Shown piece by piece: positions 1-57,390 of a stretch of 57,390 nt of DNA. How positions within the stretch are numbered: position 1 is the first letter of the stretch; the number at the start of each line of letters is the position of its first letter. The position numbers were made by a program, and so were the translations under genes. Location of the stretch: assembly GCA_024710585.1 (NCBI GenBank), contig JANJUM010000040.1, forward strand, positions 1 to 57,390, given 5' to 3'. The notes below the pieces were generated by a model. That model was not told the DNA's origin, did not search any database, and saw only the letters and a program-made list of their open reading frames with translations. Source of the stretch: Desulforhopalus sp. (GTDB lineage: Bacteria > Desulfobacterota > Desulfobulbia > Desulfobulbales > Desulfocapsaceae).

Positions 1-1
1 C

Positions 2-175
2 AGCGGCGACAGCCTGACCCACTGCGAGGAATGCGCGGCCCCGATTCCTGAAAAGCGCCGCCAGGCCCTGCCCGGGGTGCGACTCTGCATCGCCTGCCAG
101 AGCGAGATCGAACGACAGCAGCAGGATCTCACCCTCTATAACCGTCGCGGCAGCAAGGACAGCCAGCTGCGTTGA
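2..175 (+). CDS. DksA/TraR-type C4 zinc-finger protein, C-terminal part (5' truncated by window edge)
   Basis: Frame 2 reads SGDSLTHCEECAAPIPEKRRQALPGVRLCIACQSEIERQQQDL...; CEEC...CIAC zinc finger typical of DksA/TraR. Confidence 0.85.
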   Translation, partial: SGDSLTHCEECAAPIPEKRRQALPGVRLCIACQSEIERQQQDLTLYNRRGSKDSQLR

Positions 176-265
176 GCTTTCCGCAAAGGCACAATCCAGC
201 AGATTTTTCTCCCGTCAATTCCCGCCACGACAGGCGGCCATCTGCTCTTTCGCGGCGGCCTTGGC

Positions 266-745
266 CTATGTGCGACGCTCTTGCCGCCACTTCCAGGGCG
301 GCAAGGGATCGCGGTAGCGCCACAGCCCGCGCTTGCTGTCCCGTGCTTCGGCCTCGAGGCGCAGCAGGCTCGCGCATCGCACCTCGTCTCGGCAGTAGGC
401 GCGATAAACCCAGGCATAGCCGGAAAAGACCATCGTCTCGTTGATGCTTCTGCCGTCGACGGTCACCCAGGATACCGCCCGACCGTAGCTGTCCTCGTCG
501 AGTTCCTCGACCTCCACAACCTTGCCGGCGCAGAGGGCGGTGATCTCGCCCTTGGCCTTCTGCCCGAAGGCCTGTTTTTTTTCCGGCGCGTCGATGCCGT
601 AGAGACGGAGCTCCCGTTCCCGGCCATTATAAAGCACGGTCAGCGAGTCGCCATCGGCCACGCCGACAACCTTGGCCTGGTAGGCCTGGGCCGCAGGGGA
701 TAAGAAGAGCAGGGCGAGAAGTACGAGGAGAGCTGGACGCATCAT
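266..745 (-). CDS. Thermonuclease (SNase-like) family secreted protein
   Basis: Signal peptide then VVGVADGDSLTVLYNGRERELRLYGIDAPEKKQAFGQKAK, SNase-fold motif. Confidence 0.9.
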   Translation of the reverse strand: MMRPALLVLLALLFLSPAAQAYQAKVVGVADGDSLTVLYNGRERELRLYGIDAPEKKQAFGQKAKGEITALCAGKVVEVEELDEDSYGRAVSWVTVDGRSINETMVFSGYAWVYRAYCRDEVRCASLLRLEAEARDSKRGLWRYRDPLPPWKWRQERRT

Positions 746-823
746 TTGCCTGTTAATCAGTGGGGGGGCGGGCTGGCCCGCACGGGGGCCTTCCCGCCCC
801 TCTGTTGCCTCAAGGTGGGCCCG

Positions 824-1429
824 TTACCTGCCGGCGGCGAGATAGAGCTCGTTGACCCGCTCCCAGTTGATGATGTGGAAGAAGGCACTGATGTACTCCG
901 GCCGCCGGTTCTGGTACTTGAGATAATAGGCGTGTTCCCACACGTCAAGGCCAAGCACCGGAGCCTTGCCGAGGGCCAGCGGCGAATCCTGGTTGGCGGT
1001 GGTGACGATCTCCAGCTCACCGCCGGACACCGTCAGCCAGGCCCAGCCGCTGCCGAAGAGCAGGGTGGCGGCGTTGGCGAAGGATTCGCGGAAGGCGTCG
1101 AGGCTGCCGAACTTCCTGGCGATGGCCTCCACCGCCGGGCCCTGCGCGGCGACGTCCTTTTTCAGCGTCGGCCAAAAGAAGCTGTGGTTGGCATGGCCGC
1201 CGCCGTGGTTGCGCACCGCGGTGCGAATGGCCTCGGGGACCTCGTCGAGACGGGCCACCAGGTTTTCGACGGGCAGTGCCTCCAGCGCCCCGTTGCCCTT
1301 GATGGCGGCGTTGAGCTTGTCGATATAGGTCTGGTGGTGCTTAGTGTGGTGGATCTCCATGGTTTTCGCGTCGATGAACGGTTCAAGCGCATCGTAGGCA
1401 TAGCCCAATGGGGGTAGCGTATGACTCAT
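824..1429 (-). CDS. sodB: Superoxide dismutase (Fe/Mn)
   Basis: [40 protein letters not shown]...[19 protein letters not shown]. Confidence 0.95.
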
Positions 1430-1804
1430 GACATTCTCCTCTGTGCTGCATAAACGAGAAGTCCCTGGCGGGACATGTTTTCACCTGGCGGCGGGGCGGG
1501 CCCTGGCGGGGCGGCGCATCCCTGCCGCGTGAGGAAAACGTTTCGACAGCTCTAACTTTTGTCAATGGCTAATCGCCGGTCCGGGGCGATTCTCCCCGGT
1601 ATGGGTCTGACAAAACAGGGCTGGGCGAAAAAAGGGTGGATTTTTCCCATCGGGCGGAGGTATGAACCCTTGAGGAGATGGGTGCCGGCCCATGGCTGGA
1701 GGCAAGTCCCGCCGTGGGTGGGTATGGTCGGCCTGGTCCTGCCAGGCGGGGTAATCGGGCGACGTTGCCAGGAGATCGTGGCGACACCGCCGTTGGAGGA
1801 ACGC

Positions 1805-2221
1805 ATGTCGAGTGAAATGCCCGGAGAGCGGTTCGAGGTGCCGATAACCGTTGCCGCAGGCGATATCGATCTCTTCGATCACGTCAACAACGTCGTCTAC
1901 GTGCGCTGGGTCCAGGAGGTGTCAACCGCCCACTGGCTAGCGCGGGCGACGGAGGAGGAAAGGGCGGCCATCGGCTGGGTGGTGGTCCGTCACGAGATCG
2001 ACTACCAGAGCGCCGCCCGTCTTGGCGACGAGTTGGTGGCGCGCACCTGGGTCGGCGTCGCCGAGAAGAACATCTTCGAGCGTTTCGTCGAGTTCGTGCG
2101 CCCCGGCGATGGCAAGACCGTGGCCAGGGCGCGCACCCTGTGGTGCCCCATCGACCTGCGCACGCTGCGCCCGATGCGCGTCGGCAGGGAAATCTATCGG
2201 CGCTTCTCCCTGCCCCGCTGA
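1805..2221 (+). CDS. Acyl-CoA thioesterase, 4HBT/YbgC-like hotdog family
   Basis: ITVAAGDIDLFDHVNNVVYVRWVQE motif; start chosen at MSSEMPGERF inside ORF 1559..2221. Confidence 0.85.
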   Translation: MSSEMPGERFEVPITVAAGDIDLFDHVNNVVYVRWVQEVSTAHWLARATEEERAAIGWVVVRHEIDYQSAARLGDELVARTWVGVAEKNIFERFVEFVRPGDGKTVARARTLWCPIDLRTLRPMRVGREIYRRFSLPR

Positions 2222-2268
2222 CCGGGCGGGAATCCAACGACTTTTTTCAATCCGGCAGGTCCGCGATC

Positions 2269-2772
2269 ATGACAACGCCACTTTCTTCCTCAGGGCAGCC
2301 CTGGCAGCCGCTGCCCAACATCGACAAGCACTGTTTCGGCTGCGGGCCGGACAATGTTCACGGGCTGCACATGACCTTCGCCCGCCGCGGCGACCAGGTG
2401 CGTGCCGCGCTGACCATCCCTGGCCAGTTTCGCGGCTGGAGCAATCTGGTGCACGGCGGCGTCATCGCCACCATTCTCGACGAGATCATGAGCTGGACGG
2501 CCATCGTCGTCGCCCGGCGCTTCATCCTCACCAGGAGCATGACGGTGCGTTACCACCGCCCCATCCATGTCGGTGCAACGGTCAGTGCCATAGGCGCCAT
2601 CACCGAGTGGCGCGGGGAGCGGCGGGCAACGGTGCGGGGCGAGATCTTCGATGACGGGGAGCGGCTCTGCGCCTCGGCGGAGGGGGATTTCGCCCTGTTT
2701 ACCAAAGAACAGTTCAGCTCCCTGGGGATCATCCCCGAAGAGGACCTGCGCCTCATGGCCGAGGGGCTGTAG
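2269..2772 (+). CDS. PaaI-like hotdog thioesterase
   Basis: CFGCGPDNVHGLHMTF...WSNLVHGGVIATILDEIMSW motif. Confidence 0.85.
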   Translation: MTTPLSSSGQPWQPLPNIDKHCFGCGPDNVHGLHMTFARRGDQVRAALTIPGQFRGWSNLVHGGVIATILDEIMSWTAIVVARRFILTRSMTVRYHRPIHVGATVSAIGAITEWRGERRATVRGEIFDDGERLCASAEGDFALFTKEQFSSLGIIPEEDLRLMAEGL

Positions 2773-2825
2773 GGTTCCACCCGGCCCAAGCGCCATTTCT
2801 CCCGTGTTCCGCGGCCAGGCTGTCT

Positions 2826-3371
2826 CTAGCGGCCGCGCAGCAGGTCTTGTCGCCGCCCCTCGCGCAGGTCGCGGCGAACGTCGCGTTCGCTCCAGCCGCG
2901 ATCAATGATCATCTCACGATAGTAGCGCAGCTCGTTGCGCGACGGGGGCCGGCCGAGGACGTCCTCGAAAGAGCGCATCACCACCTCGCTGGGGTCGGTG
3001 CGCAAGCCCGGGGGCGGCGGCCAGGGTTTGTCGCCGGGGTGGTAGTCGTGGCGGGGCCGCTCGTAGCGGTCAAATCCGCCATAGACCCGGTAAACCACCT
3101 GGAATTCGGCGCGGCAGCCATTCTTGACGAGGATCTCCGACTCGTCGGCGAACCAGGTGCGGCCCTCCTGGCAGGGCTTGGTGGAGAGCTGCCGCACCAG
3201 GCGGATCTCCTCGATCTCCGATCTGCGTGGCGCCAGTGGCAGGGCGCACCTTCGCGAAGAGAAGTCCTTGCTCTCGCAGCGCAGGGTGTGGCGGATGGTC
3301 TCGCTCTCGGCGGGGCCGGCCAGGGCGGCGGTGATCACCGCGGCAAGCGTCACGGTCGTTATGGCGTTCAT
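2826..3371 (-). CDS. Secreted DUF3011-like domain protein
   Basis: MNAITTVTLAAVITAALAGPAESE signal peptide; HTLRCESKDFSSRRCALP...VRQLSTKPCQEGRTW...ILVKNGCRAEFQV resembles DUF3011. Confidence 0.7.
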   Translation of the reverse strand: MNAITTVTLAAVITAALAGPAESETIRHTLRCESKDFSSRRCALPLAPRRSEIEEIRLVRQLSTKPCQEGRTWFADESEILVKNGCRAEFQVVYRVYGGFDRYERPRHDYHPGDKPWPPPPGLRTDPSEVVMRSFEDVLGRPPSRNELRYYREMIIDRGWSERDVRRDLREGRRQDLLRGR

Positions 3372-3688
3372 GGCGTGGGTGTTGGCTCCTGAAGGGGGTG
3401 AGAGATGCGGCCCGCAGGGGCGGCGGGCCGGGCCGACAAGGATTCCGCCGGGGCGGGAGGAGGGGCGGCCCAGCGTGGCCTGCCTGCCGCCCTCTTCCCT
3501 GTTGTACCACAGGGACCAAGGCGAACGAAAGGAAAAGATCGGCTCGTGCGGAGGGGCAGGCGGCAGCCTCCGAGGGCAGCGATGTTCTTGACAAATACGC
3601 AAAATGGGGGAATCGTGCGCTGTCACCCGCTTTTCGGCGCAGTCTTCCACCACCACCGCAGTCGCAACAGGCACAAGGGAGGAACACT

Positions 3689-4468
3689 ATGCAATTCGCA
3701 ACGATTCTTGTCGAGAAAACCCCCACCCACGTCGGCATCGTCACCCTCAACCGGCCGGAGCAGCTCAACACCTTTACCAGCGAGATGGCCGGGGAGCTGC
3801 ATGCCGCCCTGCTGGCCATGGAAAAGGACGAGGAGGTGCGGGTGGTGCTGCTGAAGAGCTCCGGGCGCGCCTTCTGCGCCGGTATCGATGTCAAGGAGCT
3901 GGAGGGCAAGTCGGCCAACGACTACCGCCGCTGGATCGAGTGGATGGAGAACCCGCTGGTGGCCATCTCCACCATGAAAAAGCCGGTCATCGCCCAGCTG
4001 CAGGGGGTGGCCACCGCCAACGGCATGGGGCTGGCCGCCGCCGCCGACCTGGTCATCGCCTCCGAGCGTGTCAAGATGGGCCTCACCGCCATCAACGTCG
4101 GCCTCAACTGTGTCGGCCCGATTCTCCCGGTGATGCGCTGCGTCGGCCGCAAGAAGGCCCTCGAGCTGCTCCTCTACGGCAACCTTCTCAAGGCCCAGGA
4201 GGCCATGGAACTGGGCCTGGTCAACCGGGTGGTACCCCATGAGGAGCTCGACGGCGAAGCCCTCAAGTGGGCGGAAGACCTGGCGACGAGGAGCCCGCTG
4301 GCGGTGCAGATCGCCAAGAGCGCCTTCTATCAAGCCGAAGACATGGAATACCACAAGCAGTTCCACTATATGAACGAGGCCTTCGCCCGACTCTGCACCA
4401 CCGAGGACGCCCACGAGGGGGTGGCGGCCTTTCTCGGCAAGAGAAATCCGCAGTGGAAGCTGCGATAG
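3689..4468 (+). CDS. Enoyl-CoA hydratase/isomerase family protein
   Basis: VGIVTLNRPEQLNTFTSEM...GRAFCAGIDVKEL...LQGVATANGMGLAAAADLVIAS crotonase signature; preceded by GGAGG. Confidence 0.93.
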   Translation: MQFATILVEKTPTHVGIVTLNRPEQLNTFTSEMAGELHAALLAMEKDEEVRVVLLKSSGRAFCAGIDVKELEGKSANDYRRWIEWMENPLVAISTMKKPVIAQLQGVATANGMGLAAAADLVIASERVKMGLTAINVGLNCVGPILPVMRCVGRKKALELLLYGNLLKAQEAMELGLVNRVVPHEELDGEALKWAEDLATRSPLAVQIAKSAFYQAEDMEYHKQFHYMNEAFARLCTTEDAHEGVAAFLGKRNPQWKLR

Positions 4469-4471
4469 GGT

Positions 4472-4501
4472 TTGACTTTCCCCGGTCGATGGCGATTATA
4501 T
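4472..4501 (+). promoter_or_regulatory. Putative sigma70 promoter for MFS gene
   Basis: TTGACT, 17 bp spacer, ATTATA(T). Confidence 0.5.
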
Positions 4502-4571
4502 GGCGCTGTCGACGCTCCCGTGAAGGGTCCTGCCGGCTCTCACCACCTCTTTTCCGCAACGGGACCCTGTC

Positions 4572-5726
4572 ATGTCGACCAATCTCAAGATCCTCTTCGC
4601 CCTGACCCTGATCCACTTCACCGGCGATTTCTACACCGCCTTCATCACCCCGCTTTTCCCGGTCTTCGTCGACAAGCTCGGCTTGAGCCTCACTGAGATC
4701 GGGGTCATTGCCGGGATGATGCGCCTGCTCGCCTTCATCATCCAGCCGACCGTCGGCTACTTCGCCGACCGTTACGCCACCCGGGCCTTCATGTTCATCG
4801 GCCTGGCCCTGCCCATCGTCTTCATCCCCCTGTCGGGGGTCTCGCCCAACTTCTGGGCGCTCCTCTTCTGCGTTGCTCTCGGCTCGATCGGCTCGTCGAT
4901 GTTCCACCCCTCGGTGACCGGCATGGTGCCGCTCTACGCCGGCAGCAAGGCCGGGTTGTCGATGTCGGTGTTCAATACCGGCGGGACGTTGGCCTTCGGT
5001 CTCGGGCCACTGTTCATCACCTGGTATGTGGCTTCCTTTGGCCTGGAAGCAATGCCGTGGACGATGATCGCCGGGCTGCTGCTGCTGATCTACCTCTACC
5101 GTGTCATTCCCCGGCCGCAGAGCGAGGGCATGCGCCGCAACGGGTTCATCGGCGCGCTCAAGGAGAGCCTCGGCGCGGCGTGGAAGATCGTCGCCCTCAT
5201 CTGGCTGGTCATGCTGCTGCGCGCCATCACCGGCCAGGCCTTCCTCACCTTCATGCCGGTGCTCTATGTGCAGGAAGGCTTCAGCGTCGTCTCGGCCGGG
5301 GCGATCTATTCCATCTTTACCGTTTCCGGAACTATCAGCGGCCTGCTCGCCGGCCATATCTCCGACCGCATCGGCTTCAAGCCGGTCTTTTTCTTCTCCT
5401 ACCTGTGCATGGCCCCGGCCCTGTGGCTCCTCATGCAGCTCGAGGGGCAATGGGTCTATTTCGGGGCGGCCCTGGCCGGGGGCTTCGTGCTCGCGCCGCT
5501 GCCTCTCGGGGTGACCATGGCCCAGACCCTGGCGCCCAAGGGGCGGTCGATGGTGGCCAGTTTGATGATGGGCTTCGCCTATGGGCTGGGCGGGGCGATC
5601 ACCCCCATCATCGGGCGGCTCGCCGACCATTTCGCCATCCGCCCGGTGCTGACCGCGATGGCGGTGGTACCGCTCTTCACCTTGCCGATCATCGCCATCT
5701 TTCCCAGGGTGAAGAGCAACGGCTGA
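4572..5726 (+). CDS. MFS transporter, fosmidomycin-resistance (Fsr)-like
   Basis: 12-TM-like hydrophobic protein; LTLIHFTGDFYTAFITPLFPVFVDKLGLSLTEIGVIAGMMRLLAFIIQPTVGYFADR. Confidence 0.85.
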   Translation: MSTNLKILFALTLIHFTGDFYTAFITPLFPVFVDKLGLSLTEIGVIAGMMRLLAFIIQPTVGYFADRYATRAFMFIGLALPIVFIPLSGVSPNFWALLFCVALGSIGSSMFHPSVTGMVPLYAGSKAGLSMSVFNTGGTLAFGLGPLFITWYVASFGLEAMPWTMIAGLLLLIYLYRVIPRPQSEGMRRNGFIGALKESLGAAWKIVALIWLVMLLRAITGQAFLTFMPVLYVQEGFSVVSAGAIYSIFTVSGTISGLLAGHISDRIGFKPVFFFSYLCMAPALWLLMQLEGQWVYFGAALAGGFVLAPLPLGVTMAQTLAPKGRSMVASLMMGFAYGLGGAITPIIGRLADHFAIRPVLTAMAVVPLFTLPIIAIFPRVKSNG

Positions 5727-6016
5727 ACGCGGGCGAGGCGTTGAGGAGCGCGGAGAGCGTGTCCGCGCAGCTTCCGAGGGCGCGTTACCTGCCTCGCAGA
5801 GTACCTTCCCGGGCCCGGCGATTGGTGGCGCCAGGTGAGAGGGGTGCCTGGTCGTAACGAGGCCGCAGCCGCGCGCTGACTATCTTTTTTGCTCGATGGC
5901 TGGTGGGGTGCGAAAAGGCTGTGGATGGTGGGCGGGAGCTGGTGTACACTATACAGCTTGCTGTAAATGGGGCGGAGCGAGGCTCCGCAGGTCTATGCCG
6001 TGAAACCCGGGTCGCC

Positions 6017-6373
6017 ATGAACAGATTTGCCATTACCGTATTCCTGCTCTGCTGCAGCAATGTCTTCATGACTTTCGCCTGGTACGGGCACCTGCGCAAC
6101 CACGCCCACAAGCCGTGGATCATCGCCGCCCTGCTCAGCTGGGGGATCGCCCTGTTCGAATACCTTCTGCAGGTGCCGGCCAATCGCGTCGGCCATCAGA
6201 TCATGCCGGTGGGACAGCTGAAGATCCTCCAGGAGGTCATCACCCTCTTCGTCTTCGTGCCCTTTTCCATCTTCTACATGAAGGAAAAGCTCTCCCTCGA
6301 TTATCTCTGGGCCGGGTGCTGTCTGCTCGGGGCGGTCTTCTTTCTCTTCCGCAGCAAGCTCTTTCCCGCCTGA
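6017..6373 (+). CDS. DMT-superfamily small membrane protein (DUF486-like)
   Basis: FAITVFLLCCSNVFMTFAWYGHLR...LFEYLLQVPANRVGHQ...LKILQEVITL. Confidence 0.8.
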   Translation: MNRFAITVFLLCCSNVFMTFAWYGHLRNHAHKPWIIAALLSWGIALFEYLLQVPANRVGHQIMPVGQLKILQEVITLFVFVPFSIFYMKEKLSLDYLWAGCCLLGAVFFLFRSKLFPA

Positions 6374-6413
6374 GAAGGAGACTGAACTTGCCAGAGAAGA
6401 GAGAGGGAAGACA

Positions 6414-6812
6414 ATGAATTCGGAAGGAGGGCGGCAGAGGGACGGTGCCATGGGCAGGATCGGCGCTCGGCCCTTCTGGGTGCTCGGCCTGTCGATCGCC
6501 GTCAGGGCGGTCCACCTCGTTGGCGCCGGCGTGGTGCTGGCTGTCTTTCTCCATGGTGATGCCCTGCCGGAACTGCGCGGCTACTCGGTGCTCGCTACAG
6601 CGAGCGGTTTCCTGCTGCTCGGCAGTGAGTGGCTGCGTCACCGCCAGTTGTGGCGGGAACTGGCCGGGGTGGTGACCCTGGTGAAAATAATCTTGTTGGG
6701 AGCGGTGTTCCATGGTCTTTTCCCGGGAAGGGAGACGATGCTGCTGCTCTTTGTCGCCGCCGTCTTGGCGGCCCATGCCCCGAAGACGGTGCGGCACCGG
6801 CTGCTCTTCTAA
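6414..6812 (+). CDS. Hypothetical integral membrane protein
   Basis: Multiple hydrophobic helices; GAGGGA RBS-like upstream. Confidence 0.65.
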   Translation: MNSEGGRQRDGAMGRIGARPFWVLGLSIAVRAVHLVGAGVVLAVFLHGDALPELRGYSVLATASGFLLLGSEWLRHRQLWRELAGVVTLVKIILLGAVFHGLFPGRETMLLLFVAAVLAAHAPKTVRHRLLF

Positions 6813-6865
6813 GCCCTTGTCGCCGCTGGTCGGCGCTGCCCGTGCGGCGCCGCTGTTCCCCGGCC

Positions 6866-8338
6866 ATGCCGGAAGAGGATGAAAGGTACCTGTCGATGCA
6901 TTCCTTTTTACGAAAACTTGCACGAGTGACGACGGTACAGGAGGTGCTGCTGCTCTCCTTCGACGGGGTGGTGCTCTATCGCAGCCTCGCCGGCGGTGAG
7001 CTGCCCGGAGGGGAGGAGAATCCGGCCTGGGCGGCGGTTCTCGACAATCTCGAAGGGGCGGCTGCGGCGGAGTTCTGCTTCGCCGATGGTCGCTATTGCC
7101 TGCGGCGCATCCCCCTGGGGGTGATTGCCGTCGGGCTGCGCGGCGACACCGCCCTGGTCGCCATCCGTCAGGCTTTCGACAGCGTTGCCGAGAAACTTGC
7201 CGACGCCGCCATGTGCCGCAAGGTGCTGCAGGCCATGCTGCCCCAGATGGACGAGGGGGGGAGGACCTATCTCTCCGCCCTGCTTGTCCGTCAGGGCGAG
7301 GAGCAACGGGCCTTGGCGCCTGCGGCGCAGACCGCTGTTGGCGGTGGCGACGACGAGGCGGAAGTCCAGGCGGCGCTGGCCGGAGGCGACAAACAGCTGG
7401 CCATCGAACTGATCATGGAGAAGATCGGCCGCTACGCCCGCGGCCACCGCTTCGAAGAGGCCGAGCGGTTGCGCGAGCGTCTGCTGGAGATCGACCCCAT
7501 GGCCCTGCTGGCGGGGATTCGTGCCGCCGAGCTGATCGAGGAGGAAAAGACTGCTTCCATCGGTCTCGATGTGCAGTCGACCTGGAAAGACCTGCTGCGC
7601 AGCCTGTCCCGCGAGGAGTTCGCCGCCCTCTACCATGCCGCCCCAGAGCGCAGCTATGTCGATGGCGAGGTCGTGGTGCGCCATGGGGAGTTCAACGCCT
7701 CCCTCTTTCTCGTCAACGGCGGGCAGGTGCAGATGGTCGCCGAGAGTGATGGGCGCCAGGTGCTGCTGTGGACCTATGGGCCGGGGGAGATCGTCGGCGC
7801 CGAGAATTTCTTCGACGCTTCGGTGTGGACAGTCGATGTGGTCAGTCGCGGGGCGCAGTTGTCGGTGCTGCGCCGCGGCAGGCTGATCGCCTTGAAGGAG
7901 AGCCAGCCGGCATTGTATGGCAAGCTCCAGGACTACTGCGCCAGATTTCCCACCACCGGCGCGCTCTTCCAGAAGAACCGCCGCTCACGGCGCGTCCACG
8001 AGCGGCGCAGGGCCCAGGGGCGGGTGGTCATCGACCTTCTCGACAACCAGGGCAGCGACACCGGCTTGACCGCCAAGGGCGAGTTGCTCGACCTCTCCCG
8101 CGGCGGTGTCGCCCTGACCTTGCGCTTCTCGAAGAAAAAGAGTGCCGCCGCCCTGCTCGGCAAGATGATCCGTATCCATTTGCGGCCCAAGTCGGCCGTT
8201 GATCCCCTGCAGCGCACCGGCACGGTGATGGCGGTGCGCTGCCACGACTTCGTCGGCAACGAATATTCCCTGCACGTCCGTTTCGAGACCGAGCTTCCCG
8301 GCAACGAGGTGACGCAGCTGACCAGCGCCGCGCGCTGA
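6866..8338 (+). CDS. LC7/roadblock-like - cNMP-binding-like - PilZ multidomain protein
   Basis: Start at MPEEDERYLSMHSFL; CNB-like HGEFNASLFLVNGGQVQMVAESDGRQVLLWTYGPGEIVGAENFF; PilZ RRxxxRR...LDLSRGGVALTLRF. Confidence 0.8.
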   Translation: MPEEDERYLSMHSFLRKLARVTTVQEVLLLSFDGVVLYRSLAGGELPGGEENPAWAAVLDNLEGAAAAEFCFADGRYCLRRIPLGVIAVGLRGDTALVAIRQAFDSVAEKLADAAMCRKVLQAMLPQMDEGGRTYLSALLVRQGEEQRALAPAAQTAVGGGDDEAEVQAALAGGDKQLAIELIMEKIGRYARGHRFEEAERLRERLLEIDPMALLAGIRAAELIEEEKTASIGLDVQSTWKDLLRSLSREEFAALYHAAPERSYVDGEVVVRHGEFNASLFLVNGGQVQMVAESDGRQVLLWTYGPGEIVGAENFFDASVWTVDVVSRGAQLSVLRRGRLIALKESQPALYGKLQDYCARFPTTGALFQKNRRSRRVHERRRAQGRVVIDLLDNQGSDTGLTAKGELLDLSRGGVALTLRFSKKKSAAALLGKMIRIHLRPKSAVDPLQRTGTVMAVRCHDFVGNEYSLHVRFETELPGNEVTQLTSAAR

Positions 8339-8348
8339 CGGCCTTCGT

Positions 8349-9416
8349 TCAGGCCGGCGAGCGGTCGTCGTCTTTTCGGCTGTTGTCCTTGAGGAGAGTG
8401 AGCAGGCGCTCCGCCTCCTTGGTCGGCACGCTGACCAGGGCGGGGCGCGGGGTGGCGAGGAGCAGCCTGCTGGAGCGGCCATCCTCGATACGGCCGGCGC
8501 GGAACTCGCCGAGCCCGGCGGTTTTCCCCAGCAAGTGGAGACTGGCGATGGCTTTCTCCGCCCCATTCCCCACCACGATATCGGCGGCCTGGCCGCGGTA
8601 TTCGGCCTTGTCGCGCAACATGGCAAGGATCTCGGCCACTCCCTCGACCTCTTCGTCGCCCTCGTCCGGGAAGAGACGCTCGACGGTGTCGTCGGGGTCG
8701 GCAAAGACCTCGTCCGGGTCTACCGTCTCCGGGGTGTCGGCTTCGTCGCGCATGCCGGCGGCCTTCATGATGATCGGCTGCAGGCCGCTGTCGATGACGT
8801 TGGGCCGCGGCGGGCAGTCGTTGCGCAGAAAGAGCGTCACCGTTTCCCAGGTGAAGAGCTTGAGGGCGGCGTCCATGCCGTGCAGGTTGTCGATGCGCGC
8901 GTCGACGAGATTGCCGTCGATGAAATAGAGCATGCCGCCGTGGCGCCCGCTTTTATCGAGCACCCTGATCGTGCAGGTGCGGCCGTCCATTTCGACGAAC
9001 TGCAGGAAGACGGCGGGGGAGACGTCGTACATGATGCCGCCCTCGGCCTCGCGGCGCAGCGCGGCGAGGATCTCCGCGGCGAAGTCTTCGGGCTGGTAGG
9101 GCTTGGTGATGTAGGCGAGGACGTCCGGTGCCTCCGCCAGCTGCCTCATCCTCTCCGCCGGGACGCCGGAGACGACGATCACCGGGATGTCGGGGTAGTT
9201 TTCGCGCACGTGGTTGATGAGGCTGATGCCGTCCATGCGCGGCATGACGAGATCGCAGACGAGCAGGGAGAAGGGGGTGCTCTGCAGCTTTTTCACGGCT
9301 TCGAAGCCGTCGGCGGCGACGACGGTGACGAACTGCTCGCGCAGGCTCTCCAGGTCAAGCTGCACCGCCCTGCGCAGTATGGGGTCGTCATCGACGAAAA
9401 GGATCTTACGCTGCAT
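8349..9416 (-). CDS. Response regulator with C-terminal DUF4388/PATAN-like domain
   Basis: MQRKILFVDDDPILRRAVQLD...LLVCDLVMPRMDG...YITKPYQ receiver; CTIRVLDKSGRHGGMLYFIDGNLVDARIDNLHGMDAALKLFTWE. Confidence 0.88.
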   Translation of the reverse strand: MQRKILFVDDDPILRRAVQLDLESLREQFVTVVAADGFEAVKKLQSTPFSLLVCDLVMPRMDGISLINHVRENYPDIPVIVVSGVPAERMRQLAEAPDVLAYITKPYQPEDFAAEILAALRREAEGGIMYDVSPAVFLQFVEMDGRTCTIRVLDKSGRHGGMLYFIDGNLVDARIDNLHGMDAALKLFTWETVTLFLRNDCPPRPNVIDSGLQPIIMKAAGMRDEADTPETVDPDEVFADPDDTVERLFPDEGDEEVEGVAEILAMLRDKAEYRGQAADIVVGNGAEKAIASLHLLGKTAGLGEFRAGRIEDGRSSRLLLATPRPALVSVPTKEAERLLTLLKDNSRKDDDRSPA

Positions 9417-9852
9417 GTGGCTCCGGAGTCCTCGGGTGGTGTGGTGGCGGCGGCCACCGACGATTGTTGACACTTAATGGATTTGTCCGCCGCTTGTAAA
9501 GAGCTTTTCCGACGGCGTGGCAGGATCGGCCAGCTGTTGTCACGAGCGTGACGCTGTTATTGACCATGTATTTCGAAGGGTTGGCAAGGCTGTTGCTGAC
9601 AGCGGGGAGAACGTCCGGCGGGAGGTCCTTTTCCCCCGCTCGAAGAAGTTGCTCCTCGATAATCAAGGGATTTGTGCTATTATTGAGTCCCCGAGGAGGC
9701 GACCGGCGGCTTTCGCTGGAAGCCGTCTGCAGAGAGGCAGGGCGCCCGGTAGCAAAAAACGGCCGGCGCCGGCCCGGACTGTGCAAGCGGGCGCACGCCC
9801 CGCCAGGCCTGCCCAGGCAACCAGAGACATTTTGCCGTCATCGCCAGGTTTC

Positions 9853-11721
9853 ATGAAGCACACCTTCCCGCAACCGCTGGGTGAACGATACCAGCTGCTC
9901 GAGTCTCTCGGTATCTCCGGCCAGGCCGAGGTCTTCCGCGCGCGCATGGTGGGGGCCGAAGGGTTCGCCAAGACGGTGTTGATCAAGAAATTGCTGCCAC
10001 GGTTGGCTGGTGATGGCGAAGCCGTCGCCCGTTTCATCGGTGAAGCGCGGCTCGCCGCCCTCCTTCACCACGAGAGCATCGTCGATGTCTACGACTGCGG
10101 ATCCGGCGATGCTGGCCACTATGTCGTCATGGAATACCTCGACGGTCGCAGCCTGCGCGACCTCCTGGCGCGGGTAGCTGGCAGCGGCCTTCACCCCGCC
10201 GCGGCGCTGTTCATCGCCCGGGCGGTCTGCTCCGCCATTGAATACGCCCATAACCGCCGCGACGACCAAGGGAACCCGCTGGGTATCGCCCATGGCGCCC
10301 TCGACAGGGACAGCGTCTTCGTCTGCCGCGACGGCAGGGTCAAGATCAGCGGCTTTGCGGTTGCCGGCGCGGAGACCAACGGGCTCGCCGTCGCATCCCC
10401 CCGGCCGCCGGGTGGAGAGGAACGTTCTCCCCGGGGGGATATCTTCGCGATCGGCGTTCTCCTCTACGAAATGCTCGCCGGGCGGAGCCTGGATGGCGGC
10501 AGCTCAAGCTTTGCCGCGCCAGGGTGCGAAGCGGCGGGGCTTGCTGACACGGTGGAACTGGTGCCCGGACTGCCGGCGCAGTTGCTGGCAATCCTTCGTC
10601 GCCTTCTCACCAATTTCGGGGAGGACCGCTACCGGAGCTGTTCTCTCCTTGGCGATGATCTCGCCGACTGCCTTCATGCCATCGACGACCGCTTCGGCGC
10701 CGCGGCGCTGAGCGAGCTGCTGGCCCGGCTCTTTCCCGAGGACCAGGGCGGGGGGGAAGGGCGAGCGACGGCGGCCCCAGCCGTGGGATTGGACGACAGT
10801 GCGCAGGCCATCCCCATCCCCAAAGACGAACGGCAGATGCCGAGGGTTTCGTCGCCAGGAAGAGGGGTGCGCTGGCTCTTTCCCGGCCTGGCCGGCGCCC
10901 TGCTGCTCACGGTGCTCGCGGTGCTGCTGTGGACGGCCGCCGGGATGCGCCGCGAGGCCCCTTCGGCCGATGCGCCGACGCCGGTCGCCACTTCTCCGCA
11001 GGCTGCGCGGGAGGACTCCAGAACCAGGGCGACCCCGACACCCCCCCGGCCAGCTGAGGAGGACGAGGAGGCGGCCGTCAAACGCCTGCTCGCCCGGGCC
11101 GAGCGCGCCGTAAGCGAGCGCGGGCGCATCGGCGGTGGCGAGGAGGCGGTGGCCAGCTACCGCCAGGTCCTCGCCCTGCATCCCGGTCACGCCGAGGCCC
11201 TGGCCGGCATGGCCGGCATCGCCGCGCTCCATGCCGACTCCGCCGAACAGGCGATACGCGCCGGCCGTCTCGCCCAGGCCGCCGAGCACCTCCAGCGCGG
11301 TCTGGCGGTGTTTGCCGAGAACGAGCGGCTCAACCTCCTCAAGCGGCGCCTGGAGCGGCTGCGGCAGGAGGCGGTGGAGCGTCTCGTCGCTCAGGCCGAG
11401 CGGGCCCTGGCGGAGAACCGCCTCACCTCGCCGGCTAATGACTGCGCCTACAGATATTACAAGGAAATCGAGCAGCTCGAGGGGACAAGCGCCACGGTGA
11501 GCCGCGGCCTGGAGCGCATCGCCGACCGCTATGCCGAACTCGCCGAAGAGGCCTACCGCGAACTCAACCGCGCCAAATGCCGCGAGTACGTGCGGCAGGG
11601 CCTGGCCATTTCTCCTCGTCATGGCAAGCTGCTCGAACTGCAGCGAGACCTGCAGCGCAGCCTTCCGGGGATGTTTTTCAAGAGCCTGGAAAAATCCTTC
11701 AAGCCGCTGTTCGAGCCCTGA
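9853..11721 (+). CDS. Serine/threonine protein kinase-like (probable pseudokinase) with TM helix and TPR-like C-terminus
   Basis: LGERYQLLESLGISGQAEVFRARM...VLIKKLLPRL; HRD and DFG replaced (HGALDRDSVFV, ISGFAVA); TM LFPGLAGALLLTVLAVLLW. Confidence 0.85.
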   Translation: MKHTFPQPLGERYQLLESLGISGQAEVFRARMVGAEGFAKTVLIKKLLPRLAGDGEAVARFIGEARLAALLHHESIVDVYDCGSGDAGHYVVMEYLDGRSLRDLLARVAGSGLHPAAALFIARAVCSAIEYAHNRRDDQGNPLGIAHGALDRDSVFVCRDGRVKISGFAVAGAETNGLAVASPRPPGGEERSPRGDIFAIGVLLYEMLAGRSLDGGSSSFAAPGCEAAGLADTVELVPGLPAQLLAILRRLLTNFGEDRYRSCSLLGDDLADCLHAIDDRFGAAALSELLARLFPEDQGGGEGRATAAPAVGLDDSAQAIPIPKDERQMPRVSSPGRGVRWLFPGLAGALLLTVLAVLLWTAAGMRREAPSADAPTPVATSPQAAREDSRTRATPTPPRPAEEDEEAAVKRLLARAERAVSERGRIGGGEEAVASYRQVLALHPGHAEALAGMAGIAALHADSAEQAIRAGRLAQAAEHLQRGLAVFAENERLNLLKRRLERLRQEAVERLVAQAERALAENRLTSPANDCAYRYYKEIEQLEGTSATVSRGLERIADRYAELAEEAYRELNRAKCREYVRQGLAISPRHGKLLELQRDLQRSLPGMFFKSLEKSFKPLFEP

Positions 11722-11759
11722 GCAGTCCCCGCCTGCGGCGCCTTTTTCCTATTTTTCCC

Positions 11760-11787
11760 TTGACATACGTCTTGCCGTTTTTACTTT
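11760..11787 (+). promoter_or_regulatory. Putative sigma70 promoter for Gld-type ABC operon
   Basis: TTGACA, 16 bp spacer, TACTTT, upstream of ATG 11884. Confidence 0.5.
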
Positions 11788-11883
11788 TTGTGCCGGTTGC
11801 GGTTTCGCCCGGACAGCTACCGGCTGCTTGGTCCGGGGGGTCCCTTCTTTCCGCCAACGAGATTTCACCATGGAGTTGGAACA

Positions 11884-12819
11884 ATGATCAGTGTCAACAA
11901 GGTAACCAGAAAATACGGCGACGTGGCGGCGGTGGACGACGTCTCCTTCGCCATCGCCCCGCGTGAGATCGTCGGTCTGCTCGGCCATAACGGCGCCGGC
12001 AAGACAACGATCATGAAGATGATCACCGGCTATCTCGAACCGACTTCCGGCACCATCACCGTCAATGGCACGGACGTCGCCGTCGACCGCCGCCTCATCC
12101 AGCGGCAGATCGGCTATCTCCCGGAGAACTGCCCGGTCTACCCGGAGATGACCGTCTACGCCTACCTCGACTACGCCGCCGCTCTGCATGGCCTCGATCC
12201 GGCGCAGCGGCCGCGGGCCATCGCCTCGGCCATCGCCCGCACCGAACTGGCCGACAAGGCCAACCGGCCCATCGCCACCCTGTCGCGCGGCTATCGCCAG
12301 CGCACCGGAGTCGCCCAGGCCATCCTCCACGACCCGGCGATCCTCATCCTCGACGAACCCACCAACGGCCTCGACCCCAATCAGATCCAGCAGATGCGCG
12401 GCCTGATCAGGACGCTGGCCGAGAAGGCGACGGTCATCGTCTCCACCCATATCCTCCAGGAGGTGCAGGCGGTGTGCGACCGGGTCATCATCCTCAAGGA
12501 CGGCAAGGTCGCCCTCGACTCGCGGCTCGACGCCCTCAACCGCGAAGCCCGGCTGCAGGTGGACGTCGACGCCACCCCTGATGTCGCCCTGCCCTTCTTC
12601 GGCGCTCTCGCCGCGGTGGCCAGTGTGGAGCAGGCCCGGAACGGCGCGGCTCGCGGGGCTGGCCACACCTACAGCCTGGCCCTGGCCGACGGGCCCGTGC
12701 CCCACGAGGTGGCGGCCCTTGTCGCCGGTGCCGTCCATGCCCAGGGCTGGCGCCTCTATGCCCTCGGTTTCGCGACGAGGACCCTGGAATCGGTGTTCGC
12801 CGAGATCAGCGGGCAATAG
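11884..12819 (+). CDS. ABC transporter ATP-binding protein (GldA-like)
   Basis: Walker A GHNGAGKTT, LSRGYRQRTGVAQA signature, Walker B LILDEPTNGLDP. Confidence 0.93.
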   Translation: MISVNKVTRKYGDVAAVDDVSFAIAPREIVGLLGHNGAGKTTIMKMITGYLEPTSGTITVNGTDVAVDRRLIQRQIGYLPENCPVYPEMTVYAYLDYAAALHGLDPAQRPRAIASAIARTELADKANRPIATLSRGYRQRTGVAQAILHDPAILILDEPTNGLDPNQIQQMRGLIRTLAEKATVIVSTHILQEVQAVCDRVIILKDGKVALDSRLDALNREARLQVDVDATPDVALPFFGALAAVASVEQARNGAARGAGHTYSLALADGPVPHEVAALVAGAVHAQGWRLYALGFATRTLESVFAEISGQ

Positions 12820-12831
12820 GGAGGAACGACC

Positions 12832-15738
12832 ATGAAGACATTGTTGACCATCGCCAAAAAGGAATTCGACGGCTTTTTCAGCTCACCCATCGCCCTGATC
12901 TTCATCGGCGTCTTTCTCGCGGTGACGCTGTTCATCTTCTTCTGGGTGGAGACCTTCTTCGCCGCCAATATCACCGAGGTGCGCCCCCTGTTCAAGTGGA
13001 TGCCGATCCTCCTCATCTTCCTTACCGGGGCGGTGACCATGCGCCTCTGGGCCGAGGAGCGGCGGGCCGGCACCCTGGAGTTCCTGCTTACCGCCCCGGC
13101 GCCACCCTGCGCCCTGGTGTTTGGCAAGTTTCTCGCCTGCCTCGCCCTGGTGGCCGTTTCCCTGCTGCTCACCCTGCCGCTGCCGATCACCGTCAGCCTC
13201 ATGGGGCCGCTCGACTGGGGCCCGGTGCTGGGTGGCTATCTGGCCACGGTCTTTCTCGCCGCCGCCTATATCGCCATCGGCCTCTATGTCAGCTCGAAAT
13301 CGGAGAACCAGATCGTCAGCCTCATCGCCACCGTCCTGGTCTGCTCCTTTTTCTACCTGCTCGGTTCGGAGACGTTGAGCGCCTTTTTCGCCAACCGTGG
13401 TGCCGAGCTGTTGCAGTCCCTGGGTTCCGGGTCGCGCTTCGACTCGATCACCCGTGGCGTCATCGATTTGCGCGACCTTTTCTACTACGTGAGCCTGTGC
13501 GGCATCTTCCTGACGCTCAACATCTATGGCCTGGAGAAGATGCGCTGGGCCGGCAATCCCTCCAACGGCCATCACCGTCGCTGGCAGCTGGCTACCGTCC
13601 TGCTCGTCGCCAACCTGCTCGTCGCCAATTTCTGGCTGGCCCCCCTCGGCAAGCTGCGCGCCGACATGACGCAGGGCGGCATCTACTCGATCTCCGAAGT
13701 GACCCGCAACTATCTCGGCCAGCTCAAGGAGCCGCTGCTCCTGCGCGGCTATTTCTCCGCCCAGACCCACCCGCTGCTGGCGCCGCTGGTGCCGCGCCTG
13801 CGCGACCTGCTCCAGGAGTTCAAAGTCGCCGGCGGCAGCCGCGTGCGCGTCGAGTTCATCGACCCCGTCGAGCATCCCGAACTCGAGCAGGAAGCCGGGC
13901 AGAAGTATGGCATCCGCCCGGTGCCCTTCCAGACCGCCAGCAAGTATCAGGCGGCGGTGACCAATTCCTATTTCGATATTCTCGTCCAGTATGGCGACCA
14001 GTTCGAGGTCCTCAGCTTCCGCGACCTCATCGAGATCAAGAGTGGCGGCGAGGCGGATATCGACGTCGAACTGCGCAACCCCGAGTATGACATCACCCGG
14101 GCGATCAAGAAAGTGCTCTACGGCTACCAGGGCGGCGGTGATCTCTTTGCCGGCATCGCCAAGGAGGTGCAGTTCACCGCCTATATGTCGCCCGACGAGC
14201 GGCTTCCCGAGGAACTGGCGAAACTGAAGAAGGATCTCGCCGCGCTCCTCGCCGAGATGGAGAAGGAGAGTGGCGGACGGTTCTCCAGCCGTTTCCTCGA
14301 CCCCGACGCCAACGGCGGCGAAGTCGCCGCCACCATCAAAAAGGACTTCGGTTTCAGGCCGATGGCGGCCAGTCTCTTCGACCAGCGCACCTTCTGGTAC
14401 TATATGGTGCTTTCCTCGGGCGAGAGGAAGGTCGAGGTGCCGCTGCCCGAAGACCTCGGCAAGGAGAGCCTCAAACGCTCGCTGGAGGCGGGCCTGAAGC
14501 GCTTTGCCGCCGGTTTCGGCAAGACCGTGGCGGTCAGCACCCCCAAAGTGGTGCCGCCGATGCCGCAGTATGGCATGCCCGGCAGCGGCATGCCCTTCGA
14601 GGTGCTCAAGGACGTGCTCGGCAAGGAGCACACCGTCACCCCCACCGACCTCGCCAACGGCTACGCCCCAGAGGAGAGCGACCTTCTCCTCGTGGTCGCC
14701 CCGGAGGCGATGAACGACAAACAGGTCTTCGCAGTTGACCAGTTCCTCATGCGCGGCGGCACGGTGGTGATAGCCAGCGCCCCCTATGCCGTCGGCCTGG
14801 GCCGAGACCTGACCGTGGACAAAAAGGCCAGCGGTCTGGAGAAGTGGCTCGAGCACGTCGGGCTGAAGGTCGAGGAAGAGATGGTCCTCGACCCGCAGAA
14901 CAGCCCCTTCCCGGTGCCGATGCAGCGTCAGGTGGCCGGCTTCACCGTGCAGGAGACCCGTCTCGTCGACTATCCCTATTTCGTCGATATCCGTCCGGAC
15001 GGGATGAACGCCGACAGCGGACTCCTTGCCGGTCTCCCCCAGCTGACCATGAACTGGGCTTCGCCGATATCCGTCGATGCCGAAAAGAACAAGGGTCGCA
15101 AGGTGGTGCGCCTGCTGGAGAGCTCGGCGAAGAGCTGGACCTCGGCCGAGACCAGGGTGCAGCCCAACTTCCGTGCCCATGGCGAACTGGGCTTCGCCGC
15201 CGGCGACAACCCGGGGCGGAAGCTGCTCGGCGTGGCGGTCGAGGGAGAGTTCACCTCGTTCTTCAGCGGCAAGGAGTCGCCCATCTCCCTCGACGCCGGC
15301 GAAGGTCCCGAACCGGCGCCGCAGCAGGCCCCCGGCCAGCCGCCGGCGGAGAAGAAGCGGGTCATCACCAGGCAGCTCGACAAGTCAGCGGAGAGTGCGC
15401 GCATCATCCTCTTCTCCTCCAACGCCTTCCTCAGCGACACCCTGCTCGGCATCGGCTCGACGGTCGCCGGCACCGCCTACCTGGCACCGGTGCAGCTTAT
15501 CGCCAACAGCATCGACTGGTCGCTGGAAGACCGCGGCCTGCTCTCCATCCGCGGGCGCAGCCACTTCTCACGGCCGCTCTTGCCGATGAACAGGGACATG
15601 CAGCTCATTTTCGAATATCTCAACTACGGGCTGGCTTTCTTCGGCCTGTTCCTGGTGTGGCTGGTGCGCCGGCGCCTGGTGCGGGGACGCGAGAGACGAT
15701 CTTTAGCCCTGCTGCAGCAGAATATGGGGAGGGTATGA
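12832..15738 (+). CDS. ABC-2 permease fused to GldG-like auxiliary subunit
   Basis: N-terminal ABC-2 permease TM region, then GldG-like region (TRNYLGQLKEPLLLRGYFSAQTHPLLAPLVPRLRDLLQEF...) and C-terminal TM. Confidence 0.88.
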   Translation: MKTLLTIAKKEFDGFFSSPIALIFIGVFLAVTLFIFFWVETFFAANITEVRPLFKWMPILLIFLTGAVTMRLWAEERRAGTLEFLLTAPAPPCALVFGKFLACLALVAVSLLLTLPLPITVSLMGPLDWGPVLGGYLATVFLAAAYIAIGLYVSSKSENQIVSLIATVLVCSFFYLLGSETLSAFFANRGAELLQSLGSGSRFDSITRGVIDLRDLFYYVSLCGIFLTLNIYGLEKMRWAGNPSNGHHRRWQLATVLLVANLLVANFWLAPLGKLRADMTQGGIYSISEVTRNYLGQLKEPLLLRGYFSAQTHPLLAPLVPRLRDLLQEFKVAGGSRVRVEFIDPVEHPELEQEAGQKYGIRPVPFQTASKYQAAVTNSYFDILVQYGDQFEVLSFRDLIEIKSGGEADIDVELRNPEYDITRAIKKVLYGYQGGGDLFAGIAKEVQFTAYMSPDERLPEELAKLKKDLAALLAEMEKESGGRFSSRFLDPDANGGEVAATIKKDFGFRPMAASLFDQRTFWYYMVLSSGERKVEVPLPEDLGKESLKRSLEAGLKRFAAGFGKTVAVSTPKVVPPMPQYGMPGSGMPFEVLKDVLGKEHTVTPTDLANGYAPEESDLLLVVAPEAMNDKQVFAVDQFLMRGGTVVIASAPYAVGLGRDLTVDKKASGLEKWLEHVGLKVEEEMVLDPQNSPFPVPMQRQVAGFTVQETRLVDYPYFVDIRPDGMNADSGLLAGLPQLTMNWASPISVDAEKNKGRKVVRLLESSAKSWTSAETRVQPNFRAHGELGFAAGDNPGRKLLGVAVEGEFTSFFSGKESPISLDAGEGPEPAPQQAPGQPPAEKKRVITRQLDKSAESARIILFSSNAFLSDTLLGIGSTVAGTAYLAPVQLIANSIDWSLEDRGLLSIRGRSHFSRPLLPMNRDMQLIFEYLNYGLAFFGLFLVWLVRRRLVRGRERRSLALLQQNMGRV

Positions 15739-16787
15739 ACATGAAAAAGATCATTGTGGCGGCAGGGCTCCTGCTCGCCTTGCAGATAGTCCTGGCGGTG
15801 GCGCTTCACCTCGGCGGCGACGACGCCCTGCAGACCCCGCCCGACAGCCACCTCTTCTCCTTCAAGGCCGAGGCGGTCACCGGGCTGACCATCACCGACG
15901 ACAACAAAGGCTCGATAACCCTCGTCAAGGGCGACAAGGGCTGGGTGCTGCCCGGCACCTTCGATGCACCGGCCAGCGCCGAGCAGGTCACGGCCCTGCT
16001 GGAGAAACTGGCGGGCCTCAAGCAGGGCCTGCCGGTGGCCACCAGCGCAGGCGCCGCCACGCGCTTCAAGGTCGCCGACGACCTCTATCAGCGGCATGTC
16101 GTGTTGCGCGAGGGCGACAAGGTGGTCGCCGACCTCTATATCGGCACCTCCCCCGGTTTCCGCCAGATCCACGCCCGCAAAGCCGGCTCGCAGGAGGTGG
16201 TCAGCGTCAACCTCAGCACCTTCGAGCTGGAGACCGCCGCCGACCAGTGGCTCGACAAGAAGATGTTCGCCGTCAAGGAAGAGGACATTGCCGCCCTGGT
16301 CTTCCCGACCTTCACCCTGCGCCGCAACGGCGCCGAGTGGCAGATGGACGGCTTAGGGGAAGGGGAGAAGACCGACGCCACCGCCGCCGCCGACCTGGTG
16401 GCCAAGGTAAGCGGGTTGACCGTGCAGTCGGTGGTCGCGGCGGAGACCGCGTCGCCCTTCTTCGCCGGGGAACCGGCCCTGCGCTTCACCGTGCAGCGCA
16501 AGGACGGCGGCGAACTCGCCTATGCCCTCGCCAAAGGCGGGGAAGATGCCTATTATCTCCAGCAGTCGCAGCGCCAGCACTACGGCAGGGTGCACAAGAT
16601 CCAGGCCGAGGGACTGCAGAAGGCTGCACGAGACGGCCTGATCGCCAAGGCGGCAGGGAGCGGGGAGGCGAGTGCCGGCCAGCCTGCCGGCGAAGTCGAG
16701 GCCGGGGCCGGCAGCGTGGTTCCGCCGGTCGCGGCGAGCGCTGCCCCTGCCGCAGGCGAAGCCAAGGCGGAAGGGGCTGGGAAATAA
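15735..16787 (+). CDS. DUF4340-like protein of the Gld-type ABC operon
   Basis: MNMKKIIVAAGLLLALQIVLAV TM anchor; overlaps upstream gene by 4 bp; position and pattern typical of DUF4340. Confidence 0.75.
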   Translation: MNMKKIIVAAGLLLALQIVLAVALHLGGDDALQTPPDSHLFSFKAEAVTGLTITDDNKGSITLVKGDKGWVLPGTFDAPASAEQVTALLEKLAGLKQGLPVATSAGAATRFKVADDLYQRHVVLREGDKVVADLYIGTSPGFRQIHARKAGSQEVVSVNLSTFELETAADQWLDKKMFAVKEEDIAALVFPTFTLRRNGAEWQMDGLGEGEKTDATAAADLVAKVSGLTVQSVVAAETASPFFAGEPALRFTVQRKDGGELAYALAKGGEDAYYLQQSQRQHYGRVHKIQAEGLQKAARDGLIAKAAGSGEASAGQPAGEVEAGAGSVVPPVAASAAPAAGEAKAEGAGK

Positions 16788-16846
16788 AAACCCTCCCCTT
16801 TTTGCGGAGAATCTGCTATATGCTGGGCGCTCGTCGCCCGCTCCAC

Positions 16847-16882
16847 ACCGGTCGCGGACCTACCCGGTTGACAAAAACAAGG
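16847..16882 (+). promoter_or_regulatory. preQ1-I riboswitch candidate (translational)
   Basis: ACCGG-UCGCGGACCUAC-CCGGU-UGACAAAAACAAGG: P1 stem ACCGG/CCGGU, A-rich tail, loop CCU can pair with AGG of the Shine-Dalgarno; closely resembles the T. tengcongensis preQ1 element; directly precedes queC. Confidence 0.85.
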
Positions 16883-16889
16883 ACACCCC

Positions 16890-17597
16890 ATGAAGACCAT
16901 TGTCGTCTGCTCAGGCGGACTCGATTCCGTCGTCCTCGCCCATAAGGCGGCGGCAGAAGAAGAGCTGCTGGCGCTGCTCTCCTTCGATTACGGCCAGCGC
17001 CATAAAAAAGAGCTGCAGTTTGCCGGGGAGTGCGCCGTGCGGCTGGGCGTTCCCCATCTGCTGCTCGATATCTCCTCCCTCGGCCTCCTGCTCTCCGGCT
17101 CAGCCCTCACCGACGAGGTGGCGGTGCCGGAGGGCCACTACGCTGAGGCCACCATGAAGACGACGGTGGTGCCCAACCGCAACGCGGTGATGCTGGCCAT
17201 GGCCTTCGCCGTCGGTGCCGCCCGCGGCGCCGAGGCGGTGGCGGTGGCGGTGCACGGCGGCGACCACTTCATCTACCCCGACTGCCGCCCGGAGTTCGTC
17301 GAGGCCTTCCAGCGCATGGAGGACCTCGCCCTCGACGGGGTCGCCAGTCTCAGCCTGCTGACTCCCTTCGTGCACGCCAGCAAGGCCGACATCGTCACCG
17401 TCGGCACACGCCTGGCGGTGCCGTTTGCGCGCACCTGGTCCTGCTACCAGGGCGGCGAGGTGCACTGCGGCCGCTGCGGCACCTGTGTCGAGCGGCTCGA
17501 AGCCTTTTCCCTGGCCGAGGTCGACGACCCCACCGTCTACGAGGACGACGCCTACTGGCGCCAGGCGGTGGCCGCCGCCAGAGGGGAGGGGGCCTGA
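16890..17597 (+). CDS. queC: 7-cyano-7-deazaguanine synthase
   Basis: VVCSGGLDSVVLAHKA...FDYGQRH...PNRNAVML...TWSCYQGGEVHCGRCGTCVERLEAF. Confidence 0.96.
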   Translation: MKTIVVCSGGLDSVVLAHKAAAEEELLALLSFDYGQRHKKELQFAGECAVRLGVPHLLLDISSLGLLLSGSALTDEVAVPEGHYAEATMKTTVVPNRNAVMLAMAFAVGAARGAEAVAVAVHGGDHFIYPDCRPEFVEAFQRMEDLALDGVASLSLLTPFVHASKADIVTVGTRLAVPFARTWSCYQGGEVHCGRCGTCVERLEAFSLAEVDDPTVYEDDAYWRQAVAAARGEGA

Positions 17598-17598
17598 G

Positions 17599-17955
17599 AT
17601 GTACACCATCACCAAGGAATTCTCATTCTCGGCCTCGCATACCCTGTGCGGCCTGCCCCCAGGTCACCCCTGCGCGCGGCTCCATGGCCATAACTACCGC
17701 GTTCAGGTGGAGCTGCGGGCCGCGACCCTGGTCCCCCCCGGCTTCGTTCGCGACTACCGCGAGCTGAATCGTTTCCGCGACTACCTCGACGCCGAGGTCG
17801 ACCATCGCCACCTCAACGACCTCTTCGGCGACGAGGGGGTGACCGCCGAGGCGCTGGCCGAACGCTTCTACGCCTGGTGCCGCCAGCTGTGGCCTGAGGT
17901 GAGCGCGGTGCGCGTCAGCGAGACCGACAAGACCTGGGCGGAGTACCGGCCATGA
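17599..17955 (+). CDS. queD: 6-carboxytetrahydropterin synthase
   Basis: FSFSASHTLCGLPPGHPCARLHGHNYRVQVEL...VDHRHLNDLF. Confidence 0.95.
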   Translation: MYTITKEFSFSASHTLCGLPPGHPCARLHGHNYRVQVELRAATLVPPGFVRDYRELNRFRDYLDAEVDHRHLNDLFGDEGVTAEALAERFYAWCRQLWPEVSAVRVSETDKTWAEYRP

Positions 17956-18665
17956 ACGGCGAGGCGGTCATCGAAGTGTGCGAGATCTTCGGGCCGACCA
18001 TTCAGGGCGAGGGCGCCCTGCTCGGCCTGCCCACGGTTTTCGTGCGTACCGGCGGCTGCGATTATCGCTGCCGCTGGTGCGACACCCCCTATGCTGTCGA
18101 TCCCGCCTTCCGCCGCCACTGGACGGCGATGACCGCGACGGAAATATTCGCCGAGGTGCGCCACCTCTCCGGCGACCGCCCCCTGACCGTTTCCCTCTCC
18201 GGGGGCAACCCCGCCCTGCAGCCCTTGGAAGGGCTCATCACCATGGGCCGCGCAGCCGGCTACCGCTTCGCCCTGGAGACCCAGGGCAGCGTCGCCCGCC
18301 CGTGGTTCGCGCAGCTCGAGGTGCTGATCATCAGCCCCAAGCCGCCCTCGAGCGGCATGGACTGCGACCGCGCAGCCCTTGCAGCCGCCATCGAAGCGGC
18401 GGGCGAGGCTGCGGTGAGCCTCAAGTTCGTCGTCCATGACGATGACGACTACGCCTTCGCCCGCGAGGTGGCGGCCTGTTTTTCCCGGTTGCCGGTGTGC
18501 CTGCAACCTTGCAACGACAAGCCGCGCCTGCCGGGCAGGCGTGGCGAGATGGATCTCGAGCGGCTGCGGCGGCTCATCGCCAAGACCCTCAGCGACGGCT
18601 GGTACGAGGCGCGGGTGCTGCCCCAGCTCCATGTGCTGCTGTGGGGCAACGAACGCGGCCGATAG
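17952..18665 (+). CDS. queE: 7-carboxy-7-deazaguanine synthase (radical SAM)
   Basis: [40 protein letters not shown]. Confidence 0.95.
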
Positions 18666-18688
18666 GCCGCCCGGTCAAGGAGGATAGG

Positions 18689-19156
18689 ATGAGCGACACG
18701 AATATCTACGGCCACCTCACCCAGCTCGGCGGCAGCACCCCCCTGCCGAACAGCCCGCAGGAAGCGGTGCTCGAACGGGTCGCCAACCCGCAGCAGGGCG
18801 TGCTCTACCTGGTGCGTTTCACCGCCCCCGAGTTCACCTCGCTCTGCCCGATCACCGGCCAGCCCGACTTCGCACAGCTGGTGCTCGACTACGTCCCCGG
18901 CAAGTGGCTGGTGGAGAGCAAGTCCCTCAAGCTCTACCTCGGCTCCTTCCGTAACCACGGCGCCTTCCATGAGGACTGCACCGTGTCCATCGCCCGCCGC
19001 CTGCAGGAGCTCCTCGAGCCTCAGTGGCTGCGGCTCGGTGGCTACTGGTACCCGCGCGGCGGCATGCCCATCGACGTCTTCTATCAGAGCGGGGCGCCGC
19101 CGGCGGGCCTGTGGCTGCCCGATCAGGGCGTGGCTCCCTATCGCGGCCGTGGCTGA
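18689..19156 (+). CDS. queF: preQ0 reductase, unimodular
   Basis: [48 protein letters not shown]. Confidence 0.95.
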
Positions 19157-19164
19157 GGACGGCG

Positions 19165-19524
19165 ATGGCTGATAAAAAAGATGCTGTCCCGGTCTACTCC
19201 ACCGAACTTGGCAGGCTCTGCCCGGGCTGCGGCAAGGCGAAAACGGCCTGCGTCTGCCGCGCCGCCGCCGCGAGTGGCGGGGGCGGCGGCGCGATCCGCG
19301 TCAGCCGCGAGACCAAGGGCAGGAAAGGCAAGGGGGTGACGGTGATCAGCGGCCTGCCCCTGCGCGGCGACGCCCTCGAACAACTCGCCTCCGAACTCAA
19401 GAAGCGCTGCGGCTGCGGCGGCACCGTCAAGGAGGGCCGAATCGAGATCCAGGGCGAGCACCGCGATCTTTTGCTGCAGGAGCTGGCCAGGCGCGGCTTG
19501 CACGGTAAACGCGGCGGCAGCTGA
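19165..19524 (+). CDS. yciH: SUI1/eIF1-like translation factor (YciH family)
   Basis: CPGCGKAKTACVC; KGRKGKGVTVISGLPL...LASELKKRCGCGGTVKEGRIEIQGEHRDLLLQEL. Confidence 0.9.
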   Translation: MADKKDAVPVYSTELGRLCPGCGKAKTACVCRAAAASGGGGGAIRVSRETKGRKGKGVTVISGLPLRGDALEQLASELKKRCGCGGTVKEGRIEIQGEHRDLLLQELARRGLHGKRGGS

Positions 19525-19638
19525 GGTTTTCCCCTGGACCGCGACCATTGTCTGAGGTAGTGTAGGGTGATGGGGTGAGCCGACCCGGGGCCTTCGGTAC
19601 CCGTGGAAGCCGCCAGACCCTCTCATCAGAAATGCGCC

Positions 19639-20070
19639 ATGACTCGTCCGTATGCCGTTCTCTTCCTGCCGCTTGTCGCCCTCTCCCTGATTTTTGGCGG
19701 CGCTGCCACCGCCAACGAGGTCGACCATGCCCTCATCCCCCCCTATGTGCTGCGTGGCCTCGAAGATTACAAGGCCAAGGGCTATGCCACGGCGGTGCGC
19801 ACCTGGCTGGCCGAATCGCCCTTCGAGGCGGCTTCCACCCTGGCCTCCAATATCGCGCTGTTCAAGAACATCGAGATGCTCGCCGGCAAGTACCGTTCCT
19901 ACGACGTCCTCCACACCCAAGAGAACCCCTCGGCCAACCTCGTCTATGTGCGCATGAACTACGAGCGCATGCCGGGCTATATTCTCTTTACTTCGCAGCG
20001 ACACAACGGCCGCTGGGTGCTTTCCAAGATCGACCTGCACAAGAAACAGCGGCTCGGCCAGCTGCGCTGA
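19639..20070 (+). CDS. Hypothetical secreted protein
   Basis: Signal peptide MTRPYAVLFLPLVALSLIFGGAATANE; family not recognised. Confidence 0.6.
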   Translation: MTRPYAVLFLPLVALSLIFGGAATANEVDHALIPPYVLRGLEDYKAKGYATAVRTWLAESPFEAASTLASNIALFKNIEMLAGKYRSYDVLHTQENPSANLVYVRMNYERMPGYILFTSQRHNGRWVLSKIDLHKKQRLGQLR

Positions 20071-20175
20071 GGTGGGTGAGGGGCGGTTTGCGGCGTACGA
20101 TGGCATGATGGCTGCCCCCTGCGGTTGCCGGGCTGTGTTGCCGGGAAGGCAGGGATGCGGAACGAAGGAATGTTC

Positions 20176-20196
20176 GGGGCCGCGAGGCCCCTTTTT
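20176..20196 (+). terminator. Rho-independent terminator
   Basis: GGGGCC-GCGA-GGCCCC followed by TTTTT. Confidence 0.8.
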
Positions 20197-20222
20197 CAAT
20201 GGCTGGAAAGAGGAGGTAGGCT

Positions 20223-21038
20223 ATGTCCCGAGTACGTACAGGATGGCGTGCAGTCACAGTTATCGCGGTGGCCGCCGGGCTGCTGTCGGGCCCGGCAGGG
20301 CCAGGTTTCGGCAGGGATTTTCCGGGCCCTGGCGATCGGCATCATGGTCCGCCCAACCTCAAAGTCACCGTGGGGCGTCCCTTGCCCCCGGGGGTGCCGC
20401 TGCCGCGGGTGGAGGTGGAGGTCTCCAGAGAACGGGACGGCCGCGATTACCGTCCGCCGCGGCGCCATGATCGCGATGACCGCTACCGCTACCATTACGA
20501 CCATCGCCGCGATTTCTACCGCCACTACTACCGCCCGCACGGCCACTACTACCCCTCACTGCCTGCAGGCTTTCTCTCCCTGAGTCTCGCCGGCGGTCTC
20601 TTCTACTATCATATGGGGACCTACTACCGTCCGTCCGATGGCGGTTATGTGGTCGTCCGCGCCCCCCTCGGGGCACGTATCCGCGTCCTGCCGGAGAACT
20701 GTTCCCCCTTCTACGTCGACGGGCGCACCTACTTCGTCTGCGACGATGTCTACTATCGGCCGGATGGCGAAGAGTACGTGGTTATCGAGCGCCCCTCCCG
20801 GCCCGACTTCCGTGTCGAGGTCGGCGACGAGGTGCGCATCAACGCCGACTTCCTCAATATGCGTTCCGGCCCGGGGCAGCAGCACCGGGTGGTGGGGCAG
20901 CTCTACCGCGGCGACGTGGTCGAGGTCGGCGCCATCGAGGGCGACTGGTACTACGTCAGCCTCTCCGATAAGCTCTACGGCTGGGTCAAGAGCGAGTACA
21001 CTACCCTCTACCGGGCCAGCGACGAGGTCAAGGGCTGA
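20223..21038 (+). CDS. Secreted DUF6515-like + SH3 domain protein
   Basis: YYRPSDGGYVVVRAPLGARIRVLP...FYVDGRTYFVCDDVYYRPDGEEYVVIE then SH3b-like INADFLNMRSGPGQQHRVVGQLYRGDVVEV...WVKSEY. Confidence 0.75.
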   Translation: MSRVRTGWRAVTVIAVAAGLLSGPAGPGFGRDFPGPGDRHHGPPNLKVTVGRPLPPGVPLPRVEVEVSRERDGRDYRPPRRHDRDDRYRYHYDHRRDFYRHYYRPHGHYYPSLPAGFLSLSLAGGLFYYHMGTYYRPSDGGYVVVRAPLGARIRVLPENCSPFYVDGRTYFVCDDVYYRPDGEEYVVIERPSRPDFRVEVGDEVRINADFLNMRSGPGQQHRVVGQLYRGDVVEVGAIEGDWYYVSLSDKLYGWVKSEYTTLYRASDEVKG

Positions 21039-21188
21039 GCCTCCAGCCGCTCCGGGGCCTCTTCGCCGCGGAGCACGGGCGGCGGCCGTGACGGCGCTGT
21101 TTTCGCGGCCAACCGCAGGCCCCGCCCGATCTTTCCGCGCACAGCCGCGCTGCCGGCTGTCATCAACTCCCGGAGCCTCGCTCCGGGC

Positions 21189-21971
21189 TCAATAACTCTG
21201 CCACTTCCTGTCGATGGCGGCGAAGGTGCCGTTGGCGATCAAGGTTTCCGTCGCCCGCCGCAGTGAGGCGAGGGTCTTTTCGTCCACCGTGCGGCTCACC
21301 CCGAAGTAGAGCGGCGCCGAGCTGATGGCGAAGGGGTGGATGGCGAGGCCGGCGAACTCCGGCTGGTGACCGATCTTGTGCGCGGCGATGTGCCGTTGCT
21401 CGATGAAGGCGAAGAGCCTCCTGTTGTTCATCATCTCCGCCAGGGTGGTGCTTGCGAAGGTGAAGCTGGCCTGGAAGCCCGGGTCCTTCTCCAGGCGCAG
21501 GTTGAACTCGTCGCCGTAGTGGGCATCGCGCTCGATACCGACCTGCAGGCCGCGCGCCCTGCTCTGGGTGATGAGCTGCTGCAGGTTGCCGATGGGGATG
21601 TCGCGATCCTCGGCGCGCACCACCAGCACCATCTCCTCCTTGGCGTAGGGGCCGAGGAAGTGCATGGCTTTTTCCCGCTCGACGGTTTTCGAGAGCTCGG
21701 CCATGACGGTGCATTCGCCGTTTTTCAGGCTGGCCAGGGCCCGTGACCAGGGCAGGTCGACGAAGCGTAGGGGAAGGCCGCTCTCCTTGGCCAGGGCCTG
21801 GTAGAAGTCGACGTTCATCCCCAGCCAGCGACCGTTTTCCTGCCATGATGATGGCGGCCAGTCGGACACCCGGGCGATCAGCGGTGTCGGTTCCGCCTTG
21901 GCGGGGGTGACGCAGAAAGGCAGGGAAAGAAGCGTGGCGAGGAGCAGGGCAAGGGTGGACGACAGGTTCAT
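21189..21971 (-). CDS. Periplasmic solute-binding protein, family 3 type
   Basis: MNLSSTLALLLATLLSLPFCVTPAKAEP signal; WPPSSWQENGRWLGMNVDFYQALAKESGLPLRFVDLPWSRALASLKNGECTVMAEL. Confidence 0.85.
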   Translation of the reverse strand: MNLSSTLALLLATLLSLPFCVTPAKAEPTPLIARVSDWPPSSWQENGRWLGMNVDFYQALAKESGLPLRFVDLPWSRALASLKNGECTVMAELSKTVEREKAMHFLGPYAKEEMVLVVRAEDRDIPIGNLQQLITQSRARGLQVGIERDAHYGDEFNLRLEKDPGFQASFTFASTTLAEMMNNRRLFAFIEQRHIAAHKIGHQPEFAGLAIHPFAISSAPLYFGVSRTVDEKTLASLRRATETLIANGTFAAIDRKWQSY

Positions 21972-22138
21972 CAAGACCTCTTCAGCGGGTTGCGGGCGAT
22001 CTCCGCCCGATCGGTGGTGGCGGCCGGTGGCGTGCGGCCTCTTGCCGTCGCCATGGCAGCGGTTGCTCGCGCAAGTTTTTTGGAAAGGCGGAGGGGCGCG
22101 GTCCCCCCGCCGTCGTGAGGCGGCGCTCTCCGGGCACT

Positions 22139-23578
<1,440 letters not shown>

Positions 23579-23641
23579 GATAGGCGTTCTCCTGCAGAGG
23601 TGTGGCGGCGCGGGCGGGGCAGCTCTTTCACGTCCCCGTGC

Positions 23642-24199
23642 TCAGCCGAAGTATCTCATCTCCTGTTTCAAACGCACCGGCGCCCCGTGCAGCAAGGCGC
23701 TGACCGCCTCCCAGATGGTGTCGGGATCGGGGGGGCAGCCGGGAATGAAGGCGTCGACTGCGATGACCTGATGCAGGGGCAACACCCTGGGGATCAGCGC
23801 TGGCAGGATGCCGTCCCCCTCTCGCCCGCGCGGTTCGCGGCCGGGGCCTTCGCGGTAGACCATGCTGAGCAGGTCGTCCACCTCGAGGCGGTTGCGCAGG
23901 CTGGTGACGTTGCCGGTCACCGCGCAATCGCCGAAGCTGACGACGATGTGGCTGCGCTCGCGGATCTGTCGCGCCAGCTCGAGGTGGTCGACGTTGGCCA
24001 CCGCGCCTTCCACCAGAGTGACATCGACCTGCCGCGGGAACTCCTTGATGTCGGCGATGGGGCTGTAGAGCAGGTCGGCTGCCTGGAAGAGCTCGATGAG
24101 CCGCTCGTCGAGATCGAGCAGGCTCATATGGCAGCCTGAGCATCCGCCGAGCCAGGCGGTGGCGAAGCGTGTTTTCTTCCCGGTGACGAGCTGTGTCAT
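23642..24199 (-). CDS. hoxY: [NiFe] hydrogenase small subunit
   Basis: [42 protein letters not shown]. Confidence 0.93.
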
Positions 24200-24242
24200 G
24201 AGGTTGTTCCTTTGCTGTCGTTTTCTGCTGGCGGGGGACCGC

Positions 24243-24958
24243 TCACCACTGCCACTCCTTGCGCTCCCGGCCGTTGAGAATCCACGACAGGAAGGCATGG
24301 CGCTTTTCCATTTCCCCGACCGAGGAGCCTTTGAAGAAGAGGGCCCCGGTCGGGCAGACCTGCACGCATTTGCCGCACGAGGTGCAGCTGACGCACTCGC
24401 CCCAGGGCCGGTTGAGCCCGGTGATGACGCGGCCGTTGGCGCCGCGGCCCATGATGTCGAGGGTGTGCGCCCCCTCGACTTCGTCGCAGACGCGTACGCA
24501 GCGCTGGCAGAGGATGCAGCGGTTGTGGTCGAGGGTGAACCTGGCGTGGCTGGCGTCGAGATGAAGTTGTGGCGCCAGGTATTCGTAGCGCACGTGGTCG
24601 ACGCCCAGCTCGGCCGCCTCGTACTGCAGCTCGCAGTGGCCGTTGGTGACGCAGACGGCGCAGGTGTGGGTGCGCTCGGAGAGCAGCAGCTCGAGGATCA
24701 TGCGGCGGTAGCGCACCAGGCGTTCGCTGTGCGTATAGACCGACATGCCCTCCTGCACCGGGGTGACGCAGGCGGCGAGCAGCTTGCTGGAGCCCTGGAC
24801 CTCGACGAGGCAGAGTCGGCAGCCGCCGAGGTCGCTGACGCCCTCGAGGTGGCAGAGGGTGGGAATGTCTATCCCCTGTTCGCGGATCACTTCGAGGAGT
24901 TTCTGGTCGCTGCGGGCGCTGACCAGTTCGTCGTTGATGTGCAGTGTGACGACCGACA

Positions 24959-24959
<1 letters not shown>
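24243..24959 (-). CDS. hoxU: Hydrogenase diaphorase subunit, 2Fe-2S/4Fe-4S
   Basis: [19 protein letters not shown]...[16 protein letters not shown]...[18 protein letters not shown]. Confidence 0.93.
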
Positions 24960-26676
<1,717 letters not shown>

Positions 26677-26680
<4 letters not shown>

Positions 26681-27258
26681 GGCTGGGGCCCCTCCTGCGG
26701 CTCGACGGTCGTGGCGGCTGAAGTTGCGGCCGTGGCGGCTGGGGTGGCGATGACCTCTCTGAGTTGCGTTATCGCCGTGTCCGGCGTCTCCTTGCCGAGC
26801 ACCTGGTTGTCGATGACCATGACCGGGGCCAGGCCGCAGCTGCCGAGACAGCGGGCGGTGGCCAGGCTGAGCTTGCCGTCGGCGGTCGTTTCCCCGGGGG
26901 CGATACCGAATTCGTCCTGAACGGTGGCGATGATCTCGGCGGCCCGCTTGACGTAACAGGCGGTGCCCATGCACACCACGCAGGTATGCTCGCCCTGGGG
27001 CTCGAGGGAGAAGAAGTGGTAGAAGGTGGCCACCCCGTAGACCCAGCTCTGCGGCAGTTTGAGGGCCCGGGCGATGTAGATCATCAGGTCGTCGTCGAGA
27101 AACCCGAAGGCCTCCTGGGCGGTATGCAGCACCTCGATCAGGGCGTCCTGCTGATAATGAAAACGCTTCAAGGTGCGGTCGACAAGCTTGTAGCGCGGGT
27201 CGGTGCGCACCTCTTCCACCTTGGCCGGAGGATTTTTTTGCTTATTGGCGATGGACAT
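26677..27258 (-). CDS. hoxE: Hydrogenase diaphorase subunit, NuoE-like
   Basis: [27 protein letters not shown]...[14 protein letters not shown]...[19 protein letters not shown]. Confidence 0.92.
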
Positions 27259-27672
27259 GATACCCCATAATTGAGAGGGAGCGATCGCGCACAGCCTGAG
27301 GGGCGCGCGCATCCGTCGATTCGCGAGGAAGATTCACGTACGCCATGGGATCAGGCCGCCGTTGCGGAGAGCAGGCATTCAGCCTCCGGCTGGGGCCGTG
27401 GAGCCGCGCGAGGTCTTCGCCTTGCGGGTGAGCGCTCGCCGGGGCGGTGCTGCGGCCCCTTACCGGGTCGATCTCTTCCGCCCAGCCTTTGCACTGGCCA
27501 AGAAGGACGAAGGTTACCATGTCGTATTTGCCTTTGACAAGAAGAGATGGTCGTGCAGAGTCGCCGGTGGCGGCCGTGCACGGGCCAGGGGCCGCCCCGT
27601 GGCAGGTTTGCCCGCTCATAGCGCACGGTGACGGGCGAAGAGGTTGCGTGGCGATGCCCATCAGGGGTGGCC

Positions 27673-28050
27673 TCAGCTTCCGGCCGCGCCGAGGGCGCGG
27701 ATGGTGGCGCGCAGGGCGTTGATGCTGTCGGCGCTCTTTTCGACGAAATGGACGTTGCCACCGCTGCAGAAGGCGGAGGTGAACTCGCTGTAGGCATGCA
27801 CGATGATCTTCAGGTTCGGGTTGTTGTCGGTCAGGCAGGCGAAGAGCCCGTGGCCGTAGGGGTAGAGCAGCTCCGGGTCGAGGATGAGCAGGTCCACCGC
27901 CGTCGAGTCGCAGATGCGGTGGAAGGCCTCGATGCTGTTGCCGACGGTGACCACCGCATGGCCCTCCTTTTCCAGCTCGCGCTTGAGGAGGTCGCGGACA
28001 TGGTGGTTGGTGTCGGTGACCATGATATGCAGGGGTGGGCAGGATGGCAT
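27673..28050 (-). CDS. Stand-alone receiver-like protein (atypical)
   Basis: IMVTDTNHHVRDLLKRELEKEGHAVVTVGNSIEAF...VDLLILDPELL...HFVEKSAD. Confidence 0.7.
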   Translation of the reverse strand: MPSCPPLHIMVTDTNHHVRDLLKRELEKEGHAVVTVGNSIEAFHRICDSTAVDLLILDPELLYPYGHGLFACLTDNNPNLKIIVHAYSEFTSAFCSGGNVHFVEKSADSINALRATIRALGAAGS

Positions 28051-28320
28051 GACTGTCCTTATCGTGATGTTACGCTCTCCGCGCCGGGACTGTCGTAATG
28101 CTTGTCAGCCTGTAAAGTGTTCCGACACCCGGGGCGGAAGGCTTGCCTGCTCGTGGCGAGGCCCCGCTGCCACGGGACTGGCCAGCGCCGCGACGTGCCG
28201 TCCCTTGCCGGGGCGGCCTGCCGCAGGGTTGGCTGCACTGTCATCTTGGTTTTGCACGAAACGTTCCAGGGGAAGGGGCGACAGGCGTCGCGCGACGAAT
28301 TTGCGACGCAGGTCGTCAAC

Positions 28321-28336
28321 TGGCACGTTCCCTGCT
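28321..28336 (+). promoter_or_regulatory. Sigma54 promoter candidate upstream of usp gene
   Basis: TGGCACG-TTCC-CTGCT; one mismatch to TGGCACGN4TTGCW with correct spacing. Confidence 0.5.
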
Positions 28337-28444
28337 ACTTGAGGGTGTGGAGGGTCCGGCATCGCCGGAGGAGATCCGTTCCGGTCGCCAGAGGCGGCCA
28401 GGGGGCGGTGAAGGAGCAAGCAGCCGAGACAGGGAGGTAGCAAG

Positions 28445-28900
28445 ATGCAGATGATCGAAAAAATTGTGGTACCCGTCGATTTCGCGGAAAACACCGACAA
28501 ACTGGTTGCCTATGCCTGCGCAGTGGCGGAACGGTTCGAGGCGGCCATCCATTTCATCCACGTCGTCGCATCCTATCCTGGCGACGTCATGATTGGCGCC
28601 CCCTTTGCCGAGGAGTACCGCGACCGCATCATGTTCGCCGCCGAGGAGCGCATGAAGAGCCTGGTGGAGGACTGCAAGGGCAAAGGGCGGACCTGCACCG
28701 GGATCGTGGTCGGCGGCGAGCCGGTGGAGAAGATCGTCGACCTGGCGGCGTCCGCCGCGGCCGATCTCGTCGTTATCAGCACCCATGGCGCCAAGGGTCT
28801 GGAGAAGATCCTCCTTGGCAGCGTTGCCGAGCGCGTGCTGAAGCGCGCCCATTGCCCGGTGCTGATCATGAACCCCTTCAAGGCCTTGAAGAAAAAATAG
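28445..28900 (+). CDS. Universal stress protein (UspA family)
   Basis: IVVPVDFAENTDKLVAYAC...VVISTHGAKGLEKILLGSVAERVLKRAHCPVLIM. Confidence 0.92.
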   Translation: MQMIEKIVVPVDFAENTDKLVAYACAVAERFEAAIHFIHVVASYPGDVMIGAPFAEEYRDRIMFAAEERMKSLVEDCKGKGRTCTGIVVGGEPVEKIVDLAASAAADLVVISTHGAKGLEKILLGSVAERVLKRAHCPVLIMNPFKALKKK

Positions 28901-28976
28901 TCATGGCCGCCTGACGCCTCGTATCCGGAAAAGAGCTCTGGCGGGGGCGGGCCGCAGCCGGCGGCTTCCGCCCCGG

Positions 28977-30050
28977 CTACGGTTCCGGGCTTCTTGGCGG
29001 CGGCAGGCGGAAGCTCTCCTCCTGGGGCAGTTCGAAGGCAAAGCCGCGGTTTTCGAAGAGATCGATGCAGGCGTCGGCCGCCGCCGGGTCGTAGAGGGTG
29101 CCGCGGTGCAGACGCAGCTCCTCCATTGCGGCGCTGATGCCCTTGGCCGGCCGGTAGGGGCGAAAGGAACTCTTCGCCTCGGCGACGTCGGCGACGGCGA
29201 GGATCTTCGATTCGAGGAGGATCTCGTCGCCCTTGAGGCCGTGCGGGTAGCCCTTACCGTCGAGGCGCTCGTGGTGTTCGAGGACGATGCGCGCGCAGGG
29301 CCAGGGGAAAGGGATCGACTGGAGGATCTCGTGGCTGATGCGCGGGTGGATCTTGATCACCTCCATCTCCGCCTCGAGCAGCTGGCCGGTGCGGTTGAGG
29401 ATCGACACCGGCACCCTGATCTTGCCGACATCGTGAAGCAATGCGGCGATGCGCAGGCCCTCGGTTCTGTCTGCGGAGAGCCCCATCTGCCCGGCGATGG
29501 CGCAGGCCAGCTGCGCCACGCGCTGCTGGTGACCGGCGGTGTAGGGGTCGCGGATCTCCACCATCAGGGCCATGCCGCTGATAATGCCTTGGAGCATGAG
29601 GCGGATCTCGGCGGTCTTTTCGGCGACCATTTTTTCGAGCAGGCTGTTCTGTGACTGCAGGGCGGTCTTCTGCCGTGCCATGGCGAGGTGCGCCTGCACC
29701 CGCGCCCTGACCTCGGCGGCGTGGAAGGGCTTGGTGATATAATCCACCGCGCCGAGGTTGAACCCCTTGGTCTTGTTGATCGTCTCGGTCATGGCGGTAA
29801 CGAAGATGACCGGGATGTCGGCGCTCTCGGGCAGCGCCTTGAGGTGGCTGCACACCTCGTAGCCGTCCATCTCCGGCATCATGATGTCGAGGAGGATCAG
29901 GTCGGGCCGGTACTTGGCGGCATATTCCAGCGCGGTGGCGCCGCGCTTGGCGATGCCCAGGCGGAATTCGCCCTTGAGGGTGTTGACGAGAAGGTCGATG
30001 TTGGTGGCGTTGTCGTCGACGATGAGAACGAGGGGGCGCGAATCGGTCAT
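28977..30050 (-). CDS. Response regulator with HD-GYP domain
   Basis: VLIVDDNATNIDLLVNTL...LILLDIMMPEMDG receiver; LLHDVGKIRVP...HHERLDGKGYPHGLKGDEI HD-GYP. Confidence 0.94.
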   Translation of the reverse strand: MTDSRPLVLIVDDNATNIDLLVNTLKGEFRLGIAKRGATALEYAAKYRPDLILLDIMMPEMDGYEVCSHLKALPESADIPVIFVTAMTETINKTKGFNLGAVDYITKPFHAAEVRARVQAHLAMARQKTALQSQNSLLEKMVAEKTAEIRLMLQGIISGMALMVEIRDPYTAGHQQRVAQLACAIAGQMGLSADRTEGLRIAALLHDVGKIRVPVSILNRTGQLLEAEMEVIKIHPRISHEILQSIPFPWPCARIVLEHHERLDGKGYPHGLKGDEILLESKILAVADVAEAKSSFRPYRPAKGISAAMEELRLHRGTLYDPAAADACIDLFENRGFAFELPQEESFRLPPPRSPEP

Positions 30051-33000
30051 TGCTGTTCCTTGTGGTGGTGCCTGTCGTGCTGCAGCATGGTTGTCAGAGT
30101 GTGCCGCGCCTGATCGTAGTCATAGCGCGCCGTCTCGGCCAGCAGGGTCTCCAGGGCGGCGCGGTCGCGGCCGCTCTGGGTGGTAAGCAGGCCCTGCAGC
30201 TGGTTGCTGATCTTGCCGATCTCCTCGGGGTCGGCACGGTCGATGGCCTCGGCGAGGCCGGCGAGCAGCTCGCCCACGTCTGTGCCGCGCGGCCGGCAGG
30301 TCGGCTCGGGGCAGATGGCGGGGGGCATGGCGGTGAGGAGGGTTACCACCCGCTGTACCTCGGCGCAAAGCGTCTCGGCGAGTCGGCCGAGTTCTTCCGC
30401 GGCAAGGCTGGCGCAGCCCTCCTCGAGATCGGCCGCGGCCTGGCGTAAGGCACCGGCGCCGATATTGCCGGCGCTGCCCTTGAGGCTGTGGGCGAGGTGG
30501 CGCAGGCCGTCGCGGTCGCCGTCTTCCCGGGCGCGGCGGATGCGCCTGGCCGTCTCCAGGTTGTCGCGGCGGAACCCCTCGAGAATGTTCTGCAAAGTGC
30601 TCCAGGTGATGCCGGTCGCCTGCAACACGCCGCAGACATCGATCCCGGCCAGCAGGGGGAGTCCCTCGGCCTCGGCGGCAATTTCCCCGGCCTCGCCGGC
30701 GCCCCCCGCTGTGGCCTCGTCCACGTCGAGCGCCCCTTTGCTGGAGCTGTCCTCGCCCTGCACAGGGCTGTGGGCGGCGAGGTTGCGCCACAGGGTGACG
30801 AAGAGGCGGTCCTGGTTGATCGGCTTGGCGATATAGCCGTTCATGCCCGCTTCGAGGCATTTTTCCTCGTCGCCCTTGAGGGCGTGGGCGGTCATGGCGA
30901 TGATCGGCAGGCTTTCCCCGCCGGGCAGCTGGCGGATGCGCCTGGTCGCCTCGTAGCCGTTCATTTTCGGCATCTGCACGTCCATCAGTACCGCATCGAA
31001 GGGTTCGCCGGCCACCCGCTCCACCGCCTCGAGACCGTTGGCGGCGGCGGTGACATGGATGCCGGCGCTCTTGAGGATGGCCTGCGCCACCTCCTGGTTG
31101 GTGGGGTTGTCGTCTACCACCAGGATCTTGCGGCCGCGCATCTGCTTCTTGTACATCGAGGCCTTGGTGGTCAGGGCCATCCTGCCGCGGGTCTGGCTGC
31201 CACGGGTTTTGCCGAAGGCGTCCATGATGGCGTCGAAGAGGGTCGACTGGAAGATCGGCTTGGTGAGGAACCCGTTGATGCCCACCCGTTCTGCGGTGGA
31301 GCGGTGCACCTCGCGGGCGAAGGCGGTCATCATGATGATCGGCATGGTCAGACCGAGTTCCTCCCGGATCTGCCGCGAGGTCTCGATGCCGTCCAGGCCG
31401 GCCATCTTCCAGTCGATGAGCACCAGGCCCACCGCCTCCTGCCCCTCGCCGCCGGTCAGCCGCTGCAGAGCCTCTTCCCCCGAGGCCACCTGGTCGACGG
31501 CAAATCCCAGGGAAACCAGCATTTTTTCCATGATCTCGCGGCTGTCGCGGCTGTCGTCGACCACCAGCACCCTGAGCCCCTGGAGGTCCGGGGGAAAGAC
31601 GTATGGGGAGAGGCTGCGGTCGTCGCCCTTTTCCAGGTGCACGGTGAAGGTGAAGGTCGAGCCATGGCCAAGGACGCTTTCCACCCAGATTTCGCCGTGC
31701 ATCATGGTGACGAAGCGCTTGCAGATGCTCAGCCCGAGGCCGGTTCCCTCGTATTTGCGGGTCGATGAAGAGTCCCCCTGGGTGAAGGGCTCGAAGAGCA
31801 GCGGCAGGTACTGCGGGGCGATGCCGGCGCCGGTGTCCCTGACGTGGAAGCGGAGCACCACCTCAGCGCCGGAGAGCCCCGCGGCATCGTCGTCGATGGT
31901 CACCCCGACGAGGATCAGCCCGCCGGGGCCGGTGAACTTGATGGAGTTGCCGACGAGGTTGGTGAGGATCTGCTGCAGCCGCAGGGAATCGCCGCGCAGC
32001 ACGCGCGGCGTGGCGGCGTCGATGTCGAGGAGCAGCTCGATGTCCTTTTCCGCCGCCTGGTTGATGAAGATGTCCATGACCCGGTCGAACATCTCGTCGA
32101 GGCGGAAGAGCCGTGCCTTGAGCTCCAGCTGGCCGGCTTCGATCTTGGAGAAATCGAGGATGTCGTTGATGATGCCGAGTAAGGCGTAGGAGGAGTTCTG
32201 CACGATCTGCAGGTAGTGCTCGACCTCCGGGGAAAGCTTTTCGGCCAGGGCGAGATCGGTGGCGGCGATGATGCCGTTCATCGGCGTCCTGATCTCGTGG
32301 CTCATATTGGCGAGAAAGCGGCTTTTGGCCAGCGTCGCCGCCTCGGCCATCTGCTTGGCCTGTTCGAGATCGCGATCGAGCTTCTTGTGCATCTCGATCT
32401 CCGCCGACAGGGAGAGGTGCGAGGCCTTGATGCTGCGGTTGAGGCGCAGGATGAGGATGGTGAAGGCGAGGTGGCTGCAGAAGAAGACCAGCGCCACCAG
32501 CAGCCACGGCCCGTAGTTGCGCACCAGGTCGGCCAGGGTGATCTTGCCGAGATCCTTGTAGGGGCCGAGGCGTAGGGCCATGAGCAGCTCCTGGACCGGC
32601 TGGTAGTTGAGGGGGATGGTCCAGCCGGCGCAGCCGGCGGCCTGGGCCGCGGGGGAGGAGGCCTCCATCTGCATCAGGGCGATGGCCACCTTCTCGGCCA
32701 GTTCATGCGGGGTGTCGGCGACCTTGGCTATCGGCCAGTCGGGGTACTCGCGGGTGCTGCACAGGTAGGGGGTGGGGCGGTTGCCCTCCCCGGGGCGCTG
32801 AAAGACAAAGAAATCCTCAAGGTTGATGCGCCCCTCGGCGCTCAGTTCCTCGAGGGTGTTGGTGCGCACCGTGCCGGCGTCGACCAGGCCGTCGCGCACC
32901 GCCAGGACCACCTTGTCGTGGGTGTCGCCGAAGGTCAGCGAGCGGAAGTCGCGGTAGGGGTCGACGCCCTGCTCGGCCAGTTCCCGCCAGGCCATGCGCC

Positions 33001-33472
33001 AGCCGCCGAGGGAATCCTCGGAGACCGCCATGAAGCTCTTGCCGCGCAGGTCGGCGAGGCTATCCATGCCGCTGCGGTCGCGGCGGCGGAAGATGACCCC
33101 GCCGTATTGCGAATAGGTGCGGCCGAGCCGAGATTCCTTGAGGGTGGCGATGCGGTTGATGCCGTAGCGCTGCTCGAGCTCGACGTAGATAGAGGAGTTG
33201 GTGAGCAGGAAGTCGACCTCGCCGCGGCCCACGGTCTCCGCCACCTGCTCGTGGGTCAGGGGGACGATGACGAAGGTTTCGCCGGGGATATGCGCGGTGA
33301 GATAGTCAGCCGTCGGCGACCAGCTCTTCAGGCACTGTTCCGCACCACGAATGGCGAGGACGCCGATGCGAATCGGCTCGGCGATGGCCGCCGTGGCCTG
33401 GGCGAGGAGCAGCGTCAGGGCGAGGAGGAGGCCTGAAAAGCATGGGTTGACTTGTCGGTAGTGGCTGTTCAT
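30047..33472 (-). CDS. Hybrid sensor histidine kinase: PhnD-like periplasmic sensor, HisKA-HATPase, two receivers, Hpt
   Basis: SBP-like IRIGVLAIRGAEQCLKSWSPTADYLTAHIPGETFVIVPLTHEQVAETVGRGEVDFLLTNSSIYVELE; FLANMSHEIRTPMNGIIAATDLA; two VVDDxxxxxE receivers; LRHLAHSLKGSAGNIGA Hpt. Confidence 0.93.
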   Translation of the reverse strand: MNSHYRQVNPCFSGLLLALTLLLAQATAAIAEPIRIGVLAIRGAEQCLKSWSPTADYLTAHIPGETFVIVPLTHEQVAETVGRGEVDFLLTNSSIYVELEQRYGINRIATLKESRLGRTYSQYGGVIFRRRDRSGMDSLADLRGKSFMAVSEDSLGGWRMAWRELAEQGVDPYRDFRSLTFGDTHDKVVLAVRDGLVDAGTVRTNTLEELSAEGRINLEDFFVFQRPGEGNRPTPYLCSTREYPDWPIAKVADTPHELAEKVAIALMQMEASSPAAQAAGCAGWTIPLNYQPVQELLMALRLGPYKDLGKITLADLVRNYGPWLLVALVFFCSHLAFTILILRLNRSIKASHLSLSAEIEMHKKLDRDLEQAKQMAEAATLAKSRFLANMSHEIRTPMNGIIAATDLALAEKLSPEVEHYLQIVQNSSYALLGIINDILDFSKIEAGQLELKARLFRLDEMFDRVMDIFINQAAEKDIELLLDIDAATPRVLRGDSLRLQQILTNLVGNSIKFTGPGGLILVGVTIDDDAAGLSGAEVVLRFHVRDTGAGIAPQYLPLLFEPFTQGDSSSTRKYEGTGLGLSICKRFVTMMHGEIWVESVLGHGSTFTFTVHLEKGDDRSLSPYVFPPDLQGLRVLVVDDSRDSREIMEKMLVSLGFAVDQVASGEEALQRLTGGEGQEAVGLVLIDWKMAGLDGIETSRQIREELGLTMPIIMMTAFAREVHRSTAERVGINGFLTKPIFQSTLFDAIMDAFGKTRGSQTRGRMALTTKASMYKKQMRGRKILVVDDNPTNQEVAQAILKSAGIHVTAAANGLEAVERVAGEPFDAVLMDVQMPKMNGYEATRRIRQLPGGESLPIIAMTAHALKGDEEKCLEAGMNGYIAKPINQDRLFVTLWRNLAAHSPVQGEDSSSKGALDVDEATAGGAGEAGEIAAEAEGLPLLAGIDVCGVLQATGITWSTLQNILEGFRRDNLETARRIRRAREDGDRDGLRHLAHSLKGSAGNIGAGALRQAAADLEEGCASLAAEELGRLAETLCAEVQRVVTLLTAMPPAICPEPTCRPRGTDVGELLAGLAEAIDRADPEEIGKISNQLQGLLTTQSGRDRAALETLLAETARYDYDQARHTLTTMLQHDRHHHKEQQ

Positions 33473-33671
33473 GGCTCCATGGGTGCGGGATGGGTGTCGG
33501 CGGACAGGCTCTTTCCGGCTGGTACGCATGGTGCACTGTCCGCCACCTTACCATAGTGTAAAGGAAGCTGACAGCCTCATCGCCGTCACATGCCCCGGGG
33601 GCGCCCCTCGCCTTTGCGCGGCGGGTTGCGCCCTGGGTGGCCGTCAGCGGGGCGGCTCCCCTTTCCGGCAC

Positions 33672-33687
33672 TGGCATGGGCTTTGCA
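33672..33687 (+). promoter_or_regulatory. Sigma54 promoter candidate
   Basis: TGGCATG-GGCT-TTGCA; one mismatch to TGGCACGN4TTGCA; 57 bp upstream of ATG 33744. Confidence 0.6.
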
Positions 33688-33743
33688 ATTGAAGTGCCTG
33701 AGCCCTATCGCTTTTTCACGGCGAGTGCACGAGGAGGATGACC

Positions 33744-34400
33744 ATGCGATCGATAGCCCTGTTCCCCTGCTCCTATACCGAGGGCGCCCTGCTGGTGGGC
33801 GAATTGTCCGCTGCCCTGCGCCTCAAGATCTATACCGACGAGATGCTCTTCGCCGATATCTCCGCGAGGTTCAGCATCTCCGTCAAGACCCTGCGCCGCA
33901 TGATCTTCGGCTCGGCACGGCAGCCGCAGGGCAACTCCTTCGAAAAGGAGATCTTCGTCGACCTGGCGAGACGCACCCTGGCCACGCAGCGGCGGCTTTT
34001 CTCGGGGCGGCGCATGTTCTTCGGTCTGCACACCTCGCTGCTCGACCCGCAGCTGGCCCGGGTCATCAAGGTGCTGGTGGTCGACGACGAAGAGCGCCGC
34101 GTGCAGCGAGCCATGCGCCAGGAAGGCTTCTCCCCTGTGGCGGCGCGGGAGGTGGTGCGCCAGCATGACCGCAAGGCCACCGCCTGGACACGCTTCCTCT
34201 TCGGCAAGGAGGCCTATGACCCCAGCCTCTATGACGTGGTGGTGAGCGGCAGCCCCATGGAGCTCATCCGCCAGATCGTCCAGCACTACGAGGATGTCGA
34301 GACCTGGTTCGGCCATTACCAGCAGAATCGTTCCAACGGGGCCGCCGACAACTACTATCGGCAGGCTGCACTGGGCGAGGCCTGTCTCGCCGCCCACTGA
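33744..34400 (+). CDS. Cytidylate kinase-like family protein (degenerate P-loop)
   Basis: IKVLVVDDEERRVQRAMRQEGFSPVAAREVVRQHDRKATAWTRFLFGKEAYDPSLYDVVV matches cytidylate-kinase-like pattern; N-terminal P-loop missing. Confidence 0.65.
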   Translation: MRSIALFPCSYTEGALLVGELSAALRLKIYTDEMLFADISARFSISVKTLRRMIFGSARQPQGNSFEKEIFVDLARRTLATQRRLFSGRRMFFGLHTSLLDPQLARVIKVLVVDDEERRVQRAMRQEGFSPVAAREVVRQHDRKATAWTRFLFGKEAYDPSLYDVVVSGSPMELIRQIVQHYEDVETWFGHYQQNRSNGAADNYYRQAALGEACLAAH

Positions 34401-34467
34401 AAGGTGGCGGATTCGCCCCGGACGGCTGCCATACCCGCACCGTTCCCGTCTTCCACTGGAGGTGGCC

Positions 34468-34908
34468 ATGGGAAAGATCGCCAAGGAACTCGTCCTGCGC
34501 AGGGTGCTGCTCTCCGAGGTGCTCGGCTTCGCCTTGATCATCGCCCTGATCTGGCTCGACGAGATCTTCGACCTGCCCCATCATCTCTTCAACGCCGAAG
34601 CGACGCCGATCAACTGGCGCGAGTCGCTGTTCGAGACGGCCGTCATCCTCCCCCTTGCCTGGGGGCTGATTTCCTACACCAGGGCGGTGTTCCGCCACCT
34701 CAAGTTCCTCGAGGGCTTCCTCCCCATCTGCGCCTCGTGCAAGAAGATCCGCGACGAAGGCGGCTCCTGGCAACCGCTCGAGACCTATATCCACAACCGC
34801 TCCGAGGCCAGGTTCTCCCACGGCGTCTGCCCGACCTGCGCCAGGCGGCTCTATCCTGATCTGTACAACGAGGACGGCACGCTGCGCCAAGCCAACGGGC
34901 CGCACTGA
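34468..34908 (+). CDS. Two-TM membrane protein with C-terminal CxxC...CPTC zinc-ribbon-like domain (paralog A)
   Basis: INWRESLFETAVILPLAWGLISY...LPICASCKKIRDEGGSWQPLETYIHNRSEARFSHGVCPTCARRLYPD. Confidence 0.85.
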   Translation: MGKIAKELVLRRVLLSEVLGFALIIALIWLDEIFDLPHHLFNAEATPINWRESLFETAVILPLAWGLISYTRAVFRHLKFLEGFLPICASCKKIRDEGGSWQPLETYIHNRSEARFSHGVCPTCARRLYPDLYNEDGTLRQANGPH

Positions 34909-34909
34909 G

Positions 34910-35368
34910 TCACGCTGCCTCCTTTTCCCCATCCCCAGCCCCGTCCTTGCCGAAGACCTCGGGGTAGAGCTTCATGGCGCAGGTCGGGCAGAGGCCGTGG
35001 GTAAAGCGCGCGTCGGAGCGCTTCTGGATGAAGCCCTCGAGTTCCTGCCACTGGCCATCTTCGTCGGCCACCTTCCGGCAATGCGAACAGACGCGTAGCA
35101 GACCCTCGAGGTAGCGCATGCGCTCGATGACCTTTCTGGTGAACGAGACGACCACCAGCGCCAGAGGAAGGATCATCAGGGTCTCGAAGAGGGATTCGCG
35201 CCAGTTGATCGGGCTGGGGGCGGCGCCGAGGAAGCGGTGGGGGAGGTCGACGAACTCGCTCACCCAGATGAAGCAGATGAAGACGAGGAAGGCGCCCATC
35301 TCGAAGAGGACGAGGCGGCGGGCGGAGAAGAGGCGATGGTTATCGCTGTGCATCGGGAACACCTCCAA
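34910..35368 (-). CDS. Two-TM membrane protein with C-terminal CxxC...CPTC zinc-ribbon-like domain (paralog B)
   Basis: INWRESLFETLMILPLALVVVSF...LRVCSHCRKVADEDGQWQELEGFIQKRSDARFTHGLCPTCAMKLYPE. Confidence 0.85.
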   Translation of the reverse strand: MEVFPMHSDNHRLFSARRLVLFEMGAFLVFICFIWVSEFVDLPHRFLGAAPSPINWRESLFETLMILPLALVVVSFTRKVIERMRYLEGLLRVCSHCRKVADEDGQWQELEGFIQKRSDARFTHGLCPTCAMKLYPEVFGKDGAGDGEKEAA

Positions 35369-35570
35369 AAAATGCGCTGATCTTCATTTTATCACAGGCT
35401 GGCGGAAAAGCATGGTGAAGTTGGCGAAAATCGTCATCGCCGTGCGATATGCCCTTGCAATGGCGACGGCAAAGAAGCGATAATCCCGCCTGCCCGGCCG
35501 CGGCGGTGCATCGAAAGCGGGGCCAGCAGACCGCCGCGGCATATCGCATGTCCAGCCGAAAGGATACCCT

Positions 35571-35981
35571 ATGGATGCCTACAGCGAAGCCCATCTTTTT
35601 GTCGCCGCCGTACGCGTGCTGCAGCACCGCGGCGGATGTCCGCCCGCCATCGAGGAGGTGGCGGAGATGCTCGATCTCTCGGTAGAAATGGCGCACACCA
35701 TCTGTCGCCGCCTCAGCAAGGCGGGGATCGTCGAGGCCCTCGCCGACCCCTTCACGGTCAAGCTGGCGGTGGCCAATCATCTCGCCATCGAAGAGCTGCC
35801 GCGCACCGCAGTCGAGGAAAACAGCCTCGCCAAGGAACTGGCCAGGTTCCAGTCGGAGAAGAAAAACGTCGACGAGAAGGTCGCCGCCATCCAGGCGGAA
35901 ATGGCCAGAAAACGCCAGGACCTCTTCGCCGATCTCGAGGCCAAGTTCAAAAAGGAGATGGCCAAGCACAAGAAAGAGTAA
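35571..35981 (+). CDS. Hypothetical protein, winged-helix-like N-terminus and Lys-rich coiled coil
   Basis: CPPAIEEVAEMLDLSVEMAHTICRRLSKAGIVEAL helix-turn-helix-like; C-terminal KKNVDEKVAAIQAEMARKRQDLFADLEAKFKKEMAKHKKE. Confidence 0.65.
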   Translation: MDAYSEAHLFVAAVRVLQHRGGCPPAIEEVAEMLDLSVEMAHTICRRLSKAGIVEALADPFTVKLAVANHLAIEELPRTAVEENSLAKELARFQSEKKNVDEKVAAIQAEMARKRQDLFADLEAKFKKEMAKHKKE

Positions 35982-36048
35982 GGCCGGAGGGGAGAGTTCC
36001 GCCTTCGCCCCTTCATGGGGCCTCGTCCTCTGTGGGAACGGCTGCCAA

Positions 36049-36088
36049 GTAAATAGTTCTTGACCAGCAAAAGAGAACTACTTACATT
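36049..36088 (+). promoter_or_regulatory. Palindromic operator overlapping sigma70 promoter of Fur-family gene
   Basis: GTAAATAGTTCT-N13-AGAACTACTTAC (11/12 symmetric) overlapping TTGACC-N17-TACATT. Confidence 0.75.
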
Positions 36089-36117
36089 TGGTAAAAATTC
36101 CTACAAGGACGGGAAGC

Positions 36118-36510
36118 ATGCAGTTGCGGATGACCAACCAGCGGGAGATCATTCTCCGGGAGCTGCGCCAGAGCGGACGGCACCTCACTGCCGACGAGCT
36201 CTACGATCTCGTCAAGAAGATCATGCCGCGCATCAGCCTGGCCACGGTATACCGTAATCTGGAGATCCTCTCCGAGGCGGGGATCATCGGCAAGCTCGAG
36301 ATCAGCGGCCGGCAGAAGCGCTTCGACTACGACCCCGAAGAGCACGACCATATCTATTGCGTCGTCTGCCATCGCGTCGACAATTTCGAGCTTGACCGCC
36401 ACGGGATCAACATCGACACCCTGCCGCAGGTGCCCGGCTACACGGTGACCGGCTGTCGCCTGGAGTTGCTCGGTATCTGCCCGGAGTGTCGCAAACAGCA
36501 AGGACAATGA
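36118..36510 (+). CDS. Fur family transcriptional regulator (PerR-like)
   Basis: MTNQREIILRELRQSGRHLTADELYDLVKKIMPRISLATVYRNLEIL...HDHIYCVVCHRV...CPECRKQ. Confidence 0.93.
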   Translation: MQLRMTNQREIILRELRQSGRHLTADELYDLVKKIMPRISLATVYRNLEILSEAGIIGKLEISGRQKRFDYDPEEHDHIYCVVCHRVDNFELDRHGINIDTLPQVPGYTVTGCRLELLGICPECRKQQGQ

Positions 36511-36520
36511 GGAGAAGACG

Positions 36521-36772
36521 ATGAGTGGATGTGGATGTGGCTGCGGCAGCGCCAAGGTTGACAAGGCTTCGGCCGGGGAGAAGGGCAAGGCGATTCTCGA
36601 GGCGCTGGTGAAGATCGGCGGCCCCTGTGGCACCAAGGAGATTGTCGAGAACACCGGTCTCGACAAGAAAGTGATCAGCAACGAGATCGCCGCCTTGAAG
36701 AAGCAAGGCCTGGTGGACAGCCCGGTGCGCTGCAAATACGGCATCACCGCCGCGGGAAAGGCCGCCATTTAA
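36521..36772 (+). CDS. Small winged-helix protein with N-terminal CGCGCG motif
   Basis: MSGCGCGCGSAK...ILEALVKIGGPCGTKEIVENTGLDKKVISNEIAALKKQGLVDSPVRCKYGIT. Confidence 0.75.
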   Translation: MSGCGCGCGSAKVDKASAGEKGKAILEALVKIGGPCGTKEIVENTGLDKKVISNEIAALKKQGLVDSPVRCKYGITAAGKAAI

Positions 36773-36857
36773 GGGGCTTCAGTCCTGGCAAAGGGGCACG
36801 GGGAAGCCGGTCGTGAGAGGAGGGTGTCGTTTCCCCCTGCGGCTGGTGTGAATGTAC

Positions 36858-36929
36858 TGGCGGAGGAGCGTGTGTGGATGGTACAATAGCTGGAAATTCT
36901 TGTCACTTTCGCCACACCCCCCTCCGCCA
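36858..36929. repeat. Imperfect inverted repeat flanking putative nitroreductase promoter
   Basis: TGGCGGAGG...GTGTGG (36858-36877) versus CCACAC...CCTCCGCCA (36912-36929); loop contains TGGTACAAT extended -10. Confidence 0.6.
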
Positions 36930-36939
36930 ACGGTGCATC

Positions 36940-37533
36940 ATGCAGGAAATTATCGCAAAAACCAGGACTTTCAGGCGCTTTGCGCAGAAGGAAGCGATCA
37001 GTACGGCAGTCCTTCACGAACTCGTCGACCTCGCCCGTCTCGGGGGCTCGGCTCGCAACGGCCAGCCCTGGCAGTACATGGTGGTCAACACCCCGGAACT
37101 CTGCGCGAAAATCTTCCCCCACCTCGCCTGGGCGGCCTATCTGACCGACTGGGCCGGACCGGCCGAGGGGGAGCGCCCCAGTGCCTACGTGCTCTGCCTG
37201 CTTAATAAGAAATGGCTGCGCGGCTCGCCGGCGGAGGCGCAGTTCGACCTCGGTGTGGCGACCCAGAACCTCTTGCTCGGGGCCATGGAGAAGCGCATCG
37301 GTGGCTGCCGCATCGGCGCTTTCAGCCCCAGACTGGCCGAACTCTTCGAACTGCCCGAACACCTTTCCCTGTCGCTGCTGGTTGCCCTTGGCAAGCCCCG
37401 CGAGACGGTGATCCTCGAGGAGTGCCGCGATGACGAGGACATCCGCTACTGGCGTGATGAGCACGGGGTTCATCATGTGCCGAAACGTTCACTGGAGAGC
37501 TGTCTGGTGACGCTCAAAGTGCGGCAGGAATAG
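36940..37533 (+). CDS. Nitroreductase family protein
   Basis: IIAKTRTFRRFAQKEAISTAVLHELVDLARLGGSARNGQPWQYMVV...VATQNLLLGAMEKRIGGCRIGAF. Confidence 0.9.
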   Translation: MQEIIAKTRTFRRFAQKEAISTAVLHELVDLARLGGSARNGQPWQYMVVNTPELCAKIFPHLAWAAYLTDWAGPAEGERPSAYVLCLLNKKWLRGSPAEAQFDLGVATQNLLLGAMEKRIGGCRIGAFSPRLAELFELPEHLSLSLLVALGKPRETVILEECRDDEDIRYWRDEHGVHHVPKRSLESCLVTLKVRQE

Positions 37534-37538
37534 CGGCC

Positions 37539-37922
37539 ATGAAAGAGAACGAACTCTTCGCGGAACGGCTCGACGCCCTGCGCGACGAGGCCGCCGCTGT
37601 AGAGGACCCGAGTTCGCCGGAGCATGTCGAAGAGGTCGCCGTTCGCCTCGTCGGCCTCAACTTCGCGCCGCCGGTGGTAGTCGACGCCGCCACATTCCTG
37701 CGTCTGCGCAAGGAGGGCCTGGAGAAGGAGATAGAGCGCCTCGCCAGCTTCCCCGAGGCTCAGGTGTGCATCCTCGGCGGGGTCGACCAGCGGCTCTCCT
37801 GCGACGACCAGCGGCTGCAACATATTACCGTGCTCCTCTTCTATTTTAAAAAACTCCTCCTGCTGCGTGCCGGTGATCCCGGAGAGTGGGACGAGATCGA
37901 CGAGCTCTACGTCCACGATTGA
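37539..37922 (+). CDS. Hypothetical protein
   Basis: Tight operonic spacing between nitroreductase and radical SAM genes. Confidence 0.65.
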   Translation: MKENELFAERLDALRDEAAAVEDPSSPEHVEEVAVRLVGLNFAPPVVVDAATFLRLRKEGLEKEIERLASFPEAQVCILGGVDQRLSCDDQRLQHITVLLFYFKKLLLLRAGDPGEWDEIDELYVHD

Positions 37923-38917
37923 CGAGCGCCGTCGACTATCTTCAGCACGAGGGCTCACCCCTCGTCCATACCTTCAGCCATTATTGCCGCCGGCGGTTCG
38001 GCGCTGCGGTGGGCAAGATCCCCTTGGATGTCGGCGTCGTCTGCCCCAACCGGCGACATGGCGGCTGTGTCTACTGCCGACCCGCAGCCTTCACCGCCAC
38101 GTCCCTCGCCCCTGGCGGCGATGTCGCCGCCCAGCTCCGCCGCGGACGGGAGCAGCTCAGCGGTCGCTTTGCCACCTACTTCGCCTACCTGCAGCAGGAG
38201 ACCTGCACCGCCCTGGATGCGTCGCGGCTGTTCCCTCTGCTCGACACCCTGCTGCAGGCCGACGACTGCCGCGGTCTCATCCTCTCCACCCGCCCCGATT
38301 TCCTCCCGGGACGGCTGCTCGCCGCGCTCGATCTCCTTCTACGCCGCCATGGTAAGGAGTGCCTGGTGGAACTCGGCCTGCAGAGCGTCCACGAGCGGAG
38401 CCTGGCGCTGCTCAACCGCAACCACGACTACGCCGCTTTTACCGCCGCCGTCGGCCGCATCAGAGAGTTCCCGGCACTGCGCGCCGGCGCCCATCTCATT
38501 TTAGGCATCCCCGGGGAGAGCGCCGAGGAGATGCGTGTCTCGGTGGCCAGCGTCTGCGCCCTGGGCATCGACGATCTCAAGATTCACCACCTCCAGGTGC
38601 TGCGCGCCACCACCCTCGCCGAGTGGTGGCGGCAGGGCCGGGTGGCGACCTTCACCTGCGAGGGCTACCTCGAACTACTCCTGACCCTGCTGCCAATCAT
38701 TCCCGAGAGGGTGGTGATACACCGGCTGTGGGCCGCCGCCCATCCCGCCGACCTCCTCGCCCCGCGCTGGCACCTCCATGCGGCCGCCCTTTCCGGGGAA
38801 CTGCGCCGCCGTCTGGCCCTGGCCGGGCTGCGTCAGGGCTGCGCCCTCCCGGAGGCGGCCATTTGCGGCGAGACCGTCGAGGCCGCTTGGCAAGGGCCGC
38901 GTTCGATGTTACCATAG
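37919..38917 (+). CDS. Radical SAM protein, TIGR01212/YhcC-like
   Basis: VHTFSHYCRRRFGAAVGKIPLDVGVVCPNRRHGGCVYCRP...LVELGLQSVHERSLALLNRNHDY...AHLILGIPGES; likely TTG start overlapping upstream stop. Confidence 0.85.
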   Translation: MTSAVDYLQHEGSPLVHTFSHYCRRRFGAAVGKIPLDVGVVCPNRRHGGCVYCRPAAFTATSLAPGGDVAAQLRRGREQLSGRFATYFAYLQQETCTALDASRLFPLLDTLLQADDCRGLILSTRPDFLPGRLLAALDLLLRRHGKECLVELGLQSVHERSLALLNRNHDYAAFTAAVGRIREFPALRAGAHLILGIPGESAEEMRVSVASVCALGIDDLKIHHLQVLRATTLAEWWRQGRVATFTCEGYLELLLTLLPIIPERVVIHRLWAAAHPADLLAPRWHLHAAALSGELRRRLALAGLRQGCALPEAAICGETVEAAWQGPRSMLP

Positions 38918-38974
38918 CGGCCTGGCAGTTTTTTCACCTATCACCCCGCAGGCCGCAGACACAGAGGAACGCAT

Positions 38975-40207
38975 ATGGAAGAACAGGTCACGATCCGCTT
39001 CGCCGAGCGCATGAAGCAGTTGCCGCCGTATCTCTTCGGCATGATCAACAAGATGAAGATGGAAAAGCGCTGGAAGGGTGATGACGTCATCGACCTCGGC
39101 ATGGGCAATCCCGTAGATCCCACTCCCGGCCCGGTGACCGACAAGCTCTGCGAGGTGGCGGTCGACCCCAAGGCGCACCGCTACCCGGTGGCCGGCGGCA
39201 TGAAAAACCTCAAACGCGAGATCGCCCTCTACTACCGCCGCAACTACCAGGTGGAGCTCAACGGCGAGGACGACGTCATCTGCACCATCGGCTCCAAGGA
39301 GGGCATTTCCCACCTCTGCCTGGCCCTGCTCGGGCCGGGCGACACGGTGCTCACCCCGGCCCCGGCCTTTCCCATTCATGTCTACGCCGCGGTCATCGCC
39401 GGGGCCAACGTGCTGCGCTTCCCCTTGAGCTCCGAAGAGGGCATGCTGGCGCAGATCGTCGGCATGTGCAACTCGCTCTACCCGCCGCCGAAACTGCTCA
39501 TGCTCAACTACCCCCACAATCCCACCGGCGCCCTGGTCTCGCAGGATTTCTTCGTCGAAGTGGTCAAGCTGGCGCGGAAATACAACTTCATGGTCATCAA
39601 CGACTTCGCCTACGGCAAGATCACCTACGACGGCGTCGTCGCCCCCAGCTTCCTCCAGGCCCCCGGGGCCCTGGAGGTGGGGGTGGAGTTCAGCTCCTTC
39701 TCCAAGTCCTACAACATGGCGGGCTGGCGTCTCGGCTACTGCGTCGGCAACCGCGAGATGATCGGCGGCCTCTCCAAGATCAAGGGCTACTACGACTACG
39801 GCATCTTCTCCGCCATCCAGGTGGCGGGCATCGTCGCCATGCGCGACTGCGACGACAACATCGCCGAGCAGGTCGCCGTCTACCAGCGGCGCCGCGACGT
39901 GCTCTGCGACGGCCTGAGCAAGATGGGCTGGGAGGTGGAAGTGCCCAAGGCGGGGATGTTCCTCTGGGTGAGGATCCCCGAGCCCTATATCCGCATGGGC
40001 TCGATCCGCTTTTCAGTGGAGATGATGGAGCGGGCCAATGTGGCGGTGGCCCCCGGGGCCGGCTTCGGCGTCGAGGGCGACGGTTACCTGCGCCTCGCCC
40101 TGGTGGAGAACGAAAACCGCATCACCCAGGCGCTCAAGCAGATGCGCCGCGCCTTGAAGGAGATCGACGCCGAGGTCGCCGCCGGCACCTTCCAGCTCAA
40201 TCCGTGA
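38975..40207 (+). CDS. alaC: Alanine aminotransferase AlaC-like (class I/II)
   Basis: VIDLGMGNPVDPTPGPV...LNYPHNPTGALVSQDFF...FSSFSKSYNMAGWRLGYCVGN. Confidence 0.9.
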   Translation: MEEQVTIRFAERMKQLPPYLFGMINKMKMEKRWKGDDVIDLGMGNPVDPTPGPVTDKLCEVAVDPKAHRYPVAGGMKNLKREIALYYRRNYQVELNGEDDVICTIGSKEGISHLCLALLGPGDTVLTPAPAFPIHVYAAVIAGANVLRFPLSSEEGMLAQIVGMCNSLYPPPKLLMLNYPHNPTGALVSQDFFVEVVKLARKYNFMVINDFAYGKITYDGVVAPSFLQAPGALEVGVEFSSFSKSYNMAGWRLGYCVGNREMIGGLSKIKGYYDYGIFSAIQVAGIVAMRDCDDNIAEQVAVYQRRRDVLCDGLSKMGWEVEVPKAGMFLWVRIPEPYIRMGSIRFSVEMMERANVAVAPGAGFGVEGDGYLRLALVENENRITQALKQMRRALKEIDAEVAAGTFQLNP

Positions 40208-40213
40208 ACGAAT

Positions 40214-40235
40214 GCGGGGCCTACCAGGGCCCCGC
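40214..40235. terminator. GC-rich hairpin between convergent genes, no T-tract
   Basis: GCGGGGCC-TACCAG-GGCCCCGC between alaC-like stop and rlmI-like stop. Confidence 0.5.
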
Positions 40236-41411
40236 CTGGACGAGCACCGCCTTGAGGTAGCGGGTCTCGGGGATGGCCGGGTGCACCGGGTGGTCCGGGC
40301 CCTGCATGCCCTCGCGGAGCAGCCGCAAATGCAGCCCCTGGCGCGCCGCGCCATGCTGCAGCAGCTCGGGGAGGTCGTCGCGGCCGAGGTGCATGGAGCA
40401 GGAGGCGGAAAGCAGCAGGCCGTCCGTGGCGAGCAGCCGCAGGGCGAGCTCGTTGATGCGCTGGTAGGCCTGGCGTCCCTGGCGATAATCCTTTTTCTTC
40501 TTGATGAAGGCGGGCGGGTCGACCACCACCAGGTCGAAGCGCCGCCCCTCCTCGCGCAGCCCGCGCAGCACCTCGAAGGCATCGCCGATCAAGCCCTCGA
40601 AGCGCTCCTCGGCCCCATTGCGGCGGGCGTTTTCCTCGGCGACGGTCAAGGCCGCCGCCGAGGCGTCCACCGCCGTTACCCGCTCGGCGCCAAAGGCCGC
40701 AGCGGTCACCGCGAAGGCGCCGACATAACTGAAGACGTCGAGAACCGTTTTCCCGGCAACGAGCCCCTTCAGCCAGCGCCGGTTCGGCCGCTGGTCATAG
40801 AACCAGCCGGTCTTCTGCCCCTCGCCCAGCGGCGCAACGAAACTCACCCCGTTCTCCACCACCTCGACCTCCGCCGGCGGCTCGCCGTGGGCGGGCGCGA
40901 CGAAACGCTCCAGCCCCTCGAGGGTCCTTACCGCGCTGTCGTTGCGCAAGAGGATCGACCGCGGCGCCAGCAGGCTGACCAGTGCCGCCACCACCTCGTC
41001 ACCCAGCCGGTCCATGCCGGCGCTGTTGAGCTGCACCGCCAGGTGGTCGCCATAGCGGTCGACGACCAGGCCGGGCAGGAGGTCGCCCTCGCCATGGACG
41101 AGGCGGTAGCAGGGCTGGTCGAAGAGGCGCTGGCGCAGCTCGAGCGCCTGGCGAAGGCGCCGCATCAGCAGCGAACCGTCGAGGGGGACCGCCTCGCGGG
41201 CGTAGAGGCGGGCGCAGATAAGCGAGTGGGGGTTGACGTAGGCCGCGCCGAGGACCTTGCCGCCATGGCTCTCCACCCGCACCTGCGCGCCGGGGGTGAA
41301 GGAGGACAGGGGGCTGGCGTCGTTGTCCACCTCGTTGCTGTAGATCCACAGGTGGCCGGAGGCCAGGCGCCTTTCCTCGTGGGGCTTGAGGCGCAGGGGG
41401 GGGAGTTCCAT
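40221..41411 (-). CDS. rlmI: 23S rRNA m5C methyltransferase RlmI-like
   Basis: LKPHEERRLASGHLWIYSNEVD (PUA) ...TGWFYDQRPNRRWLKGLVAGKTVLDVFSYVGAFAVTAA...VVVDPPAFIKKKKDY. Confidence 0.9.
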   Translation of the reverse strand: MELPPLRLKPHEERRLASGHLWIYSNEVDNDASPLSSFTPGAQVRVESHGGKVLGAAYVNPHSLICARLYAREAVPLDGSLLMRRLRQALELRQRLFDQPCYRLVHGEGDLLPGLVVDRYGDHLAVQLNSAGMDRLGDEVVAALVSLLAPRSILLRNDSAVRTLEGLERFVAPAHGEPPAEVEVVENGVSFVAPLGEGQKTGWFYDQRPNRRWLKGLVAGKTVLDVFSYVGAFAVTAAAFGAERVTAVDASAAALTVAEENARRNGAEERFEGLIGDAFEVLRGLREEGRRFDLVVVDPPAFIKKKKDYRQGRQAYQRINELALRLLATDGLLLSASCSMHLGRDDLPELLQHGAARQGLHLRLLREGMQGPDHPVHPAIPETRYLKAVLVQAGPW

Positions 41412-41437
41412 GGGGCGTTCCTTGAAAAAACTTTTGA

Positions 41438-42799
41438 TCAGGGGGCGATACGGTACTTCTTGCCCTGCTCCCACAGCTCGGTGGGACCGTAGCCGGAGAG
41501 GGTCTGCATCTGGCGGAAGGTGACATGGCTGAAGAAGGGGCCCTCGCCATCCTTCTGCAGGGCGGCCGCCTTGACATAGCGGAACTCTCCCTGCTGCACC
41601 CACCAGTCCTTGTCGACGATCACCAGCTTCTCCACCGGACCGATGCCGCGGTCCTTGAGGATGGCCAGCATCTCCTTCTCCAGGGACTGACTGGTCATGC
41701 CCGCCGCCGGGAAGGGGCGCGGGGCGTTGTCGAGGGCGGTCTTCTTCTCCCGCCAGCGGCTGTCCTCGGCCTTGAGGGCCTGGAGGTCTTTTTCCAGCCC
41801 GGCGAGGGTGGCGGGGTCGATGGCGGGGATGGTCTTGATCGCCGCCAGCTTGCCTTCCATTTCCTGCATGTCGCTGCCGTTGACGACAAAGACGGTGCTG
41901 TCCCCGGGGGCCGGGGTCTGGTTTTTCGCCAGCACCTTCTGGCCGCGCTGCAGCAGATCGCGCAGCTCGCCGACCTGGTTGTCGGTGGACCGCTGCCGGC
42001 CCTGCGTGTAGCCTTTGACGGCGCGGCGCAAGTCGTCAATCGCCTGGTTGAGGAAGTGGGTCGACTGGCCGCCGGGGAACGCCTGCTCGTATTCGCGCAG
42101 CAGGGCCTTGCCTTTCTCGAGGCTTTCGTCCATGCGGGCGATGTCCTCGCTCTTCGGCGAGATCGGCCCGGAGGGGCTCAGATAGGCCGGATCGTTGGGG
42201 GTGATGAGCGGCTTGATGCGCGGCAGCCATGTGCCATCGATATCTGCCGCGCCCTTTTCCGCCTCGGCGTGGGCGACGGCATTCTTCAACGACTTGAGGG
42301 CATCCTGCAGCTCCGGCGGCGGGCCGGCAGGGAAGGCCACGGTCTCGAACTGGCGTAGCGTCTCCCTGGCCTCGTTCAGCATCTCCGGGTGGGCGCCGAG
42401 GTATTTTTCCTCGCGCGGGGTGGTGAAGGACCAGAAGGTCTTGCGCCACTTTTCGATCTCCTGCGCTTTCTGCCGGGCCTCCTCCTTGCCCTCTGTCGAT
42501 GGCGGCGCGGCCACCGCCATCTTCTGGTCGACCTTACGCTGCAGCTGCTTGAACTTGCTGTTGATGGTCACCAGCTTGCGGTTGCCGGGGTCGCTCTGCT
42601 GCAGCTGTTCGAGCTTGACGCCGATCTCGGCGAGCATTGCCGACCCCTGCTCGCTGTCGCCGGCGAAGATGACCTTCTCGGCAAGGCGCAGGGCTTTTTC
42701 GATGTCGCCGGCCTCATCGCCCATCGCCGGAGCTGTGAAGAGGAGCAGGGTAGAGAACAACAGGGGAGCCGCCAGACGGGACAAGGTGCATTTCGACAT
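41438..42799 (-). CDS. Hypothetical secreted, helix-rich protein
   Basis: Signal peptide MSKCTLSRLAAPLLFSTLLLFTAPAMGDE; family not recognised. Confidence 0.7.
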   Translation of the reverse strand: MSKCTLSRLAAPLLFSTLLLFTAPAMGDEAGDIEKALRLAEKVIFAGDSEQGSAMLAEIGVKLEQLQQSDPGNRKLVTINSKFKQLQRKVDQKMAVAAPPSTEGKEEARQKAQEIEKWRKTFWSFTTPREEKYLGAHPEMLNEARETLRQFETVAFPAGPPPELQDALKSLKNAVAHAEAEKGAADIDGTWLPRIKPLITPNDPAYLSPSGPISPKSEDIARMDESLEKGKALLREYEQAFPGGQSTHFLNQAIDDLRRAVKGYTQGRQRSTDNQVGELRDLLQRGQKVLAKNQTPAPGDSTVFVVNGSDMQEMEGKLAAIKTIPAIDPATLAGLEKDLQALKAEDSRWREKKTALDNAPRPFPAAGMTSQSLEKEMLAILKDRGIGPVEKLVIVDKDWWVQQGEFRYVKAAALQKDGEGPFFSHVTFRQMQTLSGYGPTELWEQGKKYRIAP

Positions 42800-43244
42800 G
42801 GGAATTCCTCCTTTTGCTGAAGTGACCATCGGATGAGCCGCTCTGTACGTCACCCCGTCATGCTACCCTCACCAGCGGCTGGAGGCAAGCGATGATGGTG
42901 CAGGGCGCTTACCGCGAGGCGACTTTTCCGTCGAGAGCCCCTTGCCAAGGGTGGATGTGGCGCTCCCTGGCAGCCTTGTGCACGCTTTACGCGGAAAGTG
43001 TGTGTCGCCGCGGGAGGTTGTGGACAGATACATCTTTCGGTGGCTGCGGAGCGAGGGGAGGGGTGTCGTGGCGGGGAGGGCCTCCCCCGATGCCGTCGCG
43101 GAAGGAGGTCGGCGGGAGGTGCGGTCTTTTTTGCATTTACTTCTTGCCTTTTACATAGGAAGAATTATTATTAGCGGGAATTTGTGTCAAGGGCGGCTTG
43201 CCGCCCTGGGAACATCACCATCACCAACCACTCAAGGAGGAACA

Positions 43245-43745
43245 ATGGCATCGACCACCGACAATCTCAAGGAAGCCTTCGCCGGCGAGAGCCAGGCCAA
43301 CCAGAAATACCGTGCCTTTGCCAAGAAGGCGGAAAAAGACGGTTTCGTCAATATCGCCAAGCTCTTTCGCACCACCGCCGAGGCGGAGCGCATCCATGCC
43401 GAGGGCCATCTCAAGGCCCTGGAGATGATCCACACCACAGCCGAGAACCTGCAGTCGGCCATCGACGGCGAGACCTACGAGTTCACCGAGATGTATCCGC
43501 CGATGGTGCAGCTCGCCGAGAGCGACGGCCATAAGGCCAAGACGATGTTCAAGTTCGCCGTCGACGCCGAGGCAGTGCACGCCCGCATCTACAAGGAAGC
43601 CCTCGAGGCCGTCAAGGCCGGTCGCGACATGGCCACCGGAGACTTCTATCTCTGTCCGGTATGCGGCTATATCGAAGTCGGCAAGGCCCCGGAAAAATGT
43701 CCGGTCTGCGGTGCCTTGCAGAAGATCTTCGTCAAGGTCGACTGA
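43245..43745 (+). CDS. Rubrerythrin
   Basis: AGESQANQKYRAFAKKAEKDGF...LYLCPVCGYIEVGKAPEKCPVCGALQKIF-type rubredoxin domain; GGAGG RBS. Confidence 0.95.
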   Translation: MASTTDNLKEAFAGESQANQKYRAFAKKAEKDGFVNIAKLFRTTAEAERIHAEGHLKALEMIHTTAENLQSAIDGETYEFTEMYPPMVQLAESDGHKAKTMFKFAVDAEAVHARIYKEALEAVKAGRDMATGDFYLCPVCGYIEVGKAPEKCPVCGALQKIFVKVD

Positions 43746-43806
43746 TCCCCCGCCACCTTCCGGCGGCAGAGCGGTCACATGGGCCCTCTGCCGCCGCCCC
43801 CCGCGC

Positions 43807-45441
43807 TCAGCCGGGCTGCTGCTCGCGCAGCACCTTCTTGTCGATCTTGCCGACGCTGGTCTTGGCAATGGCAGACACATAGCGCACCTGCAGCAGCAGG
43901 GCGAGCTTGCTCATCAGGCCCTTGTCGATGAAGGCCTTGACATGGTTGATCATCTCCTTCTGCGGCGGCTCCTCCAGCCCCTCTCTGAGCTTGATCAGGG
44001 CAAGCGGCTTCTCCCCCCACTTGTCGTCGGTCATGCCGATGACCGCCACTTCGCTGACTGCCGGATGAAGGTTGAGGATATCCTCCAGCTCCAGTGACGA
44101 CAGCCACTCGCCGCCGACCTTGATGACATCCTTGATGCGGTCGGTGATGGTGATGTAGCCACTCTCCTCGATGCGGGCGACATCGCCGGTATGGAGGTAG
44201 CCCTCCCGCCACAGGTTCTCCGAGTTGCGGCCATCCTTCCAGTAGCCCTGGGTCAGCCATGGCGCCCGCCCGACCAGCTCGCCGACGGTCTCGCCGTCGC
44301 GGGGCACCTCGCTCATGTTCTCGTCGACGACGCGCAGCTGCACCAGGGGCAGCGGGCGGCCGGTCTTGCAGCGGATCTCCACCTCCTCGTCGCGGCTCAG
44401 GCCGGGGCGGTCGACATGGGCCAGGGTGAGCACCGGGCAGGTCTCGGACATGCCGTAGCCGGAGAAGATATCGATGCCCTTGTCCAGGCCCGCCCGGCAC
44501 ATCTTCTTGGGCAGGGCGGCCCCGCCGATGACCACCTTCCAGCGCGACAGGTCGGTGGCGGCATATTCCGGGCTGGCCATGAGCATGTGGAGAATTGTCG
44601 GTACGCAGTGCGAGAAGGTCACCCCCTCCCTGGCAATGAGCTGCAGCAGGGTGTTGGGCAGGTAGCGGCCGGGATAGACCTGCTTGACGCCGAGGCTGGT
44701 GGCGATGTAGGGGAAGCCCCAGGCGTGGACATGGAACATCGGCGTGATGGGCATGTAGACGTCGCCCTGGTGCAGCCGCCCCTGGGAGGCGGTGGTGCCG
44801 AGGGCGGTGAGGGTGCCGAGGGTGTGCAGCACCAGCTGGCGGTGGCTGAAGTAGACTCCCTTGGGCATGCCGGTGGTGCCGGTGGTGTAGAAGGTGGTGG
44901 CGCGGGTGTTCTCGTCGAAGTCGGCGAAGGGGAAGGCCGGCGCGGCGGCGGCGAGGAGCTCCTCGTATTCCCCGGCCAGGGGCAGGGAGGTCGACGGGCG
45001 TTGTTCCTCGTCGCAGAGGAGCACGAACTTCTTGACCGTGTCGATGCGGCCCCTGATCTGCTCGACGATGGGCAGGAACTCGGCGTTGACGAGCAGCACG
45101 TCGTCCTCGGCGTGGTCGATGGTGTAGAGGATCTGCTCCGGGGAGAGGCGGATATTGACGGTGTGCAGCACTGCGCCGAGCATCGGCACGGCGAAGTAGC
45201 ACTCGAGATAGCGGTGGCTGTCCCAGTCCATGACCGCCACCGTGTCGCCCGGCTTGACCCCGAGGCCGGCGAGGGCGCCGGCGAGGCGGTGCACCCGGCT
45301 GCGGAAGTCCTGGTAGGTCATGCGCGTCTGGTCGCGGTAGACGATCTCCTGCTGGGGATTGTCGACCACCGGGGCGAGGAAGAGGTTCTTGATGAGCAGC
45401 GGGTAGTCGTAGGCGGACGGGGTCTTGCCGATGAGGGTCAT
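43807..45441 (-). CDS. Long-chain fatty acid--CoA ligase (AMP-binding)
   Basis: ATTFYTTGTTGMPKGVYFSHRQL...SGYGMSETCP...GYITITDRIKDVIKVGGEWLSSLELED. Confidence 0.92.
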   Translation of the reverse strand: MTLIGKTPSAYDYPLLIKNLFLAPVVDNPQQEIVYRDQTRMTYQDFRSRVHRLAGALAGLGVKPGDTVAVMDWDSHRYLECYFAVPMLGAVLHTVNIRLSPEQILYTIDHAEDDVLLVNAEFLPIVEQIRGRIDTVKKFVLLCDEEQRPSTSLPLAGEYEELLAAAAPAFPFADFDENTRATTFYTTGTTGMPKGVYFSHRQLVLHTLGTLTALGTTASQGRLHQGDVYMPITPMFHVHAWGFPYIATSLGVKQVYPGRYLPNTLLQLIAREGVTFSHCVPTILHMLMASPEYAATDLSRWKVVIGGAALPKKMCRAGLDKGIDIFSGYGMSETCPVLTLAHVDRPGLSRDEEVEIRCKTGRPLPLVQLRVVDENMSEVPRDGETVGELVGRAPWLTQGYWKDGRNSENLWREGYLHTGDVARIEESGYITITDRIKDVIKVGGEWLSSLELEDILNLHPAVSEVAVIGMTDDKWGEKPLALIKLREGLEEPPQKEMINHVKAFIDKGLMSKLALLLQVRYVSAIAKTSVGKIDKKVLREQQPG

Positions 45442-46544
45442 TGCGGGGTGTCTCCGTTGGGGGTTGGGGTGGGTGGGAAAAATCGCTCCCGGGCAAGGCG
45501 CGATACGGCGGCGGTCATGGCAAGGACCTTTTCCGCCAGGGGGGCGGTCAGGGAACCGGTGCCGCAGGACGGGGCGATAAGGGTCTGCGCCGCCAGGCGC
45601 TCCCGGGCGAAGCCAAAGGAGGCCAGGCGGTCGAGCTGCTCGCGCCAGCGCTGGAAGAGGGTCTCGGCCGATTCCTCGGCCACCGCCTGCGGGTTGCCGG
45701 TGGGGACGATGCCCCAGGCGAGCACGCCGCCGCGGGAGAGGAAACGGCACAGCTCCTCGCGGAAGAGGAGGAAGTTGTCGAAGTAGCTGTAGGCGTCGAA
45801 GCTGATGATGTCCACCGGCGAGGTCAGGGCCGGGCCCCAGTCGCCGTTGGCGCAGATATGCAGGCCGGCGAGGCCGCCAGCTTCCTTGATCGCCGCAAGC
45901 AGGATGCTGGTGGTGTCGACCGCGGTTTCGCGGCTGACTCCGGCGAAGCCGCTCGAGCCGAAACCAACCAGGCCGGGTTCGTCGACGAAGATGATCGGCG
46001 CCACCGCTCGCGCGTGGGGGAGGAGCTGCCTCACCTGCCAGGCGGCCTTGGCGGCGAGGTGGCGCACCAGCATGTCGCGCAGGTTGTCGTCGTGGAGGAT
46101 GGCGCGGCCCTGCTGGTCGCTGATGCCGACGCCGACGGTCACCGGGCCGGTGATCTGCCCTTTGACGGCATAGCTCTCTCCGGGGCTGCCAGCGAGGTAT
46201 TCGAGGAAGACGTAAAAGCCGGCGGCGGTATGGCGGGAGAGATGGAAACGCTCCGGCATGGAACTGGTCGGGTCGCCCTCAACGGCCAGGGCGTCGTCGT
46301 AGAAGAGGGCCATCTCCGCAGCGAAGCCGGCCTCGTCGCTCTCGATAAAGGTTCGGCCGTGTTCGTCGCGCAGGCCGGGGAAGCCGTCGAGGAACTGGCG
46401 CACCATGCCTTCCCCGGAGAGCCGCGGCAGTTGCGGCCAGAGGGGGATCTCCGCGCAGTACCGGGCGATGAGCCGCATCGCCGCGCCATGGTCGGCAAGC
46501 GGCAGGGAGCCGATGAGGATGGGGCGGCAGGCTGGCTGGAACAT
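45438..46544 (-). CDS. UROD/MetE-superfamily protein (core methionine synthase-like)
   Basis: ILIGSLPLADHGAAMRLI...YAVKGQITGPVTVG...IIFVDEPGL...GLHICANGDWGP...LIAPSCGTGSL. Confidence 0.75.
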   Translation of the reverse strand: MFQPACRPILIGSLPLADHGAAMRLIARYCAEIPLWPQLPRLSGEGMVRQFLDGFPGLRDEHGRTFIESDEAGFAAEMALFYDDALAVEGDPTSSMPERFHLSRHTAAGFYVFLEYLAGSPGESYAVKGQITGPVTVGVGISDQQGRAILHDDNLRDMLVRHLAAKAAWQVRQLLPHARAVAPIIFVDEPGLVGFGSSGFAGVSRETAVDTTSILLAAIKEAGGLAGLHICANGDWGPALTSPVDIISFDAYSYFDNFLLFREELCRFLSRGGVLAWGIVPTGNPQAVAEESAETLFQRWREQLDRLASFGFARERLAAQTLIAPSCGTGSLTAPLAEKVLAMTAAVSRLARERFFPPTPTPNGDTPQ

Positions 46545-46760
46545 GGGACCTCGAGTGGGGGCGGGCATCAGGCACCCGGCTTCATGGCGCCGGAGGGGGT
46601 GGCAGGTCTCGGCGAAGGTAATCGGTCGGCCCCGCCTTTGTCAAGCCTGGCCAGGAGAGGGGCGTGGCCCGCCCGTCGCAGCCGGCGGCACTGCGCGCAC
46701 CATGCGTCGCTGGCGCTGGTCGGGGGAGCGCTCCCTGGCAGCCGTAGCCGCCGGGAGAGG

Positions 46761-47633
46761 TCAGCCGCCGCTTGGCGGGCCATGGCGGAGGAACGAGCCT
46801 TCGCGGTACTGGCGGAAGGCGAGGTCGAGTTCCTCTTCGCTGTTCATGACGATCGGCCCGCGCCAGGCGATGGGCTGGTGCAGCGGACGGCCGGCGATGA
46901 GGAGCAGGCGCAGCCCCGCAGGTCCGGCCGAGGCGGCGACATGGTCGCCCGCGCCGAAGAGCAGCAGGGTGGCGTTGTCATGGAGGCGGTCGTCATCGGC
47001 GCCGAAGCTGCCGGCCCCGGCGATGACATAGGCCATGGCGCGGTAGTCGCCGGGGATGGCGTGGCAGAGCGTCCCCTGCGGCGGCAGGGTGATGTCGAGG
47101 TACTGCGGGTCGGTGCTCACCCCGGTGACCGGGCCGACGCGGTCGGCGACGCGGCCGCTGATGATGCACGCCGTGCCCCCGCCGGGCAGGGACACTCGCG
47201 GGACCTCGGCGGCGGTGATGGTGCGGTAGCGGGGGTGGCACATCTTCTCCTCGCGCGGCAGGTTGAGCCACAGCTGGAAGCCATGCATGGCACCGGTGTC
47301 GTCGCCGCGCGGCATCTCCTGGTGGATAATGCCGGAGCCGGCGGTCATCCACTGCACGTCGCCGCCGCCGATGACCCCGCGGTTGCCGAGGCTGTCGCCG
47401 TGCTCCACCTCCCCCTTGAGCATATAGGTGATGGTGTCGATGCCGCGGTGCGGGTGCCAGGGAAAGCCGGCCTGGTAACGGGAGGGATGGTCGGAACGGA
47501 AGTCGTCGAAAAGGAGGAAGGGGTCGGTGCGCTCCGGGCTGTCGAAGCCGAAGGCGCGGCGCAGATGGACCCCGGCCCCCTCGATGGTGGCGATGCTCTT
47601 CCAGGATGCGACTGTTCTGCGGATCTCTGTCAT
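46761..47633 (-). CDS. Pirin family protein
   Basis: DPFLLFDDFRSDHPSRYQAGFPWHPHRGIDTITYMLKGEVEHGDSLGNRGVIGGGDVQWMTAGSGIIHQEMP. Confidence 0.95.
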   Translation of the reverse strand: MTEIRRTVASWKSIATIEGAGVHLRRAFGFDSPERTDPFLLFDDFRSDHPSRYQAGFPWHPHRGIDTITYMLKGEVEHGDSLGNRGVIGGGDVQWMTAGSGIIHQEMPRGDDTGAMHGFQLWLNLPREEKMCHPRYRTITAAEVPRVSLPGGGTACIISGRVADRVGPVTGVSTDPQYLDITLPPQGTLCHAIPGDYRAMAYVIAGAGSFGADDDRLHDNATLLLFGAGDHVAASAGPAGLRLLLIAGRPLHQPIAWRGPIVMNSEEELDLAFRQYREGSFLRHGPPSGG

Positions 47634-48892
47634 GTCTGCTCCTTTTCGTTCGGCGTGGCGGGAAGCGCCGCCAGCTCCCGGGCGAGGACATCCAGCACCA
47701 GACGGATATCGGCCTCGGTATGGGCGGCGTTGATCTGGAAGCGGATGGTCTCGTCGCCCCTCGGCACCACCGGGTAGGTGAGGCCGACGACGAGAATGCC
47801 GGCGGCGAAGAGGCGCGCCACCAGGGCGCGGGTCCTGGCGGTGTCGCGCACCAGCAGCGGCACCACCGGGTGCGGCCCGGGAATGCTCTCCAGGCCGAGG
47901 TCGTCAAGGCCCTTGCGGAACTGCAGGGTGCGCTCGGCGAGGTTGGCCAGCCGCCGCCTGCCCTCCTCGCCGTCGCAGAGGTCGATGGCGGTGCTGGCGG
48001 CGGCGCAGTCGGCGACGCTCAGGGGGTTGGTGTAGATATATGTGTCGGCCTTCTGCCGCACCGCCTCGATCAGCGTGCGGCTGCCGGCGATGAAGCCGCC
48101 GTTGACGCCGAAGGCCTTGCCGAAGGTGCCGACGATGATGTCCGGCAGGACGCCGCAGAACTCGCTGGTGCCGCGGCCGGTGGCGCCATAGGCGCCGATG
48201 CCGTGGGAGTCGTCGACCACGGTGATCACCCCGTCGGCGAAGCGCTCATGGTGGAGGGCGGCGAGACTGGCGATGTCCGCCACAGGCGCGTGGTCGCCGC
48301 GCATGCTGAAGATGCCGTCGAAGACGATCACCACCCGGGTGACCTCCCCGCCGATGCCGTCGAGGCAGCGGCGCAGGTCGGCCATGTCGTTATGCCGGTA
48401 GATGGCCTTGTTGCCGCTCGGCACCCCGGCGATGCGCATGGCGCGGATGATCGAGTTGTGGTTGAGCTGGTCGCCGACCCAGCAGGTGCCCGGGCTGGCG
48501 ATGGACAGGGCCAGGCCGCAGTTGGCGGTATAGGCGGAGTTGAAGATCTTCGCCGCCTCCTTGCCGACGAAGCGGGCGATGCGCTCCTCCAGCGCCACGT
48601 GCTGGCTGTAGGTGCCGTCGATGAAGCGCACCGCCCCGGGGCCGACGCCGCACCGGCGGGTGGCCCGGTCGGCGCTGTCGATGAGCTGCGGGTGGCTGGA
48701 CAGCGACAGGTAGGAATTGCTGTTCATGCGCAGAAAGAGCTGGCTCTGCCCGGCGAGGGAGTAGCGTGGCCCAATGTCTCCCTGCGGTGGGTGGCAGGCG
48801 GTGATGACCCGCTCCGGCGGCTTGGCGCGCCCTTCCCGCTGCAGACCTTCCAGTTCCAGTTCCAGGGCCCGGTTCAGTCGTTCCATTGCCAT
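47630..48892 (-). CDS. kbl: Glycine C-acetyltransferase (2-amino-3-ketobutyrate CoA ligase)-like
   Basis: NSNSYLSLSSHPQLI...GVGPGAVRFIDGTYSQHVALEERIARF...VVDDSHGIGAYGATGRG...VGTFGKAFGVNGGF; adjacent to tdh. Confidence 0.85.
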   Translation of the reverse strand: MAMERLNRALELELEGLQREGRAKPPERVITACHPPQGDIGPRYSLAGQSQLFLRMNSNSYLSLSSHPQLIDSADRATRRCGVGPGAVRFIDGTYSQHVALEERIARFVGKEAAKIFNSAYTANCGLALSIASPGTCWVGDQLNHNSIIRAMRIAGVPSGNKAIYRHNDMADLRRCLDGIGGEVTRVVIVFDGIFSMRGDHAPVADIASLAALHHERFADGVITVVDDSHGIGAYGATGRGTSEFCGVLPDIIVGTFGKAFGVNGGFIAGSRTLIEAVRQKADTYIYTNPLSVADCAAASTAIDLCDGEEGRRRLANLAERTLQFRKGLDDLGLESIPGPHPVVPLLVRDTARTRALVARLFAAGILVVGLTYPVVPRGDETIRFQINAAHTEADIRLVLDVLARELAALPATPNEKEQT

Positions 48893-48895
48893 GGC

Positions 48896-49930
48896 CTACT
48901 CCTTTTCCGCCCAGTTGAGGATGACCTTGCCCGACTGGCCGGAGCGCATCACCGCGAAGGCCTCGGCGAAGTCGCTGTAATGGAAGCGATGGGTGATCAC
49001 CGGGGCGATGTCGAGGCCGGTCTGGATCATGGCGGTCATCTTGTACCAGGTCTCGTACATCTCGCGGCCGTAGATGCCCTTGATGGTCAGGCCGTTGAAG
49101 ATCACCTTGTCCCAGTCGATGGCGGTGGCGCCGGGGATGATGCCGAGCATGGCGATCTTGCCGCCGTGGCACATATTGTCGAGGATGTCGTGCAGGGCGG
49201 CGGGGTTGCCGGACATCTCCATGGCGACGTCGAAGCCCTCCCGCATGCCCAGCTCTTTCTGCACCTGGGCGAGAGGCTCGTGCCTGGCGTCGACGACGCG
49301 CGTCGCGCCGAGGCGGGAGGCCAACTGCAGCCGGTAGGGGTTGACGTCGGTGACCACCACGTGGCGCGCCCCGGCATGGCGGGCGATGGCCGCGGCCATG
49401 CAGCCGATGGGCCCGGCGCCGGTGATGAGCACGTCTTCGCCGAGGATGTCGAAGGACAAGGCGGTGTGCACGGCGTTGCCGAGGGGGTCGAAGCAGGCGA
49501 GGACGTCGAGGGGGATGTGCGGGTCGCAGAACCAGACGTTGGTCACCGGGATGGCGAGGTATTCGGCGTAGGCGCCCTGGCGGTTGACGCCGACGCCGCT
49601 GGTGTTCATGCACAGGTGGCGGCGGCCGGCCAGGCAGTTGCGGCAGTGACCGCAGACGAGGTGGCCTTCGCCCGAGACCAGGTCGCCCGGCTTGTAGTCG
49701 TGGACGTTGTCCCCGATCTCGTCGACGATGCCGACGAACTCGTGGCCGATGGGCATCGGCACCGGGATGGTGCGCTGGGCCCACTCGTCCCAGTTGAAGA
49801 TATGGACGTCGGTGCCGCAGATGGCGGTGCGCAGGATCTTGATGACCACGTCGTTTTTGCCGGGCGAGGGCCTGGGTACCTCCTCCAGCCACAAGCCCTG
49901 TTCCCGCTTCGCCTTGACCAGTGCCTTCAT
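48896..49930 (-). CDS. tdh: L-threonine 3-dehydrogenase
   Basis: [34 protein letters not shown]...[21 protein letters not shown]...[18 protein letters not shown]. Confidence 0.93.
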
Positions 49931-50205
49931 GTCATGCCCCTCCGAAGGAAATCGTTGTTGAAGACGGCAGGCGGCCTCGAGGTGACCTCGCTCCGGCCAT
50001 CATGCCCCCAGTGTAGCATGACGCGCTGTAAAACTGTAGCACCGAGTGCGGCCTCGTCCCCGGCCGCGTTGCTTTGCGCATTGACTTCACCACCGTCCGG
50101 CATCACCGTATAGCCGGTCTGCCCCAGGTCAAGGGTCCCCGTCGCCTGGCCAGCGCCCGCAGCCGTCGCTGGCCGTGTTCCCACCCATAACCACAGGAGT
50201 CCTTC

Positions 50206-50547
50206 ATGAGAACCACGCCTCTCCTCTTTGCCGCGGCCCTGGCCGTACTCGTTGCCGGCTGCACCCAGGAGACCCAGAACAAGCTCGGCCGGGCAGTGCA
50301 GAACTGGACCGGCACCGACGGCGTCCTCGAGGTTTATGCCGGGGACAAGCTGGTCAAGCGCTTCCTCAAGATCGACAAGCTGACCACCGCTTCCGGCACC
50401 AGCAACAAAGAAGACCGGCCTTACCGTTTTGGTTACGGAATCCACGACACCAACCTCAACGGCCTCGTCGACCCCGGCGAGAAAAAGGTCTACTTCGAGT
50501 TCAGCGACTACTCGACCTCCTATATCTTCTTCGAAAATCCGCAATAG
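50206..50547 (+). CDS. Hypothetical lipoprotein
   Basis: Lipobox LAVLVAGC in MRTTPLLFAAALAVLVAGCTQETQNK. Confidence 0.7.
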   Translation: MRTTPLLFAAALAVLVAGCTQETQNKLGRAVQNWTGTDGVLEVYAGDKLVKRFLKIDKLTTASGTSNKEDRPYRFGYGIHDTNLNGLVDPGEKKVYFEFSDYSTSYIFFENPQ

Positions 50548-50669
50548 ACCGGCCCGCCCCCTGCCGTCGGACGCCTTTTCCGCGGCCATGCCCCCCTGCT
50601 TGCCTTTGGTGGGAAAATGCGGTAGCCTCGAGGTGGCGCGTATTCTGGCGAAGTCGTCGACGGAGGGGG

Positions 50670-52166
50670 ATGATGAAGTGGCCGCGACCAAGTCTCAGGG
50701 GCAAGATCGTTGCCGTGTTCGCCGCCATGATGTTGCTGGTCATGGCCGGGGAGGTGGCCATCCTCTGGTACGCCACCCATATGAACGGCCTGCTGGCCAC
50801 GGTGGTCGACAAAGAGTTCCAACTCTATCGCACCGCCCAGGACATGGAGCTGGCGCTTGCCAACCAGAAGGGGCTGCTCACCTACTATCTCGTCGACGGC
50901 GACGGCAAGTGGCTGCAGTCCCTCGGTCAGCAGCGCGAGATCTTCCAGCGCTACCTGCTCGCCGCCGGGGAGCTGCAGCCGGGCGGCGAGCAGGAGGAGC
51001 GCCTGCGGGTCATCGCCGACAAGTTCCGCGACTATGCCGCCGCCAAGGACGTGGCCATCGCCGGCTACCAAAAGGGGCCGCGCCCCGGTTCCATCTCCAC
51101 CCTGCACGAGAAGCAGCGGGAGATCCTGTTTTCCCTGCTCGAGGAATGCCGTCGCTTCAGCGACACCCAATGGCGGCGCATCGCCGCCGCCCAGGAGGAA
51201 GGCGCCCGCCTCACCGCCAGGCTGCGCCTTGCCCAGATCGGCGGCTTGAGCCTCTTTTTTCTGCTCTGCGCCGTCTTTCTCTTCATCCTCTACCGTCAGC
51301 TGCTCGAGCCGCTCCGTGGCCTGGCCATCAAGACCGGCGGCGCGCCGGATGACAACTGCCGCGACGAGGTGCACTCGCTGGCGCTCTCCCTCGACGACAT
51401 GATGCGTCAGTTCGACGAAAAGAGCGACGAGCTGGCCCGCAGCCGGCGCCACCTCCTCCAGGTGGAGCGCCTGGCCATGGTCGGCGAGCTCGCCGCCGGG
51501 GTGGCCCATACCATCCGCAACCCCTTTACCTCCATCAAAATGCGCATGTTCTCCCTGACCCGCTCGCTCAGCCTGAGCGAGGTGCAGAACGAGGATTTGC
51601 AGGTCATCGCCGACGAGATCACCCGCATCGACCGCATCGTCCAGAACTTCCTCGAGTTCGCCCGGCCGCCCAAGCTGCGCCTCGCCCCCTGCCGCCTCGG
51701 CGAGATCGTCGCCTCGGTGCTGACCCTGCTCGAATACCGCCTCAAGTCCTATGGCGTCGAGGTGCGCCATCAGGCCTGCCCGCAGCTGGACGCGGTGCTC
51801 GTCGACGCCGACCGCATCAAGGAGGCCCTGGTCAACCTGCTCATCAACGCCTGCGAGGCGATGACCGGCGGCGGCGCCATCGACATCGTCGAGGGGCTGG
51901 AAGACGACGGCGAGCTGGGCATGGTGGCGACCCTGTCGGTGTGCGACAACGGGCCGGGCATCCCCGACGCCCTCCTCGACAAGGTGACCACCCCCTTCTT
52001 CACCACCAAGGAAGAGGGCTCGGGCCTCGGGCTGAGCATCGTCGCCCGCATCGTCCGCGAGCACCGCGGCCGGCTGGAGATCGGCGCGTCGCCGGGAGGC
52101 GGCGCGCAGTGCACCATGAAACTGCCGTTGGCGGGGAGGGGCGATGAACCGCGTTCTCATCATTGA
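50670..52166 (+). CDS. Membrane sensor histidine kinase
   Basis: Two TM regions; LAAGVAHTIRNPFTSIKMRMFSL H-box; NLLINACEAM N-box; EEGSGLGLSIVARIV. Confidence 0.92.
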   Translation: MMKWPRPSLRGKIVAVFAAMMLLVMAGEVAILWYATHMNGLLATVVDKEFQLYRTAQDMELALANQKGLLTYYLVDGDGKWLQSLGQQREIFQRYLLAAGELQPGGEQEERLRVIADKFRDYAAAKDVAIAGYQKGPRPGSISTLHEKQREILFSLLEECRRFSDTQWRRIAAAQEEGARLTARLRLAQIGGLSLFFLLCAVFLFILYRQLLEPLRGLAIKTGGAPDDNCRDEVHSLALSLDDMMRQFDEKSDELARSRRHLLQVERLAMVGELAAGVAHTIRNPFTSIKMRMFSLTRSLSLSEVQNEDLQVIADEITRIDRIVQNFLEFARPPKLRLAPCRLGEIVASVLTLLEYRLKSYGVEVRHQACPQLDAVLVDADRIKEALVNLLINACEAMTGGGAIDIVEGLEDDGELGMVATLSVCDNGPGIPDALLDKVTTPFFTTKEEGSGLGLSIVARIVREHRGRLEIGASPGGGAQCTMKLPLAGRGDEPRSHH

Positions 52167-53589
52167 CGACGACCGCCAGCTCGGCCAGAGTTTCGCCAAA
52201 ATCCTTACCCAGGAGGGCTACAGCACCGCCAACGCCTTCAGCGGGCGGGAGGGCATCGACATGGTGCACACCTTCTCGCCGTCCCTGGTGGTTCTCGACA
52301 TCCGCCTGCCCGACATGAGCGGGCTCGAGGTGTTCACCGTCATCCACGAGCACTTTCCCAAGCTGCCGGTGATCATCATCACCGCCTTCGGCTCTACTGA
52401 AACGGCCATCGGGGCCATCCGCCAGGGGGCCTACGACTACATCTACAAGCCCTTCGACGTGCCGCAGATGCTGGCCCTGATCGACAAGGGCCTGCTCGCC
52501 GGGCGCTGCATGTCGACCCCGGTGGCGGTCAACCCCGAGGATGGCACGGAGTTCGACCGCGATGCCCTGGTCGGTCGCGGCAGTCGCATGCTCGAGGTCT
52601 ATAAGGCCATCGGCCGCGTCTCGGGCACCGACGCCACGGTGCTCGTCCGTGGCGAGTCGGGCACCGGCAAGGAGCTGGCGGCGCGGGCCATCTACAACCA
52701 TTCGCGCCGCGCCGAGCTGCCTTTCGTGGTCATCAACTGTGTCGCCATCCCCGAGACGCTCCTCGAGAGCGAACTTTTCGGCTACGAGAAGGGCACCTTC
52801 ACCGGGGCGGTACATCGCCGCGTCGGCAAGATCGAGCAGGCCCGCGGCGGCACCGTCTTCCTCGACGAGATCGGCGACATGCCGCTGTCCATCCAGGCCA
52901 AGTTCCTCCGCCTGCTGCAGGAGAACAGCATCGAGCGCCTCGGCGGCAAGGAGCCGATCAACGTCGACGTGCGCATCATCGCCGCCACCAACCGCGACCT
53001 CGAGGCGGCGGTGACTGCGGGCACCTTCCGCGAGGACCTTTACTACCGCCTGCGCGTGGTGACCCTCGACTTGCCGCCGCTGCGCGAGCGCATGGAGGAC
53101 CTGCCGATTCTCGTCGCCTATCTCCTCAGGCGGCTCGCCGCCGACCTTGGCGTAGCCAACCCGGGAATCCATCCCGAGGCCGTGGAGAAGCTGGCGGCCT
53201 ACGACTGGCCGGGCAATATCCGCGAACTGCAGAACGTCCTCAAGAAGGCCCTCATTTTCAATCGCGGCGCGCCGCTGCAGAAAGAGGAAATCACCCTCGG
53301 CAATGGCGAGGGCCACAAAAACGGCCCGGTGGCGGCGGCCGGCGACCTCTCCGGCTGGGTGCGGTCGCGGCTGCGCTCGGGGGGGCAGGAGCGCCTCTTC
53401 GACGCCGCGATCGACGAAGTGGCCAGGCTGCTGGTCGGCGAGGCGCTGGAGATGAGCGGCGGAAATCGCTCGCGGGCGGCGCGGTTGCTCGGCGTGTCGC
53501 GGCCGACGCTGCATGCGAAAATGGAGAAGTACCGCCTCGGCGCGCCAGCCGAGGCGGTCTGGGATGACGAAAGCGGGCAGCCCGAGTGA
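52144..53589 (+). CDS. Sigma54-dependent NtrC-family response regulator
   Basis: VLIIDDDRQLGQSF...GESGTGKELAARAIY...ESELFGYEKGTFTGAV (GAFTGA-like)...Fis-type HTH GNRSRAARLLGVSRPTL. Confidence 0.95.
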   Translation: MNRVLIIDDDRQLGQSFAKILTQEGYSTANAFSGREGIDMVHTFSPSLVVLDIRLPDMSGLEVFTVIHEHFPKLPVIIITAFGSTETAIGAIRQGAYDYIYKPFDVPQMLALIDKGLLAGRCMSTPVAVNPEDGTEFDRDALVGRGSRMLEVYKAIGRVSGTDATVLVRGESGTGKELAARAIYNHSRRAELPFVVINCVAIPETLLESELFGYEKGTFTGAVHRRVGKIEQARGGTVFLDEIGDMPLSIQAKFLRLLQENSIERLGGKEPINVDVRIIAATNRDLEAAVTAGTFREDLYYRLRVVTLDLPPLRERMEDLPILVAYLLRRLAADLGVANPGIHPEAVEKLAAYDWPGNIRELQNVLKKALIFNRGAPLQKEEITLGNGEGHKNGPVAAAGDLSGWVRSRLRSGGQERLFDAAIDEVARLLVGEALEMSGGNRSRAARLLGVSRPTLHAKMEKYRLGAPAEAVWDDESGQPE

Positions 53590-53629
53590 GGGCTGGCGTG
53601 ACGACGAGACTTTTTGCCAGGGAGGAGAT

Positions 53630-54460
53630 ATGGAGAGCATCATTGCCCAGCGACTGCGGCTGCAACATCAACCGGTGGCCATCGTCTGGGCCAAGGAGAA
53701 GCCGCCGCAGGCGCGGCAGTTCGCCGAAGGCCGCTGGGGCTGCGTCATGTTCATGCTGGCGGCGGTGGTGAGAGGCGAGACCGCCGTCTTCGACGAAAAG
53801 ACCATCGGCTGCCCGGGGGGCGGCGTCGGGCTCGGTTTCGGCAACCAGTACGTCAACTTCGCCGGCGGCGAGGAGTGTTTCAAGTACTTCCTCTCCATCG
53901 GCAACGAGCACTGGGAAGAGGGCAGGGCGGCCGGGGAGCGGGTCAAGCCCTATATGCGCCCCGAGGCCTACGGCCACTTCATGCATGGCGAGCGCTACGT
54001 CAAGAGCCCTGAGCTGGTGGGCAGGTTCCTCGCCGCTTTGCCGATGACCACCGTGCCGACGCCCTATGTGGTGTATAAGCCGCTGGCCGATGTCGACGAG
54101 CATGTCGACGACCTGCGCACCGTGGTCTTCCTCGCCGACGCCGACCGCATCGCCGCCCTCACCGTGCTTGCCAACTACGGCCGCGGCCATAACGAGAACG
54201 TCATCTTTCCCTTCGCCGCCGGCTGCCAGTCGCTGGGCATCTATCCCTACCAGGAAGCGGAGCGCCCCGAGCCGCGGGCGGTACTGGGCTTAAACGACAT
54301 CTCCGCGCGCCTCTATCTCAAGCGACTGCTCAAGGACGACCTGTTCAGCTTCGCCATGCCGCTCTCCCTGTTCCGCGAGATGGAGCAAAATGTCGCAGGC
54401 AGCTTCCTCGACGGCGACACCTGGAAGGACCTGCGCCGCCTGGCCGGTGAAGAGGCCTAG
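53630..54460 (+). CDS. DUF169 family protein
   Basis: LQHQPVAIVWAKEKPPQARQFAEGRWGCVMFMLAAVVRGETAVFDEKTIGCPGGGVGLGF; GGAGGA RBS. Confidence 0.85.
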   Translation: MESIIAQRLRLQHQPVAIVWAKEKPPQARQFAEGRWGCVMFMLAAVVRGETAVFDEKTIGCPGGGVGLGFGNQYVNFAGGEECFKYFLSIGNEHWEEGRAAGERVKPYMRPEAYGHFMHGERYVKSPELVGRFLAALPMTTVPTPYVVYKPLADVDEHVDDLRTVVFLADADRIAALTVLANYGRGHNENVIFPFAAGCQSLGIYPYQEAERPEPRAVLGLNDISARLYLKRLLKDDLFSFAMPLSLFREMEQNVAGSFLDGDTWKDLRRLAGEEA

Positions 54461-54463
54461 GGA

Positions 54464-54757
54464 TTAACAGCCGCAGCCGGAGGGAACCTTGCCGCGCACT
54501 TTGGCGATCCAGCTGTTGATGATGTAGGCAGCGCAACCGCAGCCGTCGTCGGGGTTGACGTAGATCGCCCCGACGGGGCAGTTGGTGGCGCAGGCCCCGC
54601 ACTCCATGCAGGCGCCGCGGTCGATGATCTCCGCCTTGCCCTCTTTGAGGACGAAGATGCGATGGGGGCAGACGAGGGCGCAGTTGCCGCAGCCGATGCA
54701 CGTGTCGGTGTCGAGACGGAGGATGGCGGCGTCTTCGAGGTAGCGGAAGTGGCGCAT
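54464..54757 (-). CDS. hgcB: HgcB: 4Fe-4S ferredoxin-like mercury methylation protein
   Basis: CIGCGNCALVCPHRIF...DRGACMECGACATNCPVGAI...C-terminal SGCGC; directly downstream of hgcA. Confidence 0.92.
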   Translation of the reverse strand: MRHFRYLEDAAILRLDTDTCIGCGNCALVCPHRIFVLKEGKAEIIDRGACMECGACATNCPVGAIYVNPDDGCGCAAYIINSWIAKVRGKVPSGCGC

Positions 54758-54767
54758 GGCGGGCTCC

Positions 54768-55931
54768 TTAAGAAAGAAAGGCGGCCAGCGGCCAGAGGAC
54801 GGCCGCGGCGAAGGTGGCGCTGAGCTGGAAAATCAGGCCGCCCCGCAGCTCCTGGCTGACTCCGGAGAGTGACGTGTAGGGTGTCGAGCCGGTGAAGTTC
54901 ATCGCCATGAACGACGAGCCGGCGCCGACCCACAGCACCAGCGCCACCTGTTCCGTCATGGCGAGCTCGGGCAAGGCGAGGAGCAGCGGCAGGCACAGGG
55001 CCGCCCCGACGAGCAGGCCTTTTATCCAGAAGCGGCGGCAGGGCACCCAGGGCAGCAGCAGCGGCACCAGCACCGCCCCGGCGACGAGGGCGACGAGGGT
55101 CGCCGCCAGCAGCACCGCGAAGCGGCTCAGGGTGCCGTGCAGGGCGAACGGCTCCGGGCCGATCCCCGAGAGAAGCAGGAATAGCGGCAGGGCGAAGGCC
55201 AGTTTCTTCCACACCAGGCAGATTTCCAGCGGCACCAGCACCGCCCGCTCGCCGAGGGTGAAGGTGACGGTGCGCATCTCTTCGCTGGCCTTGCCCTGGA
55301 GGAGATACTCCGGCAGGTCCCTGGCGAAAATCGGCCCGAAACGGCCGGAGAAGCCGCACAATTCCTTGAGCCGGTGGGCGGCGACGCCGTTGGCGGCGAG
55401 CTGCGGGAGGATGAGGCGGCGGTGGCTGACGAGTTCCTCGAGGCGGCAGCGCCGCACCTGGAAGGCGATCTCCTCGCAGGAGAAGGTGCCCTTGCCGGCG
55501 GCGCACCACACGTTGACGCCGCGGCTGTCGATTATCAGCAGCCAGGCGTCGATATCAGCGAGTTCCTGACGCAGGGCGTCGAAGGTCAGCTTGTAGTTGG
55601 CCGAGACCAGCACCGGCGAGTCGGCTCCCGGGCTGCCGACGCAGTAGAGGCCGGGGGTGACGCGGTAGTCGTTGCGGGCCAGGCCGGTGCGCGCTCCGAC
55701 CGTGCCGAGGTGGTCTTTGAGGCTGAGGGTGGTCGCCACCCGCGGCACCGCCCCCACCGGGCTGTCGACGAAGCCTTCGACGAAGGGGAGGATGGCGTAG
55801 CCAGCCCTCTCGTGGCCGCCGGACCGCGGCGGCGGTTTCGGCCCTCAGCAGGGGGCGGCGGGCAGTTCCGGCGGGGCCTGCAGCGGTCCAGGAGCGAGGG
55901 GCAGGATGGCACGTGGCAGCGAGGGGTTCAT
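54768..55931 (-). CDS. hgcA: HgcA: corrinoid/CFeSP-like membrane protein of mercury methylation, with in-frame UGA (putative Sec) at 55845-55847
   Basis: NVWCAAGKGTF cap-helix motif; VPRVATTLSLKDHLGTVGARTGLARNDYRVTPGLYCVGSP...SPVLVSANYKLTFDALRQEL; C-terminal TM domain with MNFTGSTPYTSLSGV; upstream frame MNPSLPRAILPLAPGPLQAPPELPAAPC-[UGA]-GPKPPPRSGGHERAGYAILPFVEGFVDSP with ATG and GGAG RBS. Confidence 0.9.
55816..55835 (-). promoter_or_regulatory. Candidate bacterial SECIS stem-loop downstream of hgcA UGA
   Basis: mRNA CCGCCG-CCGCGGUC-CGGCGG, 6-bp stem, GGUC at +20 to +23 after UGA (E. coli fdhF GGUC at +19 to +22). Confidence 0.6.
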
Positions 55932-55969
55932 GGGGTGTCTCCAGTAAAAAGGAAGGGGCGGCGCCCCGG

Positions 55970-57192
55970 TTACGCGGAGTTAAGCCTGGCCAGGCCCTGG
56001 CGCAGGTCGTCGCGCAGGTCGTCGACATCCTCGAGGCCGATGTTGAGGCGGATCACCGTCTGCCCCTGGTAGCGGCCGGAAAGGAGGCGATGCGGCCTGG
56101 CGGCGGTGAGCAGGCTCTGGAAGCCGCCCCAGCTGTAGCCGAGGCGGAAGAGCCGCAGCGCGTCGATGAACAGGGCCAGCTGGTCCTGGGGGTATTCCTT
56201 GCGCAGGGTGAAGGCGAAGAGGCCGGATGAGCCCTGAAAGTCGCGTCGCCACAGATGGTGCTCGGGGTGATCGGGAAGGGCCGGGTGCAGCACCCGGTCC
56301 ACCAGGGGGTGGCTGGTCAGCCAGGTGGCGATCTCCAGGGCCGAGCGCTCGTGCTGCCGCAGGCGCACCGCCAGCGAGTGGAGGCCACGCAACGCCAGAT
56401 AGCACTCTTCCGCCGGCGTGTAGATTTCGAGCAGCTTGTAGAACTCGGCGAAGCGCTCGGCATGGCCCTCGGCGACGGTGACCGTGCCGGCGAGCACATC
56501 GGAGTAGCCGCTGATGTACTTGGTCACCGAGTGGATGGTGGCGTCGATGCCGAGCTCGAAGGGGCGCAGGTAGAGGGGGGTGGCCCAGGTGGCGTCGAGC
56601 AGGGTGACGATGCCACGCCTGCGGGCGATGTCGGCGATGGCCGGCAGGTCCTGGATCTCGAAGGTGTTCGAGCCCGGCGACTCGAGGAAGATGAGGGCGG
56701 TGTCGGGGCGCAGGTAATTTTCGATGTCCGCGCCGACGTTCGCCGGCACCACCGTGCAGGAAACCTTGAGGCGCTGTTCCAGCACCTTGTGGACGAAGCG
56801 GCGGCCGGGTCCGTAGGCGTTGTCGACCATGATCATGTGCTGGCCGCTGGCGACGAAGGCCATCAGCGCGGTGTGGATGGCGGCGATGCCCGAGGGGAAG
56901 ACGCGGGTCACCGCCCCGCCTTCGAGCTGGCGCATTGCCTCCTCGAACTGGCGTTGCGTCGGCAGGCGGTCGGTGCCGTAGCTGATTCCATGGTGGCGGC
57001 CCATCTGCGCTTCGACCATGGCTGCGTAGCTGGCGAAGAGCACCGTCGAGCCGCGGTAGGCTGGCGGGTTGATGGTCGTCGCGACGCTGGTGTCACGTTG
57101 CGGCCAGTTGCGGGCGATAAGTTCCGTTTCTCGTTTCATGGGCAGGGGTGGGCTGGTGCCGAGTGGGAGCGGAGCGTTGTGCGTTTTCGTCA
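55970..57192 (-). CDS. Cystathionine beta-lyase/gamma-synthase family PLP enzyme (MetC-like)
   Basis: RGSTVLFASYAAMVEAQ...YGTDRLPTQRQFEEAMRQLEGG...DATWATPLYLRPFELGIDATIHSVTKYISGYSDVLAGTV. Confidence 0.92.
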
Positions 57193-57390
57193 TTTCCTCA
57201 TCCCATTGTACCACAACATAGGGGGCGGGGAAACCCGTTCGCTGCCTGCCGTGGATACCGACAATTCTTTTCCGGCTTTCAGGCTGCGGCAAAAATATTT
57301 GTCTTTATGGGGCGATCAAGGTAGCCTAGAGGAGCGTAAGAGCATTTTTTCGGCAGTTGCCTGGCAGACGATGATGAGCGTGCTTCCGGG

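Follow-up and report, generated by a model that had tools for sequence, protein, structure and literature searches.

The window, a 57,390-nucleotide stretch of DNA from Desulforhopalus sp. (contig JANJUM010000040.1, assembly GCA_024710585.1), carries on its minus strand an hgcA gene that is open only if an in-frame TGA is read as selenocysteine (Sec). In a profile search, the product scored above the curated cut-off of the HgcA profile NF040863 (395.5 bits versus 275) and also matched PF03599. The protein comprises an N-terminal C28-U29-G-P sequence, the corrinoid cap motif NVWCAAGK, and a C-terminal transmembrane domain. A score above the cut-off, the N(V/I)WCA(A/G)GK corrinoid-capping Cys motif, and an adjoining hgcB are the marks of HgcA membership, and all three were found; based on the family profile, the cap motif, and the neighboring hgcB, the product is a putative mercury methylator. 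The features of the locus are listed below, with hairpin positions counted from the UGA on the minus strand such that +n is 55845-n.

53630-54457, plus strand: gene for a DUF169 protein, beside hgcB and on the opposite strand
54464-54757, minus strand: hgcB, encoding a dicluster ferredoxin (NF040864, 106 bits versus a cut-off of 99)
54768-55931, minus strand: hgcA, 387 amino acids via one in-frame UGA
55815-55819, minus strand: 3′ arm of the conserved stem, GCGGC (+26 to +30), covarying with the 5′ arm
55820-55825, minus strand: apical loop of the conserved register, GGUCCG (+20 to +25), with GGUC at 55825-55822 (+20 to +23)
55826-55830, minus strand: 5′ arm of the conserved stem, GCCGC (+15 to +19), covarying with the 3′ arm
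55815-55833, minus strand: alternative register, +12 to +18 with +24 to +30, loop CGGUC; no other local hairpin in the window is as stable
55816-55835, minus strand: register of the first-pass annotation, +10 to +15 with +24 to +29, loop CCGCGGUC, present in the letters, with no covariation
55845-55847, minus strand: UGA, codon 29 of hgcA, predicted Sec in C-U-G-P-K-P-P-P-R-S-G; TGC or TGT in Cys orthologues
55931, minus strand: start ATG of hgcA, from sequence
55938-55942, minus strand: ribosome-binding site GGAGA, 6 nt before the ATG and upstream of the UGA, from sequence

The HgcB encoded next to hgcA ends in SGCGC rather than in a vicinal Cys-Cys, and its gene contains no UGA; PMC13188914 lists an HgcB form whose C terminus carries Sec (motif GVGU). 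The structure model of HgcA is confident in the core (mean pLDDT of 90), with low confidence in the first 30 to 40 residues, and the position of Sec29 is not placed by it. In an alignment of 37 sequences in which UGA was read as Cys, C28 and C29 never varied and G30 and P35 hardly did; Sec29 stands at the second Cys of this conserved N-terminal pair. Under the standard code, the UGA would instead end a short upstream frame and hgcA would start downstream, for example at GTG 55757, which would make the site a pseudogene or leader. A 329-amino-acid open reading frame from that GTG and an HgcA profile match that begins at residue 62 are compatible with such a start. However, the stretch from the UGA to residue 62 shows protein-level conservation in both Sec and Cys orthologues, the Cys forms read straight through the site, and the GGAGA site precedes the upstream ATG, leaving a downstream start highly improbable.

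The hgcA mRNA around the UGA reads CCC TGC UGA GGG CCG AAA CCG CCG CCG CGG UCC GGC GGC CAC. The first-pass annotation, which had proposed a selenocysteine insertion sequence (SECIS) here, gave the letters, distances, and coordinates correctly, and the pairing that it drew between CCGCCG (+10 to +15) and CGGCGG (+24 to +29), with GGUC inside the loop, can form. Because of the CCG repeat, at least three hairpin registers compete: +10-15/24-29 at −11.1 kcal/mol, +12-18/24-30 at −13.2 kcal/mol, and +15-19/26-30 at −10.6 kcal/mol. The same annotation had named a stable alternative fold that hides GGUC as a result that would speak against its proposal. Such a fold exists in part: the unconstrained fold of +1 to +33 is a different structure of −17.5 kcal/mol in which the GG is paired, but with +1 to +6 withheld from folding, the minimum-energy fold is the +12-18/24-30 hairpin with CGGUC open. 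The first nucleotides after the UGA would sit inside the ribosome when the UGA is in the A site.

A stem of this kind could arise by chance, CCG-rich Pro codons and GGC Gly codons pairing by composition alone, with the UGA acting as a stop or being decoded via another signal. The window by itself fits that account, as alternative folds compete within it and its hairpin is unremarkable under a synonymous null: when the amino acids and local codon usage were kept, 20% of synonymous sequences were as stable (P = 0.20) and 50% passed −7.5 kcal/mol. The first-pass annotation had itself cautioned that chance stems are plausible in GC-rich DNA; the significance of the hairpin is reached from the orthologues only, not from the window sequence alone.

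HgcA genes were drawn from 263 genomes of the window’s order (probably Desulfobulbales) plus a genome collection. TGA occupies the site in 83 distinct sequences, almost all of them from that order and most with the frame C-U-G-P-x-x-x-P-R-[SA]-G, and TGC or TGT in 26 distinct sequences with C-C-G-P-x-x-G-P-P-S-S or close forms. On a tree of 67 proteins, two changes of Sec/Cys state are needed, and the Sec forms fall into two separate clades, one of 33 rows that includes the window and another of 10 rows that comprises one Myxococcota record along with families f7 and f14. A contiguous hairpin resembling a bacterial SECIS (bSECIS) is present in 80/83 Sec sequences, 46 of them at or below −7.5 kcal/mol, an energy reached by 1/26 Cys sequences; the three Sec sequences without a contiguous 4-bp stem under the rule used are L009, L147, and L170. 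GG at +20 and +21 occurs in 79/83 Sec versus 1/26 Cys sequences. When synonymous codons were shuffled among the Sec sequences, the observed mean of −7.69 kcal/mol compared with −3.98 ± 0.32 kcal/mol (0/200 permutations as low), and a thinned set of 20 sequences less than 75% identical gave −8.57 versus −4.47 ± 0.60 (0/200). Both tests re-choose the best register in every permuted set; permutation within each register group is biased, the register being chosen per sequence. The hairpins of the Cys set are weak (mean, −1.65; 2/200 permutations as low), a signal probably owed largely to one GC-rich sequence, L146 (−12.5 kcal/mol).

The conserved register was identified in a near group of 19 sequences comprising the window, its relatives in genus g1, and near neighbors. 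These sequences pair +15 to +19 with +26 to +30 around a loop that reads GGUCC[A/G] in every sequence except one, and RNAalifold returned the same structure. In this register, 97.9% of cells are paired, and the covariation is 0.248 versus 0.065 in shuffled sets (0/500), with slid registers at no more than 0.028. Pair 15-30 is G-C in 8 sequences, U-A in 6, C-G in 2, G-U in 1, and mismatched in 2 (L142 and L150); it is paired in 17/19 sequences, compared to 7.8 expected by shuffling (0/20000). Both bases lie at third codon positions, of Pro in 17/19 rows and of Gly in all, and the compensation is thus synonymous. At pair 18-27, the relatives have A-U where the window has G-C. The bases of pair 15-30 changed at least four and five times, respectively, on the tree, and the number of independent covariation events in the near group is therefore modest (about five). 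The comparison among UGA-containing orthologues that the first-pass annotation had called for accordingly found a stem that is conserved with the UGA and covaries at the family level, although not in the register that it had drawn: there, 73.7% of cells are paired, no more than in shuffled sets, no pair covaries, and two of the six pairs are broken, in 15/19 and 10/19 near-group rows. The register +12-18/24-30 was likewise rejected as the one that the genus conserves, with 59% of cells paired in relatives; it is the register used by the clade f7 orthologues. The covariation and the permutation tests across orthologues, together with the retention of the stem in relatives in which U-A and A-U pairs replace G-C, argue strongly against a chance GC-rich stem, which we now regard as very unlikely.

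The stem register and length vary between clades, and other clades use neighboring registers, with hairpins such as CCCC-GG-UCC-GGGG, CCC-AGGUCN-GGG, and CUCCU-CGGGC-AGGAG. Across clades, the GG(U/G)C loop at +20 to +23 stays constant, whereas no single stem does. The second Sec clade (L036, L060, and L220 to L227), from f7, f14, and one record titled Deltaproteobacteria but placed in Myxococcota, has tails such as CUGPKIPPRAG and CUPPKVQAP and its own covarying SECIS, with compensations at 13-30, 14-29, 16-27, and 18-25 and 35/35 pairs formed in five sequences.

The bSECIS model in PMC13188914 (Fig. 2) describes an apical loop of 3 to 9 nt, a stem of 4 to 16 bp, a G in the first two loop positions, 16 to 37 nt from the UGA to the apical loop, and an energy of −7.5 kcal/mol or lower. 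The conserved register has 5 bp and a 6-nt loop, and the most stable local register 7 bp and a 5-nt loop; their loops, GGUCCG and CGGUC, both have G within the first two positions and start at +20 or +19, which places them 18 to 19 nt from the UGA. The energies of both registers lie below the threshold, which is nondiscriminating here since half of the synonymous sequences pass it. The orthologue comparison adds that the hairpin is kept with the UGA codon and lost in Cys homologues. The loop CCGCGGUC lacks a G in its first two positions, whereas the supported stem places GG at the loop start, as the model asks; hence, the GGUC loop and spacing of the first-pass proposal stand, and its stem shifts to +15 to +19 with +26 to +30. 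No credible Rfam family match was obtained, and a plasmid search with the hgcA N-terminal DNA returned no match.

The GG of the loop is supplied by an Arg codon at codon +7 after Sec. This codon is CGG in 70 and AGG in 12, together 82/86, Sec rows, compared to 50/110 CGG plus AGG among other nearby Arg codons, and the two Sec sequences without Arg+7, L036 (Gln) and L060 (Pro), nevertheless retain the loop GG, shifted one base downstream. The Cys-type HgcA, an orthologue with the same N-terminal tail, differs in its UGC or UGU codon, in having no Arg+7 in 26/27 rows (Pro in 21, Lys in 4, Glu in 1, Arg in 1), in having no GG at +20 and +21 in 25/26, and in having no consistent hairpin. The one Cys-type (TGT) sequence in 27 Cys rows with Arg CGG at codon +7 is L229 (L114), CCGGPAPSRST, which may be a remnant of an earlier Sec form. 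Independent-pairs tests of Sec versus Arg+7 or GG gave no significance, with only 2 Sec/Cys switches on the tree. We take this pattern, at the level of sequence, as a sign that the SECIS shapes the HgcA protein through Arg+7.

The genome encodes the machinery for Sec insertion, including SelB (320 bits, over the cut-off), tRNA-Sec (73 bits versus a gathering score of 47), SelA (621 bits), and two different selD genes (L192 and L193), each with an in-frame TGA. It also contains formate dehydrogenase-family genes with TGA, three of which (L196 to L198, partial matches below the FdhA cut-off) have an 8-bp hairpin with the loop GGUCU at +19 to +23, the loop that E. coli fdhF also has. The SECIS of these three genes and of fdhF resemble the hgcA hairpin in lying directly after the UGA, in a GGUC loop at +19 or +20, and in spacing. 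The hgcA stem differs from the 8-bp, GGUCU hairpins of L196 to L198 in being 5 to 7 bp and contiguous, with a loop GGUCCG or CGGUC and a drifting register. In the same family as the source, Desulfosediminicola flagellatus has been reported to carry 43 known selenoprotein genes (PMC12013277).

The earlier proposal of a SelB-type bacterial SECIS for the hgcA UGA is strongly supported: the hairpin is conserved where orthologues have UGA, covaries synonymously, and is absent from Cys forms, and the genome has the Sec machinery as well as formate dehydrogenase-type SECIS elements with a GGUC loop. We are therefore highly confident in the prediction that the hairpin is a bacterial SECIS that directs Sec into HgcA at codon 29. 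A conserved hairpin could also act chiefly to pause translation or to affect mRNA stability rather than to bind SelB, and the differences in stem register and length among clades are in keeping with this. Yet the hairpin and GG loop track UGA versus UGC/UGU at the codon, and three UGA genes of the formate dehydrogenase type in this genome have an identical GGUC loop; a pause or stability role has, in our estimate, scarcely any probability.

If the hairpin is a SECIS, the ribosome would start at ATG 55931 and reach codon 29, with the hairpin, from about +12 or +15 to +30, staying outside the entry channel and exposing a small GGUC-containing loop at +20 to +23. SelB carrying Sec-tRNA(Sec) would bind this loop and bring selenocysteine to the UGA, and the predicted product would be an HgcA whose N terminus bears a Cys-Sec pair. 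Because Hg(II) is bound tightly by selenolate, Sec29 could plausibly help to take up or pass on Hg(II) or keep the site reduced; its probable role in the N-terminal tail is that of a thiol/selenolate that ligates or relays Hg(II), or a redox one. A bolder combination, which we put forward tentatively and consider rather unlikely, is that the RNA signal dictates Arg+7 and that the selenolate at position 29 acts directly on Hg(II), which would make methylation in this order (probably Desulfobulbales) selenium dependent. Sec29 would then capture Hg(II) or hand it over between the HgcB cysteines and the corrinoid.

Sec-type HgcA has already been predicted in print: a 2026 review (PMC13188914, Table 1) lists a Sec HgcA with the motif CU (NF040863; WP_250697417.1), crediting Haft and Gwadz 2023 (J Bacteriol 205:e00259-22), a work also cited in PMC11588087 (2024), where some hgcA and hgcB homologues are said to be possible selenoproteins. 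The hairpin supports this known idea and is not a new kind of system; the window, whose HgcA belongs to this protein family and has the same Cys-Sec motif, adds one more species. The SECIS covariation found here is absent from the listings in PMC13188914 and PMC11588087, and a literature search, the scope of which did not take in Haft and Gwadz 2023, found no description of an hgcA SECIS or its covariation. What is added here is the evidence from covariation and an Arg, seven codons downstream of Sec, that is linked to the SECIS; this is stronger evidence than any we found in print.

The standard-code annotation removes the N-terminal tail with the Cys-Sec pair from these HgcA proteins, and expression constructs starting after the UGA would miss that tail. 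The synonymous covariation is sequence-level evidence that the hgcA UGA is read as Sec across a large set of bacteria that may methylate mercury, and it makes testable the question of whether methylmercury formation in these bacteria depends on selenium and on Sec29.
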